Source: Burkholderia pyrrocinia
GTDB lineage: Bacteria; Pseudomonadota; Gammaproteobacteria; Burkholderiales; Burkholderiaceae
DNA: 64,000 nt
Assembly (NCBI RefSeq): GCF_018417535.1
Contig: NZ_CP070978.1
Span: forward strand, 62,001-126,000
Direction of reading: 5' to 3'
Shown: positions 1-64,000 of the stretch, piece by piece
How positions within the stretch are numbered: the first letter of the stretch is position 1
Layout of the letters: each line of letters opens with the position of its first letter
Notes under the pieces: model-generated
What the model was told of the DNA's origin: nothing
The model's input: only the letters and a program-made list of their open reading frames with translations
Database searches by the model: none
Made by a program: the position numbers and the translations under genes

Positions 1-51
1 TGTGAGTGCGGCGGCGCGAAAGCGATGAAGCCATCACCGAAGGAGCCGCGG

Positions 52-435
52 ATGAAGATGCGACGAAACGGAATCGCGACGATCGTCTGCCTGCTGCTGG
101 CAGCTGGCGCCCATGCGCAGGGCAGCCGCACGGCGGCGGGTGCGGCCATCCCTGCGCCGGCCAGTCCGGGTTCGGCTGCGAAGCCGGTGTGCGTCGACGC
201 GGAAGTCGACGGCAAGCGCGCGCTGTCGTACGACTGCCTGAGCCAGCAACTGAAGCCGAAGGCCGACCCGCAGACGGGCGCATCGCAGACGGATTCGGAG
301 CGGCTGTCGAAGCAGCCGTCGAACCGTCTCGGCACGTTCAACCTGTCGACCGAGCGGAACCGCTTCGGCTCGAACTGGGGCCGGTCGGTGACGCCGCAGC
401 GGCCCGATGCGCCGGTCGCGGTGCCGCCGAAGTGA
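52..435 (+). CDS. Hypothetical exported protein
   Basis: About 127 residues if translation starts at the ATG at 52, which sits 6 nt after AGGAG (41-45); an upstream ATG at 25 has no comparable site. The N-terminus is a short basic stretch followed by a hydrophobic segment ending in AGAHAQ, a plausible Sec signal peptide cleaved after Ala. The mature part is rich in Ala, Pro, Ser and Arg, has a single Cys pair (residues near VCVDAE and YDCLSQ) and no recognised catalytic motif. It precedes the DegP-like protease by 76 nt on the same strand, so an envelope role is likely, but no function can be assigned. Confidence 0.6.
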   Translation: MKMRRNGIATIVCLLLAAGAHAQGSRTAAGAAIPAPASPGSAAKPVCVDAEVDGKRALSYDCLSQQLKPKADPQTGASQTDSERLSKQPSNRLGTFNLSTERNRFGSNWGRSVTPQRPDAPVAVPPK

Positions 436-511
436 TGCATGCGGCCGGTCGCGCGGCGCGGGCATCGATGAGCCGGCGGCGTTCCGGTGCAAACCGACGA
501 GGATCAGCGAC

Positions 512-1927
512 ATGAAAGCGGGCAAGCACACGGGCCGGGCGGTGGTGCTGCGGGCGATCGCGGGCGTGTTCGCGTTCGCCTGCGCGTGCTCGACGGCACC
601 GGCCGTGGAGCGATCCGTGCAGGCGGGGGCCGCACCGCCGACCGTCGCGCTGCCGAACTTCGCCGCGCTGGTCCGGCGCGTCGGCCCGGCCGTCGTCAAC
701 ATCAGCGTCACGCGCGAAGTCACGCAGATGGGCATCCAGTTGCCGCCCGGCATCGCGCCCGATCATCCGCTCGCACCGTTTCTCGCGCGGCGCGTGATCG
801 GCAACCGCGAGGAAGTGAGTCTCGGCTCCGGCTTCATCGTCAGTGCTGACGGCGTGATCCTGACCAACCGGCACGTGGTCGGCGATGCGGCCGACATCGA
901 CGTGAAGCTGACCGACAAGCGCCAGTTCAAGGGGCGCGTGATCGGCAGCGATCCCGTGTCCGACGTCGCGGTGATCCGCATCGACGCGCACAACCTGCCG
1001 GTCGTCGAGACCGGCGACCCCGCGCGCACGGAGGTCGGCGACTGGGTGATGGCGATCGGTTCGCCGTACGGGTTCGCGAACACGGTCACGCAGGGCATCG
1101 TCAGCGCGAAATCGCGCTCGTTGCCCGGCGAGCGCGCGATTCCGTTCATCCAGACCGACGTGCCGATCAACCCCGGTAATTCGGGCGGCCCGCTGTTCGA
1201 CCTGGGCGGCCGCGTGATCGCGATCAACTCGATGATCTTCTCGAAGACGGGCGGTTATCAGGGGCTCGCGTTCGCGATCCCGATCGACATCGCGCTCGAC
1301 GTGAAGGACCAGTTGCTGCGGACCGGCAAGGTCACGCGCGGCCGGCTCGGCGTGGCCGTGCAGGAAGTGAGCCAGGCGCTCGCGCGTTCGTTCGGCCTCG
1401 CGAGCCCGGACGGCGCGTTGATCACGATGGTCGAGCCGGACGGCCCGGCCGCGCATGCGGGCCTGCAGGCGGGCGACGTCGTGCTCGCGGTCGACGGCAA
1501 GCCGGTTGCCGAATCGGCGGACCTGCTCGGCACGGTCGCGGGCATGCGTGCCGGGCGGCAGGCCGACCTGCTCGTGTGGCGCGCGGGCCGGGCGATGCAC
1601 GTGGTCGCGACGGTCGGCGCATTCGACAGCGGCACGGCGTCGACCGGCGGCGAGCAAGGGCCCGCGCGGTTCGGGCTCGCGCTGCGCGCGGCGACGGAAC
1701 AGGAACGCCAGCGGCTCGGCGTCGGCCAGGCGCTCGTCGTCGAGCAGGCGAGCGGCCAGGCCGCCCGCGCGGGTTTGCAGCCGGGTGACATCGTGCTGTC
1801 GGTGAATGGCACGCCGGTCGCGAGCATCGGCGCGCTGATGACCGAGATCGACGCCGCGCACGGCAACGTCGCGCTGCTGGTCCAGCGCGGCGGCACGCGG
1901 CTGTATGTGCCGATCGAGATCGGGTGA
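512..1927 (+). CDS. DegP/HtrA-like periplasmic serine endoprotease
   Basis: 471 residues from the ATG at 512, preceded by GAGGA. An upstream in-frame start would add a non-hydrophobic leader before the signal-like segment (residues 10-30). The trypsin-like domain carries the triad His121 (TNRHVVGD), Asp151 (SDVAVI) and Ser224 (NPGNSGGP). Two PDZ domains follow, at roughly 265-355 and 385-470, as in Do/DegQ proteins that degrade or refold misfolded envelope proteins. The length and two-PDZ layout match the family. It lies between two small exported proteins of unknown function on the same strand, suggesting an envelope maintenance cluster. Family assignment is firm, but DegP versus DegQ versus MucD is not resolved. 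Confidence 0.9.
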   Translation: MKAGKHTGRAVVLRAIAGVFAFACACSTAPAVERSVQAGAAPPTVALPNFAALVRRVGPAVVNISVTREVTQMGIQLPPGIAPDHPLAPFLARRVIGNREEVSLGSGFIVSADGVILTNRHVVGDAADIDVKLTDKRQFKGRVIGSDPVSDVAVIRIDAHNLPVVETGDPARTEVGDWVMAIGSPYGFANTVTQGIVSAKSRSLPGERAIPFIQTDVPINPGNSGGPLFDLGGRVIAINSMIFSKTGGYQGLAFAIPIDIALDVKDQLLRTGKVTRGRLGVAVQEVSQALARSFGLASPDGALITMVEPDGPAAHAGLQAGDVVLAVDGKPVAESADLLGTVAGMRAGRQADLLVWRAGRAMHVVATVGAFDSGTASTGGEQGPARFGLALRAATEQERQRLGVGQALVVEQASGQAARAGLQPGDIVLSVNGTPVASIGALMTEIDAAHGNVALLVQRGGTRLYVPIEIG

Positions 1928-2044
1928 GCGGGCGAAACCAGGCGGCACGAGGGCAGCACGAGGGCAATGCGAGGGCAACGCGAGGGCAACGCGAAGGCCG
2001 CGCACGAAACGGCGCGCAGGCGATTCGTCGAAACGGGAGGCGGG

Positions 2045-2527
2045 ATGAAGCGAATGCAGGAGTGGGGCGCATCCGGATGGCTGCGGGCGATCGTCGTCGC
2101 ATCGGCGCTGGCCGCGTGTGCCGCGCCGGCCGCCGCGCAGACGGCCGACGTGCCGCAGACGTGGATCCGTTACGGGCAGCTCGCCGGGCAGCAGTTCCAG
2201 GCGTGGCTCGAAGCGGACGGCGACGCGGCCGACCGGCTGCACCGCTATCTCGAGGCGCGCGTGCTGAACGCGAGCGCCGATGCGCCGCCGCCCGCGATCG
2301 TCGTGCGCGCGTGGATCGGCGCGAACGGCGCCGTCACGCGCGTCGAATTCGCGTCGCTGGGCGATCCGGACGCGGATGCGACGCTGCGGCAACTGCTCAT
2401 GGCCGGCGGCCCGCTGGCCGAGCCGCCGCCGCCCGACATGCTGCAGCCGTTGCGCGTGCGCCTGCGGCTCGCGCCGAATCCTGACGCGGCCGCCGCCGCA
2501 CCGGCGTCGGCCGCGCGCACGCCGTGA
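2045..2527 (+). CDS. Exported protein with TonB C-terminal-like domain
   Basis: 160 residues from the ATG at 2045, directly after a GGGAGGCGGG purine stretch. The ATG 78 nt upstream lies in a repetitive 'cgagggcaacg' stretch and lacks a ribosome site. The N-terminus has a signal peptide ending in AAPAAAQ. The central and C-terminal part (VRAWIGANGAVTRVEFASLG followed by a short alternating segment) resembles the beta-alpha-beta C-terminal fold of TonB-like 'energy transducer' proteins, which in small Burkholderia proteins can occur without the TonB membrane anchor. No Pro-rich TonB spacer is present, so true TonB function is unlikely. It ends in an Ala/Pro-rich tail. Confidence 0.6.
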   Translation: MKRMQEWGASGWLRAIVVASALAACAAPAAAQTADVPQTWIRYGQLAGQQFQAWLEADGDAADRLHRYLEARVLNASADAPPPAIVVRAWIGANGAVTRVEFASLGDPDADATLRQLLMAGGPLAEPPPPDMLQPLRVRLRLAPNPDAAAAAPASAARTP

Positions 2528-2624
2528 CGCCCGGGCCGGCCGATATCGGCGGATATCGTAATAAGATATGAGGTTATTGCGTTGGCGGGGCGACGATGCC
2601 CTTTTTCCTTAAAAGGACCTACCC

Positions 2625-3104
2625 ATGCAACTGACCCAGTTAGGCGGCCATGTCGCCCAATCCGGCTTCGCCGAAAAGCAGAAACATGCGCAAGCGCTGA
2701 TGTACGGCATGGCCGACATCAACGAGTACGTATCCGGCGGCGTCTGCTACGACGCCGCGGCCTATGTCCGGTACCTGCTGCGCGGCGACGCGATGATCGC
2801 GCCCGGTGCGCTGCTCGACACGATCGGTCAGCACTGGAGGACGCGGTTCAACTTCGAGACCGGCGATCAGTGGGACGGCCACGCCAGCATTCCGGCGGGA
2901 ACTGCGGTCGGTTTCTCTCGCGGCGGCAATGTCTTTCATGCCGCGATCGCGGTCGGCGGCAGCCGGATCCGGGCCGTGAACGGCGGCCGTCTGGGCAGCG
3001 GATGGATGTATGCGGTCGATCTTGCCCGGGTGCTTGAGGAGGATGCGGCCGGCGGCTTTACGTACGACCGCGCGAACATCCGGGTCCACCTGTCGCGCCT
3101 GTAG
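2625..3104 (+). CDS. Small cysteine-peptidase-like protein, no signal peptide
   Basis: 159 residues; the ATG at 2625 follows AAAAGGA (2611-2617). No signal peptide or membrane segment is visible. Cys41 starts a helix (GGVCYDAAAYVRY), His105 lies on a predicted strand (FHAAIAVGG) and Asn119 follows on the next strand (AVNGG). This Cys-helix, His-strand, polar-strand order is the arrangement of papain-like/NlpC-P60 peptidases. That is inference from pattern only, and I do not recognise a named family. It is separately transcribed, with an AT-richer upstream region at 2550-2600. Alternatives are an amidase-type secreted effector or an unrelated fold. Confidence 0.55.
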   Translation: MQLTQLGGHVAQSGFAEKQKHAQALMYGMADINEYVSGGVCYDAAAYVRYLLRGDAMIAPGALLDTIGQHWRTRFNFETGDQWDGHASIPAGTAVGFSRGGNVFHAAIAVGGSRIRAVNGGRLGSGWMYAVDLARVLEEDAAGGFTYDRANIRVHLSRL

Positions 3105-3392
3105 GCTACGCGGCGTCGACTACCGCGCCGGTCGCCGTCTTTCAGCCGCCCGAAGCGGGCAACGGCAGGGCGGCCGGGTTCCCGCCGTTCGGCGATTTCC
3201 GCATGGCGTTGCGCTGTCCATCGCTGCTATCCTCTCGACCGTGAAAGACTCTGCATGGGGTCGTGGATGCGCATGCGGCATCGCGGCGAAGCGCACGGGT
3301 GCGAGCCTGCGCGCGCGCTGGAGTAGCATGACTGAATATCCACGACGTTCCATGACCTGTTTCGTGACTGATTTCCTTCCGTCCATGTCCAC

Positions 3393-4286
3393 ATGGTCAA
3401 GACAACGATGAGCGGTGCACCCGATCCTGCCGCTACCGGCGACGACGAATCGTCCGGCGGCGCTTCGTCCTATCTGGTGCCGGGGCTCGAACGCGGGCTG
3501 CGAATCCTCGCCGAATTCTCGGCGCGCGAGCCTGTGCTCGGCGCGCCCGAGCTGTCGAAGCGCATCGGCATCCCGCGCACGACCACGTTCCGCCTGCTGC
3601 AGACGCTCGAGGCGCTCGGTTTCCTCGAGCGCGTGAACGGCGACCGTTATTTCCGCCTCGGCGTCGGCGTGCTGCGGCTCGGCTTCGAATACCTGAACTC
3701 GCTCGAGCTGACCGATCTCGGCGCGCCCGTGCTCGAACGGCTGCGCGATTCCACCGGCTTCTCGACGCACCTGCTGATCCGCGACCAGCGCGACGTCGTG
3801 TTCGTCGCGAAGGCGCAGAGCAATGCGTCGATGTTCGGTTCGGTGAAGGTGCATGTCGGCACGCGCTTGCCGGCGCATGCGACCGTGCACGGCCACGTGC
3901 TGATGGGCGACCTGACGCGCGACGCGCTGCGCCAGCTCTATCCGGAAAAGCGGCTCGAGCAGTTCACCGAGCGCACGCCGGGCACCGTCGACGAACTGTA
4001 CGAACGCGTGCGCCATTACGCGCGGCTCGGTTATGCGGTCAGCGAGGCGGCGTTCGAAAGCGGCATCTCGGCCGTGACCGCGCCCGTGCGCGATCATTCG
4101 GGCTCGATCGTCGCGGCGATCACGGCGACGGTGCCGCGCTCGGAGATCGGCGAGGCCGGCGAGAAGGAACGGCTCGTCGAAGCCGTGTGCGGCGCGGCGG
4201 TCGACCTGTCGCAGCGCCTGAACTACCGTCCGCTCGAAAGCGACCCGACGTTCGCGCACGCGCGCCACAAGGTCGCGATGTTCTGA
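3393..4286 (+). CDS. IclR-family transcriptional regulator (copy 1)
   Basis: 297 residues with the IclR layout: N-terminal winged helix (residues ~30-90, LSKRIGIPRTTTFRLLQTLE) and C-terminal effector-binding domain (~105-275, with HLLIRDQRDVVFVAK and RLPAHATVHGHVLM). An internal ATG at 3408 is an alternative start, and neither has a clear ribosome site. It is convergent with the porin gene and shares a bidirectional terminator with it. It is a close paralogue of the IclR protein at 9973. IclR proteins commonly repress or activate aromatic catabolism genes by binding palindromes near promoters, so it is a candidate reader of the TGTTCC-N6-GGAACA sites at 5556 and 5841. Confidence 0.92.
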   Translation: MVKTTMSGAPDPAATGDDESSGGASSYLVPGLERGLRILAEFSAREPVLGAPELSKRIGIPRTTTFRLLQTLEALGFLERVNGDRYFRLGVGVLRLGFEYLNSLELTDLGAPVLERLRDSTGFSTHLLIRDQRDVVFVAKAQSNASMFGSVKVHVGTRLPAHATVHGHVLMGDLTRDALRQLYPEKRLEQFTERTPGTVDELYERVRHYARLGYAVSEAAFESGISAVTAPVRDHSGSIVAAITATVPRSEIGEAGEKERLVEAVCGAAVDLSQRLNYRPLESDPTFAHARHKVAMF

Positions 4287-4312
4287 CGCGCGGGCGACGC
4301 ATCCGGCTTCGT

Positions 4313-4350
4313 AAACGACAAGAGCGGCCCGAGGGCCGCTCTTGTCGTTT
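4313..4350. terminator. Bidirectional terminator between iclR and porin genes
   Basis: A perfect 18-bp inverted repeat (left arm 4313-4330, right arm 4333-4350) with A and T runs at its two ends. It sits between the convergent iclR copy 1 and porin genes, so it can end transcription from both sides. Confidence 0.85.
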
Positions 4351-4374
4351 CGGATGCCGAACGCCCGAAACCGC

Positions 4375-5454
4375 TCAGAACGAGTGGTGAATCCCGGTGA
4401 GCACGATCACCTGGTTCGCGGTGCTCGATACGCCGGCCGTGAAGAACGCGGCCTTCGCGCCGCCCGAACCGTGTTCATACAACACGTTCGCATAGAGCTG
4501 CGTGCGCTTCGACAGCGCATAGATGTCGCCGAGCTCGACCTGCGTCCAGCGGCGGCCGGCCAGCGTCGTGGTCGCCGCGCCGCCCGCGATCGTGTTGAAC
4601 GCGCTGCTGCGGTAGTTCACGCCTGCGTCATAGCTCTGGAACGTATCCGAATGGCCGTTCGACTGCATCTTCGTGCGCGTGTAGAGGCCGTGCACGAGGA
4701 AGTCGCCGAACTGGTACGACGCGCCCGCGCCGATGTTCTCGACCTTGTTCGCGATATAGCCGTTCGCGGTGTTCTGCCCCTGGAACGAAGCGATGCCCGT
4801 CTGGCCGATCAGGATCGAGCGGTCGTGTTCGTTCGAGTAGACGGCCGACGCCTTGAACGGCCCGTTCGCATAGTTCAGCGCGACGCCGACCGACTTGCCG
4901 GTCGAGAAGTTCGTCGTGTTGCCGAGCGCCAGCGTCGCCGCGGCCGAGAAGCCCGCGTAGGTCGGCGAACGGTACTTCACCGAATTGTTGTACGGCACGT
5001 TGCCGGTCGCGGCGAGTCCGTCGATGTTGCCGGGGTGGAATGCGTACCAGCTCAGCGCGAGGTAGGCCGTGCTGAGCGGATCGAGATAGTCGAACGACAG
5101 CGGCGTCTGGCGGCCGAGCGTCAGCGTGCCGTAGCGCTCCGAGCTGAGGCCGACGAATGCCGCGCGGTTCCAGATCGTGTTCGCGGTCGCGAACTGGCCG
5201 TTGTTCGTATAGAAGCCGTTTTCGAGCTGGAAGATCGCCGACAGGCCGTCGCCGAGGTCTTCCTTGCCTTTCAGGCCCCACCGATCGGGCTGCGTGTTGC
5301 CCTGGATCATCGCCCACTTCGCGTGGCCGCCGACGTTGTTCACGTACGCGATGCCCGCATCCAGGCTGCCGTACAGCACCACGCTGCTCTGTGCCCACGC
5401 GCCCGACACGGCGCCCAATCCGATCACTGCTGCTGCTACCGCATGCTTGACCAT
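4375..5454 (-). CDS. Gram-negative porin (Burkholderia OmpC-like trimeric porin)
   Basis: 359 residues, the usual size for 16-stranded beta-proteobacterial porins. A signal peptide ends at GAWAQSS and is followed by the family start SVVLYGSLDAGIAYV. The sequence alternates in beta-strand pattern throughout, with NKVENIGAGASYQFG-type motifs, and ends in Phe (IHHSF), the BAM recognition signal. It is transcribed divergently from the Rieske operon and carries its own operator with the same arms (5556-5573), so it probably supplies outer-membrane entry for the substrate of that pathway. Substrate specificity cannot be read from sequence. Confidence 0.93.
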   Translation of the reverse strand: MVKHAVAAAVIGLGAVSGAWAQSSVVLYGSLDAGIAYVNNVGGHAKWAMIQGNTQPDRWGLKGKEDLGDGLSAIFQLENGFYTNNGQFATANTIWNRAAFVGLSSERYGTLTLGRQTPLSFDYLDPLSTAYLALSWYAFHPGNIDGLAATGNVPYNNSVKYRSPTYAGFSAAATLALGNTTNFSTGKSVGVALNYANGPFKASAVYSNEHDRSILIGQTGIASFQGQNTANGYIANKVENIGAGASYQFGDFLVHGLYTRTKMQSNGHSDTFQSYDAGVNYRSSAFNTIAGGAATTTLAGRRWTQVELGDIYALSKRTQLYANVLYEHGSGGAKAAFFTAGVSSTANQVIVLTGIHHSF

Positions 5455-5555
5455 TTGATCTCCTGACTCTCCAACCTGATGAAAACGTGCCGTGGCGGCA
5501 TGCGTAGGGACGGCCGGCCGTCACGCGTGTTCCACTGCCGGATGGGCATTTTGTA

Positions 5556-5573
5556 TGTTCCATATAAGGAACA
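5556..5573. promoter_or_regulatory. Operator TGTTCC-N6-GGAACA, porin side
   Basis: A perfect 6-bp inverted repeat, TGTTCC-ATATAA-GGAACA. It lies about 14-31 nt downstream of the start point predicted from the minus-strand promoter at 5594-5621. The same arms and spacing recur at 5841-5858. It is proposed as a binding site for one of the two IclR regulators nearby. Confidence 0.65.
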
Positions 5574-5593
5574 ATGTGCCTCTGGTGGAATGA

Positions 5594-5621
5594 AGTATAG
5601 AGGTGTCATGTCCGTGATCAA
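5594..5621 (-). promoter_or_regulatory. Predicted sigma70 promoter of the porin gene
   Basis: On the minus strand, TTGATC (complement of 5616-5621) and TATACT (complement of 5594-5599) are separated by 16 bp. The predicted start is near 5587, giving a leader of about 130 nt before the porin ATG. Confidence 0.5.
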
Positions 5622-5794
5622 AAATAATTTTTTCGGGACGGATGGGCTCCGGGACGATGTCCGGGACCGGTGCGCGAAGCCCGTAAAAAGGGTATAACTC
5701 CCCGACACACAACAACAAATTACATTTGATGCGGTAGATGGAGGTGATCGCCGACTCGACGGTCGGTGTTTTCCCTAGGGCATGCAGCTTTTTG

Positions 5795-5823
5795 TTTTAC
5801 TCATGGAAAGTCGCTCCTATAAT
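5795..5823 (+). promoter_or_regulatory. Predicted sigma70 promoter of the Rieske operon
   Basis: TATAAT at 5818-5823 is a perfect -10 hexamer, with a weaker -35 (TTTTAC, 5795-5800) 17 bp upstream. The predicted start is near 5830. The weak -35 is consistent with a regulated promoter. Confidence 0.55.
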
Positions 5824-5840
5824 CACCATCCATAAACTGA

Positions 5841-5858
5841 TGTTCCTGATATGGAACA
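5841..5858. promoter_or_regulatory. Operator TGTTCC-N6-GGAACA, Rieske side
   Basis: TGTTCC-TGATAT-GGAACA, with the same arms and spacer length as the site at 5556-5573. It covers about +11 to +28 of the predicted transcript, a position expected for repression. Confidence 0.65.
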
Positions 5859-5901
5859 AGCGACAAGCAAACCGAGAGTCGATCAGAAGGAAGGGTGTGA
5901 G

Positions 5902-6219
5902 ATGTCTGAACAATGGATTTGCGCCGGGCACGCCGGCGCGCTGTCGGAAGACACGCCGATCGAGTTCAAGCGGACCGACGGCGTCGAAATCGGGATCTAC
6001 CGCGTCGGCGACGACGTGTATGCGCTCGAGAACGTGTGCCCGCATGCGTACGCGCTGCTGACGCAGGGGTTCGTCGACGAAGGCACGGTCGAATGCCCGC
6101 TGCACGAGGCCGTGTTCGACATCAAGACGGGCGAATGCCTGAAGGGTCCGGGCGGACGCGCGCTGAAGCAGTACGCGGTGCGCCTCGCCGGCGAGGAAAT
6201 CCAGATCAAGGTGGAATGA
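5902..6219 (+). CDS. Rieske-type [2Fe-2S] ferredoxin
   Basis: 105 residues from the ATG at 5902, which follows an AAGGAAGG-type site; the upstream ATG at 5851 overlaps the operator. The cluster ligands are Cys46-Pro-His48 and Cys65-x2-His68 (NVCPHAY ... VECPLHE). Its size matches BphA3/CarAc-type ferredoxins that carry electrons from a reductase to a Rieske oxygenase. The matching oxygenase is at 6588 and a suitable reductase at 16638, so this is the first gene of a three-component system. It is followed after 1 nt by the recombinase-like HTH gene. Confidence 0.93.
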   Translation: MSEQWICAGHAGALSEDTPIEFKRTDGVEIGIYRVGDDVYALENVCPHAYALLTQGFVDEGTVECPLHEAVFDIKTGECLKGPGGRALKQYAVRLAGEEIQIKVE

Positions 6220-6220
6220 C

Positions 6221-6532
6221 ATGAAAGAAGCGACCGTCAACTTCAATCCCTTCCTGAAGCCGTGGGTGGCGCCTCAGCCGAACAACGTCGCCGGCAAGGG
6301 GCAGATCGAGATCCCCGGTCAGGTCGAGAACCGGATCTGGCAGAACCGCAAGGCCGAGCCGACCCAGTACGAGAACGACCTCGGCGATGCGCTCGAACGC
6401 GTGTTCGAAGCCGGCGCGACCGAGCTGGACGACGTCGTCGCGGGCCTGAACCGCATCGGCTTCCGCGCGCCGGACGGCACGCCGTGGACACCGGAGCGCT
6501 TCCGCGCCGAAATGGCCGCGCTCGCGGAATGA
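6221..6532 (+). CDS. Recombinase-like helix-turn-helix domain protein
   Basis: 103 residues beginning 1 nt after the ferredoxin stop, so translation is probably coupled. The N-terminal half is extended and Pro/Asn-rich (FNPFLKPWVAPQPNN). The C-terminal half is helical and ends in a short resolvase-like HTH (LNRIGFRAPDGTPWTPERF). Small proteins of this kind are, as far as I recall, annotated next to Rieske oxygenases. No recombinase catalytic residues are present. A role as accessory or assembly subunit of the oxygenase is more plausible than DNA recombination, but this is inference. Confidence 0.7.
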   Translation: MKEATVNFNPFLKPWVAPQPNNVAGKGQIEIPGQVENRIWQNRKAEPTQYENDLGDALERVFEAGATELDDVVAGLNRIGFRAPDGTPWTPERFRAEMAALAE

Positions 6533-6587
6533 CCGCGCCGAGCGCGTGACCCGCCGACCCGACGACAACCGCATCCGGAGCACACTG

Positions 6588-7658
6588 ATGACGTCCCCCG
6601 CACAACACGCTTCCCAACACGACCCGGTCCGTGACTATCTCGACCGCGGCATCAAGAACTACTGGTATCCCGTCGCGCCGAGCTGGCAGGTGTCGAATGC
6701 CCCCGTCGGCCTGACGCGCCTGTCCGAGCAGATCGTGCTGTGGCGCGATCACGACGGCAAGGTTCACGCACTCGAAGATCGCTGCCCGCACCGCGGCGCG
6801 CGGCTGTCGCTCGGCTGGAACCTCGGCGGCAGCATCGCCTGCTGGTATCACGGCATCGAGATCGGCGGTGACGGCACGGTCGACAAGGTGCCGGCCGTCG
6901 CGAACTGCCCGCTCGAAGGCATGAAGTGCGTGAAGTCCTATCCGGTCGAAGAGAAGGCCGGCGCGATCTTCCTGTGGTTCGGCGACGAAGCGCACGGCGA
7001 GCCGGCGCCGCTGAACCTGCCCGAGGAACTGGTCGCCGACGAGTACGGCCACTTCCTGTGCGTGTCGAACTGGAAGTGCAATTACCAGTACGCGATCGAC
7101 AACGTAATGGACCCGATGCACGGCGCGTACCTGCACGCGACGTCGCACTCGATGGCCGAAGGCGACAAGCAGGCCGACATGCGCGTGCGCAAGACGGAAA
7201 CCGGCCTGATGTTCGAGAAGATCGGCCAGCGCGACGTGAACTTCGACTGGGTCGAGCTCGGCGAAACCGGCTGCCTGTGGATGCGTCTCGCGATTCCGTA
7301 CAAGCAGAAGTTCGGCCCGGGCGGCAACTTCGGGATCATCGGCTTCGCGACGCCGGTCGACGGCGACAACTGCCAGGTCTACTTCTGGCGCACGCGCAAG
7401 GTCAGCGGCTGGCAGCGCGACGTGTGGCGCTTCATGTACCGCAACCGCCTCGAAGGGCTGCACTGGGACGTGCTCGAGCAGGACCGCTACGTCCTCGAAA
7501 GCCTCGCGCCGCAGGCGCGCGATCACGAATACCTGTACCAGCACGACGTCGGCATCACGCGCGTGCGCCGGATGCTGCGCCAGCGCGCGCAGGAACACCT
7601 GACCGCGCTTGATGCGCATCGCGCGACGCAGGCCGCTTCGGAGCCCGCGAATGGTTGA
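6588..7658 (+). CDS. Rieske non-haem iron oxygenase, alpha subunit
   Basis: 356 residues from the ATG at 6588 (CCGGAG upstream). The Rieske domain has Cys66-x-His68 and Cys85-x2-His88 (RCPHRG ... CWYHGIE). The catalytic domain shows the mononuclear iron site NVMDPMHGAYLH, with Asp175 bridging and His178/His183 as ligands. No beta-subunit gene follows, so it probably forms an alpha3 trimer like carbazole or phthalate-type oxygenases. Its partners would be the ferredoxin (5902) and the reductase (16638). It likely starts ring hydroxylation or angular attack on the pathway substrate; the substrate is unknown. It overlaps the next gene by 8 nt. Confidence 0.92.
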   Translation: MTSPAQHASQHDPVRDYLDRGIKNYWYPVAPSWQVSNAPVGLTRLSEQIVLWRDHDGKVHALEDRCPHRGARLSLGWNLGGSIACWYHGIEIGGDGTVDKVPAVANCPLEGMKCVKSYPVEEKAGAIFLWFGDEAHGEPAPLNLPEELVADEYGHFLCVSNWKCNYQYAIDNVMDPMHGAYLHATSHSMAEGDKQADMRVRKTETGLMFEKIGQRDVNFDWVELGETGCLWMRLAIPYKQKFGPGGNFGIIGFATPVDGDNCQVYFWRTRKVSGWQRDVWRFMYRNRLEGLHWDVLEQDRYVLESLAPQARDHEYLYQHDVGITRVRRMLRQRAQEHLTALDAHRATQAASEPANG

Positions 7659-8421
7659 GTCCGCTCCGGTCGTGTCGCTCGCGGGGCGCCGCGTGCTCGT
7701 CACCGGCGGCGCGCGCGGTCTCGGCGCGGCGTTCGTGAAGGCGCTCGTCGCCGCGGGCGCGCGGGTCGCATTCGGCGACGTGCTGGCCGACGAAGGCCGC
7801 GCGCTCGCCGCGCAGCTTGCGCAAGCCGGCCATGCCGCACATTTCTTCGCGCTCGACCTGGCCGATCCGGCCAGCATCGACGCATTCGTCGCGCAGGGCG
7901 CGGCGGCGCTCGGCGGCATCGACGCGCTGATCAACAACGCGGCGATCACGAACTCGGGCGGCAAGCTGTCGACGGAGCTCGACGTGTCGACGTGGGACGC
8001 CGTGATGAACGTGAACGTGCGCGGCGTGTGGCTCGTCAGCAATGCGGCGCTGCCGCACCTCGCGAAGTCGGGGCGCGGCGCGATCGTGAACCTTGCATCG
8101 GACACCGCGTTGTGGGGTGCGCCGAGGCTGCTCGCGTACGTCGCGAGCAAGGGCGCGGTGATCGCGATGACGCATGCGCAGGCGCGCGAGTTCGGCGCGC
8201 ACGGCGTGACGGTCAACGCGATCGCGCCGGGGCTGACCGAAGTCGAGGCAACCGCCTACGTGCCGGCCGAGCGTCACGCGTTCTACATGCAGGGCCGCGC
8301 GCTGACGCGCACACAGGTGCCCGACGACGTGACGGGCCCCGTGCTGTTCCTGCTGTCGGACGGCGCGCGCTTCGTGACGGGCCAACTGCTGCCGGTGAAC
8401 GGCGGCTTCGTAATGAATTGA
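7651..8421 (+). CDS. Short-chain dehydrogenase/reductase (likely dihydrodiol dehydrogenase)
   Basis: 256 residues from the ATG at 7651, which overlaps the oxygenase stop. It has the classical SDR layout: cofactor motif TGGARGLG near residue 20, NNAAI, and active-site YVASK. The C-terminus ends in GQLLPVNGGFVMN, typical of the family. Directly after a Rieske oxygenase, oxidation of a cis-dihydrodiol to a catechol-like diol with NAD+ is the natural role, though a ketone or alcohol substrate remains possible. Confidence 0.88.
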   Translation: MVESAPVVSLAGRRVLVTGGARGLGAAFVKALVAAGARVAFGDVLADEGRALAAQLAQAGHAAHFFALDLADPASIDAFVAQGAAALGGIDALINNAAITNSGGKLSTELDVSTWDAVMNVNVRGVWLVSNAALPHLAKSGRGAIVNLASDTALWGAPRLLAYVASKGAVIAMTHAQAREFGAHGVTVNAIAPGLTEVEATAYVPAERHAFYMQGRALTRTQVPDDVTGPVLFLLSDGARFVTGQLLPVNGGFVMN

Positions 8422-8450
8422 TGTTTTCACCCTTGATGAAGGAGTTGACG

Positions 8451-8978
8451 ATGGCGGACGCCGATCTCGAACGCAAGTCGTGGGACCAGCCGGAAGGCGC
8501 AAGCTTCAACGACTGGATGGAAGGGCGCGTGGCGCGCTACGCGACGCGGCGCTACGACTGGGACGCACTGAAGTTCCAGGCCGACTACGACCCGAAGTAC
8601 CGCCGTGCGCAGATGCGCTATGTCGGCACCGGCGGCACGGGCGTCGCGAAGGACGTCAACACGGTGCCGGCCGGCAACTTCACGTTCTCGACGATGGTCA
8701 TCCCGGCCGGCAACATCGGCCCGAGCCACATCCACATCGACGTCGAGGAAATCTTCTTCGTGCTGCGCGGCAAGATGAAGGTGATCTGCGAGCGCGACGG
8801 GCAGACGTGGGAAGCGATCCTCGGCGAGCGCGACCTGATCTCGGTGCCGCCCGGCGTGTATCGCACGGAAATCAACATCGGCGAGGAAGACGCGCTGATG
8901 TGCGTGATGCTCGGTTCGTCGACGCCCATCACGCCGACCTATCCGCCCGATTCGCCGCTCGCGAAGATCAAGCGTTGA
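8451..8978 (+). CDS. Cupin-domain protein
   Basis: 175 residues from the ATG at 8451, 6 nt after AAGGAG. A single cupin barrel is visible: HIHIDVEEIFFVLRG supplies the His-x-His and Glu ligands of motif 1, and the second motif (ISVPPGVYRTEIN) has lost the usual His, leaving a partial metal site. It could be a small dioxygenase, isomerase or ligand-binding protein of the pathway. It lies between the SDR and the alpha/beta hydrolase with short gaps, so it is co-transcribed. Confidence 0.8.
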   Translation: MADADLERKSWDQPEGASFNDWMEGRVARYATRRYDWDALKFQADYDPKYRRAQMRYVGTGGTGVAKDVNTVPAGNFTFSTMVIPAGNIGPSHIHIDVEEIFFVLRGKMKVICERDGQTWEAILGERDLISVPPGVYRTEINIGEEDALMCVMLGSSTPITPTYPPDSPLAKIKR

Positions 8979-8996
8979 GACGGGGCAGGTGAAGCA

Positions 8997-9893
8997 ATGA
9001 GTGTCATCGACAAACGTGAACGCGACCGCACCGCGGCGTTCGCCGCGCTGCTCGGGCAGTTTCCCGAGCAGCGTTGCGCAGCCGGCGCGGCGGGCACGAT
9101 CGGTTATCGCGAGGCCGGCGCGCAGCATGCGGGCCGCGCGCTGCCCGTCGTGCTGCTGCACGGGATCGGCTCGGGCGCCGCATCGTGGGTGCGCCAGCTC
9201 GACGCGCTCGGCGCATCGCGGCGCGTGCTCGCGTGGGATGCGCCCGGTTACGGCGTATCGACGCCCGTGCACGGCGCGTCGCCGGCCGCCGCCGATTACG
9301 CGGCGTCGCTGAACGCGTGGCTCGAGGCACTCGGCATCGAGCGCTGCGTGCTGGTCGGGCATTCGCTCGGCGCGATCGTCGCGGGCGGTCTCGCCCGCGC
9401 GATGCCCGCGCGGATCGCCGGCCTGCTGCTGGTGTCGCCCGCGGGCGGCTACGGCAGTGCGCCCGCCGAAACGCGCGAATCGCGCCGCGACGCGCGGCTC
9501 GCGATGCTCGCGGAACTTGGCCCGGCCGGGCTCGCCGAGCAGCGCAGCGGCAACATGCTGTCCGGTTTCGCGAGCGAGGATGCCCGCGCGTGGGTGCGCT
9601 GGAACATGGCGCGCATCGTGCCGGCCGGTTATGCGCAGGCCACGCATCTGCTCGCGAACGCCGATCTCGCGACCGATCTCGCCGGTTTTCGCGGCCGCAC
9701 GGCGGTGGCCGTCGGCGCGAACGACGCGATCACGCCGCCTGCCGCATGCGAGCGGATCGCCGCGGCCGCGCATGTCGGGCTGCAGGTGATTCCGCAGGCA
9801 GGCCATGCCGGTTACGTGGAAGCGCCGGCCGTTTATTCCGCACTGATCGACACGTTCTGCCGTCAGTGCGATACGCAGCGAGGGCTGGGATGA
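8997..9893 (+). CDS. Alpha/beta hydrolase, possible C-C bond (meta-cleavage product) hydrolase
   Basis: 298 residues. Nucleophile Ser123 (GHSLG), Asp243 (GANDAIT) and His270 (QAGHAGYVE) form the triad, and LHGIGSG gives the oxyanion strand. Spacing and the cap region fit the MhpC/BphD-like hydrolases that split ring-cleavage products, and an extradiol-type enzyme is encoded at 15679. Esterase activity is the main alternative. It begins 18 nt after the cupin gene. Confidence 0.85.
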   Translation: MSVIDKRERDRTAAFAALLGQFPEQRCAAGAAGTIGYREAGAQHAGRALPVVLLHGIGSGAASWVRQLDALGASRRVLAWDAPGYGVSTPVHGASPAAADYAASLNAWLEALGIERCVLVGHSLGAIVAGGLARAMPARIAGLLLVSPAGGYGSAPAETRESRRDARLAMLAELGPAGLAEQRSGNMLSGFASEDARAWVRWNMARIVPAGYAQATHLLANADLATDLAGFRGRTAVAVGANDAITPPAACERIAAAAHVGLQVIPQAGHAGYVEAPAVYSALIDTFCRQCDTQRGLG

Positions 9894-9972
9894 ACGACCC
9901 CCACGCTCGCATTTGTTCGCTGCCACCCGAGGGGGCGGATGCCGCCTTTGAGGCGGCGCGGCGGGAGGCATC

Positions 9973-10827
9973 ATGAGTGAACCGCTGCAACAAGAAGCCG
10001 AAAACGGCAAGGCCGAGGCCGGCTACGTGGTGCCGGGCCTCGAGCGCGGGCTGCGGATTCTCGCCGAGTTCTCGCCGCGCGAGCCCGTGCTGGGCGCGCC
10101 CGAGTTGTCGAAGCGGCTCGGCATTCCGCGCACGACGGTGTTCCGTCTGCTGCAGACGCTCGAGTCGCTCGGCTTCCTCGAGCGGGCGGACAAGGATCGC
10201 AACTACAAGCTTGGCATCGCCGTGCTGCGGCTCGGCTTCGAATACCTGAGCTCGCTGGAGCTGACCGATCTCGGCCTGCCGGTGATCGAGAGCCTGCGCG
10301 ACGCGACCGGCTTCACGACGCACATCGTGATCCGCGACGGCCGCGACGTCGTGTTCGTCGCGAAAGCGCAGAGCCAGGCGCCGGTGTTCAGCTCGATCCG
10401 CGTGAACGTCGGCACCCGCTTGCCCGCGCATGCGACGACGCACGGCCATGTGCTGATGGGCGACCTGTCGCTGAAGGAGCTGCGCGCGCTGTATCCGCAA
10501 GGCACGCTGAACCGGATGACGAACGCGACGCCGGAGACGGTCGATGCGCTGTACGAAGTGATCCGCGAGGATGCGCTGCGCGGCTATGGCGTCAGCAACT
10601 CGTCGTTCGAGCGCGGCATCTCGGTGGTCACGGCGCCCGTGCGCAACGAGACGCAGAAGATCGTCGCGTGCATCACGGTGACGGTGCCGCGGCCGGAGAT
10701 CGATGCGGCGCTGATCGCGGACGGGTTGATCGACAAGGTGCAGCGCGCGGCGGCGGAACTGTCGCGGCGGCTCAATTACCGCTCGGATGACGAGCACACG
10801 TTTCTTAAGGCGTTAGGACTCCGATGA
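9973..10827 (+). CDS. IclR-family transcriptional regulator (copy 2)
   Basis: 284 residues with the same domain order as the protein at 3393. Long identical stretches include VPGLERGLRILAEFS and LRLGFEYL. It lies inside the catabolic operon, after a GGGAGG site, and its stop overlaps the next SDR start (ATGA at 10824), so it is expressed with the pathway and can give autoregulation. Differences from copy 1 cluster in the effector domain (VFSSIRVNVG versus MFGSVKVHVG) and C-terminal tail, suggesting different ligands for the same operator type. Confidence 0.92.
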   Translation: MSEPLQQEAENGKAEAGYVVPGLERGLRILAEFSPREPVLGAPELSKRLGIPRTTVFRLLQTLESLGFLERADKDRNYKLGIAVLRLGFEYLSSLELTDLGLPVIESLRDATGFTTHIVIRDGRDVVFVAKAQSQAPVFSSIRVNVGTRLPAHATTHGHVLMGDLSLKELRALYPQGTLNRMTNATPETVDALYEVIREDALRGYGVSNSSFERGISVVTAPVRNETQKIVACITVTVPRPEIDAALIADGLIDKVQRAAAELSRRLNYRSDDEHTFLKALGLR

Positions 10828-11613
10828 TTGAGATCGATCTGACCGGGCAGGTTGCGGTGGTGACGGGCGGTTCGTCCGGCATCGGCCTCGCGACCGCCGA
10901 ACGGTTCCTGCAGGCCGGCGCATCGGTCGCGATTTGCGGCCGCGACAGCGACCGCCTCGCACGCGCCGCGGCGATGCTCGGCGAAAAATATCCGGGCGCG
11001 CAACTGCTCGCCGAGCGCTGCAACGTGCTCGACGAAGCCGACGTGGCCGCGTTCGCGCAAGCGGTGTCCGCCCGCTTCGGCCGTGCCGACATGCTGGTGA
11101 ACAACGCAGGCCAGGGCCGCGTGTCGACCTTCGCCGATACGACCGACGACGCGTGGCGCGAAGAGCTCGAACTGAAGTACTTCAGCATCATCCGCCCGAC
11201 GCGCGCGTTCCTGCCGCTGCTGCGCGATGCGGCCGCGCCGACGATCACCTGCGTGAACTCGCTGCTCGCGCTGCAGCCCGAGCCGCACATGGTCGCGACG
11301 TCGTCGGCACGTGCGGGCGTGCTGAGCCTCGTGAAGTCGCTCGCGACCGAACTGGCGCCGCAGCGCATCCGCGTGAACTCGATCCTGATCGGCATCGTCG
11401 AGTCCGGCCAGTGGCGCCGCCGCTACGAAGCGCAGGCGCAAGCCGGCGAAAGCTGGGAAGACTGGACGGGTGCGCTCGCGCGCAAGAAGCACATTCCGCT
11501 GAATCGCTTCGGCAAGCCCGACGAGGCCGCCTGGGCACTTTTTTATCTCGCAACGCATCTGTCGTCCTATACGACGGGCAGCCATATCGACGTTTCTGGA
11601 GGCTTTGCACGCC

Positions 11614-11621
<8 letters not shown>
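10824..11621 (+). CDS. Divergent SDR-fold protein lacking the Tyr-Lys catalytic pair
   Basis: 265 residues. The nucleotide-binding motif TGGSSGIG (residues 14-21), NNAG and active-site Ser146 are present. Where SDR enzymes carry Tyr-x3-Lys, this protein has Thr159 and Arg163 (MVATSSARAG). The rest of the fold, including the C-terminal SGSH-like end (GSHIDVSGGF), is intact, so this is not simple decay. It may bind NAD(P)(H) without classical redox catalysis, or use another acid/base. It overlaps IclR copy 2 by 4 nt and the TPP-enzyme gene by 8 nt. Confidence 0.85.
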
Positions 11622-14089
<2,468 letters not shown>

Positions 14090-14169
14090 GCGGCGCTTCG
14101 GGGAATGGAACGTCCGCCCGCGCCACGGCGAGGGCGGGTGCGCAGAGACAGATTTGTGGGACTTGTGAA

Positions 14170-15660
14170 ATGACTCCTTTCGATACGAGCCTGGTACCCG
14201 ACGGCAACATCCTGATCGGCGGCGAGTGGCGGCGCGGCCGTGGCGCGCCTTACGCGAGCATCTATCCGGCCGACCAGTCGCTGAACCTGGAAGTGTCGAC
14301 GGCGAACGCCGAAGACGCGGCCGAAGCCGTCGAAGCCGCCGATGCGGCATGGCGCCGTGCGGACTGGGCCGGGCTTAAGCCGCACCAGCGCGCGCAGGTG
14401 CTGTACCGCATCGCGGATCTGATCATGCAGCGCCACGAAGCGCTCGCGAACCTGCAGCGTCGCGACAACGGCAAGCCGATCGGCGAGACCCGCGTGCTGG
14501 TGGCGAGCGCTGCGAACACGTTCCGCTATTTCGCGGCCTGCCTCGAAACGCTCGACGAAGAACTGACGCCGTCGCGCGGCGACTACCTGACGATGAGCGT
14601 GTACGAGCCGATCGGCGTGATCGCGGCGATCACGCCGTGGAACTCGCCGATCGCGTCCGATGCGCAGAAGCTCGCGCCGGCACTCGCCGGCGGCAACGCG
14701 GTGGTGCTGAAGCCGGCCGAAGTCACGCCGCTCGTGTCGCTTGCGCTCGCACGCATCTGCGAGGAAGCCGGCGTGCCGAAGGGCGTGCTGAGCGTGCTGC
14801 CGGGCAAGGGCTCGGTGATCGGCGACGTGCTCGTGCGCCATCCGCTGGTGAAGAAGGTGTCGTTCACGGGCGGCACCGAAGTGGGCCGCGGCATCGCGCG
14901 CATCGCGGCCGAGAAGCTGATGCCCGTGTCGCTCGAACTCGGCGGCAAGTCGCCGACGATCGTGTGCGACGACGCCGATCTCGATCACGCGGTCAACGGC
15001 GTGCTGTACGGCATTTTCAGCTCGTCGGGCGAAGCGTGCATCGCGGGTTCGCGGCTGTTCGTGCAGCGCGCGGTGTACGACGAATTCATGAAGCGCCTGG
15101 TCGCGGGCGCACGCAAGCTGCGCGTGGGCGACCCGACGCGGCCCGACACGCAGATGGGGCCGCTGATCACGGCGAAGCACCGCGAATCGGTGGAGCGCTA
15201 CGTCGCGCTCGGCCTGGAAGAAGGCGGCCGGCTGCTGTGCGGCGGCGAGCGGCCGTCGGGCGACGGGCGCGAGAACGGCTTCTTCTATCAGCCGACGATA
15301 CTCGAAGGCTTGCCGAACAGCGCGCGCATCTGCCAGGAAGAAATCTTCGGGCCCGTGCTCGTCGCGATGCCGTTCGACGACGAGGCGTCGCTGATCGCGC
15401 AGGCGAACGACAGCGTGTTCGGTCTTGCCGCCGGCATCTGGACGCGCGACTACAAGCGTGCATGGCGCATCGCGCGCGCGCTCGAGACGGGCACCGTATG
15501 GATCAACACGTACAAGCTGTTCTCGATCTCCACGCCGTTCTCCGGCTGGAAGGAGAGCGGGATGGGCCGCGAGAAGGGGCGTCTCGGCATCCGCGAGTAC
15601 ATGCAGCAGAAGAGCCTCTACTGGGGTTTGAACGACGCGCCGCTGCCGTGGGCGAACTGA
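14170..15660 (+). CDS. NAD(P)-dependent aldehyde dehydrogenase
   Basis: 496 residues from the ATG at 14170. Catalytic Cys290 (GEACIAGS) and general base Glu256 (LELGGKSP) are present, along with the cofactor segment ITPWNSP and the dimerisation C-terminus. It belongs to the betaine/hydroxymuconic-semialdehyde-like branch by overall look. In this operon it likely oxidises an aldehyde released by the TPP enzyme, or a ring-cleavage semialdehyde. It starts 80 nt after the aspartate-dehydrogenase gene and ends 18 nt before the VOC dioxygenase gene. Confidence 0.93.
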   Translation: MTPFDTSLVPDGNILIGGEWRRGRGAPYASIYPADQSLNLEVSTANAEDAAEAVEAADAAWRRADWAGLKPHQRAQVLYRIADLIMQRHEALANLQRRDNGKPIGETRVLVASAANTFRYFAACLETLDEELTPSRGDYLTMSVYEPIGVIAAITPWNSPIASDAQKLAPALAGGNAVVLKPAEVTPLVSLALARICEEAGVPKGVLSVLPGKGSVIGDVLVRHPLVKKVSFTGGTEVGRGIARIAAEKLMPVSLELGGKSPTIVCDDADLDHAVNGVLYGIFSSSGEACIAGSRLFVQRAVYDEFMKRLVAGARKLRVGDPTRPDTQMGPLITAKHRESVERYVALGLEEGGRLLCGGERPSGDGRENGFFYQPTILEGLPNSARICQEEIFGPVLVAMPFDDEASLIAQANDSVFGLAAGIWTRDYKRAWRIARALETGTVWINTYKLFSISTPFSGWKESGMGREKGRLGIREYMQQKSLYWGLNDAPLPWAN

Positions 15661-15678
15661 GCGAAGGGGAATGACGCA

Positions 15679-16641
15679 ATGAGCATCTTGGGAATCGAGC
15701 AGATCACGTACGGCGTCGACGACCTCGCGACCTGCCGGCGCTTTTTCGCCGACTGGGGGCTGAAGGAAGTCGCGCACGACGACACGCGCGCGCGCTTCGA
15801 GACGATGAACGGCTGCACCGTGCTGGCGGTCAGGGCCGACGATCCGTCGCTGCCGCCGGCGTTCGAGGCCGGCCCGACGCTGCGTGAGGTCACGTGGGGC
15901 GTCGCGACGCAGGGCGAACTCGACGCGCTGCGCACGAAGCTTGCCGGCCAGCCGGGCTACTACGCGCAAGACGATGCGGTCGGCTGTATCGACCCGAACG
16001 GGATGGCGATCCGTGTCGAAATCACGCGCAAGCGCGAACTCGACATCACGGGCTCGCCGTCGAACGTGTGGGGCCAGACGCTGCGCGTCGACCAGCCGAG
16101 CCCGATCTATGCACGCGCGGAGCCGGTCGAGGTCGGGCATGTCGTGTTCTTCACGAACTGCCTCGACGCACAGGAAAAGTTCTATCACGAGCTGCTCGGC
16201 TTCGAGACGTCCGATCGCTACCCGGGCCGCGGCGCGTTCATGCGTTGCGCGCCGCACGGCGGCCATCACGACCTGTTCCTGCTCGCGCTGCCGAATGGCA
16301 AGCGCGGCCTGAACCACGTCGCGTTCACCGTGCGCGACATCCATGAAGTGTTCGGCGGCGGCATGCACATCGACCGCTGCGGCTGGGAAACGCAACTCGG
16401 CCCGGGCCGCCATCCCGTATCGTCCGCGTACTTCTGGTACTTCCAGAATCCGGCCGGCGCGCTGATCGAGTACTACGCGGACGAGGACGTCCTGACGCCC
16501 GACTGGCAGCCGCGCGAATTCGAGCCGGGCCCGACCGTGTTCGCCGAGTGGGCCGTCGACGGCGGCCTCGACGGCAACACGCGCCGGCAGAAGAACGCGA
16601 AGGCGCCGGAAGGCAAGTTCATGACGGAGCGCAAATCTTGA
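15679..16641 (+). CDS. Two-domain VOC protein, likely type I extradiol ring-cleavage dioxygenase
   Basis: 320 residues in two vicinal-oxygen-chelate domains. The metal facial triad in the C-terminal domain is His154 (VGHVVFFT), His213 (LNHVAFTV) and Glu264 (ALIEYYAD), as in BphC/CatE-type Fe(II) or Mn(II) dioxygenases. YFWYFQNPAG matches the region that carries the active-site residues near the ligand Glu. The predicted role is meta-cleavage of a catechol-like intermediate. The C-terminal 50 residues extend beyond the minimal domain. Confidence 0.85.
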   Translation: MSILGIEQITYGVDDLATCRRFFADWGLKEVAHDDTRARFETMNGCTVLAVRADDPSLPPAFEAGPTLREVTWGVATQGELDALRTKLAGQPGYYAQDDAVGCIDPNGMAIRVEITRKRELDITGSPSNVWGQTLRVDQPSPIYARAEPVEVGHVVFFTNCLDAQEKFYHELLGFETSDRYPGRGAFMRCAPHGGHHDLFLLALPNGKRGLNHVAFTVRDIHEVFGGGMHIDRCGWETQLGPGRHPVSSAYFWYFQNPAGALIEYYADEDVLTPDWQPREFEPGPTVFAEWAVDGGLDGNTRRQKNAKAPEGKFMTERKS

Positions 16642-17882
16642 CCGAAGCGAACATGCCCGCGCAGCCCGCGCCCGGCACGGTCGTCGTGATCGGCGGCGGC
16701 CAGGCCGCCGGCTGGGTGCTGAAGACGCTGCGCGCGGAAGGCTACGCGGGCCGCCTCGTGATGATCGCCGACGAGGCGCATTTGCCGTACGAACGGCCGC
16801 CGCTGTCGAAGGCCGTGCTGGCCGGCGACGCCGATATCGAATCCGTACGCGTCGTGCGTCCCGACGAATTCGACGCGCTGAACATCGAGGCGTGGCAGCC
16901 GGAACGCGCGGCATCGATCGACCGTGCGCGTCGCGTGGTGCGTACCGAAAGCGGCCGCGAGATCGAATACGACCGGCTCGTGATCGCGACCGGCGGCACG
17001 TCGCGCCGCCTGCCCGACGCGATCGTGAAGACGCCGAACCTGCATTACCTGCGCACGCTCGACGAAGCGGCCGCGCTCGGCGAGAAGCTGCGCGCCAGCC
17101 GGCGCGTGCTCGTGATCGGCGGCGGCTGGATCGGCCTCGAAGTCGCGGCCACCGCGCGCAAGCTCGGCGTCGAGGCGGTCGTGGTCGAAGGCGCGCCGCG
17201 GCTGTGCGGGCGCTCGGTGCCGCAGATCGTGTCGGATTTCCTGCTCGACCTGCATCGCGCGAACGGCGTCGACGTGCGTCTCGGCGCGGCGCTCGCGTCG
17301 CTCGATGCGCAGCCGGACGACGCATCGAAGGTGCGCGCGACGCTCGCCGACGGCACGACGATCGACGCCGATTTCGCGGTGGCCGGCATTGGCCTCGCGC
17401 TGAACGCGTCGCTCGCGAGCGATGCGGGGCTGGCCGTCGACGACGGCATCGTCGTCGACGAATTCGGCGCGACGAGCGACCCGGCGATCTTCGCGTGCGG
17501 CGACGTCGCGAACCATCACAACGGCTGGCTGAAGCGGCGCGTGCGGCTCGAATCGTGGGCCAACGCGCAGAACCAGGCGATCGCGGCCGCGAAAGCCGTG
17601 CTCGGCGTGCGCGCGCCGTACGCGGAGATTCCGTGGTTCTGGTCCGATCAGTATGACGTGAACCTGCAGATCCTCGGCGATCTGCCGGCCGATGCGCAGC
17701 TCGTCGTGCGCGGCGATCTCGCCGCGCGCCGCGCGACGCTGTTTTTCCTTGGCGGAGGGCATGTGAGAGGTGTCATCGCCGTGAACAACGCACGTGAGCT
17801 GAAGCTCGCGCGCAAGTGGATGAACCAGGGCCGGGCAGTGGATACGGAAGCCCTGGCAGACACGACCAAAGCGCTTGCCTGA
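16638..17882 (+). CDS. Ferredoxin reductase (FAD/NAD(P)H, BphA4-like)
   Basis: 414 residues if TTG at 16638 is used. It overlaps the preceding stop (TTGA) and lies 8 nt after GGAG (16626-16629). The ATG at 16653 is the alternative but has no site of its own. FAD motif IGGGQAAGW, NAD(P) motif IGGGWIGLE and the second FAD motif ACGDVANHHN define the pyridine-nucleotide disulfide-type reductases that feed Rieske ferredoxins. No reductase of another type is present, so it should pair with the ferredoxin at 5902. Confidence 0.92.
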   Translation: MTEANMPAQPAPGTVVVIGGGQAAGWVLKTLRAEGYAGRLVMIADEAHLPYERPPLSKAVLAGDADIESVRVVRPDEFDALNIEAWQPERAASIDRARRVVRTESGREIEYDRLVIATGGTSRRLPDAIVKTPNLHYLRTLDEAAALGEKLRASRRVLVIGGGWIGLEVAATARKLGVEAVVVEGAPRLCGRSVPQIVSDFLLDLHRANGVDVRLGAALASLDAQPDDASKVRATLADGTTIDADFAVAGIGLALNASLASDAGLAVDDGIVVDEFGATSDPAIFACGDVANHHNGWLKRRVRLESWANAQNQAIAAAKAVLGVRAPYAEIPWFWSDQYDVNLQILGDLPADAQLVVRGDLAARRATLFFLGGGHVRGVIAVNNARELKLARKWMNQGRAVDTEALADTTKALA

Positions 17883-17909
17883 CCGGGCAAAGACCAGGAG
17901 ACACCCCAC

Positions 17910-19310
17910 ATGAGCACTTTCGACAACGTCGTGGCCGGTCGCGCCACGATGGAAGCTGCCGCCTCCACGCCCGGCGCGATCATCGCGCGGCTCGAGCGGC
18001 TTCCCGGCAACGCGATGCAGATCCGCGCGCGTGTGCTGATCGGCGCCGCGACGTTCTTCGACGGCTTCGACGTGATCACGATCGCGGCGACGCTGCCGCT
18101 GCTGATTCACAAATGGGGGCTGTCGCCGACGCAGATCGGCATGCTGATCGCGTCCGGCGCGATCGGCCAGTTGATCGGCGCATTCCTGTTTCCCGCGCTG
18201 GCCGAGAAGCACGGCCGCGTGAAGGCGATCGCGTGGAGTTCGGCCGTGATCGGCATCACGAGCATCGCGTGCGGCTTCGCGCCGACCTTCGAAGTGTTCG
18301 TGCTGCTGCGGATCCTGCAGGGGCTCGGGCTGGGCGGCGAGTTGCCGGTTGCCGCGACGTACATCAACGAGATCACGCGCGCGCATGGCCGCGGCCGTTT
18401 CGTGCTGCTGTACGAGATCGTGTTCCCGATCGGCCTGCTGGTGTCGATGGCGCTCGGCGCGTGGCTCGTGCCGCGCTTCGGCTGGGAGATCATGTACTTC
18501 GTCGGCGGGCTGCCGCTGATCCTGTCGTTCGTGCTCACCCGTCTCGTGCCGGAATCGCCGCGCTGGCTCGCGTCGCGCGGGCGGCTCGCGGAAGCCGGGC
18601 GCGCGGTGGGCGTGTTCGAAGCGTCGGTGCGCGGCGAGCTGCCGCCGGTCACGCAGGCGGCCGCGTTCGACGAGATGGTGCGCCAGCATCCGAAGCGCAA
18701 GATGAGCGACCTGTTCAGCGCCGCGTATCGCAAGCGCACGCTCGCGGTGGCGACGCTGTGGGCGACCTGCGGGTTCATCCAGTACGGGCTGTCGACGTGG
18801 CTGCCGACGATCTACAAGAACTTCTATCACGCGCCGCTGCAGCTCGCGCTGAATCTCGCGGTGATCGGTTCGGTGATGGGCGTGCTCGGGTCGCTGGCGT
18901 CGGCGCTGCTCGTCGACAAGCTCGGCCGCAAGCCGGTGATCGTGTGGTCGTTCGTGCTGTGCGCGCTGTCGCTGGCGCTCGCGGGCATCTATCACGCGTC
19001 GTCGGTGTATGTCGTCGCGGTCTTCTGCTCGCTGTCGCTCGGGTTGATGGCGTCGGGGTTCATTACCGCGTACGTCTACACGCCGGAACAGTATCCGACG
19101 AGCATCCGCGCGTCGGGCTGCGGGCTCGGCAGCGCATGGCTGAAGATCGCGTCGTTCGTCGCGCCGATGGTCGTGCCGCACGCGATCATCGGCGGGAACC
19201 TCGCGCCGGCGTTCTACCTGATCGGCATCGTGCCGCTGATCGCGGCGGTGACCGTGCATTTCGTCGGGATCGAGACGAAGGGGAAGGTGCTCGAGGCGCT
19301 TGAAGCGTAA
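17910..19310 (+). CDS. MFS transporter, aromatic acid:H+ symporter (AAHS) type
   Basis: 466 residues with about 12 membrane segments. The first loop motif DGFDVITIAA is the DGxD signature of AAHS carriers such as PcaK and BenK. The loop 2-3 segment (EKHGR) and the loop 8-9 motif DKLGRKPV are also present. It is the last gene of the catabolic array and is followed by a terminator. It presumably imports the acidic aromatic substrate that enters through the divergent porin. Confidence 0.92.
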   Translation: MSTFDNVVAGRATMEAAASTPGAIIARLERLPGNAMQIRARVLIGAATFFDGFDVITIAATLPLLIHKWGLSPTQIGMLIASGAIGQLIGAFLFPALAEKHGRVKAIAWSSAVIGITSIACGFAPTFEVFVLLRILQGLGLGGELPVAATYINEITRAHGRGRFVLLYEIVFPIGLLVSMALGAWLVPRFGWEIMYFVGGLPLILSFVLTRLVPESPRWLASRGRLAEAGRAVGVFEASVRGELPPVTQAAAFDEMVRQHPKRKMSDLFSAAYRKRTLAVATLWATCGFIQYGLSTWLPTIYKNFYHAPLQLALNLAVIGSVMGVLGSLASALLVDKLGRKPVIVWSFVLCALSLALAGIYHASSVYVVAVFCSLSLGLMASGFITAYVYTPEQYPTSIRASGCGLGSAWLKIASFVAPMVVPHAIIGGNLAPAFYLIGIVPLIAAVTVHFVGIETKGKVLEALEA

Positions 19311-19342
19311 GCGCGGCCGGCGGTAACGGACGATGTGCACAG

Positions 19343-19367
19343 GCCCGGGCGATGTCCGGGCTTTTTT
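19343..19367 (+). terminator. Intrinsic terminator of the catabolic operon
   Basis: GCCCGG (19343-19348) pairs with CCGGGC (19356-19361) around a 7-nt loop, followed by six T. It lies 33 nt after the transporter stop. Confidence 0.85.
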
Positions 19368-19508
19368 GTTCGGGGCGATCCGGTTGCGTCGCGGGGCAGC
19401 GCGAACGCATGCAATTGTCGACGCATGCCTGGCTGATCTGCTTCAGGAAATCCGGACCGAAATTGATGTTGGTGTTTCGACGCGAGACTCCTCGGAAGGA
19501 GGTTGGCG

Positions 19509-19628
19509 ATGAAACGCAAACGGTTTTCGGTGGAGCAGATCGTGGCGGTGCTCAAGCCGGCGGGGCGGAGGATGCCGGTGGCCGATGATTGCGAGCCGCT
19601 ACAACCACGCTTTGCTGATCTCGCTTGA
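19509..19628 (+). pseudogene. IS3-family transposase OrfA fragment
   Basis: An AAGGAGG site and ATG open a 39-residue frame whose start, MKRKRFSVEQIVAVLK, matches the N-terminus of IS3-family OrfA helix-turn-helix proteins. Similarity ends after about 27 residues (PVAD), and the rest is unrelated sequence up to a stop. No OrfB and no terminal inverted repeats were found, so this is a remnant of a deleted insertion sequence. Confidence 0.75.
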
Positions 19629-19669
19629 CGCCCGCCATTCCGGTGGCGGGCGCTGCGCGATAGCACCGC

Positions 19670-20473
19670 TTACTTCGGCGCACCGCTGCTGCCAGGCAGG
19701 AAACCATTCTCGAGGCGGTAGGTCGCCGTGTTGACAAGCGTTGCGCGCGCATTCGGTGTACCGGCGGCAACCGCGCACTTATCCTGCCCTGTGTTCAAAC
19801 GAATCGACTGTTCGGTCGTCGGATACTCCACTCCCTTCAGGTAGAAGCTCGGAAGGACAGTCGTGTATCGCACGTATGGAACACAGACTCGCTGCGCGGG
19901 ATCCTTCGGGCCGGCGTTGAATGGAAAGTACTCGTCGAACAAATAGGCCGATCGCGACAGGCCGCCCCATGATGCAGGAATCGCAATCTTGCCCGTCGAC
20001 GTCTTGACACCGGTACCCTTATCCGTGATCGAACCTTCGAGGGTTGCATCGCCGCCATCGGAATCCGGCGCACTGTACGCGATCTCCAGCTGATAGGTAT
20101 GTCCCGTTTGCCAAGCGAGGGCGAGGGAGCAGGAAGTTCCTGAGCCGCCGTCGGCGCCACTCGAACAGTTCGTCGCGAGCGGCGTTGTGCCGTTGTCAAA
20201 CGCACTGAAGATAACGAGATTCGATCCCTGGGTGCGGGGCTGGATGCCGGTGTAGATGGCATGGCCACCGTGCTCCGACGTTAACAGGTTCGCCCAGTAG
20301 AAGCTTCGGTTAACCGTAGTCGGAACCACTTCGGGCGTGATATCCCACGACATGCGGTCGTAACCACCCGTCGGTGGTTGCGGCGCCGACGCGGAAATGT
20401 TCGGATCGGCCTGCACGGCGAGAGAAACGAATGCGGCCAAAAAAGCTGGTATGAGTCGGATCGTAGTCTTCAT
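19670..20473 (-). CDS. Exported DUF3472-like protein
   Basis: 267 residues from the internal ATG at 20473 (MKTTIRL); the ORF opens four codons earlier. A signal peptide ends at AVQADP. The segment SFYWANLLTS, HAIYTGIQPR and NLVIFSAFDNG resembles the DUF3472 pattern (an aromatic 'Y-x-G-x-Q' strand followed by 'IFS-x-W/FD'), a domain of secreted bacterial proteins of unknown function. Several Cys pairs suggest disulfides. GC content is lower than in the catabolic operon. Insertion-sequence remnants lie on both sides, pointing to acquisition or a rearranged locus. Family assignment is tentative. Confidence 0.7.
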   Translation of the reverse strand: MKTTIRLIPAFLAAFVSLAVQADPNISASAPQPPTGGYDRMSWDITPEVVPTTVNRSFYWANLLTSEHGGHAIYTGIQPRTQGSNLVIFSAFDNGTTPLATNCSSGADGGSGTSCSLALAWQTGHTYQLEIAYSAPDSDGGDATLEGSITDKGTGVKTSTGKIAIPASWGGLSRSAYLFDEYFPFNAGPKDPAQRVCVPYVRYTTVLPSFYLKGVEYPTTEQSIRLNTGQDKCAVAAGTPNARATLVNTATYRLENGFLPGSSGAPK

Positions 20474-20485
20474 GGGTTCTCTCAA

Positions 20486-21034
20486 TTAATGTCCGGGTGG
20501 ATGAAAAGAGCAGAGACACATCATAGGTCGAGCGAAGAAGATCATGTATTGATATCCATCATCAATATATGATCAACGTCATCGTGTGCATCGATGACTT
20601 GACCGGATATCGGTCAATATTTTTTCATGATTAAAGATGCATTAATTTTATTGAAACATGCAGGCTGTACCAATAATTTTCGTGAAGTTGTGTCCAGCAG
20701 GTTATCGTAAAAATAGGCGGGATTCCACGTGCTGTACTTATGGTGAGGCCGGTATTTGATGAAAATGTGTATTTCCGAAAATAAGATAATTAATTGGCCC
20801 TGAGCAATCCGCGGCCGCTTATGCAGCAAGACTATGACACCGGGATGGCATTGCAGGATTTTTCAGGGGAAGCGAATGGAATGGGACGCGAAAAATGAAT
20901 CCGCCTCCGTCTCGTAATCGGTCGAGGCGTCGGTTTCGTTCAAGAGATCCCGGTTCCCCGCCCGACATTATCCGTTACGGCTTTGTCGATTTGACCGATG
21001 GAAGTGGGCAATGTCGAAACCTATATGGGCATCC
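20486..21034. other. AT-rich non-coding stretch with inverted repeat
   Basis: About 550 bases with base composition far below the rest of the window and no convincing gene. An inverted repeat TATTGAT-N7-ATCAATA lies at 20547-20567, about 75-95 nt upstream of the secreted-protein start, and may be its operator. Short ORFs here (for example 20614-20829 minus) lack ribosome sites and recognisable content. Confidence 0.5.
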
Positions 21035-21393
21035 TTATCGGATGTCTGGTCCGGTCGCTTCGGCGGCAGCCCAGTCGTACCATATGGCGATGCGCTCCTT
21101 GAGCATCGCCCGATGATAGGCCGCTTTCGTTTGATGTCTGGGCAACGCGAAATGCTGCTGGATCGGGCCGAAGCATGAAAGAAACGCCTGAGTGCGACGC
21201 GCATTCCGGAACCCGCCCATCTTGCGTTCGCGCCTACGGGTCGGCTGATGGCTGTTTTCGGCACGGTTGTTCGCGCGGGCGCCGCTTTCACGAACACGTG
21301 CTTCACGCCGGTCCGGTCTGCACCGGTATCTCTGCCTTCGCTGCCGCATGGCTGCGCAGCTGGTCGGTGACGATCCTGTCGATGGCGTGGCCG
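21035..21393 (-). pseudogene. IS6-family transposase C-terminal remnant, frameshifted
   Basis: Read on the minus strand, one frame gives GHAIDRIVTDQLRSHAAAK and a second gives ANNRAENSHQPTRRRERKM followed by GGFRNARRTQAFLSCFGPIQ. These are consecutive parts of an IS6/IS26-type DDE transposase, where NNRAENSHQPTR surrounds the catalytic Glu. They are separated by a stop and a frameshift near 21280-21295. The N-terminal half is missing beyond about 21393, where another gene fragment begins on the plus strand. The element is therefore dead. Confidence 0.85.
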
Positions 21394-21701
21394 AGTATCG
21401 GGAGATGGCCGACGCGCGGCCGTTCTTCGGCGTCAAGCAGGAAAACGAACCGATCATGCTCGACGAGCTCATGCGATTGCAGGCTGACCTGCCGCGGTTG
21501 CGGGTCGATCTCTGCGTTTGGCGGCCGGACGGGGAGTGGGCAAGGTATCGCGGCACGCCGGTCGATGCGTTGCGTGCGGCGCTTGCGCGGGCTGGTGCGC
21601 TACCGGCCTACGTGTGCAGGCCGCCGCCGCTCGTGCAGGAAGTCGCGGGTGCGGCAGGCGTACCGGATGCGCAGATTGCGGGCGAGCGTTTTGCCGGGTG
21701 A
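21394..21701 (+). pseudogene. C-terminal fragment of an FNR-type flavin/NAD(P)H reductase
   Basis: About 100 residues with the end pattern of FAD/NAD-binding oxidoreductases attached to 2Fe-2S domains: LRVDLCVWRPDGEW, then YRGTPVDALRAAL, then AYVCRPPPLVQEV and a final ERF. The usual C-G-PP motif reads C-R-PP, suggesting drift. The 5' part of the gene is missing and the fragment abuts the IS6 remnant at about 21393, so insertion and deletion truncated it. There is no good start codon at the junction. Confidence 0.65.
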
Positions 21702-21818
21702 TGCCAGCGCACCGCGGGGAGGCGGGCGCGCAGTTTTCCCGAGGGTGGGTGACTTGCCGGATTCACGGGTCGAACGTACTCTTTGTCGACACCACGATCC
21801 ACCAGCGGGTTCCTGACC

Positions 21819-22232
21819 ATGCAAGCCCATCCTCTGCGTCTATCCCCTGGCGACGATCTGCGCGGATCCATCGAGAGAGCGTTACGTCCGCACGGCGCGC
21901 ACGCGGCATTCGTGATCCAGGGCATCGGCAGCCTGAGCGTCGCGCAGTTGCGCTTTGCCGGCGCCGACCTGCCGACCGAACTGCGCGGCGACCTCGAAAT
22001 CCTGACGCTGGCCGGCTCGGTCTCGCCGGATGGTGCGCACCTGCACATGTCCGTGTCCGATGCAGGCGGCCGCGTGACGGGCGGCCATGTGGCGAGCGGC
22101 TGCGTGGTGCGCACGACTGCCGAGATCCTGCTCGTGCTGCTTCCCGCGCATCGTTTCTCCCGCGAACTCGACGCGGGCACCGGCTTCAACGAGTTGGTGA
22201 TCCGTCGCGAGCCGGGCGGCGATGCCGGGTGA
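21819..22232 (+). CDS. PPC/DUF296-domain DNA-binding-like protein
   Basis: 137 residues from the ATG at 21819 (MQAHPLRLSP). The plants-and-prokaryotes-conserved fold is recognisable from LRLSPGDDLRGSI, the core FVIQGIGSLSVAQLRFAG and the metal-type motif HLHMSVSDAGGRVTGGHV. Prokaryotic members are small trimeric proteins, with DNA-binding proposed for homologues that also have AT-hooks; this one has no AT-hook. It is convergent with acnB. Confidence 0.88.
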   Translation: MQAHPLRLSPGDDLRGSIERALRPHGAHAAFVIQGIGSLSVAQLRFAGADLPTELRGDLEILTLAGSVSPDGAHLHMSVSDAGGRVTGGHVASGCVVRTTAEILLVLLPAHRFSRELDAGTGFNELVIRREPGGDAG

Positions 22233-22250
22233 GCGTCGCCGGAGCCGCAT

Positions 22251-22290
22251 AAAAAAATGGCGCCGCGGGCATTCAGCCTGCGGCGCCATT
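22251..22290 (-). terminator. Terminator of acnB
   Basis: On the minus strand, an 11-bp perfect stem, extendable to 15 with one G-U pair and a 5-nt loop, is followed by a run of seven T (the A-run at 22251-22257). It lies about 47 nt after the acnB stop. Confidence 0.9.
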
Positions 22291-22336
22291 GCGTGGCGCT
22301 GCGACGGGAACGGCCCGCCGCAGTCCGGCAGCGTGC

Positions 22337-24922
22337 TTACATCTGCACGGTGTCGGCCACTTCCTTGAAGTCTTCGATCTGGTCGAAGTTCATGTACTTG
22401 TAGATCTTGTCGCCGTCGGCGTTGAGCACACCCATGTCGGCCATGTACTCATCCTTGGTCGGAATCTTGCCCAGACGCGAGCAGATCGCCGCCAGTTCCG
22501 CCGAGCCGAGGTACACGTTCGTGTTCTTGCCCAGGCGGTTCGGGAAGTTGCGGGTCGACGTCGACATGACCGTCGCGCCTTCGCGCACCTGTGCCTGGTT
22601 GCCCATGCACAGCGAGCAGCCCGGCATTTCGGTACGCGCACCGGCCGTGCCGAACACGCCGTAGTGACCTTCTTCGGTCAGTTGCTTCTGGTCCATCTTG
22701 GTCGGCGGCGCGACCCACAGCTTGACCGGGATGTCGCGCTTGCCTTCCAGCAGCTTCGACGCCGCACGGAAGTGACCGATGTTGGTCATGCACGAGCCGA
22801 TGAACACTTCGTCGATCGTAGCTCCAGCCACGTCGGACAGCGTCTTCACGTCGTCCGGGTCGTTCGGGCACGCGACGATCGGTTCGTGGATGTCGGCGAG
22901 ATCGATCTCGATGACGGCCGCGTAGTCGGCGTTGGCATCCGGCGACAGCAGTTGCGGGTCGGCCAGCCACTGCTCCATCGCCGCGATACGGCGCTGCAGG
23001 CTGCGCGGATCCTGGTAGCCCTGCGCGATCATCCACTTCAGCAGCGTGACGTTGCTGTTCAGGTACTCGATGATCGGTTCCTTGTTCAGGTGGACCGTGC
23101 AACCGGCGGCCGAACGCTCGGCGGACGCATCCGACAGCTCGAACGCTTGCTCGACCTTCAGGTCGGGCAGGCCTTCGATTTCGAGAATGCGGCCCGAGAA
23201 GATGTTCTTCTTGCCTTGCTTGGCGACCGTCAGCATGCCCTGCTTGATCGCGTACAGCGGAATCGCGTTGACGAGGTCGCGCAGCGTGACGCCCGGCTGC
23301 ATCTTGCCCTTGAAGCGGACCAGCACCGATTCCGGCATGTCCAGCGGCATCGTGCCGGTGGCGGCCGCGAAGGCGACCAGGCCCGAGCCTGCCGGGAAGC
23401 TGATGCCGATCGGGAAGCGCGTGTGCGAATCGCCGCCGGTGCCGACGGTGTCGGGCAGCAGCATGCGGTTCAGCCACGAGTGGATCACGCCGTCGCCCGG
23501 GCGCAGCGCGATGCCGCCGCGCGTGCTGATGAAGTTCGGCAGCGTCTGGTGCGTCTTCACGTCGACCGGCTTCGGATAAGCGGCGGTGTGGCAGAACGAC
23601 TGCATCACGAGATCGGCCGAGAAGCCGAGGCACGCGAGATCCTTCAGTTCGTCGCGGGTCATCGGGCCCGTGGTGTCCTGCGAGCCGACCGAGGTCATCT
23701 TCGGTTCGCAGTACGTGCCCGGACGCACGCCCTGGCCTTCCGGCAGACCGCATGCGCGGCCGACCATCTTCTGCGCGAGCGAGAAGCCCTTGCCGCTGTC
23801 GGCCGGCTGGTGCGGCAGGCGGAACAGCGTCGACGGCGCGAGGCCCAGTGCTTCGCGTGCCTTCGCGGTCAGCCCGCGGCCGATGATCAGCGGAATGCGG
23901 CCGCCGGCGCGCACTTCGTCGAACAGCACGTCGGACTTGACCTGGAATTCGGCGATCACTGCACCGTTCTTCAGCGCCTTGCCGTCATACGGGCGCAGTT
24001 CGACCACGTCGCCCATTTCCATCTGCGACACGTCGAGCTCGATCGGCAGTGCGCCGGCGTCTTCCATCGTGTTGTAGAAGATCGGGGCGATCTTGCCGCC
24101 GAGGCACACGCCGCCGAAGCGCTTGTTCGGCACGAACGGGATGTCTTCGCCGGTGAACCACAGCACCGAGTTGGTGGCCGACTTGCGCGAGGAGCCGGTG
24201 CCGACCACGTCGCCCACGTACGCGACCAGGTGACCCTTTTCCTTCAGCGACTCGATGAACTTGACCGGGCCGCGCTTGCCGTCTTCTTCCGGCGTGATGC
24301 CCGGGCGGGCGTTCTTCAGCATCGCCAGCGCGTGCATCGGGATGTCCGGGCGGGTGGTGGCGTCCGGCGCCGGCGACAGGTCGTCGGTGTTGGTTTCGCC
24401 CGTCACCTTGAAGACGGTGATGGTCAGGCTTTGCGGCACTTCCGGACGGCTCGTGAACCATTCGGCGTCGGCCCAGCTTTGCAGCACGGCCTTCGCGTGC
24501 GCGTTGCCCTTGTCGGCGAGTTCCTTCACGTCATGGAACTGGTCGAACATCAGCAGGGTTTTCTTCAGCGCGTCGGCGGCCACGGCCGCGACTGCGTCGT
24601 CGGACAGCAGTTCGATCAGCGGCTGGATGTTGTAGCCGCCCAGCATCGTGCCGAGCAGTTCGGTGGCGCGCTCGCGCGAGATCAGCGGGCAGGCGGTCTC
24701 GCCCTTGGCCACGGCGGCCAGGAAGCCGGCCTTCACGCGGGCGGCTTCGTCGACGCCTGCGGGCACGCGATAGGTGATCAGTTCGAGCAGCGTCTGCTCT
24801 TCGCCGGCGGGCGGGTTCGTCAGCAGTTCCACCAGTTCGGCGGTTTGCTGAGCCGTCAGCGGCAGGGGAGGAATACCGAGCGCGGCGCGGGCGGCCACGT
24901 GAGCACGAAAGTTTTCAAGCAT
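22337..24922 (-). CDS. acnB: Aconitate hydratase B
   Basis: 861 residues from the ATG at 24922 (MLENFRAHV), the normal AcnB length; the ORF continues 31 codons upstream without family similarity. It has the AcnB order: HEAT-like N-terminal domain, swivel domain ([17 protein letters not shown]), then the catalytic core. The cluster cysteines are seen in [12 protein letters not shown] and GCSLCMGNQ. The enzyme isomerises citrate and isocitrate in the TCA cycle, and can act as an mRNA-binding protein when its cluster is lost. It is transcribed alone. Confidence 0.97.
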
Positions 24923-25015
24923 GGGGAGACCTGCTGATATGGCGTTTGAGGGGAAGGCCTTTCCGGCACTCCGAGGCTGTTCCAGGCACTGCTTTGAGCG
25001 GGATTCTAATCTCAA

Positions 25016-25418
25016 TGCTCTGGAACGTCAAATGTCTTATGTCTTATATAAGAGTTGAGGCGCAAGACGGCGCAAGACGTGACGGAATCGTGGTTGCACG
25101 GGGGCGTCGACCTGTTCGGGCGCGGTCCGGAGGTGCCCGCTGACGTCAGGCCGGCCCTGTCGGGCCCGGCTTTCGTCATGTGGAACAGGCGCGGGCCGTT
25201 CGAGATCGCGACGGGCGACGGCATGCGTCGGATCACGAAGCCGCCTGGCTCGATTCCGATTGCCGGGGCCGCACATATCTGCACAAGGACGCAAGAAACG
25301 GTACACACGCGGCGCTTTCGCGCGCCTACGCTTCGTGTCGCGCGGCCTGCAATCAGGTTTCAAAAAAACGAGGGACGAAAATGGACGCGCGCCGGCCGAT
25401 TCGTCCTGAACGGTAGCG
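25016..25418. other. Gene-free region upstream of acnB with operator-like palindrome
   Basis: No gene is supported in these 400 bases. A perfect 12-bp palindrome, TCTTATATAAGA, lies at 25042-25053, preceded by a partial direct repeat (GTCTTAT twice, 25034-25047). It is about 120-130 nt upstream of the acnB start and looks like a GntR-type operator. Confidence 0.5.
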
Positions 25419-26197
25419 ATGCTTTCCACTCCGTCGATCAAGAACATGCGATCCCGAGATTCGATTGTCCTGATGGCGTCACTCGTTGCGTCGTCGGTCG
25501 TTCATGCGGCCGCGCCCGGCGACGAAACGCGTGGCTCCGCCAGCCGTCCCGTCGCGCTGGTCTGTCGCGGGCCCGCGGCGTGCGATGGCTGCCCCGAGGC
25601 GATCGCGAAGCGCCTGCGGCAATCGGACTACACGTTCCGGGTGATCTACGTCGGGCCGGCGGAAAAGCGCAAGATCACGCCCGCGGCCCTTGCCGGTGCC
25701 GCGGCCCGGCGGCGGGCAGGACATCCCCGCCGCGGCGGCCGGCATCGGAGCAAAATCAATGAAGGCCGTGCGGCAATACGTGTCGAACGGCGGGCGATAT
25801 CTGGGCATCTGCATGGGCGCATACCTGGCGGGCGACCGGGGTCGGGCTGGTCGCCGGCGAGATCGACGCCGAGGTCGACCGCCCGGGCTCGACGATTCAC
25901 GGTATCGCGGACACGGTGACGCCAGTCGTATGGCGCGGGGAAAAGCGCTGGATTTACTTCCAGGACGGCGCGACGCTTCCGGCCGCCCCGGCCCGCGCCG
26001 GGGGTGTCGTGCTGGCGACCTATCCGAACAACGATATCGCGGCCGCGACCTACCGCTACGGCAAAGGGCGCATCGGGCTCGTCGGCCCGCATCCCGAGGT
26101 CGACGAAAGCTGGTATCGCGAATACCGTCTCACGAACCCGGACGGCGTGTTGCCGGACATGGCTTACGACCTGATCGACGCCACGACGAAGCCATAG
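25419..26197 (+). pseudogene. Exported BPL_N/GAT1-like protein broken by two frameshifts
   Basis: Three consecutive frames reconstruct one protein of about 259 residues. Frame 1 gives a signal peptide (SLVASSVVHAA) and VALVCRGPAACDGC. Frame 2, from about 25700, gives PGGGQDIPAAAAGIGAKS and NGGRYLGICMGAYLAG, with the nucleophile-elbow Cys. Frame 3, from about 25835, gives GVGLVAGEIDAEVDRPG through GRIGLVGPHPEVDESWY. This is the layout of biotin-protein-ligase N-terminal-like (class I glutamine amidotransferase fold) exported proteins. Each junction needs a +1 shift, near 25697-25712 and 25830-25845. Either the gene is decayed or the sequence has errors. Confidence 0.8.
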
Positions 26198-26208
26198 CGG
26201 CGCGTGTC

Positions 26209-26682
26209 CTATTTCCGCCTGGCTCGATACGCGTCGAGATTCTTCCGCGCCTGCGCACGGATCGCGCGTTGCATGAAAGGCGTCCAGCCGAGCAGGGCTC
26301 CCTTCAGCCCAAGCGCCTGACGCGCCCAGCGCCACAGGTCGAAACTGTCGCGATGCTCGACGATGAGCCCATCGCGAAACCGGAACCGGGCGCGGATCCG
26401 GTTGACCACCATCCGGCCGGTCGCGGTGAACCTGTAGTGCGCGATCCACTCCGCGTGCCCGGCATGTTCGTCCGCGTCGACCTCGCCGAACGTCAACGAA
26501 AATTCCTGCGCACGCGCCACCAGCATGCGCCACATGTCGCGCGCGAGCTCGCCGCGCAGTTCGCCGAATGCGGGATCGCCGAAGACGACGTCGTCGGCAT
26601 AGCAGGCCAGCATCGCGTCGATGTCGCGCTGCTGGAAGGCCGTGTAAAAGCGCTGGATCAACTCGGAGTTCGGATGGCTCAT
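26209..26682 (-). CDS. NTF2/SnoaL-like fold protein
   Basis: 157 residues from the ATG at 26682 (MSHPNSEL); the longer ORF upstream is not coding-like. The start ELIQRFYTAFQQRDIDAMLACYADDVVFGDPAFGEL is the standard NTF2-like cone-fold opening, seen in ketosteroid isomerase and SnoaL-type proteins. The C-terminal FRFRDGLIVEHRDSFDLWRWARQALG matches a common subgroup, often found as single-gene enzymes or binding proteins of unknown substrate. It is convergent with the broken BPL_N gene. Confidence 0.85.
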   Translation of the reverse strand: MSHPNSELIQRFYTAFQQRDIDAMLACYADDVVFGDPAFGELRGELARDMWRMLVARAQEFSLTFGEVDADEHAGHAEWIAHYRFTATGRMVVNRIRARFRFRDGLIVEHRDSFDLWRWARQALGLKGALLGWTPFMQRAIRAQARKNLDAYRARRK

Positions 26683-26905
26683 CTTTTGATTGGCTGTCGT
26701 TGTAGATGAAGCGGAGTCTCGACGCGGCGGCCGGATGCCGGGCAAGCCACTGTAGCGGAAATCAAATGCGCTGTCGCAGATGGACGCGGCCGCGCGCGGT
26801 GATTTCGCCCGGCTGTTCCGCCGGCCGGTCAATTGATGGACAATCCCGCGCTGGAGGCCGGCCTGGCCTCGACCTGAGCGTGCGTTGACAGTCGAGAACC
26901 CATCC

Positions 26906-28288
26906 ATGAAATTCCGTATTGAAGCCCCGTTGCGGCGCACCCTGTTGCTCGTGCTGTTTGCTCAGGCATCCCCATCCTTCGCGGCAGGGCTCGACTGCAC
27001 GCAGGCGACCAGCCCGACAGAAAAGGCCGTGTGCGCGTCGAACGACCTGCATCTGGACGACGGCAGGCTGTCGGCCTTTTACCGGAAGCTGTCCGATGCG
27101 TTGCCGCAAGGTCAGCGCACTGCGTTGCGCACCGCGCAGCTCGGCTGGCTGAAGACCCGCGATCAATGCGGCGCCGATCGCGGCTGCATCGAGCAGCGCT
27201 ATCTGTCGCGGATCAGTGATCTGCAAGCGCGGCTCGTCACGGTGCTCGCGTATCGCCCCGACGCCGAAGACAAGGCCGCGCTCGACGACTTGCGTACGCT
27301 CGTCGATCAGGCGCGCCGAACGGATTCAGGCTCGCCGGTCGAGAAAGCGATCGAGCGGCTGCGGATCAACAACGCTGTCACGCGTTTTTCGAGCGAATCC
27401 GGCGGCGAGCAGGGGCCGGTTTTCCCGGCGGTCCGGCCCGACGGCGTGACGGCCGACGAATGGAGCGCATTGAAGGCGTCGCACATCGACACCGACGACA
27501 CGGCCATGAGCGCGTTCTACACGCTCATCGACCTTGACGGCGACGGGCGGCGCGATCTGGTCATCGAATCGGCGTCGAACGGAACCGGGCTGTGGTCGTC
27601 GGTCCACGTCTTGCGCCGCAACGGCGGCAAGTTCGAGGTGCCCGGCGAGTCGAACGAGGCGATCGACCGCAGCCTGTATACGACGAATGGCCGCGGCGCG
27701 AATCAGGCAGGCGAATGGATTCGCGTACGCGGGCGCGTCTATGCCCTTTATCGCGACAGTCACTACGGCGTGGACGAGTTTTACCTGCTGCGGCCGTTTA
27801 CCGTCGTCGACCAGGTGCCGAAACTGACGGTGAACTATCGTTATCGCCTGTCGGTGCCGGTCGAACAGCACGAGGAAGGCAAGCAGGGCACGACGGTGCT
27901 CGACGGCACACTGCATGCGGCCCTCGAACAGGCGCTGCACGAGGCGAGCGACAACGTCGCGAGCGATGCCGGCGCGGACAAGCCGCTGTGTCCGATCCCG
28001 CCCGACGTGCAGGGCGACGATCGCAGCGAGTATTCGAACTACGGCCCCGGCCATTACACGTACGAGATTGTCGGCGACGTGCCGGTTCATGTCGGCGGCA
28101 AGTGCTACATCGGCCGGCTGATCGACTGGTTTGGGCAATACGGAAAGGACGGGCTGGCGGCGCAGTTGTCGATGCGACTTCCCCGCGACGACACGGACCA
28201 CGAGCGGACGTTCAGCGTGAACGGCGTCCGGGCCGTGACATCCGTCGCGACATCGATCGAGAAAATGACGGTAAACAGCGCGGATTGA
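26906..28288 (+). CDS. Exported protein with N-terminal LprI-like domain
   Basis: 460 residues from the ATG at 26906. A signal peptide ends at SPSFAAG. The first ~90 mature residues (LDCTQATSPTEKAVCAS, then LGWLKTRDQCGADRGCIEQRYLSR) form the Cys-paired LprI domain, named after a lysozyme-inhibitor lipoprotein. The remaining ~350 residues contain a calcium-loop-like DLDGDGRRD segment and conserved aromatic strands but no known domain I recognise. The protein is probably periplasmic. It stands alone between the SnoaL-like and small membrane genes. Confidence 0.8.
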   Translation: MKFRIEAPLRRTLLLVLFAQASPSFAAGLDCTQATSPTEKAVCASNDLHLDDGRLSAFYRKLSDALPQGQRTALRTAQLGWLKTRDQCGADRGCIEQRYLSRISDLQARLVTVLAYRPDAEDKAALDDLRTLVDQARRTDSGSPVEKAIERLRINNAVTRFSSESGGEQGPVFPAVRPDGVTADEWSALKASHIDTDDTAMSAFYTLIDLDGDGRRDLVIESASNGTGLWSSVHVLRRNGGKFEVPGESNEAIDRSLYTTNGRGANQAGEWIRVRGRVYALYRDSHYGVDEFYLLRPFTVVDQVPKLTVNYRYRLSVPVEQHEEGKQGTTVLDGTLHAALEQALHEASDNVASDAGADKPLCPIPPDVQGDDRSEYSNYGPGHYTYEIVGDVPVHVGGKCYIGRLIDWFGQYGKDGLAAQLSMRLPRDDTDHERTFSVNGVRAVTSVATSIEKMTVNSAD

Positions 28289-28342
28289 CGCCCGCGCCTG
28301 CGCTCGCGGTTTCGGCGCAGCCGGCTTGTCGCCGGATTCGCG

Positions 28343-28591
28343 TCAGCGGGCTGCCATCGCGACGTCCTGATTGCTTCGCCCGGTCACCAGGCAGCCCGAC
28401 ATGAACGCCTCGCTCTGGCTGCTGGCGGCCGTCTCGCCGAAGCCGCGGCCGAGCGCGTCGACCCTCACCTGCGCGGCGCCCTGTTCGCACGCCAGCGGGC
28501 TGGCGTCGCGGCCCTGCGCATGCAGGATCGCGCGATCCGCAATGAGATAGGCCAGCAGCGCGAAAACAGCGATATGTACGGCTCGTCTCAT
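28343..28591 (-). CDS. Small protein with N-terminal membrane anchor or signal
   Basis: 82 residues. RRAVHIAVFALLAYLIADRAIL is a hydrophobic N-terminal segment followed by a soluble tail with two Cys. A GAGGAGACGAACC purine-rich site precedes the ATG on the minus strand. There is no recognised domain. Codon-position GC bias looks coding, and the gene is convergent with the LprI-domain gene. Confidence 0.55.
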   Translation of the reverse strand: MRRAVHIAVFALLAYLIADRAILHAQGRDASPLACEQGAAQVRVDALGRGFGETAASSQSEAFMSGCLVTGRSNQDVAMAAR

Positions 28592-28988
28592 GGTTCGTCT
28601 CCTCGTTGCTCAAGCGTAACGCGGACACGTTCGGCGAAGCACTTGGGGGTTCCCCCGGTAAACGTCTGCTGAATCGGTGGCGGGGCGGCGTGATCCTGTC
28701 CCGTTTTTCGTGTTTCGGGTGCAAAAGGGAGGGAGCTTTCAGGCTGGCGGCAGGCAGGCGAGGATTGGCACGCAGCGCGGGAATCGCGCGACGGATTTCA
28801 GTGCGACAGGCGCGTGATTCGCGCGCGTTTGACGAATGTCAGGGTACGGGCAGGCGGGGACGGTCGCGCTGCCGTTCAAAGCGATAGCATGAATACATGA
28901 TTTGACGGAACACGATGCCTGAAGGACGCATCGGATCCGGCAAGCAGGTGCGTGTTGAACATCGCTATCGAAATAGTGAGGAATCCAA
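28592..28988. other. Intergenic region without a supported gene
   Basis: About 400 bases between divergent small genes. No ORF here has both a ribosome site and plausible content. It carries the GAGGA site (28977-28981) of the following 36-residue ORF. Confidence 0.4.
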
Positions 28989-29099
28989 ATGTTGAACGTC
29001 TCTTCCGTCCTGATCAGTCTCGCTCCGATGTGGGCAATTTTGCTAGTGGCGTCTTCGGCGGCCGCCTATTTCGTGTTCTGGCGCAAGGTCATCGAATAA
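28989..29099 (+). CDS. 36-residue single-span membrane protein
   Basis: The ATG at 28989 follows GAGGA by 7 nt and opens a 36-codon frame ending in TAA. Residues ~8-31 (LISLAPMWAILLVASSAAAY) form one membrane-spanning helix, closed by a basic C-terminus (WRKVIE). This charge pattern fits a small inner-membrane protein. It is too short for ordinary gene finding. The neighbour at 29235 is a universal stress protein on the other strand, so a stress role is possible but unproven. Confidence 0.6.
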   Translation: MLNVSSVLISLAPMWAILLVASSAAAYFVFWRKVIE

Positions 29100-29234
29100 G
29101 CGTCGCATGACGGGCGGTACGCGTGCGATGCGCAACGCGCAACACGTACTGCGCCGCTCATTCGTCCGTCGCCGGTGCAAGCCTGCGACCCGTCGCGCGA
29201 CCGACCGTCGCCGCGCCGCCGCGCATCATCCCGG

Positions 29235-29669
29235 TCATTGCACGGCCGTCACCGGCACATTCGAAATCCGTACCAGCCGGCCCATCACGCTGCGGCGAAA
29301 CACCGACATCAGCGCATGGAGCGGATCGTGCCTCGGCGCGACGACGACGATCTCGTCGCATCCGGTCTCGGCCGCCACGGCAGCGATCGTGTCGGCCACT
29401 GGGCCGACCTTCATCACGACGCTGTACTTGACGCCGGCTTCCCGCAGAATCCGCTCCGCCACGGCCAGATCGTCGGACGCGAACTTCTCCTCGATCGAGC
29501 GCAGCCGCGACAGCGGGTGATAGGCCTCGAGCCGCGTCGCTTCGAGCGGCGCCTGGACATTGATCAGCACGATCTCCGATGCGCACCGCTCGCGATACAG
29601 GAATGTCGCGTGGCGAACCGCCTGAAGCGAGCGGGGCGAGTGACCGACCGGAACCAGCAGCTTGAGCAT
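29235..29669 (-). CDS. Universal stress protein (UspA family)
   Basis: 144 residues, a single Usp domain. The start MLKLLVPVGHSPRSLQAVRH and the ATP-binding-type end VVVAPRHDPLHALMSVFRRS followed by VMGRLVRISNVPVTAV match the ATP-binding subgroup, although the usual G-x2-G-x9-G-S/T is altered (PRHDPL...RRSVMG). Expression in such families typically responds to starvation or low oxygen. It is transcribed away from the amidase gene. Confidence 0.92.
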   Translation of the reverse strand: MLKLLVPVGHSPRSLQAVRHATFLYRERCASEIVLINVQAPLEATRLEAYHPLSRLRSIEEKFASDDLAVAERILREAGVKYSVVMKVGPVADTIAAVAAETGCDEIVVVAPRHDPLHALMSVFRRSVMGRLVRISNVPVTAVQ

Positions 29670-30039
29670 GAGCGATGTCCTGGGAACGAGATGCTTCCAG
29701 CGTAGCGCGCGGCCGGAACGAGCAATCTAAAGAGATCGGGCGGCCGCGTAAAAATCTCGTTAACGCGCGCCGTCGCGTGTCGCGCCTATTAGAAATATAA
29801 GAAATTTAAGTTTATGCGCATAAACGATTTCATCGACCGGGCCGGCGTGGGCGGCCCGGCGCCTGTCGCCCCGATTTAGTCGGATCCGCAATGAATCGCG
29901 ACGGAAAATATCGGAGGTCGCCGATTCGGCGTCGCGTAGAGTAGTGCATCGGCCGCGGCGCGGCCCCTCCCGGCCGGTTCGGGAGCGACCGCCGCCGCCA
30001 CGCGGCCTGCCATTCCATTCCGATCCCAGGAGACCCCGC
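29670..30039. promoter_or_regulatory. Divergent control region with 16-bp palindrome
   Basis: The region between the Usp gene and the amidase gene holds a perfect palindrome GTTTATGCGCATAAAC at 29810-29825, inside an AT-rich stretch (29790-29830) that stands out from the flanking GC. It is about 140 nt from the Usp start and 215 nt from the amidase start. It is probably an operator for a dimeric regulator not encoded nearby. Confidence 0.6.
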
Positions 30040-31524
30040 ATGCCGCACGGCGCCCCGCAGCTTCTCGCTCCCGCTTCCATCCCCGTCGACCCGATCGTGC
30101 GCCTGTCGGCCGGCGAGCTCGCGTCGGCGATCCGCGGCAAGGCGGTCTCGTGCGTCGAGACGATGCGCGCGTATCTCGACCACGTCGAGCGCGTGAACGG
30201 CGCGGTCAACGCGATCGTCGCGCTGCGCGACCGCGCTGCGCTGCTCGCCGAAGCCGAGGAAAAGGATGCCGCGCTGGCGCGCGGCGAGTACCACGGCTGG
30301 ATGCACGGGATGCCGCAGGCGCCGAAGGATCTGGCGATGACGAAGGGGCTGCGGACGACCTACGGCTCGCCGATCTTCCGCGAGAACGTGCCTCAGGCCG
30401 ATTCCGTCGGCGTCGCGCGGATGCGCGCGGCCGGCGCGATCTTCATCGGCAAGACCAATACGCCGGAGTTCGGGCTCGGTTCGCACACGTTCAACGAGGT
30501 TTATGGCGCGACGCGCAATCCGTACGACCTGACGAAGAGCGCCGGCGGCAGCAGCGGCGGCACGGCGGCGGCGCTTGCGTCGCGGATGCTGCCGGTGGCG
30601 GCCGGCAGCGACTTCGGCGGCTCGCTGCGCAATCCGGCCGCGTTCTGCAACATCTACGGCTTCCGTCCGTCGCAGGGGCGCGTGCCGCGCTGGCCGGGCG
30701 TCGACGTGTTCGTGCAGCAGCTCGGCATCGAAGGGCCGATGGGCCGCACCGTCGGCGACGTCGCGCAGTTGCTCGCGATCCAGGCCGGCTACGACCGCAA
30801 CGATCCGCTGTCGCTCGCGGAAGATCCGGCCGTGTTCGCGCAGCCGCTCGACGCGGACCTGCGCGGCAAGCGCATCGCGTGGGTCGGCGACTGGAATGGT
30901 TATCTCGCGACCGAGGCCGGCGTGCTCGCGCAGTGCGAACAGGGGCTGGCAACGCTGCGCGAGATCGGCTGCGACGTCGACGCCGCGCTGCCGGCGTTCG
31001 CGCCCGACCGGATCTGGCGCCTGTGGCTCGCGCACCGGCATCTGTTGTCCGGCGGCGGGCTGCTCGCGCACTATCGCGACCCGGCGCGGCGCGCACTGCT
31101 GAAGCCCGAGGCGATCTACGAGGTCGAAGGGCTGCTCGCGATGCAGGGTGCGGCGGTGTTCGATGCGAGCGTCGAGCGCACCGCGTGGCACCAGGCCGTG
31201 CTGGGCTTCTTCGACCGCTACGACTTCATCGCAGCGCCGACTGCGCAGGTGTTCCCGTTCGACGTCGACCAGCGCTGGCCGAAGGAGATCGCGGGCCGCG
31301 CGATGGACACCTACCACCGCTGGATGGAAACGGTCGTGCCGTGGACGCTGGCCGGCTGCCCGGTGATCAACGTGCCGGTCGGTTTCAACGACGCGGGGCT
31401 GCCGATGGGGATGCAACTGATCGGACGCCCGCGCGCCGATCTCGCCGTGCTGCAGCTCGCGCGCGGCTACGAGCAGGCGGCCGACTGGGTCGGCCGGCGG
31501 ATGCCGGCGTGGATGGCTGCGTAA
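30040..31524 (+). CDS. Amidase (amidase-signature family)
   Basis: 494 residues from the ATG at 30040, 6 nt after AGGAGA. The Ser-cisSer-Lys triad is visible: Lys96 (PKDLAMTKG), cis-Ser171 (GGSSGGTAAA) and nucleophile Ser195 (GSDFGGSLRNPA). Family members hydrolyse carboxamides, including aryl and acyl amides, and relatives include GatA. There is no GatB/GatC context, so it is a catabolic or detoxifying amidase. It ends before a hairpin terminator at 31561. Confidence 0.93.
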   Translation: MPHGAPQLLAPASIPVDPIVRLSAGELASAIRGKAVSCVETMRAYLDHVERVNGAVNAIVALRDRAALLAEAEEKDAALARGEYHGWMHGMPQAPKDLAMTKGLRTTYGSPIFRENVPQADSVGVARMRAAGAIFIGKTNTPEFGLGSHTFNEVYGATRNPYDLTKSAGGSSGGTAAALASRMLPVAAGSDFGGSLRNPAAFCNIYGFRPSQGRVPRWPGVDVFVQQLGIEGPMGRTVGDVAQLLAIQAGYDRNDPLSLAEDPAVFAQPLDADLRGKRIAWVGDWNGYLATEAGVLAQCEQGLATLREIGCDVDAALPAFAPDRIWRLWLAHRHLLSGGGLLAHYRDPARRALLKPEAIYEVEGLLAMQGAAVFDASVERTAWHQAVLGFFDRYDFIAAPTAQVFPFDVDQRWPKEIAGRAMDTYHRWMETVVPWTLAGCPVINVPVGFNDAGLPMGMQLIGRPRADLAVLQLARGYEQAADWVGRRMPAWMAA

Positions 31525-31560
31525 CGTCGCAGCCGGCGGGAAGCCGGTCGCGCGGTGGCG

Positions 31561-31588
31561 AAACGGGCGGCGGCGAGCCGCCCGTTTT
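31561..31588. terminator. Terminator after the amidase gene
   Basis: A perfect 11-bp stem (31561-31571 with 31577-31587) and 5-nt loop, flanked by A and T runs, 36 nt after the amidase stop. Confidence 0.75.
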
Positions 31589-31620
31589 GCTTCGATCCCC
31601 GAACGCGGTGTTGGTCGGCG

Positions 31621-31669
31621 CTCGGCATTCGGCACTCGGCACTCGGCACTCGGCACTCGGCACTCGGCG
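31621..31669. repeat. Seven-copy 7-bp tandem repeat (CTCGGCA)
   Basis: Seven adjacent heptamers: five exact CTCGGCA, one TTCGGCA and one final CTCGGCG. They lie in non-coding DNA between the amidase terminator and the gene at 31945. Such arrays change copy number by slippage. Confidence 0.9.
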
Positions 31670-31944
31670 CGCCGGTGACGGACGCGTTTTCTGGCGCGAC
31701 GCGTTTGCGGCGCCGCGCGCAGAGACCGAAACCCGCCTTCATTGATGCGACCGGAGAACGAATTCCGGCACACGCGTGATATCGCGCAGCAAACGCGGAC
31801 GAATCCGCTCGACGGTGTCCGTCGGGCCCGGAATTGCAAGCGGCCGCACGGCGCGATTTCGTTTCGATGTGTTTCAGTCGTTGCGGCGGCGTGCGACGCG
31901 CTTCGACAATATCGGCCTCAATCATTCCGGCACGAGGGAAACAC

Positions 31945-32631
31945 ATGAAGCACATTCGCGCGACGGGCCGGTACCTGGCCTCGGCAGGTATCGCATTCGG
32001 CCTCCTGGCGAGCGGCGTCGCGCACGCGCAGCTCGACCTGCAGTCGCTCGGCGCGTCGCTGCTCGGCGGCGGCCAGCAGCAGGCGGCACCCGCGCAGGGC
32101 GGCGTCGCGCAGTTGCTGCAGGCGTATGTCGGTGCGAACCAGCAGGTGCTGTCCGGCCAGTCGTCGCTCGCGTCGGCGATGGGGCTCACCGGTGCGGCCG
32201 GGCAGGCGCAACAGGCCGCGGGCCAACTGGCCGGCAGCAACGCGCTGACGCCGGCCGCGCTGTCGCAGATGGGCGGCGCGCAGCAGTCGGTGTCGCAGGC
32301 GCTCGGCCAGGCATTCGCGAGCGGCGGCGCGTCGCACGGCCCGATCGACAAGCAGGCGTTCAGCAACGGCCTCGCGTCGCTCGGCCAGGGGCTCACGCAA
32401 TATTCGCAACTGCAGTCGGGGCTCGGCAATCTCGGTTCGACGAGTGCCGCGTCGCTGCTGCAGTCGGGCCTGAATCCGCAGAACATGCAGGCCGCGTCGT
32501 ATATCGCGCAAAGCGCGCCGGGCCAGTTGCAGTCGCTCGCGGCGACGCTCAGCCAGGCCGTGCAGTTCGCGACGAGCCAGGGTATTTCGGTGCCGTCGGT
32601 CGCGTCGTCCGCGCTGAAGCTGCTGCCGTAA
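31945..32631 (+). CDS. Exported Gln/Ala/Ser-rich helical protein
   Basis: 228 residues from the ATG at 31945, after CGAGGGAA. A signal peptide ends at GVAHAQ. The mature protein is low-complexity and helical, rich in Gln, Ala, Ser, Gly and Leu, with repeated LxxLGxGLxQ-like segments and no Cys, Trp or catalytic motif. It could be an envelope or biofilm-associated structural protein. I do not recognise a family. It is followed 123 nt later by the N-acetyltransferase gene. Confidence 0.7.
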   Translation: MKHIRATGRYLASAGIAFGLLASGVAHAQLDLQSLGASLLGGGQQQAAPAQGGVAQLLQAYVGANQQVLSGQSSLASAMGLTGAAGQAQQAAGQLAGSNALTPAALSQMGGAQQSVSQALGQAFASGGASHGPIDKQAFSNGLASLGQGLTQYSQLQSGLGNLGSTSAASLLQSGLNPQNMQAASYIAQSAPGQLQSLAATLSQAVQFATSQGISVPSVASSALKLLP

Positions 32632-32754
32632 CGTTGCGCGGGGCTGCGCGCGATGCGGTACCGGCATCGCGCGCGACGACGGACAATCGCCCCGCACAAC
32701 ATGGGGATTTCGCGCAATGCTATCGTGGCGTGTCCCTTTTATCGGTGCCGGTTC

Positions 32755-33651
32755 ATGACTGACTCGTTCGACCTCTCGCGCTATTTCTCCCGCATCGGCT
32801 ACGACGGCCCGGCCGAGCCGACGCTCGACGTGCTGCGCCGGCTGCATCTGCTGCACCCGCAGGCGATTCCGTTCGAGAACCTCAATCCGCTGACCGGCGC
32901 GCGCGTCGCGCTCGACCTGCCCGCGATCGTCGACAAGGTGATCGGGCGCCGCCGCGGCGGCTACTGCTTCGAACTCAACAAACTGTTCTACACCGCGCTC
33001 ACGACGATCGGTTTTCGCGTGACGCCGCTGATCGCGCGCGTGCGCTGGATGCGGCCGCCCGAGATCGTCACCGCGCAGACGCACATGCTGCTGCGCATCG
33101 ATCTCGATGGCGCGGCCTGGCTCGCGGACATCGGCTTCGGCAGCGCGACGCTGACCGCGCCGCTGCGCTTCGTGCCGGGCGAGCGGCAACTGACGCCGCA
33201 CGGCGCGTTTCGCGTGATCGACGCGCCGGTCGACGGCGAATTCGACATGCAGTTCGAGATTCCCGACGGCTGGCAGACCACGTACCGCTTCTCGCTGAAA
33301 CCGGCAGAGTGGATCGATTACGACGCCGCGAACTGGTTCACGTCGACGTATCCCGAATCGATCTTCGTGAACGACCTGATCGCATGCCGCGTGCTGCCGG
33401 ACGGCCGCGCGGCGCTACTCAACACCGCACTGACGCTGCGCGACGCGGCGGGGGCCGGGCGCACCGTCACGTTCGACGACGCGGCTGCATGGGGCGCATG
33501 CCTGCGCGACGCGATCGGCATCGACACGGCGGGCTTCGATCTCGACGCGCTGTTCGCGCACGCGGCGGCGCGCAGCGTGGGGTCGGACGTGCGCGGCCCG
33601 GTGACGAGCGGGCAGGCTGCCGCGGGCCGTTGTTCAACACCGCGTTCATGA
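32755..33651 (+). CDS. Arylamine N-acetyltransferase
   Basis: 298 residues from the ATG at 32755. The cysteine-protease-like triad is Cys71 (RRGGYCFELN), His110 (TAQTHMLLRI) and Asp125 (LADIGFGS), and PFENLNPLTG near residue 40 is the family start motif. These enzymes move acetyl from acetyl-CoA to arylamines and hydrazines. The C-terminal ~20 residues (after RSVGSDVRG) look non-homologous, and the gene ends at the border of the AT-rich island, so its tail may be altered. Confidence 0.93.
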   Translation: MTDSFDLSRYFSRIGYDGPAEPTLDVLRRLHLLHPQAIPFENLNPLTGARVALDLPAIVDKVIGRRRGGYCFELNKLFYTALTTIGFRVTPLIARVRWMRPPEIVTAQTHMLLRIDLDGAAWLADIGFGSATLTAPLRFVPGERQLTPHGAFRVIDAPVDGEFDMQFEIPDGWQTTYRFSLKPAEWIDYDAANWFTSTYPESIFVNDLIACRVLPDGRAALLNTALTLRDAAGAGRTVTFDDAAAWGACLRDAIGIDTAGFDLDALFAHAAARSVGSDVRGPVTSGQAAAGRCSTPRS

Positions 33652-33721
33652 GCTTGGAAGCAACGGGCCGGGACAAGCATGTGTTTGCGCTCGATTCCGG
33701 TCGGTTGCCCCGTTTGCCCGA

Positions 33722-34171
33722 CTAGCGCTTGGCGAATTTAGGTTCTACCGCTGTGATATGCGGGTCGAACGATACGGGCACATCGCCTATCAATAGGTTT
33801 ACAGAGTATTGAACGTTTGTTCCTGTTCCATGAATAACTGCAGACCACCATTGGCCGTTATGCCCGGGTATCGGTTGAGGATTGAAGTCATTAAACGTGG
33901 TGTTCACGTTTCCGGTAATTCCTGTAATGGAAATGCTCGGCTGTTGATTGATTGAATAAACGCGCCAAATGAGGGCGTCCCCGTCGTTGCAGTACGTGAG
34001 CAGTTCGTCGGTGCCCTCGGTTTTGTAATTTTCGGCAGCGGCGTATGTGGTGTCGGAGTCGTCTGCCATATATACGAAGTCGCCAACGGTTTTGCCTGGG
34101 ATGTCTCCGTTGTTTGCATTAACTGCGCCGGTTGTATTTACCGCAACAAGTATATTGATGGTATTTGACAT
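33722..34171 (-). CDS. AidA/PixA-family inclusion-body protein
   Basis: 149 residues. INILVAVNTTGAV at the start, DFVYMADDSD, GDALIWRVYSI and the end NLLIGDVPVSFDPHI follow the pattern of the AidA/PixA family. These proteins form cytoplasmic crystalline inclusions in Xenorhabdus (PixA) and are quorum-controlled virulence proteins in Burkholderia (AidA). GC is far below the window average. It is the downstream member of a minus-strand group with two exported monohaem proteins, 140 nt from the first. Confidence 0.85.
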   Translation of the reverse strand: MSNTINILVAVNTTGAVNANNGDIPGKTVGDFVYMADDSDTTYAAAENYKTEGTDELLTYCNDGDALIWRVYSINQQPSISITGITGNVNTTFNDFNPQPIPGHNGQWWSAVIHGTGTNVQYSVNLLIGDVPVSFDPHITAVEPKFAKR

Positions 34172-34312
34172 GATGGCCTCTTTAAGTAATTGTTAAATCG
34201 ACTGTCGGGTTGTCTTGGGAGCGAGGTGAAAAATTCACCTATCCAGTCGCAGAACGGGATTCGAAATTTTTTTGAAAAACGTTGCCGATGCCTGGTCGAA
34301 ATATAAGGACTT

Positions 34313-36079
34313 TCATGGGCGGGCCAGGTAATTCATGAATCGGCGAAATTTAGTGTCATTCAGGGATTTGGTGTCCCACTCCGGAGCGGTTACGGGTGAA
34401 TCAAGAAAGATAAAGCTGAAGCCGGACCCGGCAGCCTGGGCATTGCCGTGACAACCCATGCAGCCGCCCATGTTAAGACTGTTCCCATTGTGTGCAACGT
34501 TGGTCAGGTTGTTTCCGCTTTTTGTGAAATCGGAAATGGTGAAAATTTTATTCCTGAAGTCATCAAACTCTCCACTGAACCGCTGAAGATTGTAGTCGGT
34601 TTCGATAACGCTATTGGCTTGATAATAGGTTGATCGCGGGAATCGGTCGATTCCGGGAATCTTTCCTCCAAGCGGTGTGTTTTGAACATTGATGAGCTTG
34701 TAGTACAGCCAAACGGGCGGTGACTTGAAATTCATGGATGCTGCATATGACCGGATCTGGTCGTGGGCTTGCTTGTTGGCGTTTATTATTTCGTCGGGTA
34801 TGTCATTTATTCTTTTGTTGACGAGAATTATCCCTCCATTGAGCAGGCCGGACCTGTGATCTTTGGTGTCTTTGATGTTCTGATAGTAAAGCTGTTTGTT
34901 TGGTTTGGCAGAGTAACTTTCCGGGCGCACGAACGTCTGGGTTGTGCTGGCAGTGGCGTTGTTGGAGATTACGTTCGGCGTCATCGGTGTTGCGTTCTTC
35001 AGTACGCTCTTGTAATTTCCATCTTCATCTTCGATCGCATTCCCGTCGGCATCCGTTATATTGTCAGCCTGCTCGAATGTCGTATAAATTAAATAGGGGG
35101 CGGATTTGGTTTTTCTGATGATATGCAATCCGACAAGCCCCATGGCTTCATCGATAGCTTTGATGTTCTTTCCGTCGTCCTGGCTTTCGTAGTGACGGGT
35201 CAGGGTTGTATAAAATCGTCCGGATTTTATTTCATCAGGAGTCAATCTTCTCCATGCTGCCTTGACTTCAATGGAGTCTAGCGGCAGGCTGATGCACCTG
35301 GCTTTGGAGGGGTTGCCATCGCAATTGGTCGAGCCGGCTATTGGGTCGCGTTTGTATGTTTTGACGAAATCGGCTGTCGCTTGGAATATGGTTGGGGTGG
35401 AGCCTAGCGGATTCGACACTCTTGGGTCGGGGGCTAGTGGATTCCACCATTTGTTTGCGGTAATATACTTGTATTCATTTCTGTTGGCCTTTGCCATAAA
35501 GAGAATTTGTGCATTTTTATCCAGTGGTATGCTCGACACGACGCCGGCATAAATTTTATTCAGGCCAATCTGGCTGTTCTCGTCGAGGTTGATCCAGGGC
35601 GCCGGCCCGGAAGAGGGGGCGACATTTCCTTGTCCATAATTGTAGTTCGGCCTGTCGTCGTAGCCGTAATCGCTGGCAGCTCCTTTTGCGAAGGCCTTGG
35701 AATTGTCGGCTGGGAATATTTCAACTTTTCCGCGAAAAGTATGCCAGACGAGCGGGTCTTTGTACTGTGGATCGCCAAACGGTAAACTCGTATCAGGATA
35801 ATCTCGCTTTTGATTATTGGTATCTTTGGCCAGTGCGGGCCAGTTCAGTGCAATGAACTGATTCCAGGCAAAAGCGGCGGCCTGTTGCAATGTTGCGTGC
35901 GGCGCATCGGAATTATTGAGATCCTTGGGGAGCGAGGAGCTAATCTCGATCGGATCGTTTGCATCGCCACCAGGGGAGCTGCTCACCCCGGTGGCTGGGT
36001 AAATCGTGAGCGACGCGCCCCCCGCAATCAGCATCGCGACGCGTAGTAAGCGGACGTGGCATTTTACGGGTTGCAGCAT
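34313..36079 (-). CDS. Exported monohaem c-type protein A of the AT-rich island
   Basis: 588 residues from the ATG at 36079 (MLQPVKC). A signal-like segment covers residues 10-32. One haem-attachment motif, CMGCH, lies in the last 60 residues (LNMGGCMGCHGNAQ), followed by SGFSFIFLDSPV. The upstream ~500 residues are aromatic- and Asn-rich, without a known domain I recognise; FAWNQFIALNWPA near residue 70 is a notable motif. It is a large protein for one haem, so an oxidase, binding protein or structural partner is possible. It is separated from protein B by about 180 nt. Confidence 0.75.
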   Translation of the reverse strand: MLQPVKCHVRLLRVAMLIAGGASLTIYPATGVSSSPGGDANDPIEISSSLPKDLNNSDAPHATLQQAAAFAWNQFIALNWPALAKDTNNQKRDYPDTSLPFGDPQYKDPLVWHTFRGKVEIFPADNSKAFAKGAASDYGYDDRPNYNYGQGNVAPSSGPAPWINLDENSQIGLNKIYAGVVSSIPLDKNAQILFMAKANRNEYKYITANKWWNPLAPDPRVSNPLGSTPTIFQATADFVKTYKRDPIAGSTNCDGNPSKARCISLPLDSIEVKAAWRRLTPDEIKSGRFYTTLTRHYESQDDGKNIKAIDEAMGLVGLHIIRKTKSAPYLIYTTFEQADNITDADGNAIEDEDGNYKSVLKNATPMTPNVISNNATASTTQTFVRPESYSAKPNKQLYYQNIKDTKDHRSGLLNGGIILVNKRINDIPDEIINANKQAHDQIRSYAASMNFKSPPVWLYYKLINVQNTPLGGKIPGIDRFPRSTYYQANSVIETDYNLQRFSGEFDDFRNKIFTISDFTKSGNNLTNVAHNGNSLNMGGCMGCHGNAQAAGSGFSFIFLDSPVTAPEWDTKSLNDTKFRRFMNYLARP

Positions 36080-36256
36080 ATTATCCTCTCCCAATCGAAG
36101 ACGCCTGGTTCCGATAGTGGTTTTTCCGTGGGCCGCAAGTAAATGCTCCGTTGCGTGTGGGCGCTATAACTGCGCGCACACGACAGTCCTGGGCCCTCGC
36201 TCGATTCCCGATGATTCCGAGTCGCGCGAAATCTCTACCCGTGCCCGTCCTGGAGA

Positions 36257-37687
36257 CTATTCCTCGCCTGACCGGGTGACCGGATTGCCAAGGTATGCCT
36301 TGACCTCGTCAGCGGATGCCTTGGGAAACATTTTTTCGATGAGCTGCGGATTGACTTCAAAGAAGTTTCTGATGCCGCCTGCGAGCTGAAGCGAATAATC
36401 GAGAGATACACGGTGCACATTGTCGCTCGCGGGCGGCGTCCCCGGCGGCGGCGGTTCCGGCGGCATCCCCGGCCCGAATGGCGTCCCCGAAGGGATGTTG
36501 CGGAACCACCATGCAGTGACATATTGGGATGCCCCCTTGGGCGGGATCATGCTTGCACTTAACGGCCACTGGGAAGTCGAGTGGCACGACATGCAAGCCG
36601 ATTTCGGATTGTCGACCGGACCGTTAAGGCGGTTCTGATAACCGTAATGGGGCAGCGTGACATCCGGATTGAGCCATGTCTGGGTCAGCTTGCCGGACCC
36701 CGTGAAACCGGGGTCATTGCCCCACATGACACCGACGGGATAAACCTGTTCCCAATTCCTTAGCGGCTTCAGTTTCGGCCTTCCGTCGCCGACAGCGAGT
36801 TCCGAGCTCCTTGACGGACTCGTTTTCGGTGGCTTGCCGCCTCCGTAGACAAAGGTACCGAATACCCAACCGGTGCCCTTTGCACGGTTGTCCTTCACCG
36901 CAATGTCGATCTGCAGCAAGCGAACCGTCGTGACACAGCGCTTGCTATCCAGCGTCGGGTTTTGGTCGTGCACGTCGCAATAAATATAGGCCTTCCATTC
37001 GGGCGCGCCGGCGAGATAGGGAACCTCGTTAGGGGTGGCCGTCGTAAAAAGCAGCTTCCCCGAAACGGTTCCTTCAGGAAAGATTCCGGCATCCGGATCG
37101 GGCTTTCCATGATCGCGCCAGACCTTCCCGAGCGTGACACCGCCCGGCGCGTTGTAGAAGCCGACCGCGTAGTTATTCCAGTATGACGTCTGTGCTTTGG
37201 CGAGTTCGAGAGGTGCCGATACACGTTCCCGCGTCAATCCATGGATGAACTCACGCCCTTCCTTGCCGTGATCTTGCCAGGGGGCGTGATACCAGGTGCG
37301 CCTCGAATTGAGTGCTGGATCGAAATTGTATTCGCTTTCCGCGCGGTTCCCCCGAATATTTCCTTCATAGAAATACATGAGCGCCGAAAGGATGTAGCGT
37401 TTGGTGTCGGTAATCGGATCGTATTTAAGCCACGGCCGGTAATCTTTTGGCGCGACATCGGGGTAGTCCTGCGACAGCTTGAAAACGTGGCCGGGCCATG
37501 CCGGCAACGGGTTCATCAGTGCATCGCAGAATGGTGTCGTCGGCGTGTCACATTCGCCGCCGTCGATACCTTTTGCATTCGCTGGCAGCGCGGCGCAGGT
37601 CGCCGATATGAAGGCGCCCGCATAAATCGCCGCTGCCGCCCACCGGGAAACACGCCGACCCGAACTCGATACATTGCTGACATTCAT
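36257..37687 (-). CDS. Exported monohaem c-type protein B of the AT-rich island
   Basis: 476 residues. A long signal peptide ends at ALPANAKG. One CMSCH haem site lies at about residue 370 (SACMSCHSTSQWPL), followed by a Pro/Gly-rich linker (PPEPPPPGTPP) and a short C-terminal domain. The mature N-terminus has a CDTPTTPFC pair. Most of the protein has no family I recognise. It is the first gene of the minus-strand group leading to protein A and the AidA-like gene. The shared single-haem design, despite different bodies, suggests they act together in the periplasm or outside the cell. Confidence 0.75.
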   Translation of the reverse strand: MNVSNVSSSGRRVSRWAAAAIYAGAFISATCAALPANAKGIDGGECDTPTTPFCDALMNPLPAWPGHVFKLSQDYPDVAPKDYRPWLKYDPITDTKRYILSALMYFYEGNIRGNRAESEYNFDPALNSRRTWYHAPWQDHGKEGREFIHGLTRERVSAPLELAKAQTSYWNNYAVGFYNAPGGVTLGKVWRDHGKPDPDAGIFPEGTVSGKLLFTTATPNEVPYLAGAPEWKAYIYCDVHDQNPTLDSKRCVTTVRLLQIDIAVKDNRAKGTGWVFGTFVYGGGKPPKTSPSRSSELAVGDGRPKLKPLRNWEQVYPVGVMWGNDPGFTGSGKLTQTWLNPDVTLPHYGYQNRLNGPVDNPKSACMSCHSTSQWPLSASMIPPKGASQYVTAWWFRNIPSGTPFGPGMPPEPPPPGTPPASDNVHRVSLDYSLQLAGGIRNFFEVNPQLIEKMFPKASADEVKAYLGNPVTRSGEE

Positions 37688-38079
37688 GGAAACTCCGGGG
37701 CTGTATTGTTTAATTTTTTAACGGAAAGCGTAATGGAGCGGCGGAAGTCGCAACATCGCGCGCGGTCATGTCAACGAATACCGGAATAGTTTCTAAAAAC
37801 GTGAAAATCAACTCTTATTGAATTAAGCTGTGGCCAATTCAGACTAGTTCACGTATGAGCGCTCTACAACTATCATTTTTGGCATATCTGGCGTCGATCG
37901 CTGAGCATAATGAAAGGGAGCCCATATAGTGGGTTGCGGCGAAATAAATCGGTGTGCTTGTCGTCGCGATCGCATCGGCCAGACCCGGCGGCACCCGGCC
38001 TTCGATCAGGGCGAATCGCTGAACGCCGGCCTTTGCTGCCGCCATTCGTGCCCTTGTTCCATCACGCCCGCTCGGGCCC

Positions 38080-38192
38080 CCATCTCCCGCACGACCACGA
38101 GCAGCGCGGCCGAGATGTCGCCGCTCGCGACGCGCGCCCCGGCGTCGAGCAGCTCGACCGCGTAGTGGCCGGCGATCGACAGCGCCTGCGTC
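38080..38192 (-). pseudogene. Scrambled remnant of the NAD-glutamate dehydrogenase gene
   Basis: Three blocks match separate parts of the intact gene in the same order and orientation. 38080-38104 matches 39685-39709, 38099-38135 matches 40049-40085, and 38140-38192 matches 40807-40859. Blocks 1 and 2 meet at a shared GAGCAG, as expected for deletion between short repeats. About 110 bases remain, with a few mismatches. It is not translatable. Confidence 0.8.
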
Positions 38193-38218
38193 GGCTATCC
38201 ATCCAGCCGCGCCCGCAG

Positions 38219-38252
38219 TTGACTTTTGCTAGATTGCTATCATACTAGCAAT
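38219..38252 (+). promoter_or_regulatory. Promoter with overlapping operator of the RHH gene
   Basis: TTGACT (38219-38224) and CATACT (38241-38246) are 16 bp apart. A perfect inverted repeat ATTGCTA-N6-TAGCAAT (38233-38252) covers the -10 element. The predicted start falls at 38253-38254, on the ATG itself, so the transcript would be leaderless and probably autorepressed. Confidence 0.5.
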
Positions 38253-38253
38253 C

Positions 38254-38430
38254 ATGACCGACGAAGAAGTGAAGCAATTCAACGTGTACCTGCCGCTCAG
38301 CCTGATCCGGCAGGTCAAGCATCGCGCCATCGAAACGGAGCAGTCGCTGTCCGCGCTGGTGGCCGACGCGTTGCGCGCATACCTGGCCGTGCCGCCGCCG
38401 GGCGCGGGGCCGTCCACCAAGGAGGAGTGA
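38254..38430 (+). CDS. Ribbon-helix-helix (CopG/Arc-like) protein
   Basis: 58 residues. [20 protein letters not shown] gives the beta strand and first helix, and [18 protein letters not shown] the second helix, as in RHH repressors and antitoxins. The tail is Pro/Gly-rich and ends with GGAGGAG, which serves as the ribosome site of the next gene. No toxin gene follows; a VOC protein begins 2 nt after the stop. A repressor of its own promoter is the simplest reading. Confidence 0.75.
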
Positions 38431-38431
38431 C

Positions 38432-38782
38432 ATGTCATCCGAGCGAATCGAAGCCGTGTACCTGACGACGCACAACTGGGGCAAGTCGGCGAAGTTCTTC
38501 CAGGCGCTGGGCTTCACGCTGGAATTCGAAACCGATCACAACTCGGGCCAGCTTCGCAGCGGCGACGGCCCCTCTCTGTTCATCGCCGAAGTGCCGCCGG
38601 GCGAGACGCCCGACATGCAGGTCGTGCTCAAGGTGCCCGACGAGCAGGCGGTGCGGCCGCAGCCGATCGTCGAGGTCGTCACGCCGTTCGAGGATACGCA
38701 CTGGGGCACGCGCGACATGACCGTGCGCGATCCCGACGGCCGAGTGTGGCGCCTGCAGGCGCCGGGCAAGCAGGGCGCGTGA
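38432..38782 (+). CDS. VOC-superfamily (glyoxalase/bleomycin-resistance-like) protein
   Basis: 116 residues with one glyoxalase-fold unit: AVYLTTHNWGKSAKFFQALGF at the start and FEDTHWGTRDMTVRDPDGRVWRLQ at the end, where WGTRDMTVRDPDG is the classic second half. It is translated from the GGAGG inside the RHH gene, 2 nt after that stop, so the two are linked. Substrate-binding or drug-sequestering functions are possible; no specific one is assigned. Confidence 0.85.
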   Translation: MSSERIEAVYLTTHNWGKSAKFFQALGFTLEFETDHNSGQLRSGDGPSLFIAEVPPGETPDMQVVLKVPDEQAVRPQPIVEVVTPFEDTHWGTRDMTVRDPDGRVWRLQAPGKQGA

Positions 38783-38789
38783 GGCCGAC

Positions 38790-39650
38790 ATGACCGATAC
38801 CCGGGAAGACGCCCCCGACAGCACCGCCGCGCGCGTCGCGCTGTGGCGCGCGCTGCACGTCGAACTCGACGCGCCGCCGCACGTGGTCGCCGACGAAGTC
38901 GGGCTTCGACTGCTCGCGCCGGCGCCGGGCTGGCAGCAGCGCGGCGACATGGATCCGCGGTTCACGCGGCCGTTTCGCGCGTCGATCGTCGCGCGGGCGC
39001 GTTTCATCGAGGATCTCGTGGTCGAGCAGGCCGCGCGCGGCGTGAGCCAGTACGTGATCCTCGGCGCGGGCCTCGACAGTTTCGTGCAGCGCCGGCCCGA
39101 CATGGCGTCGCGCGTGACGGTCTTCGAAGTCGACCCGCCGGCGCCGCAGGCATGGAAGCAACGCCGCCTCGCCGAGCTCAGTTTCGGCGTGCCCGACTGG
39201 CTGCGGTTCGTGCCGGTCGATTTCGAGGCGAAGCAGTCGTGGCGCGCTGCGCTCGTCGGCGCGGGCTTCGATGCCGGCAAGCCGGCGGTCGTGGTATCCA
39301 CCGGCGTCAGCATGTACCTGACGCGCGAAGCGAACGCGGCCGCGCTGCGCGAAGTCGCATCGCTCGCGCCGGGCTCGACGCTCGCGATGACGTTCCTGCT
39401 GCCGCTGGAGAACGCGGATCCGGACGTGCGCCCGGGGCTCGAGATGGCCGCGAAGGGCGCGCGCGCCAGCGGCACGCCATTCATCAGCTTCTTCATGCCG
39501 GCACAGATCCAGGCGCTCGCGCTGGAGGCCGGTTTTGCGAAGGCCGGGCACGTGTCGGCCGCGGAGCTGACGCGCCGCTATTTCGCCGATCGCACGGACG
39601 GCCTGCGGCCGCCGAACAACGCGGAAGAGCTGCTGATCGCGACGGTCTGA
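38790..39650 (+). CDS. Class I SAM-dependent methyltransferase (LCMT/TIGR00027-like)
   Basis: 286 residues. FTRPFRASIVARARFIEDLV followed by YVILGAGLDSFVQR (SAM motif I) and FEVDPPAPQAWKQRRL is the pattern of the leucine-carboxylmethyltransferase-like putative methyltransferases, which act on small molecules such as polyketides. VVSTGVSMYLT is the following conserved motif. It starts 7 nt after the VOC gene, making a three-gene unit with the RHH gene. Confidence 0.88.
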   Translation: MTDTREDAPDSTAARVALWRALHVELDAPPHVVADEVGLRLLAPAPGWQQRGDMDPRFTRPFRASIVARARFIEDLVVEQAARGVSQYVILGAGLDSFVQRRPDMASRVTVFEVDPPAPQAWKQRRLAELSFGVPDWLRFVPVDFEAKQSWRAALVGAGFDAGKPAVVVSTGVSMYLTREANAAALREVASLAPGSTLAMTFLLPLENADPDVRPGLEMAAKGARASGTPFISFFMPAQIQALALEAGFAKAGHVSAAELTRRYFADRTDGLRPPNNAEELLIATV

Positions 39651-39664
39651 CCCTGCTCGAAGAG

Positions 39665-42600
39665 TTACGCGCGCTCGAGCACGGCCATCTCCCGCACGAT
39701 CACGAGCAGCACCGCGAGGCTGGCGCCGCCGGACGCGCGCAAGTCCGCGAGCAGGTGCTCGTAGCGCGCGAGCGCGGCTTCGCGGCGCTCGCGCCACGCG
39801 CCGACGATCGTCTCCGACGTGGTCGAATCCGGCGATTCCGCGAGCGCGCTCGTCGCGAGCGTGCGCTTCAGGCGCGCGACTTCCGCGAGCGCGGCCGCGC
39901 GCGCGAGCATGTCCCAGTGCGTCGGCGTCGGCAGCGTCGCCGCGCGTTCGCCGATCCACCCGTAATTGAGCAGCGTGCCGAGCGAGAAATAGACGCCCGC
40001 GACGAGTTCGAGGCTGCGGTTGCAGGTCGCGGCCACTTCGGCGATGTCGAGCAGCGCGGCCGAGATGTCGCCGCTCGCGACGCGCACCGCGAGCGCGCTG
40101 TCGACGCCGGCTTCGACCAGCACGCGTTGCCGCTCGGACAGCGCTTCGAGCGCGTCCGTCGGCAGCAGCGACGGCAGTTGCGGCGCGAGCCGCTGCGCCG
40201 CGTCGCGGCAGCGCGCGATCAGCTCGGCAACGCCGCCGTCGGCCACCGCGCCGGACTGCAGGTGCCGCAGGAACCACAGCGCCGCGCGCTCCAGCAACCG
40301 CGCGACGTCGACGAACATGCGCGCCTGCACGTCGTCGGCGACGCGGTTGTCGAGCGCGTCGATGTCCCGCCACACCGCATCGAGGTCGAACACGTCGCGC
40401 GCCATGATGCACGCGCGCACGATGTCGCCCGGCTTCGCGTCGGTTTCCTCCAGCAGCCGGTGCACGAACGCGCAGCCGACGCGATTGACGAGCGCATTGG
40501 TCAGGTGCGTCGCGAGTATCTCGCGGCGCAGCGGATGGCGGCGCATCGGTTCGCTGAAGCGTTGCTGCAGCGGCGTCGGGAAGTAGTCGACGAGCATCGC
40601 GGCAACCAGCGGATCCTCGGGCACGTCGGATTCGAGCAACGCGTCGTAGAGCCACATCTTGCTGTACGCCAGCAGCACCGCGCGCTCCGGCGACGTGAGG
40701 CCGAGCTTCGCGGCTTGCCGTTCGGCGACTTCGTCGTCGGTCGGCAGGAATTCGATCACGCGGTTCAGGCGGCCCGCGCGTTCGAGCCAGCGCATCAGGC
40801 GCGCCTCGGCGTCGAGCAGCTCGACGGCATAACGGCCCGCGATCGACAGCGCCTGCGTCTGGTAGTAGTTGTCGCGCAGCACGAGCAACCCGACTTCGTC
40901 GGTCATCTCCGCGAGCAGCGCGTTGCGCTGCTTCCCGGTCATCTCGCCGTCGGCGACGACGAGCCCGAGCAGGATCTTGATGTTGACTTCGTGATCCGAA
41001 CAATCGACGCCGGCCGAGTTGTCGATCGCATCGGTGTTCATGCGGCCGCCGCGCTGTGCGAACTCGATGCGGCCGAACTGCGTGCAGCCGAGGTTGCCGC
41101 CTTCGCCGACCACCTTGCAGCGCAGGTCTGCGCCGTTCACGCGCACCGCGTCGTTCGCGCGGTCGCCGACCTGAAGATGGGTTTCGCGTGCGGCCTTCAC
41201 GTAGGTGCCGATGCCGCCGTTGTACAGCAGGTCGACCGGCGCCTGCAGGATCGCGCGGATCAGCTCGGTCGGCGGCAGCGCTTGCGCGTCGATGCCGAGC
41301 GCGGCCTGCACGGCCGGCGACAGCGGGATCGTCTTCGCGGTGCGCGGATAGACGCCGCCGCCCGCCGAGATCGCGGCCGGATCGTAGTCGGCCCAGCTCG
41401 ACCGTTCGAGCGCGAACATGCGCTGGCGCTCCGCGAAGCTCGTCGCGGGATCGGGGTTCGGGTCGAGGAACACGTGCCGGTGATCGAACGCGGCGACGAG
41501 CCGGATATGCGGCGACAGCAGCATCCCGTTGCCGAACACGTCGCCCGACATGTCGCCGACGCCGACTACCGTGAAGTCGGTCGTCTGCGTATCGACGCCC
41601 ATCTCGCGGAAGTGCCGCTTCACCGATTCCCATGCGCCGCGCGCGGTGATCGCCATCTTCTTGTGGTCGTAGCCGACCGAGCCGCCGGACGCGAACGCGT
41701 CGTCGAGCCAGAAGCCGTATTCGTGCGAGATCGCGTTCGCGTAGTCGGAGAAGGTGGCCGTGCCCTTGTCGGCCGCGACGACGAGATACGGATCGTCGGG
41801 GTCGTGGCGCACGACGTCGGGCGGCGGCACGATCGCGTTGCCGACCAGGTTGTCGGTCAGGTCGAGCAGGCCGCGCAGGAACGTCTGGTAGCACGCAATG
41901 CCTTCGCGCATCCACGCTTCGCGGTCGCTCGGCGGCGGCGGGTTCTTCACGACGAAGCCGCCTTTCGAGCCGACCGGCACGATCACGACGTTCTTCACCA
42001 TCTGCGCCTTCATCAGCCCGAGCACCTCGGTGCGGAAATCCTCGCGGCGATCCGACCAGCGCAGCCCGCCGCGCGCGACGCGCCCGCCGCGCAGGTGCAC
42101 GCCCTCGACACGCGGCGAATACACCCAGATCTCGAACATCGGCTTCGGTTCGGGCAGGCCCGGCACTTTCGCCGGATTGAACTTGAACGACAGATAGGGT
42201 TTCGATTCGCCGTTCGCGTCGAGCAGGAAGTAGTTGGTGCGCTCGGTCGCGTTGATCACGCCGAGGAACTGGCGCAGGATGCGGTCCTCGTCGAGGTTCG
42301 GCACCTGGTCGAGCGCGCCTTCGATCGCCTTCAGCAGCCGTTCGGCCTGCACGTCGCGCGTGTCGCCGATGCGCGGGTCGAAGCGCAGCACGAACAGCTC
42401 GACGAGTTGCCGTGCGATCGCCGGATTGCCGGTCAGCGCGCGTTCGATATACGCGTCGCTGAACGTCGAGCCGACCTGCCGCAGGTACTTCGCGTACGCG
42501 CGCAGGATCGTCACTTCGCGCGCGCTCAGTTGTGCGCGCAGCACGAGGCGGTTGAAGTCGTCGTTCTCGATCCGGCCGCTCCAGATCCGGTCGAACGCAT

Positions 42601-44506
42601 CCTCGAACAGGTCTTTCACGCGCTCGATGTCGAACTCGGCATCGTCGGCGACTTCAAGGCCGAAGTCGTGCACCCATGCATGCGCGCCGTCCTGCGTCTG
42701 GATCCGGTACGGCCGCTCCTCGTCGACGCGCACGCCGAGGTGCTCGAGCATCGGCAGGCTGCGCGACAGCGCGATCGGGTCGCCCGCGCGATAGACCTTG
42801 AAGCGGAATGCGCGCGGCTCAGCCTCGATCGGCCGGTACAGGTTCATCGCGAGCTGGCCCGAATCCTTCACGCGCTCGATCAGCTCGATGTCGCGCACGG
42901 CCGTGCGCGCCGGATAGTCGTCGCGATAGCCGGCCGGGAACGAGTCGGCATAGCGTTGCAGCAGGCGGTTGCCTTGCTCTTCGCCGAAGGTGTCGAGCAG
43001 CGCGTCGGCGAGATCGTCCTGCCAGCGGCGCGTGACCTGCACGAGCCGCGTCTCGAGCTCGCGCGTGTCGACGTCGGGCATCGTGCCCGGTTCCGCGTGC
43101 ACGACGAAATGAATCCGCGCGATCGCCGATTCCGACAGCAGCGGCGTGAATTCGACGTTCACGCCGTTGTACGCGTCGACGAGCAGCTTCGCGATGCGCC
43201 GGCGCAGGTCGGTGTTGTACTTGTCGCGCGGCACGTACACGAGGCACGACACGAAGCGGTCGAACCGGTCGCGGCGCACGAACAGGCGCGTGCGCTGGTG
43301 TTCCTGCAGCCGCAGGACGCCGAGCGCGATGTCGTAGAGCTGGTCTTCGTCGGCCTGGAACAGCTCGTCGCGCGGATAGGTTTCGAGCACGGTCACGAGC
43401 GACTTGCCGAGATGCCCCTTCGGCAGGAAGCCCGCGCGCCGCACGATGTTCGCGCACTTGCGGCGCACGATCGGGATCTCGGCGCTCGACACCATGTAAG
43501 CGGTCGACGTGTAGAGCCCGATGAAGCGGCGCTCGCCGGTGACCTTGCCGTCGGCGCCGATGCGCTTCACGCCCACGTAGTCGAGATAGCCGGGCCGGTG
43601 CACGGTCGCGCGCGAATTCGCCTTGGTCAGGAAGATCGGCCAGGCGCCGGTGATGATGTCGGCGGCGGCCTGCGGCAGCGGCGTCACGTCGGGCGCGCCC
43701 GACGTGCGCAGCGATTCGCGCAGGATGCCGAGGCCCGTACCTTCGATGCCGCGCAGGCCGAAGCCCGTGCCATCCGACACGAGCGCGTAGTCGCGCTGGC
43801 CGAGGAACGTGAAGTGATCGGCGGACATCCATTCGAGGAACGCGCGCGCCTCGATGTCTTCCGCGGTCGATTCGCGCGCCTTCATCTCCTTGATCGTCGC
43901 GCGCGCGATGTCGACGATCTTCGGCCAGTCCTCGACCGAGGCGCGCACGTCGCCGAGCACGCGTGCGATGTCCTCGCGCAGCGTGTCGAGCAGTGCCGCG
44001 TCGCCGCAGCGATCGACTTCGAAATGGATGAACGACGCGAGCTGCGACTGGCCGTCGCCGGGCGTCGCGCCGCCCGCGTCGACGCGCTCGATGCCGCCGT
44101 TGGCGCCGCGCCAGAGGCGGAACACGGGGTGCAGCGCCGAATGCAGCGCGAGCCCGAGGCGGTTGACGGCCATCGTCACCGAGTCGACGAGGAACGGCAT
44201 GTCGTCGTTGACGATCTCGATGACCGTGTGGTCCGAGTGCCAGCCGTGCTGTTCGAGGATCGGGTTGTATACGCGCAGCCGTTCGCTGCCGGGTACGTAT
44301 TTCTGGGCGGTCTGCCAGTGCGCCATCGCGGCGCCGTACAGGTCGGCGATGCTGCGGTTCTGCAGATCGTCGGCGTCGACGAAATCGTAGTAGTGACGCA
44401 GGAAAGGTTCGACGATCCGGAAACTGGCTTCGGGCAGGCGCCCGCGCGCGAATTCGACGACGTCGGAGAGCAGGTGTGCGACGACTTCCTCGTTCTTCGC
44501 TTCCAT
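39665..44506 (-). CDS. NAD-specific glutamate dehydrogenase, large (about 180 kDa) type
   Basis: 1613 residues from the ATG at 44506 (MEAKNEEVVAHLL). This is the usual size for the L-GDH180 class, with a long regulatory N-terminus, a central catalytic GDH core (GGLRWSDRREDFRTEV and KGGFVVKNPP) and a C-terminal helical domain. It converts L-glutamate to 2-oxoglutarate and ammonium with NAD+, favouring glutamate catabolism. The coding strand is opposed by a 1,942-codon open frame, which is a GC artefact. A remnant copy of its 3' part lies at 38080-38192. Confidence 0.96.
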   Translation of the reverse strand: MEAKNEEVVAHLLSDVVEFARGRLPEASFRIVEPFLRHYYDFVDADDLQNRSIADLYGAAMAHWQTAQKYVPGSERLRVYNPILEQHGWHSDHTVIEIVNDDMPFLVDSVTMAVNRLGLALHSALHPVFRLWRGANGGIERVDAGGATPGDGQSQLASFIHFEVDRCGDAALLDTLREDIARVLGDVRASVEDWPKIVDIARATIKEMKARESTAEDIEARAFLEWMSADHFTFLGQRDYALVSDGTGFGLRGIEGTGLGILRESLRTSGAPDVTPLPQAAADIITGAWPIFLTKANSRATVHRPGYLDYVGVKRIGADGKVTGERRFIGLYTSTAYMVSSAEIPIVRRKCANIVRRAGFLPKGHLGKSLVTVLETYPRDELFQADEDQLYDIALGVLRLQEHQRTRLFVRRDRFDRFVSCLVYVPRDKYNTDLRRRIAKLLVDAYNGVNVEFTPLLSESAIARIHFVVHAEPGTMPDVDTRELETRLVQVTRRWQDDLADALLDTFGEEQGNRLLQRYADSFPAGYRDDYPARTAVRDIELIERVKDSGQLAMNLYRPIEAEPRAFRFKVYRAGDPIALSRSLPMLEHLGVRVDEERPYRIQTQDGAHAWVHDFGLEVADDAEFDIERVKDLFEDAFDRIWSGRIENDDFNRLVLRAQLSAREVTILRAYAKYLRQVGSTFSDAYIERALTGNPAIARQLVELFVLRFDPRIGDTRDVQAERLLKAIEGALDQVPNLDEDRILRQFLGVINATERTNYFLLDANGESKPYLSFKFNPAKVPGLPEPKPMFEIWVYSPRVEGVHLRGGRVARGGLRWSDRREDFRTEVLGLMKAQMVKNVVIVPVGSKGGFVVKNPPPPSDREAWMREGIACYQTFLRGLLDLTDNLVGNAIVPPPDVVRHDPDDPYLVVAADKGTATFSDYANAISHEYGFWLDDAFASGGSVGYDHKKMAITARGAWESVKRHFREMGVDTQTTDFTVVGVGDMSGDVFGNGMLLSPHIRLVAAFDHRHVFLDPNPDPATSFAERQRMFALERSSWADYDPAAISAGGGVYPRTAKTIPLSPAVQAALGIDAQALPPTELIRAILQAPVDLLYNGGIGTYVKAARETHLQVGDRANDAVRVNGADLRCKVVGEGGNLGCTQFGRIEFAQRGGRMNTDAIDNSAGVDCSDHEVNIKILLGLVVADGEMTGKQRNALLAEMTDEVGLLVLRDNYYQTQALSIAGRYAVELLDAEARLMRWLERAGRLNRVIEFLPTDDEVAERQAAKLGLTSPERAVLLAYSKMWLYDALLESDVPEDPLVAAMLVDYFPTPLQQRFSEPMRRHPLRREILATHLTNALVNRVGCAFVHRLLEETDAKPGDIVRACIMARDVFDLDAVWRDIDALDNRVADDVQARMFVDVARLLERAALWFLRHLQSGAVADGGVAELIARCRDAAQRLAPQLPSLLPTDALEALSERQRVLVEAGVDSALAVRVASGDISAALLDIAEVAATCNRSLELVAGVYFSLGTLLNYGWIGERAATLPTPTHWDMLARAAALAEVARLKRTLATSALAESPDSTTSETIVGAWRERREAALARYEHLLADLRASGGASLAVLLVIVREMAVLERA

Positions 44507-44648
44507 GGCGGTCTCCCGGGTGGCCATTGGCTGCTGCGTCTGTCCGGCATTATGCGCCGATTGCGTGACAAAGCGATGTGCGGGCGCACAACGGCGGAGC
44601 GTGAAGCAGGGGGCTGCAGCTCCCGTGGCGGGGTGCTGCAGATGCGGG

Positions 44649-44870
44649 TCATGCCAGTTCCGGCGGCTTGAGGTCGGGATGCCGTATGTAGAGCGGGTTC
44701 ATGAAGTCGACCAGCATCGTGGTCAGCACTTGCGATACGAATTCGCGGTAGGCGACGAATTCGGAATCCGGGCACGACGCCTTGACCTCCAGTAGAGAGC
44801 GATCGAGATCGGCCCCCATTTGTAAGATCATGTCGTTCAGGGCGTTTGCGATTTGCTTGTCCGTGATCAT
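44649..44870 (-). CDS. Small cytoplasmic helical protein, partner of the upstream exported protein
   Basis: 73 residues, acidic and predicted fully helical (ITDKQIANALNDMILQMG, then YREFVSQVLTTMLVDFMN). There is no signal or membrane segment and no family I recognise. An AGGTAAGCAC site precedes the ATG, which lies 12 nt after the stop of the exported protein gene (44883), so the pair is co-transcribed. Confidence 0.6.
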   Translation of the reverse strand: MITDKQIANALNDMILQMGADLDRSLLEVKASCPDSEFVAYREFVSQVLTTMLVDFMNPLYIRHPDLKPPELA

Positions 44871-44882
44871 GTGCTTACCTTT

Positions 44883-45767
44883 TTAACATCCCGCCAATGC
44901 GTTGCAACTGTTGACGCAGTTCCAGAATTTGAATCCGAAGTTGCCGGTTGGTAAAGTCATTGCAGAACACTTTGCCCGGCACATCTCCCTCCATTGCGCG
45001 CAGGACGTGTTTCGAGGCTGCGGCGCCATACCAGGAGGGTTGTCGATGGTCGGGTGAGCGACGAAGATGAAGTTCGTCGATTCTCGTTTCGTCGGATAGA
45101 TCACGGCGAGATCTTCCGAAAAGAGCAACGCTGCATCAAATTCGTGATTGAACTTGGTTGCGCAGGCTGTCGTTGCTGGAGAGAGCGTCAGATGCGATCC
45201 ATCTTCCAAGCCATCTGATTTTATCTTCCCTGACAGTCTGCATTTACCGATATCGACTGACACGTCCGCAAGGTTTTTGTCGATGCGAAGCTGGACAGGG
45301 ATATCGGAGATTGTTGCCAGCCAGCTTCCCGGACGGAGGGCGCCCTGAGCTTTATTTTTGGAGCGATAGAGTTTCGCAACGAAGCTGGTGGTTTCACCAT
45401 TGGCGCTCAGCATGACGCCAATTGATCGACTGCTAGTCTCCTGAACTCCGATAGTGATGTTGGACGAATTCGAAGTCCACGGGGCATAGTCAGTGCCGTT
45501 TGATCCGTCTCGTCGATCATGGATGACGTATCCGGAAATATTCTTTTTGTTTCCGTATACGACTAGAAAGCGGTCGGCGGAAATCTTGATGATTCTGTAA
45601 GCCGTTCCATTCTCGTTGGCCTCCCATGTCTCGTGGAGAGTAGCGGAGTGCTGATCCGACGTCGTGTCGGACGATGTCGAGACGGGGCTGCCGACGCCGG
45701 AAGTCGCGAAGGAAATCAACGAAAACAGCAGAGCGGCGGAGTAGCCTTTGAGCGTCCTGATTTTCAT
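44883..45767 (-). CDS. Exported protein with Cys-rich C-terminal tail
   Basis: 294 residues. A signal peptide covers residues 1-27 (AALLFSLISFATSGVGS). The middle has three short beta-rich blocks, including FLVVYGNKKNISGYVI and SIGVMLSANGETTSFVAKL. The last 40 residues hold six Cys in the pattern C-x6-C-x3-C-x15-C-x3-C-x5-C, likely three disulfides. The family is not recognised and GC is well below the window average, suggesting recent transfer. It is followed 12 nt later by a small cytoplasmic helical protein. Confidence 0.65.
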   Translation of the reverse strand: MKIRTLKGYSAALLFSLISFATSGVGSPVSTSSDTTSDQHSATLHETWEANENGTAYRIIKISADRFLVVYGNKKNISGYVIHDRRDGSNGTDYAPWTSNSSNITIGVQETSSRSIGVMLSANGETTSFVAKLYRSKNKAQGALRPGSWLATISDIPVQLRIDKNLADVSVDIGKCRLSGKIKSDGLEDGSHLTLSPATTACATKFNHEFDAALLFSEDLAVIYPTKRESTNFIFVAHPTIDNPPGMAPQPRNTSCAQWREMCRAKCSAMTLPTGNFGFKFWNCVNSCNALAGC

Positions 45768-46112
45768 GGTGTCTACCTGCAGTGATAAGTTGAATGTCGG
45801 CGTAGACGTACTTGCCGGATTTCATCGCTGGCGGTGACACCGATGGGCGGTGATTGGCTGGCTACTATGTCGAATGCGGAATGATGTTTTTGATTCGTTA
45901 TGCGAATCTATTTTTGGAAAAAAGAGAAACGATTCCTGGATGCTGTTGTGTTAACGAAAGCTAATTGCGATGATTATGAATGTCAATGGCAATATATTGG
46001 GATAGCTGATTGACGTGAGGTATTCGAGGAGGTGGCGAGGGGCTATAGCTGAGCAACGGAGACAGCGCGCTTTTGTGGTCCGGAGGCGCGCTGGCTTTCT
46101 GTGGGGCGCCTC
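45768..46112. other. AT-rich spacer without a gene
   Basis: About 345 bases with strongly AT-rich parts (45880-46000). It includes the upstream side of the exported-protein gene. No ORF with a ribosome site or recognisable product was seen. Confidence 0.4.
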
Positions 46113-46301
46113 TCAGCGCTCGTCGCTCCACAGCTTCCCGGCCGTCGCCCAGTTTTCCTTCTTCACGTCGGTGAGAATGATGTCGACCGAGCCCGGCGCG
46201 CAGCCGAGCGTCTCGCATGTGACGCGCGTGATCGCTTCGACGAATTCGCGCTTCTGGTCGACGGTGCGGCCTTCGAAGAGCTGGATATTGAAAGTCGGCA
46301 T
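46113..46301 (-). CDS. 4-oxalocrotonate tautomerase family protein
   Basis: 62 residues. After Met removal, Pro1 is the catalytic base (PTFNIQLFEGRTVDQKREF), and DVKKENWATAGKL is the conserved C-terminal half. The family interconverts enol and keto forms of 2-oxo acids in meta-cleavage pathways. It is the last gene of a minus-strand operon after the class II aldolase gene (60-nt gap), so it may act on the aldolase's substrate or product. Confidence 0.88.
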   Translation of the reverse strand: MPTFNIQLFEGRTVDQKREFVEAITRVTCETLGCAPGSVDIILTDVKKENWATAGKLWSDER

Positions 46302-46360
46302 GACAAGTGCTCCGGTTGGGTTTGAACGATTCGGCCGCGGTTGCGGCGATGGTTGCGGCG

Positions 46361-47137
46361 TCAGTCGCGATACGAAGGATCGATCCGGTCGAGCCGGCGC
46401 AGCAGCGCCGGCCATTCCAGTTCGCCTTCGATCGCGCCGCCGTCGCGCAGTTGTTCGGCCGTGCGGTCGGCGACGGCCGGATCGGGCAGCACGAGCGGCT
46501 CGCCGCCTGCCTGCGCGCGCACCTGGATGTCGCAGGCCTTGATCAGCGTATCCATCAGCACATAGGCCTCGGCAACGGTGCGGCCGACCGTCAGCGTGCC
46601 GTGATTGCGCAGCAGCATCGCGGATTTCGTGCCGAGGCTTGAAGTAAGCCGCGCGCCTTCGGCCGGCGAGAACGCGAGCGCCTCGTAGTCGTGGTACGCG
46701 AGGTCGCGATGAAACCGCAGCGCGTGCTGCGACGCGGGCAACAGCCCGTCGCGCTGGATCGACACGGCGATGCCGGCCGTATTGTGCAGATGCATCACGC
46801 ACACGGCGTCGGCGCGCGCGGCGTGCACGGCCGCATGCAGCGCGAAGCCCGTCACGTTGACTGCATGCTCGCTGTCGCCGATCCGGTTGCCGGCCAGGTC
46901 GATCTTGACGAGGTTCGACGCGCGGACCTCGTCGAACGTGAGGCCGAACGGGTTGATCAGGAAGTGGCCGGGCTCGCCGGGCACGGTCGCGGAAAGGTGC
47001 GTGTAGATCAGGTCGTCCCAGCCGTTCAGCGCGACGAGCCGATACGCGGCGGCGAGGTCGACGCGCAGCCGGCGTTCGGCGTCCGAGATCGGGCCGCCGG
47101 GTTTCACGGCATCAGAACGGTGTGCGAATGACGACAT
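46361..47137 (-). CDS. Class II aldolase/adducin-family protein
   Basis: 258 residues. The zinc site His residues are seen in VMHLHNTAG and in LLRNHGTLTVG, with LALVALNGWDDLIYTHLSA-type start (here VALNGWDDLIYTHLSATV). Family enzymes cleave or epimerise sugar phosphates or hydroxy-oxoacids. Its start overlaps the 3' end of the urea-transporter gene by 26 nt, so expression is coupled. The exact substrate is unknown. Confidence 0.9.
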   Translation of the reverse strand: MSSFAHRSDAVKPGGPISDAERRLRVDLAAAYRLVALNGWDDLIYTHLSATVPGEPGHFLINPFGLTFDEVRASNLVKIDLAGNRIGDSEHAVNVTGFALHAAVHAARADAVCVMHLHNTAGIAVSIQRDGLLPASQHALRFHRDLAYHDYEALAFSPAEGARLTSSLGTKSAMLLRNHGTLTVGRTVAEAYVLMDTLIKACDIQVRAQAGGEPLVLPDPAVADRTAEQLRDGGAIEGELEWPALLRRLDRIDPSYRD

Positions 47138-48005
47138 CGGGTTCTCCGAGGGTGAGGCGGCGCGCGACGGCCACCGTGACCCACGACGCGAGCGCGAACG
47201 GGGCCGTGAATGCGGGGATGCCCGCGCGCGTCGCGAGCCACTGGATCAATGCGGCGAGTGCGGCGGCCGCGAACGCCGCGCGCGGGCCGCGCGGCATCAG
47301 CGCGAGCGCGGCAAGCGCGCCGTTGAAGCCGAGCAGGCCGTCGGCGAACCATGCGCCGTTCGCGCCGAGCGCGAGCAGCAGCACGGTCGACACGATGGCG
47401 CCGCCGAGCGCGAACGCGGCCGCGCGGCGCGATGCGACGGCGATGCCGGCGACGATCAGCGCGCCGGCCCATGCGCCTTGCGCGAAGGTGGTCTGCGCGA
47501 CGCCCGAGAGCAGGGCGTCGGCGGTGGAAGAAAGCGTCAGCGCCGCGCTGACTGTGGCGCCGCTCGCTTGCTGCAGCGCAACAAACGGCAGCCACAGCGC
47601 GGTGACGGTGAGGCACGGGCTCGAATACGGGCACTGGCGCCAGCGGGCGAGCGGCGCGCGCATCGCGCGCTGCACGAGCGCCGCGCCGATCGCGGCCAGC
47701 GGCACCAGCGCGAGCGCGGCGACCGAACAGGGCGCGAACAGCACGGCGATCAGCGCGGCGAGCGCGCCGTTGAAGCTGTGCAGCCCCTGCTCGACGTCGC
47801 GGCGCTCGGCGCCCGTCAGCACGGCGGTCATGCTGGCGGCGGCCGAACCGACCAGCGCCGCGCACGCGAGCCGCAGGTCGGTCAGCGCCAGTGCGGCGAG
47901 CAGCAGCGCGCCGGTGCACGCATTCGCCTGCAGCACGATCTGCCCGATGCCGCGCAGCAGGATGCGCAGGTCGATCGACGGCGAGGCGGAGCGGGCGGTA
48001 GGCAT
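47112..48005 (-). CDS. Urea transporter (UT family)
   Basis: 297 residues from the ATG at 48005; the ORF extends 17 codons upstream without family likeness. It has about ten hydrophobic helices arranged as two homologous halves, each with an FNGAL motif (HSFNGALAALIA and LGFNGALAALAL), the UT signature for the channel lining. RGIGQIVLQANACTGALL is also typical. No urease or accessory genes are nearby, and it leads into aldolase and tautomerase genes. A predicted operator lies at 48067-48086. Confidence 0.85.
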   Translation of the reverse strand: MPTARSASPSIDLRILLRGIGQIVLQANACTGALLLAALALTDLRLACAALVGSAAASMTAVLTGAERRDVEQGLHSFNGALAALIAVLFAPCSVAALALVPLAAIGAALVQRAMRAPLARWRQCPYSSPCLTVTALWLPFVALQQASGATVSAALTLSSTADALLSGVAQTTFAQGAWAGALIVAGIAVASRRAAAFALGGAIVSTVLLLALGANGAWFADGLLGFNGALAALALMPRGPRAAFAAAALAALIQWLATRAGIPAFTAPFALASWVTVAVARRLTLGEPDVVIRTPF

Positions 48006-48066
48006 GATGGCGGCGGGACAGGACGAGCCGCGAGCATAGGACACAATCCGATGCACCGGAATAGGG

Positions 48067-48086
48067 AATCCTGGATAGTCAGGATT
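48067..48086. promoter_or_regulatory. Palindrome AATCCTG-N6-CAGGATT upstream of urea transporter
   Basis: A perfect 7-bp inverted repeat about 62 nt upstream of the transporter start. A close but imperfect copy (16 of 19 bases) lies at 49860-49878, upstream of the glycolipid-binding-like gene. Confidence 0.5.
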
Positions 48087-48215
48087 TGTCGGCGGTGCCC
48101 CGAATTCGGGCGGAAAGCGTTGTCCAAGATGCGTTTGTCAGGCGCATTAGCGTTTTTTTGGAGTTTCTCTATTTTGGTAGCAAATTTTGGTCGTCGTTAG
48201 ATTTTCCGTGCGCAT

Positions 48216-48229
48216 GCTAACGCGTTAGC
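48216..48229. promoter_or_regulatory. Palindrome GCTAACGCGTTAGC upstream of fic
   Basis: A perfect 14-bp palindrome about 60 nt upstream of the Fic start, with a half-site ATTAGCG at 48146-48152. It is a candidate operator of the Fic gene. Confidence 0.45.
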
Positions 48230-48289
48230 GTTTTCGGGTAGGATCCGGGAATTGGTAGTATTTTCGCGGCCTCGGTAGGAGATTTTTCC

Positions 48290-49834
48290 ATGCAAGTCGG
48301 CTTCAAGGCCCTGGCTGCTCGCTACGGTATTACGCTCGCACAACCTCTGCGTGTCGATTCGGTCATCGGCACCGGACGTGCGAGCCGGGAAACCGATGAG
48401 CAGGTAGAAAACCGGTATCCGCCCAGCTATCGACCCACCGACGACTTCGCCGGCCATTTTGAATTCGGACTCAAGTACGAAGCGCTTCACTTCGAGTTTT
48501 TTGCACGCCTGTTTGCAGCCGTGGGACCGGAGCCGATCGAAATGTGGTGCCGAAATGCCCCCTTTGGCCAATACGCCCGACGCGCGGGTTTCCTGTACGA
48601 GTGGCTGACAGGCAGGCGCCTGAATGTGCCTGACGTGACCAACGGCGGCTATGTCAACGCCGTTTCTCCGACTGAATACCTTACTCGCACAGAGTCGCTT
48701 CGCGTTCGCCGTTGGCGCGTGCACGACAACTTGCCGGGAACGCCCGCGTTCTGCCCGCTGGTTCGGCGAACCGCGGCGGTGCAGGCAGCGCTGCAGTTCG
48801 ACTTGGGCACCGCATTGAGAGAGTTGGATCGCGTCTTCGGTCCCGACATCCTGATGCGGACAGCCAGCTGGCTGACGTTCAAGGAGTCGCGGGCGAGTTT
48901 TCTCATTGAGAAAGAGGCTGATCAGACCGACCGCATCCAGCGGTTTGCACACGTCATCGCGCAATACTGCGGCAGTATCGACGCTCCACTAAGCGACCGC
49001 AGCCTGCATACGCTGCAAGCCGGCATTCTGGGCCACGATGCGTTCGGCTTGGGGTTGCGGCGTTCACCGGTCTTTGTGGGGCAGGCTACGATGCGCGAGA
49101 ACATCGTGCATTACATTGCCCCGGCGTTCGAGGACGTGGCACCGATGCTGGAGGGGCTCGGTGAATTCGAGGCCGCGACTCGAGGCGCCGAGCCGCTGGC
49201 ACGTGCCGCAGCGTTGGCATTCGGCTTCGTTTATATCCACCCTATGCGAGACGGCAACGGCCGGATTCATCGCTTCCTGATCAACGACTCCCTGGTGCGG
49301 GACAAGGCGGTGCCGGATGGCGTGATATTGCCGATCTCGGCAACCATCACGAGTTCGACGGAGTTCCGTGCCGGCTACGATCGCACGCTCGAGGTGTTTT
49401 CTCGCTGCTTCATGCGCCGCTATGCGACGTCCTATCGGTTCGGAGAACTGGTGACCTATGAGGACGGGACGCTGAGCAACTTCGTATTCGACAACTACGA
49501 AGATGCGCGCTTCGTCTGGCGTTATCCGGATCTGACGGCTCACGTTCTGTATATCGCGCGAGTTGTCGAGCACACGATTCGCACGGAGATGGCCGATGAA
49601 GCCAGGACGCTGCTGATCTTTCAGCTTGCCCAGGAGCGGCTCAAGGAGGTCGTGGAGATGCCGGGCCCGGATGCTGACCGTATCATTCGCTCTGTCAAGG
49701 AAAACGGCTGGCAAATCTCCGGCAAGCTGAAGCAGCAGTATCCGCAGCTGGAGAATGAGCGCAGGGCGTCGCGAGTCGTGGAAGCTATCCGGTCCTCGTT
49801 TGAAGGCAGGGACATGAACTTCGACAACGAATGA
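48290..49834 (+). CDS. Fic-domain protein (AMPylator/nucleotidyltransferase-type)
   Basis: 514 residues. The Fic motif HPMRDGNGRIHR begins at His317, with catalytic His and the phosphate-anchoring GNGR intact. Upstream, SFLIEK (Ser203-Glu207) fits the inhibitory (S/T)xxxE(G/N) helix except that Lys replaces Gly/Asn, making it a probable class II (N-terminal, intramolecular) autoinhibited Fic protein. The C-terminal part is helical. Typical products AMPylate Tyr/Thr/Ser of target proteins. It is a lone gene, without an antitoxin neighbour. Confidence 0.9.
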   Translation: MQVGFKALAARYGITLAQPLRVDSVIGTGRASRETDEQVENRYPPSYRPTDDFAGHFEFGLKYEALHFEFFARLFAAVGPEPIEMWCRNAPFGQYARRAGFLYEWLTGRRLNVPDVTNGGYVNAVSPTEYLTRTESLRVRRWRVHDNLPGTPAFCPLVRRTAAVQAALQFDLGTALRELDRVFGPDILMRTASWLTFKESRASFLIEKEADQTDRIQRFAHVIAQYCGSIDAPLSDRSLHTLQAGILGHDAFGLGLRRSPVFVGQATMRENIVHYIAPAFEDVAPMLEGLGEFEAATRGAEPLARAAALAFGFVYIHPMRDGNGRIHRFLINDSLVRDKAVPDGVILPISATITSSTEFRAGYDRTLEVFSRCFMRRYATSYRFGELVTYEDGTLSNFVFDNYEDARFVWRYPDLTAHVLYIARVVEHTIRTEMADEARTLLIFQLAQERLKEVVEMPGPDADRIIRSVKENGWQISGKLKQQYPQLENERRASRVVEAIRSSFEGRDMNFDNE

Positions 49835-49859
49835 CGCGCGTTGGATTGGCCGACAGTGA

Positions 49860-49878
49860 AATTCCGGATGGTCAGGAT
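49860..49878. promoter_or_regulatory. Near-copy of the urea-transporter palindrome
   Basis: It matches the 48067 site at 16 of 19 positions, but the left arm is changed (ATTCCGG), so symmetry is lost. It is 45 nt upstream of the next gene start. Together with the first site it brackets the Fic gene. Confidence 0.45.
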
Positions 49879-49922
49879 GTATGCGACGATCGTTCGCATT
49901 GAGTAAACCCGGAGGCGGAAAG

Positions 49923-50483
49923 ATGCGCGAAGTGCGTTGGGCGTCGCTCGAGGGCGACGGGGTCGAACATCTGACGTTCGACCGGAGCGGCAGCGGGATC
50001 GTCGTCGAAAGCGCGGTGGTCGGCCAGCGGTACGGTCGCACGTACGGGCTCGCGTATCGTGTCGAGTGCGATCCGCACTGGCGCGTGACGTATGCGGTGC
50101 TGAAGGTGATGGGCGGCGGCACGCTCGAACTGCGCGGCGACGGCGCCGGCCACTGGCACGACGGCGCGGGCCGCGCGCTGCCGGAGCTGGACGGCTGCAT
50201 CGACATCGACATCGCGGCGACGCCGTTCACGAATTCGCTGCCGATCGGCCGCCTCGGGCTCGCGCGCGGCGAGCGGCGGCCGATCGACGTCGCGTATATC
50301 TCGACGCCGGACCTGAAGGTCGCGCCGGTCAAGCAGGCCTACGCGTGCATCGAGCCGGGCCGGCGCTACCGCTACGAAGGCATCTTCCGGAATTTCACGG
50401 CCGAGATGGACATCGACGACGACGGGCTGGTGATCGACTACGAGACGCTGTTCAGGCGCCTGCCGGCGCCGACGGTGCGCTGA
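49923..50483 (+). CDS. Putative glycolipid-binding domain protein
   Basis: 186 residues from the ATG at 49923 (MREVRWASLEGDGVEHLTF), after a GGAGGCGGAAAG site; the upstream start at 49881 is not needed. The pattern of W-x-L-E-G-x3-E at the start, IDIDIAATPFTNSLPIRR-like core and YRYEGIFRNFTAEMDIDDDG near the end matches the putative glycolipid-binding family (PF06475-like). Function in cells is unknown. Its 3' end overlaps the convergent hydrolase gene by 46 nt. Confidence 0.8.
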   Translation: MREVRWASLEGDGVEHLTFDRSGSGIVVESAVVGQRYGRTYGLAYRVECDPHWRVTYAVLKVMGGGTLELRGDGAGHWHDGAGRALPELDGCIDIDIAATPFTNSLPIGRLGLARGERRPIDVAYISTPDLKVAPVKQAYACIEPGRRYRYEGIFRNFTAEMDIDDDGLVIDYETLFRRLPAPTVR

Positions 50484-51349
50484 ACCGCGGCGTTCGTAAC
50501 CGCCGGCCGCTCCTGCGCCGCCGCGAAGCGGTCGATCCGCGACGCGATCATGTCCGGGTGGCGCAGCACGATCCAGTGCGTGCCGTCGATTTCCTCGCGC
50601 ACGTGGTCGCCGAGCCAGCGGTCGAGGTCGACCGACATCTCGGGCGTCACGTAGCGGTCGCGCACCGGCACCAGGATCTGCACGGGCGCCTGCGCATACC
50701 GTTCGCGCGGCTTGCGCGCCCGCGCGAGGAAGTTCGCGCGGTAAAGCTGCAGGCCGTTCAGCGCGTTCTTCAGTTGCACGGGGTCGCGCTCGGCGCGCAC
50801 GCGTTCGGTGAGCTGCAGCCAGCGCGGCCACAGTGCCGCGCCGCCGAGCCGCCACACCAGCGACGGCACGAGCGGCAGGTGGAAGAACGCGATGTACCAT
50901 GACTTCAGGCTCTGCTTGAGCCGCATCTTCGCGCGGAACACGTGATCGAGGCATGGGCCCGAGATCGACGTGTACGATGCGATCCGGCCGCGGAACGCGG
51001 GGTCGGTCACGGCCTCCCAGCACTGGATCGAGCCCCAGTCGTGGCCGACGAGATGGAACGGCCGGCCGCCGCAGGTCGCGTCGGCCACCGCCTTCAGGTC
51101 GTCGGCGAGCCGCGCGAGCGTGTAGTCGGCACGGCGGCGCGGCGCATCGGACGCGCCGGCGCCGCGCACGTCGTACGCGATCACGCGGTAACGCTTCGCG
51201 AGCCGCGCGCGGATCGGCGCCCACACGGCCGCCGAATCGGGGTAGCCGTGCACGAGGATCAGCGGCGGCGCGCGCCGCGATCCGCTTACGTAGACGGCGA
51301 GTTTCACGTCGCCGGACTGGACGGTCAGCATCTCGTGTGCGCGCGCCAT
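50438..51349 (-). CDS. Alpha/beta hydrolase (haloalkane dehalogenase/epoxide hydrolase-like)
   Basis: 303 residues. LVHGYPDS gives the oxyanion strand, and the nucleophile elbow is GHDWGS, an Asp rather than Ser, as in epoxide hydrolases and dehalogenases. DGTHWIVLRHPD near residue 255 carries the catalytic His. It is the last gene of the minus-strand monooxygenase operon and may hydrolyse the ester or lactone made by the Baeyer-Villiger enzyme, although an Asp nucleophile argues for epoxide- or halide-type chemistry. Confidence 0.85.
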   Translation of the reverse strand: MARAHEMLTVQSGDVKLAVYVSGSRRAPPLILVHGYPDSAAVWAPIRARLAKRYRVIAYDVRGAGASDAPRRRADYTLARLADDLKAVADATCGGRPFHLVGHDWGSIQCWEAVTDPAFRGRIASYTSISGPCLDHVFRAKMRLKQSLKSWYIAFFHLPLVPSLVWRLGGAALWPRWLQLTERVRAERDPVQLKNALNGLQLYRANFLARARKPRERYAQAPVQILVPVRDRYVTPEMSVDLDRWLGDHVREEIDGTHWIVLRHPDMIASRIDRFAAAQERPAVTNAAVQRTVGAGRRLNSVS

Positions 51350-51353
51350 GGCG

Positions 51354-52259
51354 TCATGCCTGCGGAACCGGATGCAGCGGCACGCGGCGCGGGGCGGCCT
51401 GCGCCGCGTAGCGCGCGTTGGCCGCGTCGATGTTCTCGAGCAGCGTGTCGAGCCCCTGCAGGTACTGGTGGTTGTCGTGGTCCCACGGGTGGAAGCCCGG
51501 GCGGAAGTAGTCGAGCCATTCGCGCGCGATGCTCGGGAACACGCCGTGCTTCGGGCTGTACAGGTACTTCACGAGGCGCCACATGCCGCCGAACTTGCCG
51601 TGTTCGCGACGGTGCGCGCGCATCAGGCGCACGTGGAAGTCGAACACGATCGCCCAGAAGAACACGGTCGTCGTCAGCATCGTGCCGGTGCGCAGCAGGT
51701 AGCTGCCGAGGCCCGGTTTCATCACGGTGGTCCACACGTCGTAGGACACCGCCTTGTGCTCGGTTTCCTCCATCGCGTGCCACATCCACATCTGCTGGTA
51801 GCCTTCGACCGACCCGTCGATCCGGTGCTCGTGGCCCGACAGCAACTGGTTCGCGAGGATCGCCGTGTAGTGCTCGAGCGCGATCGTGATCGCGAGCTGC
51901 ATCGAATGCGGCAGCGCCTTCTTGAACCAGCCGAGGATCGTCCACAGGCGCTTGTCGAGCTTGTGCGCGGGCAGGCCCGACGACTGCAGCAGGTCGTTGT
52001 ATTCGATGTGCTCGCGCGTGTGCATCGCTTCCTGGCCGATAAAGCCGAGCACCTGCTTCTTCAGCTCGGGGTCCTCGATCCGGTCGCGGTAGTTGCGCAC
52101 CGAATCCATGAAGAAGCGTTCGCCGGCCGGGAACAGCAGCGACAGCGCGTTCATGAAGTGCGTGACCGGTACGCCCTGCACATGCCAGTCCTTCGCGCGT
52201 TCCGGCGGCAGCGCGAAACGGATGTCGCGCCGCACGGGCATCATGTTCGGGGTTGTCAT
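51354..52259 (-). CDS. 'Metal-dependent hydrolase' (PF10118-like, diiron-type helical protein)
   Basis: 301 residues. HVQGVPVTHFMNALSLLFP at the start, then GQEAMHTREHIEYND and EETEHKAVSYDVW, are the Glu/His-rich motifs of the PF10118 family, whose ligand pattern resembles diiron helical bundles. The true reaction is not established for the family. Its start overlaps the end of the SDR gene by 4 nt (ATGA), and the gap to the hydrolase gene is 4 nt. Confidence 0.88.
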   Translation of the reverse strand: MTTPNMMPVRRDIRFALPPERAKDWHVQGVPVTHFMNALSLLFPAGERFFMDSVRNYRDRIEDPELKKQVLGFIGQEAMHTREHIEYNDLLQSSGLPAHKLDKRLWTILGWFKKALPHSMQLAITIALEHYTAILANQLLSGHEHRIDGSVEGYQQMWMWHAMEETEHKAVSYDVWTTVMKPGLGSYLLRTGTMLTTTVFFWAIVFDFHVRLMRAHRREHGKFGGMWRLVKYLYSPKHGVFPSIAREWLDYFRPGFHPWDHDNHQYLQGLDTLLENIDAANARYAAQAAPRRVPLHPVPQA

Positions 52260-53191
52260 GATTGTTCTCCTCCCTGATTGCCTGCGTTGTTGTAGGTGGC
52301 GTGCAGCGGTGCGGGCGCCGGCGTGCCGCGCGCGGCGTCGCGGCGGGCCCTCGCGGCCTCGCGGCGCGTCGCGAGCACGACGAGCGCCTGGTACGCGGAC
52401 GGCAGGACGCGCGCCATCCAGTCACCGGCCTTCGCATCGCGGCCGATCAGCACACGGCGCTTGTTACGGCGCACGCCGGCGAGGATCGTGCGCGCGGCGT
52501 CGTCGGCGGTCGTGATGAAGAACTTCTCGAACGTGTCCCGGCCTTGCTGCTCGCTCGCGACCATGAAGCCGACCATGTTCTTCGAGACGCGGCTGGCCTG
52601 CGCGATGTTCGTGCGGATGCCGCCCGGATGCACGCAGGTTGCCGACACGCCGCACTTCATCATGTCGAGTTCCTGGCGCAGCGATTCGGTGAAGCCGCGC
52701 ACCGCGAACTTGGTCGCGTTGTAGCCGCTCATGCCCGGTTGCGCGAAGATCCCGAACAGGCTCGACGTGTTGATCACGTGACCGTCGCCCGATGCCTTAA
52801 GGTGCGGCAGGAACGCCTTCGTGCCGTGCACGACGCCCCAGAAATTGATGTTCACGATCCACTCGAGATCGCTGTATTCCATCCCTTCGATCGTGCTCGA
52901 CAGCGCGACGCCCGCGTTGTTGAAGATCAGGTTGACCTTGCCGTGTTCCTGCGCGGTGTCGTCGGCCCACGCGAACATCGCGTCGCGGTCGCCGACGTCG
53001 AGCACGCGCGTCGACACGCGCACGTTCGGCGCGATCGCGCGGACGATCCGTTCGGTTTCGGCGAGGCCGACGCCGTTCTTGTCGGCGATCGACACATGGC
53101 AGCCGGCCTGCGCGAGCTGGATCGCGAGCGCGCGGCCCATGCCCGAGCCGGCACCCGTGATCGCGGCGACCTTGTTGGCGAAATCTCTCAT
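52256..53191 (-). CDS. Short-chain dehydrogenase/reductase
   Basis: 311 residues. Cofactor motif TGAGSGMG, NNAG and active site YNATK are all present. The C-terminus is extended (about 50 residues rich in Arg/Ala) beyond the SDR core. In the operon with a Baeyer-Villiger monooxygenase it probably oxidises an alcohol to the ketone substrate. It starts 21 nt after the monooxygenase stop. Confidence 0.9.
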   Translation of the reverse strand: MRDFANKVAAITGAGSGMGRALAIQLAQAGCHVSIADKNGVGLAETERIVRAIAPNVRVSTRVLDVGDRDAMFAWADDTAQEHGKVNLIFNNAGVALSSTIEGMEYSDLEWIVNINFWGVVHGTKAFLPHLKASGDGHVINTSSLFGIFAQPGMSGYNATKFAVRGFTESLRQELDMMKCGVSATCVHPGGIRTNIAQASRVSKNMVGFMVASEQQGRDTFEKFFITTADDAARTILAGVRRNKRRVLIGRDAKAGDWMARVLPSAYQALVVLATRREAARARRDAARGTPAPAPLHATYNNAGNQGGEQS

Positions 53192-53212
53192 GTCGGTTGC
53201 TCCTTGTCTGGC

Positions 53213-54796
53213 TCAGGCCGCTTCGGTGGAAGTGGAAGCGGAAGCGGCGGGCGCGGCGACGGGCCGCGCGATCGTGTCGTGCTGCGGTGCGCGATACGCG
53301 TGGTAATCGGCGATCGAGAAGCGTGCGGTTGCCTGGCGGAAGCACCACGTGAAGCCCGGCCACAGCGTCGTGTTCTTGCCCGTGCGCGGATCGAGGTACC
53401 AGCTCTTGCAGCCGCCCGTCGACCAGATCGCCTTCTTGAGCTTGCCCTGCAGGTCGCTGTTGAACTGCGCCTCGACGAGCGGGCGCACCTCGATCGCATC
53501 CGCACGCTCGCGGTGCATCGCCTGCAGCGCGCCGAGGATGTATTCGATCTGCGACTCGATCATGAACACCATCGAGTTGTGGCCGAGGCCCGTGTTCGGA
53601 CCGACGATCATGAAGAAGTTCGGGTAGCCGGGCAGCGTCGAGCCGAGATACGCGTGCGCGCCGTCGCGCCATGCGTCGACGATGTCGAGGCCGCCGCGGC
53701 CGACGATCGCGCCGCGCGGATACGGATCGGCGACCTGGAAGCCGGTGCCGTAGATCAGGCAGTCGACTTCATGGCGGCGGCCGTCGGTCGTCACGACCGC
53801 GTCGGCTTCGATATGGTCGATGCCGGTCGTGATCACGTCGACGTTCTTGCGCGACAGCGCCGGGTAGTAGTCGTTCGAGATCAGCACGCGCTTGCAGCCG
53901 AGCGTGTAGTTCGGCGTGACGGTCTTGCGCAGTTCCGGATCGGGAATCTGCTTGCGGATATGGCGCAGCGCGAGCTTCTGCACGTTCTTCATCAGCGACG
54001 GGTGGATCGCGAAGCCGAGCACGCGCGATTCGAGCATCCAGTAGATGCCGCTGCGCACGGCCTTCTGCGTGAACGGCAGCGTGCGGAACAGCCACTTCTC
54101 GAACCCGGTCAGGTTGCGGTCGGGCTTCGGCATGATCCACGGCGGCGTGCGCTGGAACAGCGCGAGTTCCTTCACGCGCGGCGCGATCTGCGGCACGAAC
54201 TGGATCGCGCTCGCGCCGGTGCCGATCACCGCGACGCGCTTGCCTTCGAGCGTGTAGTCGTGATCCCACTGCTGCGAATGGAACGCGCGGCCCTTGAAAT
54301 TCTCGACGCCGGGAATCGCCGGCAGCGCGGCGCGCGACAGGCCGCCCATCCCCGACACCAGCACGCGCGCGGACAGCCGCTTGCCGTTCGCGAACGTGAG
54401 GCGCCAGCGCTGCGCGGCTTCGTCGTATTCGGCGCGCTGCAGTTCATGGTTCAGGCGCAGGTGCGGGCCGATCCCGAAGCGCTGCACGCAGTCTTCCAGA
54501 TACGCGCGGATCTCCGGCTGCGGCGCGAACATGCGCGTCCAGCGCGGGTTCGGCGCGAACGAGAACGAATAGACGTGCGATTGCACGTCGCATGCACACC
54601 CGGGGTAATGATTGTCGCGCCACGTGCCGCCGACCGACGCGGCTTTCTCGAGGACGACGAAGTCGGTCAAGCCTGTTTGCCGCAGGCGGATCGCCATCCC
54701 GAGACCGGCGAAGCCGGTGCCGATGATGGCGATGTCGATGGTTTCGTCCAAGCCGTCGTGGCCGGGCGGACCGAAAGGCAACGTGCGAGCATTCAT
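53213..54796 (-). CDS. FAD-dependent Baeyer-Villiger-type monooxygenase
   Basis: 527 residues from the ATG at 54796, 7 nt after GGAGA; the ATG at 54820 has no site. FAD motif GTGFAGLG (residues 26-33) is followed by the Baeyer-Villiger fingerprint FxGxxxHxxxW (Phe167 to Trp177) and the NADPH motif GTGASA. These enzymes insert oxygen next to a ketone to make esters or lactones. It is the first gene of the four-gene minus-strand operon, under a palindromic operator at 54829-54848. Confidence 0.93.
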   Translation of the reverse strand: MNARTLPFGPPGHDGLDETIDIAIIGTGFAGLGMAIRLRQTGLTDFVVLEKAASVGGTWRDNHYPGCACDVQSHVYSFSFAPNPRWTRMFAPQPEIRAYLEDCVQRFGIGPHLRLNHELQRAEYDEAAQRWRLTFANGKRLSARVLVSGMGGLSRAALPAIPGVENFKGRAFHSQQWDHDYTLEGKRVAVIGTGASAIQFVPQIAPRVKELALFQRTPPWIMPKPDRNLTGFEKWLFRTLPFTQKAVRSGIYWMLESRVLGFAIHPSLMKNVQKLALRHIRKQIPDPELRKTVTPNYTLGCKRVLISNDYYPALSRKNVDVITTGIDHIEADAVVTTDGRRHEVDCLIYGTGFQVADPYPRGAIVGRGGLDIVDAWRDGAHAYLGSTLPGYPNFFMIVGPNTGLGHNSMVFMIESQIEYILGALQAMHRERADAIEVRPLVEAQFNSDLQGKLKKAIWSTGGCKSWYLDPRTGKNTTLWPGFTWCFRQATARFSIADYHAYRAPQHDTIARPVAAPAASASTSTEAA

Positions 54797-54828
54797 CCGG
54801 GTGTCTCCGATTTGGCTCATTTTTTAAT

Positions 54829-54848
54829 GTTACATTGGTTGATGTAAC
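54829..54848. promoter_or_regulatory. Palindromic operator GTTACAT-N6-ATGTAAC
   Basis: A perfect 7-bp inverted repeat, 33 nt upstream of the monooxygenase start. The size and arm spacing resemble TetR-family operators. No TetR gene is present within the window. Confidence 0.6.
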
Positions 54849-55042
54849 GATAGTGGGTGAGCCCGGAAACCGCAAGAGGCTAGAAGCGCCGCTCTAAGGG
54901 CCGGAAGTCAGACGGGAAAAGGCTGAGCGGGGTTTGGAACGGGCCGTTTTCCGCATTGCGGAATTCACGGAGAGGCCCGTCGATGGGACAAGAGAAGGGC
55001 TGGACGAGACCGCCGGCGCGCGGCGGTCTGTTTGAAACGGAA

Positions 55043-55714
55043 TCAGGGGCGGATCGATCGGGCGGCCGTCTCATGGAAAACCCCGGCCACGATCGTGACC
55101 TGTGCGAGCGCGTAGAGGCCCCAGATCAGGTAGTCGATGCCCGGAAAACCGCCGAGGAACCGGCCGACGCCGATCAGCGTATCGGAGCCGACGAAGATCA
55201 GGCTGCCGACGGCCACCAGCGGGCCGTGCGTGCGGGCGGCGAGCGCGAAGCTCGCCATCGCGCACAACACGAGCATGTAGACGGCGACCGGCGCCAGCAA
55301 CTCGCCGAGGTGCGGCAGGAAGGCCAGGTAGAACGCCGGCGCGGCGATCCACAGCCCGACCAGCGCGACGATGCGCCAGCCGTGCGGCCACGCGCGCCAG
55401 CGCAGGAAGATCGCGCAGTAGCACAGGTGTGTGAGCAGGAATGCGCCGAGGCCGAGGACGAACGACAGCGGCCAGTCGGGCAGTGCGAGCAGCACGTCGC
55501 CGAGCACGGCGGTCGCGAGCGCCGCGCACAGCCACGCGCGTTCGCGCGGCGCACCGCAGGTGCTGCCTGCCGCGAGCAGCAGGATGCCCATCGCGGCTTT
55601 CGCGGCGGCCTGGCCCGGATAGGGCGCGGCGGCGAGCGACAGCCCGTACAGCAGCGCGGCGACGACGGCGAGCGGCCAGAGCCGGCGGTAGGTGGCGGGA
55701 AGCGTGGCGATCAA
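55043..55714 (-). CDS. Lysoplasmalogenase (YhhN/TMEM86 family)
   Basis: 223 residues if TTG at 55714 is used, 8 nt after GGAGA. No ATG lies between the AT-rich leader and the first helix, and the longer upstream ORF is not coding-like. It has about eight hydrophobic helices with the family residues LGDVLLALP and FVGSDTLIGVGRF, whose Asp residues are thought to serve in hydrolysing the vinyl-ether bond of lysoplasmalogens. It is divergent from the agmatinase-family gene. Confidence 0.8.
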   Translation of the reverse strand: MIATLPATYRRLWPLAVVAALLYGLSLAAAPYPGQAAAKAAMGILLLAAGSTCGAPRERAWLCAALATAVLGDVLLALPDWPLSFVLGLGAFLLTHLCYCAIFLRWRAWPHGWRIVALVGLWIAAPAFYLAFLPHLGELLAPVAVYMLVLCAMASFALAARTHGPLVAVGSLIFVGSDTLIGVGRFLGGFPGIDYLIWGLYALAQVTIVAGVFHETAARSIRP

Positions 55715-56124
55715 GGCGGGTGTCTCCGGATTGTTGTTGTCTGCGGTGGACGGCGCACCGTCGGCGGCGCGGCTGCGGCCATTATCCGGAAGAAAGGGCG
55801 GGCGAAAACCGGCGAATCCTTCTAGGACGCGGTCGGGATGGCACGCGCAGGCGCGTGCCCGCCGTCGCATCGATCCGGCGATGCGGGACTCCGATGCGCG
55901 GGTGCTGCCGCCGGATTTCTTCAACGCGTTGCCCCCGCTGAACCGGGGCAACGACTTCAATTCGGCTTGCTATGATCGCCGCGACATTGCCGTTGTCGTT
56001 GTCCCGCCCGGCCGCGCGACTGGATGCGCAAGCCGGTGCGTGCCCGATGAATCCATGCCGTGCCCGGCCCGCGCGCCCATGCAGCGCGGGGCGGAGCCGG
56101 TTCCCCACGAAAACAGGTCCGACC

Positions 56125-57093
56125 ATGACCGAACTTCTCCACGGCGACGGCGCGATCCGTCGCACGACGCCGTACGGTTCCTCGATCGAAAACACCTATG
56201 CGGGCGTGCTGTCGTTCATGCGCCGCAATTATTCGCGCGTGCTGGACGGCGTCGACGTTGCGATTTCCGGCGTGCCGCTCGACCTCGCCACCACCTATCG
56301 CTCGGGCGCGCGGCTGGGGCCGGCCGCGATCCGCGCGGCGAGCGTGCAACTCGCGGAGCTCAATCCGTATCCGTGGGGCTTCGATCCGTTCGACGATCTC
56401 GCGGCCGTCGACTACGGCGACTGCTGGTTCGATGCGCACAACCCGCTGTCGATCAAGCCCGCGATCGTCGAGCATGCGCGCACGATCCTGCGCTCGGGCG
56501 CGAAGATGCTGACGCTCGGCGGCGACCACTACATCACGTATCCGCTGCTGGTCGCGCACGCGGAGCGCTACGGCAAGCCGCTGTCGCTGATCCATTTCGA
56601 CGCGCACTGCGATACGTGGGCCGACGACGATCCGGACAGCCTCAATCACGGCACGATGTTCTACAAGGCCGTGAAGGAAGGGCTGATCGATCCCGCGACG
56701 TCGGTGCAGGTCGGCATCCGCACCTGGAATGACGATTTTCTCGGGATCGAGCGGCTCGATGCCGCGTGGGTGCACGACCATGGTTCGCGCGCGGCGGTCG
56801 AGCGAATCGTCGACATCGTCGGCGCGCGGCCGGCGTACCTGACGTTCGATATCGATTGCCTCGATCCGGCGTTCGCGCCCGGCACGGGCACGCCGGTCGC
56901 GGGCGGGCTGTCGTCCGCGCAGGCGCTCGCGATCGTGCGTGCGCTCGGCGTGGTGAATCTGGTTGGTGCGGATGTTGTCGAGGTGGCGCCTGCTTACGAT
57001 CATGCGGACATTACGGCGATTGCGGCCGCGCATGTTGCTTGCGATTTGCTGTGTCTGTGGCGGCAGAAGAAGGTGGCGGGGGTGTTGAAGTAG
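56125..57093 (+). CDS. Agmatinase/ureohydrolase-family enzyme
   Basis: 322 residues from the ATG at 56125. The binuclear manganese ligands are present: GGDHYITYPLL, HFDAHCDTW and the pair DIDCLDPAFAPGTGTPVAGG. The family hydrolyses agmatine to putrescine and urea, or related guanidino substrates. A urea transporter is also encoded in this window but not next to it. It is a single gene followed by a terminator at 57121. Confidence 0.93.
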   Translation: MTELLHGDGAIRRTTPYGSSIENTYAGVLSFMRRNYSRVLDGVDVAISGVPLDLATTYRSGARLGPAAIRAASVQLAELNPYPWGFDPFDDLAAVDYGDCWFDAHNPLSIKPAIVEHARTILRSGAKMLTLGGDHYITYPLLVAHAERYGKPLSLIHFDAHCDTWADDDPDSLNHGTMFYKAVKEGLIDPATSVQVGIRTWNDDFLGIERLDAAWVHDHGSRAAVERIVDIVGARPAYLTFDIDCLDPAFAPGTGTPVAGGLSSAQALAIVRALGVVNLVGADVVEVAPAYDHADITAIAAAHVACDLLCLWRQKKVAGVLK

Positions 57094-57853
57094 GCCGGCG
57101 CGCACGACCACGCGATGCAGAAGGCCAGCGGGCAATTTTCCCGCCGGCCTTTTTTCATGCGCTGCGCGTGACTTCGCCGGATCGATGGCCGTGTGCTGAT
57201 TGCCCGCCGTGGGATCAAGCGAGAAAGCCCTTCGCGGATTTGCGTGGATGGCGTTTCCCGACCCTGAAGCGACTTTCGATCTTCGGACTCGCAGCGGTCC
57301 GCTTGCAGGCGTCAAGCGGACCTTCGAGCTACTAGCGTGGCGCCTTCGCATCGACCAAAACCGCCGGCCGCGATCAGGCGGTTTGGGTCCATCAGGAGCG
57401 TCACTTGAAGCGTTCCCAACTGCTGCCCCGACACGAGGCGGACTTCCGGGATCGTATCGGGCGGATGACGGCGTGCTCTGAAGGAAGAGTATTGAAGGGC
57501 CTTTAGGCTTGCACCGACGGCGCCGCACATACTCCCGGCGCGTGCCTCTCTCTGGGAGACGTCAGCCACGCCCCCCCAATCCTCGATCATTGCCTGGATC
57601 CGCCGCTCCCTGCCCGGTGCAGGACCCGGGCAATTATTCGGAGCGCGTGCGCGTCAGTTCGAAAGAAATTGCAATCTATGTGGGCTCTTCCTAATATCCG
57701 CCAAACGTCAGGATGGGTAGAATTCCTGCCATCAGCATGGCTGCATTGCAATGCACAACCGTCGGCGCTTTGACCACACGCTCAGGCGGACAATGCCCAC
57801 ACCCTTGTCCTCTATCGCGCAAGGGTTTGAGGCAATCACGAGGGGGGAGCGCC
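57094..57853. other. Gene-poor interval
   Basis: It contains the agmatinase terminator and about 700 bases with no ORF carrying a ribosome site or recognisable motif. The 57312-57590 minus frame has coding-like stretches (LQVTLLMDPNRLIAAGG), but no family could be named; it may be a decayed gene. Confidence 0.45.
57121..57156 (+). terminator. Terminator after the agmatinase gene
   Basis: An 11-bp stem with one internal mismatch (arms around AAGGCC...GGCCTT), an 8-nt loop and a T-run of six, 28 nt after the stop. Confidence 0.75.
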
Positions 57854-58705
57854 ATGGAGTTTTTGGAAAAAAACGTCGCGACGGAATTAATTGAGCGGAA
57901 GGATCACACCCTCGAACATGTTGGGTTGGATGGCGAGAGGCAAACGTATTTGCCGGCCAGGTCAATGTGGTTAAGGTTGGAACAGCTTCATGTGACGCAA
58001 CAGCTCGCAGAGCCTCTGGACGCAGACAAACAGCCAACACTTACCACGTCGCTGCACGGAGTGGCGCGTCTCGATGGCCAGGAGTTGTCGATCATTGGCG
58101 ACGCTGGACACGCGATGCGCGCCGTTGAAGTGTCCTTCGCTGCACGCGACGTCAGTAAGGCTGACCGGTTAGGTCTGCGCGAGTTGGAGGACGAACTCGG
58201 CATTTCGTTTGCCGACGTGCCGCTCGGTACTGCTCGTCTCGGTGCCAATCGGGCCGACGCAGAGACCGGCGAACCCGATCAGTGGTGGCTCGCCTGCCAC
58301 ATTCCCGAAGCCTGCATACATGCGCTTTCGAAGGCGATGTCTGATGGCCAGTTTGGCGCAGTCGAGTTGGGACTGGCGCTGCGGCATCTCTACACAGCTG
58401 AAAGTGCTATGGCTGACCCTCGGCGCGAGCCGAACCTTTTTCTCAGACCCAACAAAAGCGACGGCGCAATTGAATGTCCGGAAATCGCGATTGGCTACGT
58501 CACCCATCTTCGTATTGACCTCGCAACGGCTCAATTGCGTACCGCGGCGGCGAGCGGCGGTCGCGGTGATGAATCACCGGCGAACCCTGTCGCGGACGCA
58601 GTGAACTCACTGGCCCTTAAGCTCGCAGGTCTCATGACCACGGTAAGATGGATTGGCTTCTTCACCCTCATCTTGCTCTTTCTTGAAGTTCTCGAGAAGC
58701 TCTGA
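57854..58705 (+). CDS. Unknown protein with C-terminal membrane anchor
   Basis: 283 residues; the ATG at 57854 follows GGGGGGAG. There is no signal peptide. The body is acidic, with strand-forming segments (LTTSLHGVARLDGQELSII, then AVEVSFAARDVSKADRLGL). Only the last 20 residues (IGFFTLILLFLEVLEKL) are strongly hydrophobic, a tail-anchor arrangement with the body in the cytoplasm. No family is recognised. Codon use is less GC-biased than in neighbours, and the gene lies alone between two gene-poor regions, suggesting an accessory gene. Confidence 0.65.
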   Translation: MEFLEKNVATELIERKDHTLEHVGLDGERQTYLPARSMWLRLEQLHVTQQLAEPLDADKQPTLTTSLHGVARLDGQELSIIGDAGHAMRAVEVSFAARDVSKADRLGLRELEDELGISFADVPLGTARLGANRADAETGEPDQWWLACHIPEACIHALSKAMSDGQFGAVELGLALRHLYTAESAMADPRREPNLFLRPNKSDGAIECPEIAIGYVTHLRIDLATAQLRTAAASGGRGDESPANPVADAVNSLALKLAGLMTTVRWIGFFTLILLFLEVLEKL

Positions 58706-59216
58706 TCAGGCACGCTCGAAAACATCGAACCACACACCGCAGTGTACGGAGTCGTGGCAATAATGCCCGCCGCCGACGACGTCCGTGCGGTATTTCCTCT
58801 TCGATAATGTTCACGTATCCGCTCATTTGTTAGCGAACAAGATACTCCCGGGAGTGTCAGCGCGACTCAAGACGGGTTACCCGGTTGCTTGCGAAACGAC
58901 ATATCTCGTTGCCATTCCAATGACAGCTCGGCGCCGCAAAGCGGACGCGGGAATATCTGGGCGGCAGTATTGGCGAAAGACCGTATATGGCCGAACGCAG
59001 AAGTACGAGTTCGGCCCGGCAGCGAGGTATGCGCACAATAGCCGAACTTCCGTAGCCGCCCCGCTGGACTACGCGCAGAAGAAGATTTCGGCAGGATGTG
59101 CTGCTACGGTCAACGCAAATACGTTGTTGGCAGGCGGCCGTCGTGAGGCGGCCGCTGCTCTTCAGTTTGTCGCGCCGACGGTTCGCCCCACGTTCCCTGA
59201 AAATTCGAGAAGAACC
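58706..59216. other. Gene-free accessory DNA
   Basis: About 500 bases with mixed composition. A plus-strand frame opens at a GTG near 58785, but it has no ribosome site and no recognisable content, and runs on only because the next gene on the other strand lacks stops in that frame. Confidence 0.4.
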
Positions 59217-59255
59217 AAAAAAGGCCGACGGGCAGGGTGCCCGTCGGCCTTTTTT
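59217..59255. terminator. Strong bidirectional terminator
   Basis: A perfect 18-bp inverted repeat (59217-59234 with 59238-59255) with a 3-nt loop and A/T runs at both ends, directly after the sulfonate-binding protein gene on the minus strand. Confidence 0.9.
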
Positions 59256-59282
59256 TCGAACGCGGGCGCGCTGCGCCGCGCG

Positions 59283-60263
59283 TTACTTCGCCACGAGCGC
59301 GGTCGCCACGCGCTTGTCGGTCCACGCGTTGTCCGCGACGCTCAGCTTCTGCGGAATCAGCTTCGCCGCATAAAACGCGTCGGCGACGCCCTGCTGAACC
59401 GCGACGATCTTCTCGTCGACCGGCACCGCCCCAAACGGCACGCGCTTGATCCACGTCTCGACGAGCGGGAGCGGCAGCCCGACCTTCGGCGCGATCAGCG
59501 TGGCGGTCTCCGCCGGATGCCCGTTGACCCACAGGCCCGTCTCGCGCGCCTGCTTCAGGATCGCGCCGACCACGTCGGCGTGCTGATCCGCGAAATCGCG
59601 CGTCGCCTCGTAGAAGTTGTTCGCCGGCGTGAGGCCCGTATAGTCGGACAGCGTGCGGATCTTCAGCGAATTCTGCGCGGCCGCGTAGTACGGATCCCAG
59701 ACGGCCCACGCGTCCACATTGCCGCTTTCGAACGCGGCGCGCGCGTCGGCGGGCGGCAGGTACACGGGGCGGATCTCGTCGTAGCGCACGCCGGCCTTCT
59801 TCAGCGCCTCCAGCAGCAGGTAGTTCGCGCTCGAGCCTTTCTGCAGCGCGACCTTCTTGCCGCGCAACTCGGCGAGCGAGCGGATCGGCGAATCGGCCTT
59901 CACGAACACGGCTTCGTTGTGCGGCGACGGCGGTTCCGCGCCGACGTACACGAAGCGCACGCCGGCTGCCTGCGCGAACACGGGCGGCGGCGCGCCCGTA
60001 TAGCCGAAGTCGATGCTGTTCGCGTTCAGCGCTTCGAGCAGTTGCGGGCCGGCCGGAAATTCGAACCACTGCACGCCATAGCCGAGCGGCTTGAGCCGCG
60101 CTTCGAGCGAGCCTTGCGCCTTGATGACCGACAACAGGCCGGCCTTTTGATAGCCGATGCGCACGACCTTGTCGGCGCCGCCCTGCGCGAAGGCCGACGC
60201 GGCGGCGACGGCGACGAGCGCCGTCGCGGCGGAGCGGGTGATCCAGCGGGTGAAACGAATCAT
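59283..60263 (-). CDS. Periplasmic aliphatic-sulfonate-type ABC substrate-binding protein
   Basis: 326 residues. A signal peptide ends at ASAFAQGG. RIGYQKAGLLSVIKAQGSLE, then FEFPAGPQLLEALNANSIDFGYTGAPPP, and LRGKKVALQKGSSANYLL are the SsuA/TauA pattern. It lacks an adjacent permease or ATPase gene, so it probably works with a transporter encoded elsewhere. It is followed by a strong terminator, and the MerR regulator gene lies immediately upstream on the same strand. Confidence 0.9.
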   Translation of the reverse strand: MIRFTRWITRSAATALVAVAAASAFAQGGADKVVRIGYQKAGLLSVIKAQGSLEARLKPLGYGVQWFEFPAGPQLLEALNANSIDFGYTGAPPPVFAQAAGVRFVYVGAEPPSPHNEAVFVKADSPIRSLAELRGKKVALQKGSSANYLLLEALKKAGVRYDEIRPVYLPPADARAAFESGNVDAWAVWDPYYAAAQNSLKIRTLSDYTGLTPANNFYEATRDFADQHADVVGAILKQARETGLWVNGHPAETATLIAPKVGLPLPLVETWIKRVPFGAVPVDEKIVAVQQGVADAFYAAKLIPQKLSVADNAWTDKRVATALVAK

Positions 60264-60386
60264 CGAACGGACTCCATGCGAAACGTCTTCGGGGAGCGGC
60301 GTGCGCCGCTCGGTTGGAAGAATCGTCGCATGGGCGATCGCGCCCGCAAACGAAGCATTGCCGATATCAATATGACGGCGGCGGCC

Positions 60387-61238
60387 CTATGCTTTGTCGC
60401 CGTCGCCTTGCCTGTCGGGTGTATCGGGCGTGCCGGCCTGCCGTGCGGCCTCGTCGTCGCTGAGCTTCTTGTCGAGGATCGTCGCGACGCGGCCGCCGAG
60501 ATAGGCGCTCGCCGCGGTTTCGAGTGCGCGGTTCGTCTCGCCTTCGACGAACACGGCCGCGAGCGGGCGCAGGCGCCAGATCGCGTCGACCAGTTCGGGC
60601 ACGTCGGTGGCTGGCGGCAGCGTGCCGGCGTCGTAGCGGTCGAGCCGCTTCACGACGAGATCGACGAGCAGCCGCGCGATCGCGTCGAAGTGCGGCCGCG
60701 CGAGGCTGATCACGTCGAGCAGCTCGCGCGGCGGGATCCCTTCCTTCGTCATCGCGGCCGCCGCCTCGAGCAGCGCGGGGCTCTTCGCGACGAACGACAG
60801 GCCGCGCCGTTCGAGCAGGCCGAGCTCGGTCACGCGCGAAAGCTGCGTGGTCGCCTGCGGGCCGAACATCTGCGCGAGCGCGGCGAGCGAATAGGTTTTC
60901 GGCAGTTCGTGCGACCAGCGGCCGCCGATCGCGTTTTCGAGGCCGAGGATCGAACGCAGGTCGTGGCCTTCGTCGATCGCCTTGATCAGGTCCTGGATGT
61001 TCGACAGCGTGTAGCCGCGCGCGAGCAGGTGGTTGATCAGCTTCAGGCGCGCGACGTGCGTGTCGTCGTAGATGCCGACGCGCCCGCGCTTCTCGGGCGG
61101 CGCGAGCAGGCCGCGATCCTGGTATGCGCGGACGTTGCGCACGGTCGTGTCGGACACGCGCGCCAGTTCGTCGACCGTGTACTCGTTGCGGGAATCCGCC
61201 GCGGCCTCGTCGGGGGTGGAATGAGTCTGTTTTGACAT
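60387..61238 (-). CDS. MerR-family transcriptional regulator
   Basis: 283 residues. The HTH is at residues ~20-60 (YTVDELARVSDTTVRNVRAYQDRGLL), followed by the winged part (RGRVGIYDDTHVARLKLI) and a long C-terminal effector-binding or coiled region without metal-ligand Cys. It is therefore probably a small-molecule-responsive MerR rather than a metal sensor. It lies between the sulfonate-binding protein and acetyltransferase genes, all on the minus strand. Confidence 0.9.
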   Translation of the reverse strand: MSKQTHSTPDEAAADSRNEYTVDELARVSDTTVRNVRAYQDRGLLAPPEKRGRVGIYDDTHVARLKLINHLLARGYTLSNIQDLIKAIDEGHDLRSILGLENAIGGRWSHELPKTYSLAALAQMFGPQATTQLSRVTELGLLERRGLSFVAKSPALLEAAAAMTKEGIPPRELLDVISLARPHFDAIARLLVDLVVKRLDRYDAGTLPPATDVPELVDAIWRLRPLAAVFVEGETNRALETAASAYLGGRVATILDKKLSDDEAARQAGTPDTPDRQGDGDKA

Positions 61239-61247
61239 GCGGCCATT

Positions 61248-61811
61248 CTAGCGCGACGCGGCAGGCTCGGGCGAGGCGGGGGGCGTGAGTGCACCGTCGC
61301 CGAGCGGCCGCTGCAGCAGCGCCGTGTCGATCCAGCGGCCGTGCTTGAAACCGGCCGCTTTCAGCATGCCGGCCGGCTCGAAGCCGAACGCGCGATGCAG
61401 CGACGTCGAGCCGCCGGTGCCGCCGTCGGCGATCACCGCGATCATCTGCCGCCACGGGCCGGCCTCGCAGCGCGCGATCAGCGCCGCGAGCAGTGCGCGG
61501 CCGATCCCGCGCCCGCGCTGCGCATCGTCGATGTAGATCGAATCCTCGATCGTGAAGCGGTATGCGCTGCGCGTGCGGTAAGGCGTCGCGTACGCGTAGC
61601 CGGCCACGCGGCCGTCGCATTGCGCGACGAGATACGGCAGCCCGTGGCGCAGTACCGCGTCGCGGCGCGCGCGCAGCTCGGCGGCGTCGGGCGGCGTTTC
61701 CTCGAACGACGCGACGCTGTGGCGGACGTGGTGCGCATAGATCGCGTGGATGGCGGCGAGATCGGCGTCGGTCGCGTCGCGGACGATGCAGGCGGCTGGC
61801 GTGGCGGACAT
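61248..61811 (-). CDS. GNAT acetyltransferase, phosphinothricin/Pat-like
   Basis: 187 residues from the ATG at 61811 (MSATPAAC). IHAIYAHHVRHSVASFEETPP and YAYATPYRTRSAYRFTIEDSIYI, then the acetyl-CoA loop QRGRGIGRALL, match the Pat subgroup that acetylates phosphinothricin, methionine sulfoximine and related amines. It is a single gene, probably a detoxifying enzyme. Confidence 0.88.
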   Translation of the reverse strand: MSATPAACIVRDATDADLAAIHAIYAHHVRHSVASFEETPPDAAELRARRDAVLRHGLPYLVAQCDGRVAGYAYATPYRTRSAYRFTIEDSIYIDDAQRGRGIGRALLAALIARCEAGPWRQMIAVIADGGTGGSTSLHRAFGFEPAGMLKAAGFKHGRWIDTALLQRPLGDGALTPPASPEPAASR

Positions 61812-61908
61812 GGTGACGGGGCGACAGGGCGGGGATGCGGGCAAACCATTACTATGCGGGCGATTGCCCGACGCGTAAAGCGGCGGCGCGCGTCCGGCGC
61901 CGCGGCGT

Positions 61909-62928
61909 TCAGTTCGGCGGCCGCTTCTTCTGTGTGTCGCGCGGCAGCTCGTCGAAGCGGGAGAAGTAGTACGCCGAAAAGCGGCCGAGATGCCCGAAGC
62001 CGAACGTCAGCGCCGTATCGGTGATGCTGGTCATCGGGTCGGTCAGCAAGTGCACGCGCGCGGCGTCCAGCCGGATGTTGCGCAGCAGCTCCATCGGGGT
62101 CGCGCCGTGATAGCGCCGACACAGCACGTTCAGCGTCCGCAGGCTGACGCCGGCCGCCCGGGCGAGATCCTCGAGCGAGATCGGCGCGCAGAGCCGCGCG
62201 TGGATGAATTCGTGCAGCGCATCCATCTGCCGGATGCCGCCGCGCGTTCCGGCGTTCGCCGGCGCGCCGCGCGCTTGCAGCGCCGGGCCGGCCAGCGCGG
62301 CGGCGGGTGAGGGCGGGCAATGCACGAGCAGGAATAGCGCGAGGCTTCGTTCGAAGTGGTCGCGCCATTCGGCCCGGATGGCGCCGTCGTCGGCAACGGC
62401 GAGCACGTTCAGCAGCGACTGCGCGATCAGATCCCATTGCGACGCCAGCGCCGTCGGCAACAGGAATCCCGGCGCGAGGCCGGGCGCCGCGTCGTCGGGC
62501 GGGCGGCCGGAGACCGCGCGCATCAGCGAATCGGGCACCTTGACGATCAGTTGCCGGGTGCCGGCCCGCCAGCGGAGGCGGATGTGCGTCCTCGGCGCCA
62601 GCACGGCGGTGCGCCCTTCGGATACACCCATCACGTGCCCGTCGCACTCGATTTCGGCGCCGCCCGCCAGCGACGTGTGGACGAGCGAAAAACCGTCGAA
62701 CGGGCGCGGGGCAACCTCGACTTCGGCGCCGTACTGCAGCGCGTAGACGCTCAGATGATTCAGTTCTCCCTTGAAAAGCGCCGCGTCCGGCACACCCCGC
62801 TTCCAGCGCAGCGCATGCTCGGCCAGTTCCGCCGAGACCTGCGCGTGCGCATCCGTGCGCAAGCCGGATCGGAACACGCAATTCCGATACAGCGCGGACA
62901 GCACTTCCGCATTCGGGGTGAGGGGCAT
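61909..62928 (-). CDS. AraC-family transcriptional regulator with N-terminal cupin-like domain
   Basis: 339 residues from the ATG at 62928, 7 nt after GGAGA. The C-terminal ~100 residues carry the two HTH motifs (ISLEDLARAAGVSLRTLNVL and ITDTALTFGFGHLGRFSAYY). The N-terminus is the AraC-binding-like domain common to aromatic-acid regulators. It is divergent from the AAHS transporter at 63356 across a 427-nt region with repeated CCGGATAG-type boxes, so it likely activates that transporter and the genes after it. Confidence 0.9.
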   Translation of the reverse strand: MPLTPNAEVLSALYRNCVFRSGLRTDAHAQVSAELAEHALRWKRGVPDAALFKGELNHLSVYALQYGAEVEVAPRPFDGFSLVHTSLAGGAEIECDGHVMGVSEGRTAVLAPRTHIRLRWRAGTRQLIVKVPDSLMRAVSGRPPDDAAPGLAPGFLLPTALASQWDLIAQSLLNVLAVADDGAIRAEWRDHFERSLALFLLVHCPPSPAAALAGPALQARGAPANAGTRGGIRQMDALHEFIHARLCAPISLEDLARAAGVSLRTLNVLCRRYHGATPMELLRNIRLDAARVHLLTDPMTSITDTALTFGFGHLGRFSAYYFSRFDELPRDTQKKRPPN

Positions 62929-63355
62929 GGGGTGTCTCCTGTGTGGCGTTATTCGTGCAGCGCAACCGGCTGGCCGCGGATGCGCGTCGTGCCACATCGG
63001 TTTCTCTTGTGAGCGAGATATCCTGAAAGGATGATATTGATCTTCGTCAGGCTTGTCGAAAGTTTCGCAAGAATCGGATAGTCCCGCCCCCGCCGGGGAA
63101 AAATCCGGATAGCGCGCGGCGCGCGGCGCGAGAAAAAGCGGATTGAATTCGCGAGCGACGTGCAAATTCCGGATAGTGGGAATCATTGTGGCTTCCTACA
63201 CTGCGCCGGCATCCGGAAGGAAAGCGGAGCATCTCACGACAATATTTCGTACAGCTACTAAATCGATGGGCTGAACGATCGTATTACTTCGAAAGCTTGT
63301 GATGCGACGGCTACTGCCGGGCCTGAATCCCATCTGGAAAAAGGAAGGAAGTTCC
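62929..63355. promoter_or_regulatory. Divergent araC/transporter control region with repeated boxes
   Basis: Three boxes in the same orientation share (A/T)NCGGATAG: 63070-63081, 63101-63112 and 63165-63176. Their offset of about 31 and 64 nt is the type of direct repeat AraC-family dimers use. The first begins 142 nt from the AraC start; the last is 180 nt before the transporter ATG. Confidence 0.4.
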
Positions 63356-64000
63356 ATGCGTCAAATCAATCTGCAGGCGCTCTCCGACGATGCGCGGCTG
63401 GGCCCGCTGCACGGCGTCGTGCTGTTCTGGTGCGCGCTGATCATCGTGTTCGACGGCTACGACCTCGCCGTGGCCGGTATCGCGCTGCCGGCGATCATGA
63501 ACGAGATGGGCGTCAATCCGGCGCAGGCCGGTTTCATGGTCAGCTCGGCGCTGTTCGGCATGATGTTCGGCAACATCGTGTTCGGGACCGTCGCCGAGCG
63601 CATCGGGCGCCGCTGGGCCATCGCGATCTGCCTGACGTTGTTCAGCGTCTTTACCGCGGCGGCCGGGCTGGCGCCGACGCCGGCGCTGTTCGGTGCGGCC
63701 CGCTTCCTGGCGGGCATCGGCATCGGCGGCGTGATGCCGAACGTGATTGCCCACATGACCGAGTACGCACCGCGCCGCATGCGCAGCACACTGGTGACGC
63801 TGATGTTCAGCGGCTATTCCGTCGGCGGCATGCTGGCGGCGGTCATGGGCAAGGGGATGATCGAGGCATACGGGTGGCAGTCCGTGTTCGTCGCGGCGGC
63901 CGCGCCGGTGCTGCTCGTCCCGCTGCTCGTGAAATGGATGCCGGAATCGCTGCCGTTCCTGATCCGGCGCGGCAGGACCGACGAGCTCGCGCGCATCGCG
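63356..64000 (+). CDS. MFS transporter, AAHS (aromatic acid:H+ symporter) type, partial
   Basis: 215 codons to the window end; the gene continues beyond it. The ATG follows AAGGAAGGA (63341-63349). IIVFDGYDLAVAGIALP is the DGxD motif of BenK/PcaK carriers, and ERIGRR is the loop 2-3 motif. About six membrane segments are visible. It is a distant relative of the transporter at 17910, and both belong to separate catabolic units. It is divergent from the AraC regulator. Confidence 0.92.
   Translation, partial: MRQINLQALSDDARLGPLHGVVLFWCALIIVFDGYDLAVAGIALPAIMNEMGVNPAQAGFMVSSALFGMMFGNIVFGTVAERIGRRWAIAICLTLFSVFTAAAGLAPTPALFGAARFLAGIGIGGVMPNVIAHMTEYAPRRMRSTLVTLMFSGYSVGGMLAAVMGKGMIEAYGWQSVFVAAAAPVLLVPLLVKWMPESLPFLIRRGRTDELARIA

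Follow-up and report, generated by a model that had tools for sequence, protein, structure and literature searches.

What compound would the enzymes of a conserved Burkholderia gene array degrade? The array lies in a window of 64,000 nucleotides from Burkholderia pyrrocinia (contig NZ_CP070978.1) and, as judged by a frame and profile scan, runs on the + strand from the ATG of a ferredoxin gene at 5902 to the end of an MFS gene at 19310 (Table 1). Its products belong to the families Rieske ferredoxin, HTH_62, alpha-only oxygenase, SDR (two genes), cupin, alpha/beta hydrolase, IclR, TPP enzyme, aspartate dehydrogenase (AspDH), aldehyde dehydrogenase (ALDH), VOC, ferredoxin reductase, and MFS. 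The initial annotation had read the locus as a three-component Rieske and meta-cleavage array, and every gene that it listed was recovered on the + strand in the place assigned to it. A comparison of gene order had been proposed along with that reading. A search with the oxygenase alpha subunit found 182 loci, of which 80 were kept for the comparison of gene order. In 76 of these 80 Burkholderia-group loci, all 13 genes between and including ferredoxin and reductase stand in one order, and thus the array is not a chance assembly. Paraburkholderia xenovorans LB400, a laboratory strain, has the cluster too (L034). Among the four exceptions, two end at a contig end (L014 and L045), one ends after the TPP gene with no hydrolase match (L067), and one is without the ferredoxin and reductase genes (L063). 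In Klebsiella, Acinetobacter, Cupriavidus, and others, the cluster is present in shuffled gene order.

Table 1. Features of the proposed kynurenate cluster and its upstream region (window positions)
Feature	Position	Strand	Basis or remark
IclR-family regulator 1	3393..4286	+	Pfam IclR_C, HTH_IclR; PcaR/PcaU/PobR-like, below cut-off
Gram-negative porin, divergent from operon	4375..5454	-	Pfam Porin_4; conserved neighbor
Palindrome TGTTCC-N6-GGAACA, porin side	5556..5573		strict site
Palindrome TGTTCC-N6-GGAACA, ferredoxin side	5841..5858		likely IclR operator (putative)
Rieske-type ferredoxin	5902..6219	+	best NCBIfam AndAb, below cut-off
103-aa HTH_62 protein, possible accessory subunit	6221..6532	+	Pfam HTH_62, 104.8 bits
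Rieske oxygenase alpha, proposed kynurenate 7,8-dioxygenase	6588..7658	+	Rieske + VanA_C
SDR1, proposed cis-dihydrodiol dehydrogenase	7651..8421 (ATG also 7612)	+	Pfam adh_short
Cupin, proposed dioxygenase opening dihydroxypicolinate ring	8451..8978	+	Pfam Cupin_2
Alpha/beta hydrolase, proposed amide (or C-C) hydrolase	8997..9893	+	Pfam Abhydrolase_6
IclR-family regulator 2	9973..10827	+	profile scan
SDR2 without YxxxK, proposed side-chain C=C reductase	10824..11621	+	M156/S160 replace Y/K
TPP enzyme, proposed 2-oxo acid decarboxylase	11614..13281	+	three TPP domains
L-aspartate dehydrogenase, proposed iminosuccinate reductase	13274..14089	+	NCBIfam equivalog over cut-off
Aldehyde dehydrogenase	14170..15660	+	Pfam Aldedh; scanned from 14176, ATG two codons earlier
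VOC extradiol-type dioxygenase, proposed 7,8-dihydroxykynurenate 8,8a-dioxygenase	15679..16641	+	Pfam Glyoxalase
Ferredoxin reductase (HcaD/AndAa-like)	16653..17882	+	Pyr_redox_2 + Reductase_C; below equivalog cut-offs
MFS transporter, likely substrate uptake	17910..19310	+	profile scan; best model aromatic acid/H+ symporter subfamily, below cut-off

We propose, on chemical and comparative grounds, that the cluster probably allows the cell to take up kynurenate (4-hydroxyquinoline-2-carboxylate) and to degrade it completely by the quinoline pathway of tryptophan breakdown. This pathway of Pseudomonas has long been known as biochemistry (EC 1.14.99.2, 1.3.1.18, 1.13.11.10), and no gene assignment for it was found in the open-access papers searched. 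For every recorded step, the gene list offers an enzyme of a suitable class. The likeness extends to the products and the carbon count; the oxidative opening of the pyridine ring is our addition to the recorded chemistry. Because the gene classes fit this old pathway step for step, the array probably does not encode an undescribed one, which the initial annotation had raised as a possibility.

In the first step, the ferredoxin, reductase, and alpha-only Rieske oxygenase would form 7,8-dihydro-7,8-dihydroxykynurenate, which SDR1 would oxidize to 7,8-dihydroxykynurenate. The VOC enzyme would cut the C8-C8a bond to give 4,6-dihydroxypicolinate bearing a 3-carboxy-3-oxopropenyl side chain. SDR2 would then reduce the side-chain double bond, the TPP enzyme would decarboxylate the 2-oxo acid to an aldehyde, and ALDH would yield 5-(2-carboxyethyl)-4,6-dihydroxypicolinate. 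In the seventh and eighth steps, the cupin, with O2, would split the C4-C5 bond of the 1,3-dicarbonyl form of this compound, and the hydrolase would release 2-oxoglutarate and aminofumarate/iminosuccinate. Finally, AspDH would reduce iminosuccinate to L-aspartate. All nine reactions balance by computation in C, H, N, and O, such that C10 kynurenate yields C5, C4, and CO2. Because the picolinate ring has a carboxyl group next to its nitrogen, iminosuccinate would arise directly, and a nitrogen-containing substrate, as the initial annotation had supposed, would explain AspDH. We infer the substrate, the order of the steps, the pairing of regulators with operators and, above all, the roles of the cupin and hydrolase. 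The title of Horibata 1961 (reference list of PMC11354673) records that Pseudomonas extracts synthesize glutamate from kynurenate, which is as a 2-oxoglutarate product would give.

The enzymes proposed for the upper part of the route retain their expected residues. The oxygenase has a Rieske CxH...CxxH motif and a 2-His-1-carboxylate iron site with a bridging Asp; C66, H68, C85, H88, D175, H178, H183, and D299 are retained in at least 93% of 33 aligned rows (two of which are one record). There is no beta-subunit gene among the scanned frames and no match to a beta family, and the ferredoxin (5902-6219) and reductase (16653-17882) are separate, which is the makeup of a three-component alpha-only Rieske non-heme iron oxygenase. 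The closest models for the ferredoxin and reductase are anthranilate 1,2-dioxygenase AndAcAdAbAa and HcaCD, all below equivalog cut-offs, but the alpha subunit in the window differs from those systems in being of the VanA_C type without a beta subunit. Identity with AndA was rejected on the NCBIfam equivalogs (ferredoxin, 88.8 versus 150 bits; reductase, 367 versus 650 bits). The HTH_62 gene, missing from the initial annotation, precedes alpha in the other annotated clusters inspected as well. In SDR1, the canonical Y163xxxK167 is conserved. The VOC enzyme retains H154, H213, E264, H196/H197, H245, and Y254 in at least 93% of 26 rows, which presumably serve as 2-His-1-Glu iron ligands and second-sphere His/Tyr residues, and by these residues it is classed as a type I (VOC) extradiol dioxygenase. 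It misses the NCBIfam equivalogs for HpaD (65.6 versus 321 bits), XylE (55 versus 320 bits), and BphC (43 versus 366 bits), and these identities were set aside. Naphthalene-type meta-cleavage (NahC/NahE) converts a fused-ring diol to an aryl 2-oxo-butenoate. Fused-ring diol cleavage would be shared with that route, but here a reductase, a decarboxylase, and ALDH would remove the side chain, with no hydratase-aldolase. No aldolase family was matched among the scanned proteins, as expected if the decarboxylase and ALDH perform this task.

The side-chain enzymes are consistent with that assignment. SDR2 was rejected as a classical SDR carbonyl reductase because the YxxxK catalytic dyad is missing in the whole alignment (M156, with Leu in one row, and S160 throughout 32 rows); Y and K are replaced in PDB 3lf1 as well. 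The TPP enzyme matches PRK07064 (975 versus 495 bits) with E52 conserved, and C288 and E254 are conserved in ALDH. The initial annotation had singled out the TPP enzyme and the AspDH-like protein as an odd pair. Both are found in the array, AspDH at equivalog level, and a diketone-forming carboligase seems unneeded: the kynurenate route requires a 2-oxo acid decarboxylase, and this is the better reading of the TPP enzyme.

For the second ring opening, the cupin conserves H89, H91, and E95 (numbered from 8463), and the usual third histidine is missing. Its two best sequence matches, both weak, are quercetinase and oxalate oxidase, and its best PDB match is the quercetinase QueD. The structure prediction is of only fair quality (mean pLDDT 68.6) and matches generic cupins; this and the missing histidine count against the kynurenate reading. 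The hydrolase conserves S123, D243, and H270. Fused-ring cleavage leaves a 2-oxo-enoate side chain rather than a BphD-type substrate, and therefore this enzyme appears better placed after the second ring opening than as a classical meta-cleavage-product hydrolase. AspDH passes the L-aspartate dehydrogenase equivalog (559.3 versus 479 bits) with N222 and H224 conserved, and oxaloacetate/aspartate catalysis is predicted. By its primer ends (MKKVMLIGY... and ...CRELA), a published K. pneumoniae AspDH, active at 26.5 U/mg in amination with NADPH, is that of the Klebsiella version of the cluster, and the ends of a published R. eutropha AspDH are present in the AspDHs of Cupriavidus-type clusters.

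The lower genes also have a distribution of their own. AspDH, TPP, ALDH, SDR2, cupin, and hydrolase co-occur in several proteobacterial classes and on one Streptomyces plasmid, where AspDH is only 34% identical. In Vibrio nigripulchritudo (26.8 kb read), these genes and VOC are present without Rieske or SDR1, which is the division that the kynurenate pathway predicts. RidA proteins hydrolyze enamines/imines, and 8 distinct loci whose alpha belongs to a second clade (50-55% identity) have a RidA-family gene no more than 150 bases from alpha. In A. baumannii, A1S_0956-0958 rise jointly 2.2- to 2.4-fold on mucin (PMC5757984); these genes bear the names AspDH, betaine-aldehyde dehydrogenase, and acetolactate synthase. 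Counting against the kynurenate reading are an SDR2-like gene (51%) with a hydrolase gene on Novosphingobium pCAR3 and AspDH genes in Phaeobacter and Rhizobium, all outside such clusters. The cluster itself holds no kynurenine-pathway gene, and the kynA of this genome is on another replicon. Near the cluster on the same contig, kynA occurs in 1 of 80 alpha-positive genomes (G665), at a distance of about 9-10 kb that is filled by unrelated genes, which is about chance level. TDO presence does not follow the cluster (71 of 80 alpha-positive genomes versus 38 of 41 negatives of 4 Mb or more), and no TDO was found in G625 and G733, the two genomes with the clusters most like the Klebsiella version.

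In a variant of the last steps, the hydrolase would open the dihydroxypicolinate hydrolytically to glutarate and iminosuccinate, with the cupin a tautomerase or binding protein. This reaction balances by computation too, the cupin has no third histidine, and CoA-transferase and acyl-CoA dehydrogenase genes lie downstream in Pseudosulfitobacter. However, both of these genes score under glutarate-pathway cut-offs (275 versus 750 and 228 versus 470 bits), glutamate would not be given directly, and a well-conserved cupin that retains H89, H91, and E95 and best resembles, if weakly, quercetinase and oxalate oxidase would be left without a catalytic step; we judge this route unlikely. Quite unlikely, in our estimation, is that the natural substrate is xanthurenate, quinaldate, or another 4-hydroxyquinoline-2-carboxylate that passes via 7,8-dihydroxykynurenate into the same lower route. 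The lower module does occur without Rieske genes, and a FAD_binding_3 monooxygenase (56-69% identical between loci) adjoins related clusters in 7 distinct loci (8 entries, of which L085 and L141 are the same record), accompanied in 3 by a sulfatase. Quinaldate 4-oxidation would need xanthine-dehydrogenase-family genes, and one Caballeronia plasmid copy has them. However, all three kinds of gene are absent from the cluster in the window, where the Rieske dioxygenase and diol dehydrogenase suit the unsubstituted benzene half of kynurenate; xanthurenate would need a monooxygenase.

Even less probable is an ordinary aromatic acid pathway for some other substrate, in which the TPP enzyme is a carboligase or cleaves a diketone and AspDH works in NAD or nitrogen metabolism. 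AspDH (NadX) has a role in NAD synthesis, and NCBIfam TIGR03855 matches the protein below its cut-off. Among TPP enzymes of solved structure, acetolactate synthases are nearest in sequence, and Variovorax SRS16 has a relative of the TPP enzyme in a cluster that looks unrelated. However, a housekeeping role would not require AspDH to travel together with TPP, ALDH, SDR2, cupin, and hydrolase, and in the cluster in the window neither an aldolase nor a CoA gene typical of a classical route was matched. Riboflavin/lumichrome catabolism (Lum, PMC12746152) is another N-heterocycle pathway that combines Rieske, extradiol, and thiamin-dependent enzymes. There, the thiamin enzyme LumK/LumL decarboxylates a heterocycle and a xanthine oxidase acts, and the term 'aspartate dehydrogenase' is absent from the text of that paper.

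If kynurenate is the substrate, genes would be assigned in one stroke to at least three enzyme activities of tryptophan catabolism. These activities were described decades ago. Kynurenate is a signaling compound made from tryptophan. It is bioactive in mammals and is also made by microbes (PMC11354673). If bacteria from soil, plants, and the clinic share a conserved route for its consumption, this would matter for the chemistry of the rhizosphere and of host-microbe contact. AspDH, often filed under NAD synthesis, would gain a catabolic role, and new chemistry is predicted for a cupin as well as for an SDR that has lost the usual catalytic dyad. We hold only tentatively to the fuller proposal that these are the genes of the orphan kynurenate pathway, that a new O2-dependent cupin splits a heteroaromatic 1,3-dicarbonyl to yield 2-oxoglutarate and iminosuccinate for a dedicated AspDH (or RidA in related clusters), and that HTH_62 is an accessory subunit of the oxygenase. 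On that proposal, strains of Burkholderia, Klebsiella, and Acinetobacter would possess a ready means to consume a neuro- and immunoactive host metabolite.

The MFS protein had been called an AAHS carrier; the aromatic acid/H+ symporter subfamily is its best model, but at 223 versus 418 bits this name is only likely. IclR control, also proposed earlier, is likely as well. It is reasonable to suppose that the IclR regulators, which are 65% identical to each other, likely act at these palindromes to control both operon and porin. The upstream IclR gene and divergent porin of the conserved block, like the palindromes at 5556 and 5841, were not part of the initial annotation. IclR regulator 1 adjoins the porin in most of the 80 loci. 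The two strict TGTTCC-N6-GGAACA sites in this genome are both at this cluster, and in 79 of the 80 loci GTTCC-N6-GGAAC, with varying inner six bases, lies upstream of the alpha match at a distance of 686-777 bases.

Reading frames and domain scans bear out both the gene array and the gene list of the initial annotation, which had overlooked the HTH_62, upstream IclR and porin genes. The genome comprises 8.54 Mb in three contigs, the window being G000:C2:62001-126000. Several adjoining cluster genes overlap by a few bases, giving an operon-like arrangement. Most of the clusters seen pair this oxygenase with the HTH_62 'recombinase-like' protein, a candidate oxygenase subunit or regulator. A DUF3472 gene directly downstream of the cluster (window 19670-20485, minus strand) has no evident link to it.

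Genes of the cluster and its neighbours, from reading frames, composition and domain scans, with gene starts checked
Gene	Window position	Strand
IclR1	3393-4286	+
Porin	4375-5454	-
Ferredoxin	5902-6219	+
HTH_62 protein	6221-6532	+
Rieske alpha	6588-7658	+
SDR1	7651-8421	+
Cupin	8451-8978	+
Alpha/beta hydrolase	8997-9893	+
IclR2	9973-10827	+
SDR2	10824-11621	+
TPP (thiamin-dependent) enzyme	11614-13281	+
AspDH (L-aspartate dehydrogenase)	13274-14089	+
ALDH (aldehyde dehydrogenase)	14170-15660	+
VOC (extradiol-type dioxygenase)	15679-16641	+
Reductase	16653-17882	+
MFS	17910-19310	+

Loci carry L-numbers. A search with alpha found 182 loci, of which 80, the Burkholderia group, were kept. Alpha is 91-96% identical in most Burkholderia loci listed and 81-87% in the remaining ones, mainly from Paraburkholderia and Caballeronia, so that the host is probably a Burkholderia within or near the cepacia group. 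In 76 of the 80 loci the 13-gene stretch that runs from ferredoxin to reductase is complete and in one order. Among the exceptions, L014 and L045 end at a contig border, and L067 is cut after the TPP gene and has no hydrolase match. In Candidatus Burkholderia humilis, a leaf-nodule symbiont, the cluster (L063) is without ferredoxin, porin, reductase and operator palindrome, and looks decayed. At E 1e-60 or better, and with the centre or own genome included each time, alpha occurs in 97 of 200 genomes of its family, in 15 of 398 genomes of its phylum and, for a class centred on one carrier, in 13 of 337.

Outside the Burkholderia group the gene set is retained in shuffled order (Acinetobacter baumannii, Klebsiella pneumoniae, Novosphingobium pHR1a, Pseudosulfitobacter, Nitratireductor, Paracoccus, Cupriavidus and others). 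Adjoining metK and speAB genes suggest that the K. pneumoniae 'plasmid' record is chromosomal DNA. Among 21 loci chosen by hand out of those retrieved, every one has matches to cupin, hydrolase, SDR2, TPP enzyme, AspDH and VOC, with VOC and cupin just 27-33% identical in Rhodobacterales-type loci; ALDH is matched in 19, and alpha and SDR1 in 20. The sole locus without alpha and SDR1 is that of Vibrio nigripulchritudo, where the 26.8 kb examined holds the lower genes. Its TPP gene is annotated as two pieces in strain TUMSAT-V.nig1 (L204 13805-15479), and the TPP match in the other record of this species is in one piece.

The suggestion in the initial annotation that the substrate contains nitrogen is supported. 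Kynurenate is probably that substrate; a close congener ranks next and is an unlikely choice. The presence of AspDH would then be explained by kynurenate's residual ring. The dioxygenase and diol dehydrogenase would act first, on kynurenate. When meta-cleavage splits a fused bicyclic diol beside its ring junction, the product keeps a side chain of the form aryl-CH=CH-CO-COOH. No aldolase family was hit among the cluster proteins scanned; we propose that SDR2 as side-chain reductase, the TPP enzyme as 2-oxo acid decarboxylase, and then ALDH would convert this chain to aryl-CH2CH2-COOH. Dioxygenase, diol dehydrogenase and then a reductase/decarboxylase/ALDH series are what we take to be the kynurenate pathway (Hayaishi, Taniuchi, Behrman, Dagley; KEGG map00380).

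The remaining ring would be a 4,6-dihydroxypicolinate. On its opening, the nitrogen, the carboxyl-bearing carbon, C3 and C4 would become aminofumarate/iminosuccinate, and AspDH would reduce iminosuccinate to aspartate. The cupin might open the ring as a 1,3-dicarbonyl dioxygenase, with amide hydrolysis next and release of 2-oxoglutarate. We prefer this opening because it gives a part to cupin and hydrolase, both of them conserved, and forms 2-oxoglutarate; a 1961 paper by Horibata et al., listed among the references of PMC11354673, has a title that names the synthesis of glutamic acid during kynurenate breakdown by extracts of Pseudomonas. The nine proposed steps all balance in atoms. A purely hydrolytic opening to glutarate balances too; a balanced scheme shows that a route is possible, no more.

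Several results speak against the proposal. Kynurenine genes were sought in the cluster and none is present. The kynA product TDO is encoded in 71 of 80 alpha-positive genomes, near the cluster in G665 alone (9-10 kb away with other genes between; distance is invisible in fragmented genomes), and is matched in 41 of 80 alpha-negative relatives (40 over the cut-off). Because 38 of 41 alpha-negative relatives of 4 Mb or larger also have it, the presence of TDO is uninformative. SDR2 and AspDH homologues occur in other gene settings as well.

In alignments of 6-33 rows (a few rows being duplicates; conserved meaning 93% or more), the Rieske and iron-site residues of alpha, the VOC 2-His-1-Glu site, the hydrolase Ser-Asp-His triad, E52 of the TPP enzyme, the ALDH Cys and Glu, and AspDH N222/H224 are conserved, presumably with the roles familiar from their families. 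The cupin and SDR2 are two proposed pieces of new enzymology. SDR1 has YxxxK; SDR2 lacks it, carrying across 32 rows an NSLLA.QPE.HM..TS.AR-like motif with Met (Leu in one row) at the Tyr position and Ser at the Lys position. The solved protein 3lf1 (UniProt Q9HYA2), presumably from Pseudomonas aeruginosa, shares this Met/Ser replacement. The cupin conserves H89, H91 and E95 and lacks the third histidine. Also counting against the proposal, its predicted structure is only fair (mean pLDDT 68.6) and matches cupins of many functions, and among PDB sequences the cupin comes closest to quercetinase QueD, a weak hit (E 2.8e-4).

Published data on genes of this type in other bacteria lend independent support. 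In Li et al. 2017 (PMC5554190), K. pneumoniae AspDH reaches 26.5 U/mg in the amination of oxaloacetate with NADPH, and its primer ends agree with those of the AspDH gene in the Klebsiella cluster; the R. eutropha enzyme has low activity (1.2 U/mg crude), and its ends recur in the AspDHs of Cupriavidus campinensis (L087) and of like clusters L131-L137. PMC5757984 names the consecutive A. baumannii ATCC 17978 genes A1S_0956-0958 AspDH, betaine-aldehyde dehydrogenase and acetolactate synthase, up 2.18-, 2.44- and 2.42-fold on mucin; going by name and order, these would correspond to AspDH-ALDH-TPP of the A. baumannii locus L082. A search of open-access literature, which most subscription journals lie outside, turned up no paper that by its title, abstract start or passages of text connects kynurenate ring cleavage with these genes or with any others. 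The proposal links an old pathway, for which no assigned genes were found, with a gene set that is highly conserved and has no assignment.

In 79 of 80 loci, L063 being the exception, a GTTCC-N6-GGAAC palindrome with six variable inner bases precedes the ferredoxin gene, 686-777 bases 5' of the alpha match. In 29 of the 80 the palindrome recurs on the porin side, 28 of them within the 29 nearest loci. At more distant clusters the palindrome is missing except in a few. The strict form TGTTCC-N6-GGAACA has two sites in the whole genome, both at the cluster, and is present in 23 of 26 Burkholderia genomes (G854 has sites elsewhere too); the reversed pattern, used as a control, has no site in any of the 26. 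The palindrome is a putative target of IclR1 and IclR2, which are 65% identical.

RidA-family proteins hydrolyse enamines and imines, and their occurrence in related clusters is a further point in favour of the proposed route. RidA lies within 150 bases of alpha in eight distinct loci of a second alpha clade (about 50-55% identical; L085 (= L141), L138-L140, L142, L193, L194 and L199). A VanB-type reductase replaces the ferredoxin reductase in six of these eight and likewise in Cupriavidus-type clusters. An FAD_binding_3 monooxygenase, 56-69% identical between classes, stands beside related clusters (L085 (= L141), L144, L147-L150, L174), with a sulfatase additionally in L147, L148 and L150. 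On plasmid pNK84 of Caballeronia sp. NK8 (L088 14326-23557) there is a second, partial set that includes xanthine-dehydrogenase-family genes and an SRPBCC protein and may serve the entry of quinaldate. Rhodobacterales plasmids (L177 9439-22745, L179 10252-15254, L180 9304-15317, L181 10861-24146) have an AspDH of another kind, about 45% identical, together with 3-hydroxyanthranilate 3,4-dioxygenase, a semialdehyde dehydrogenase and an aldolase resembling DapA, L177 and L181 also having kynU; these sets may be a further route from kynurenine in which AspDH is the last enzyme.
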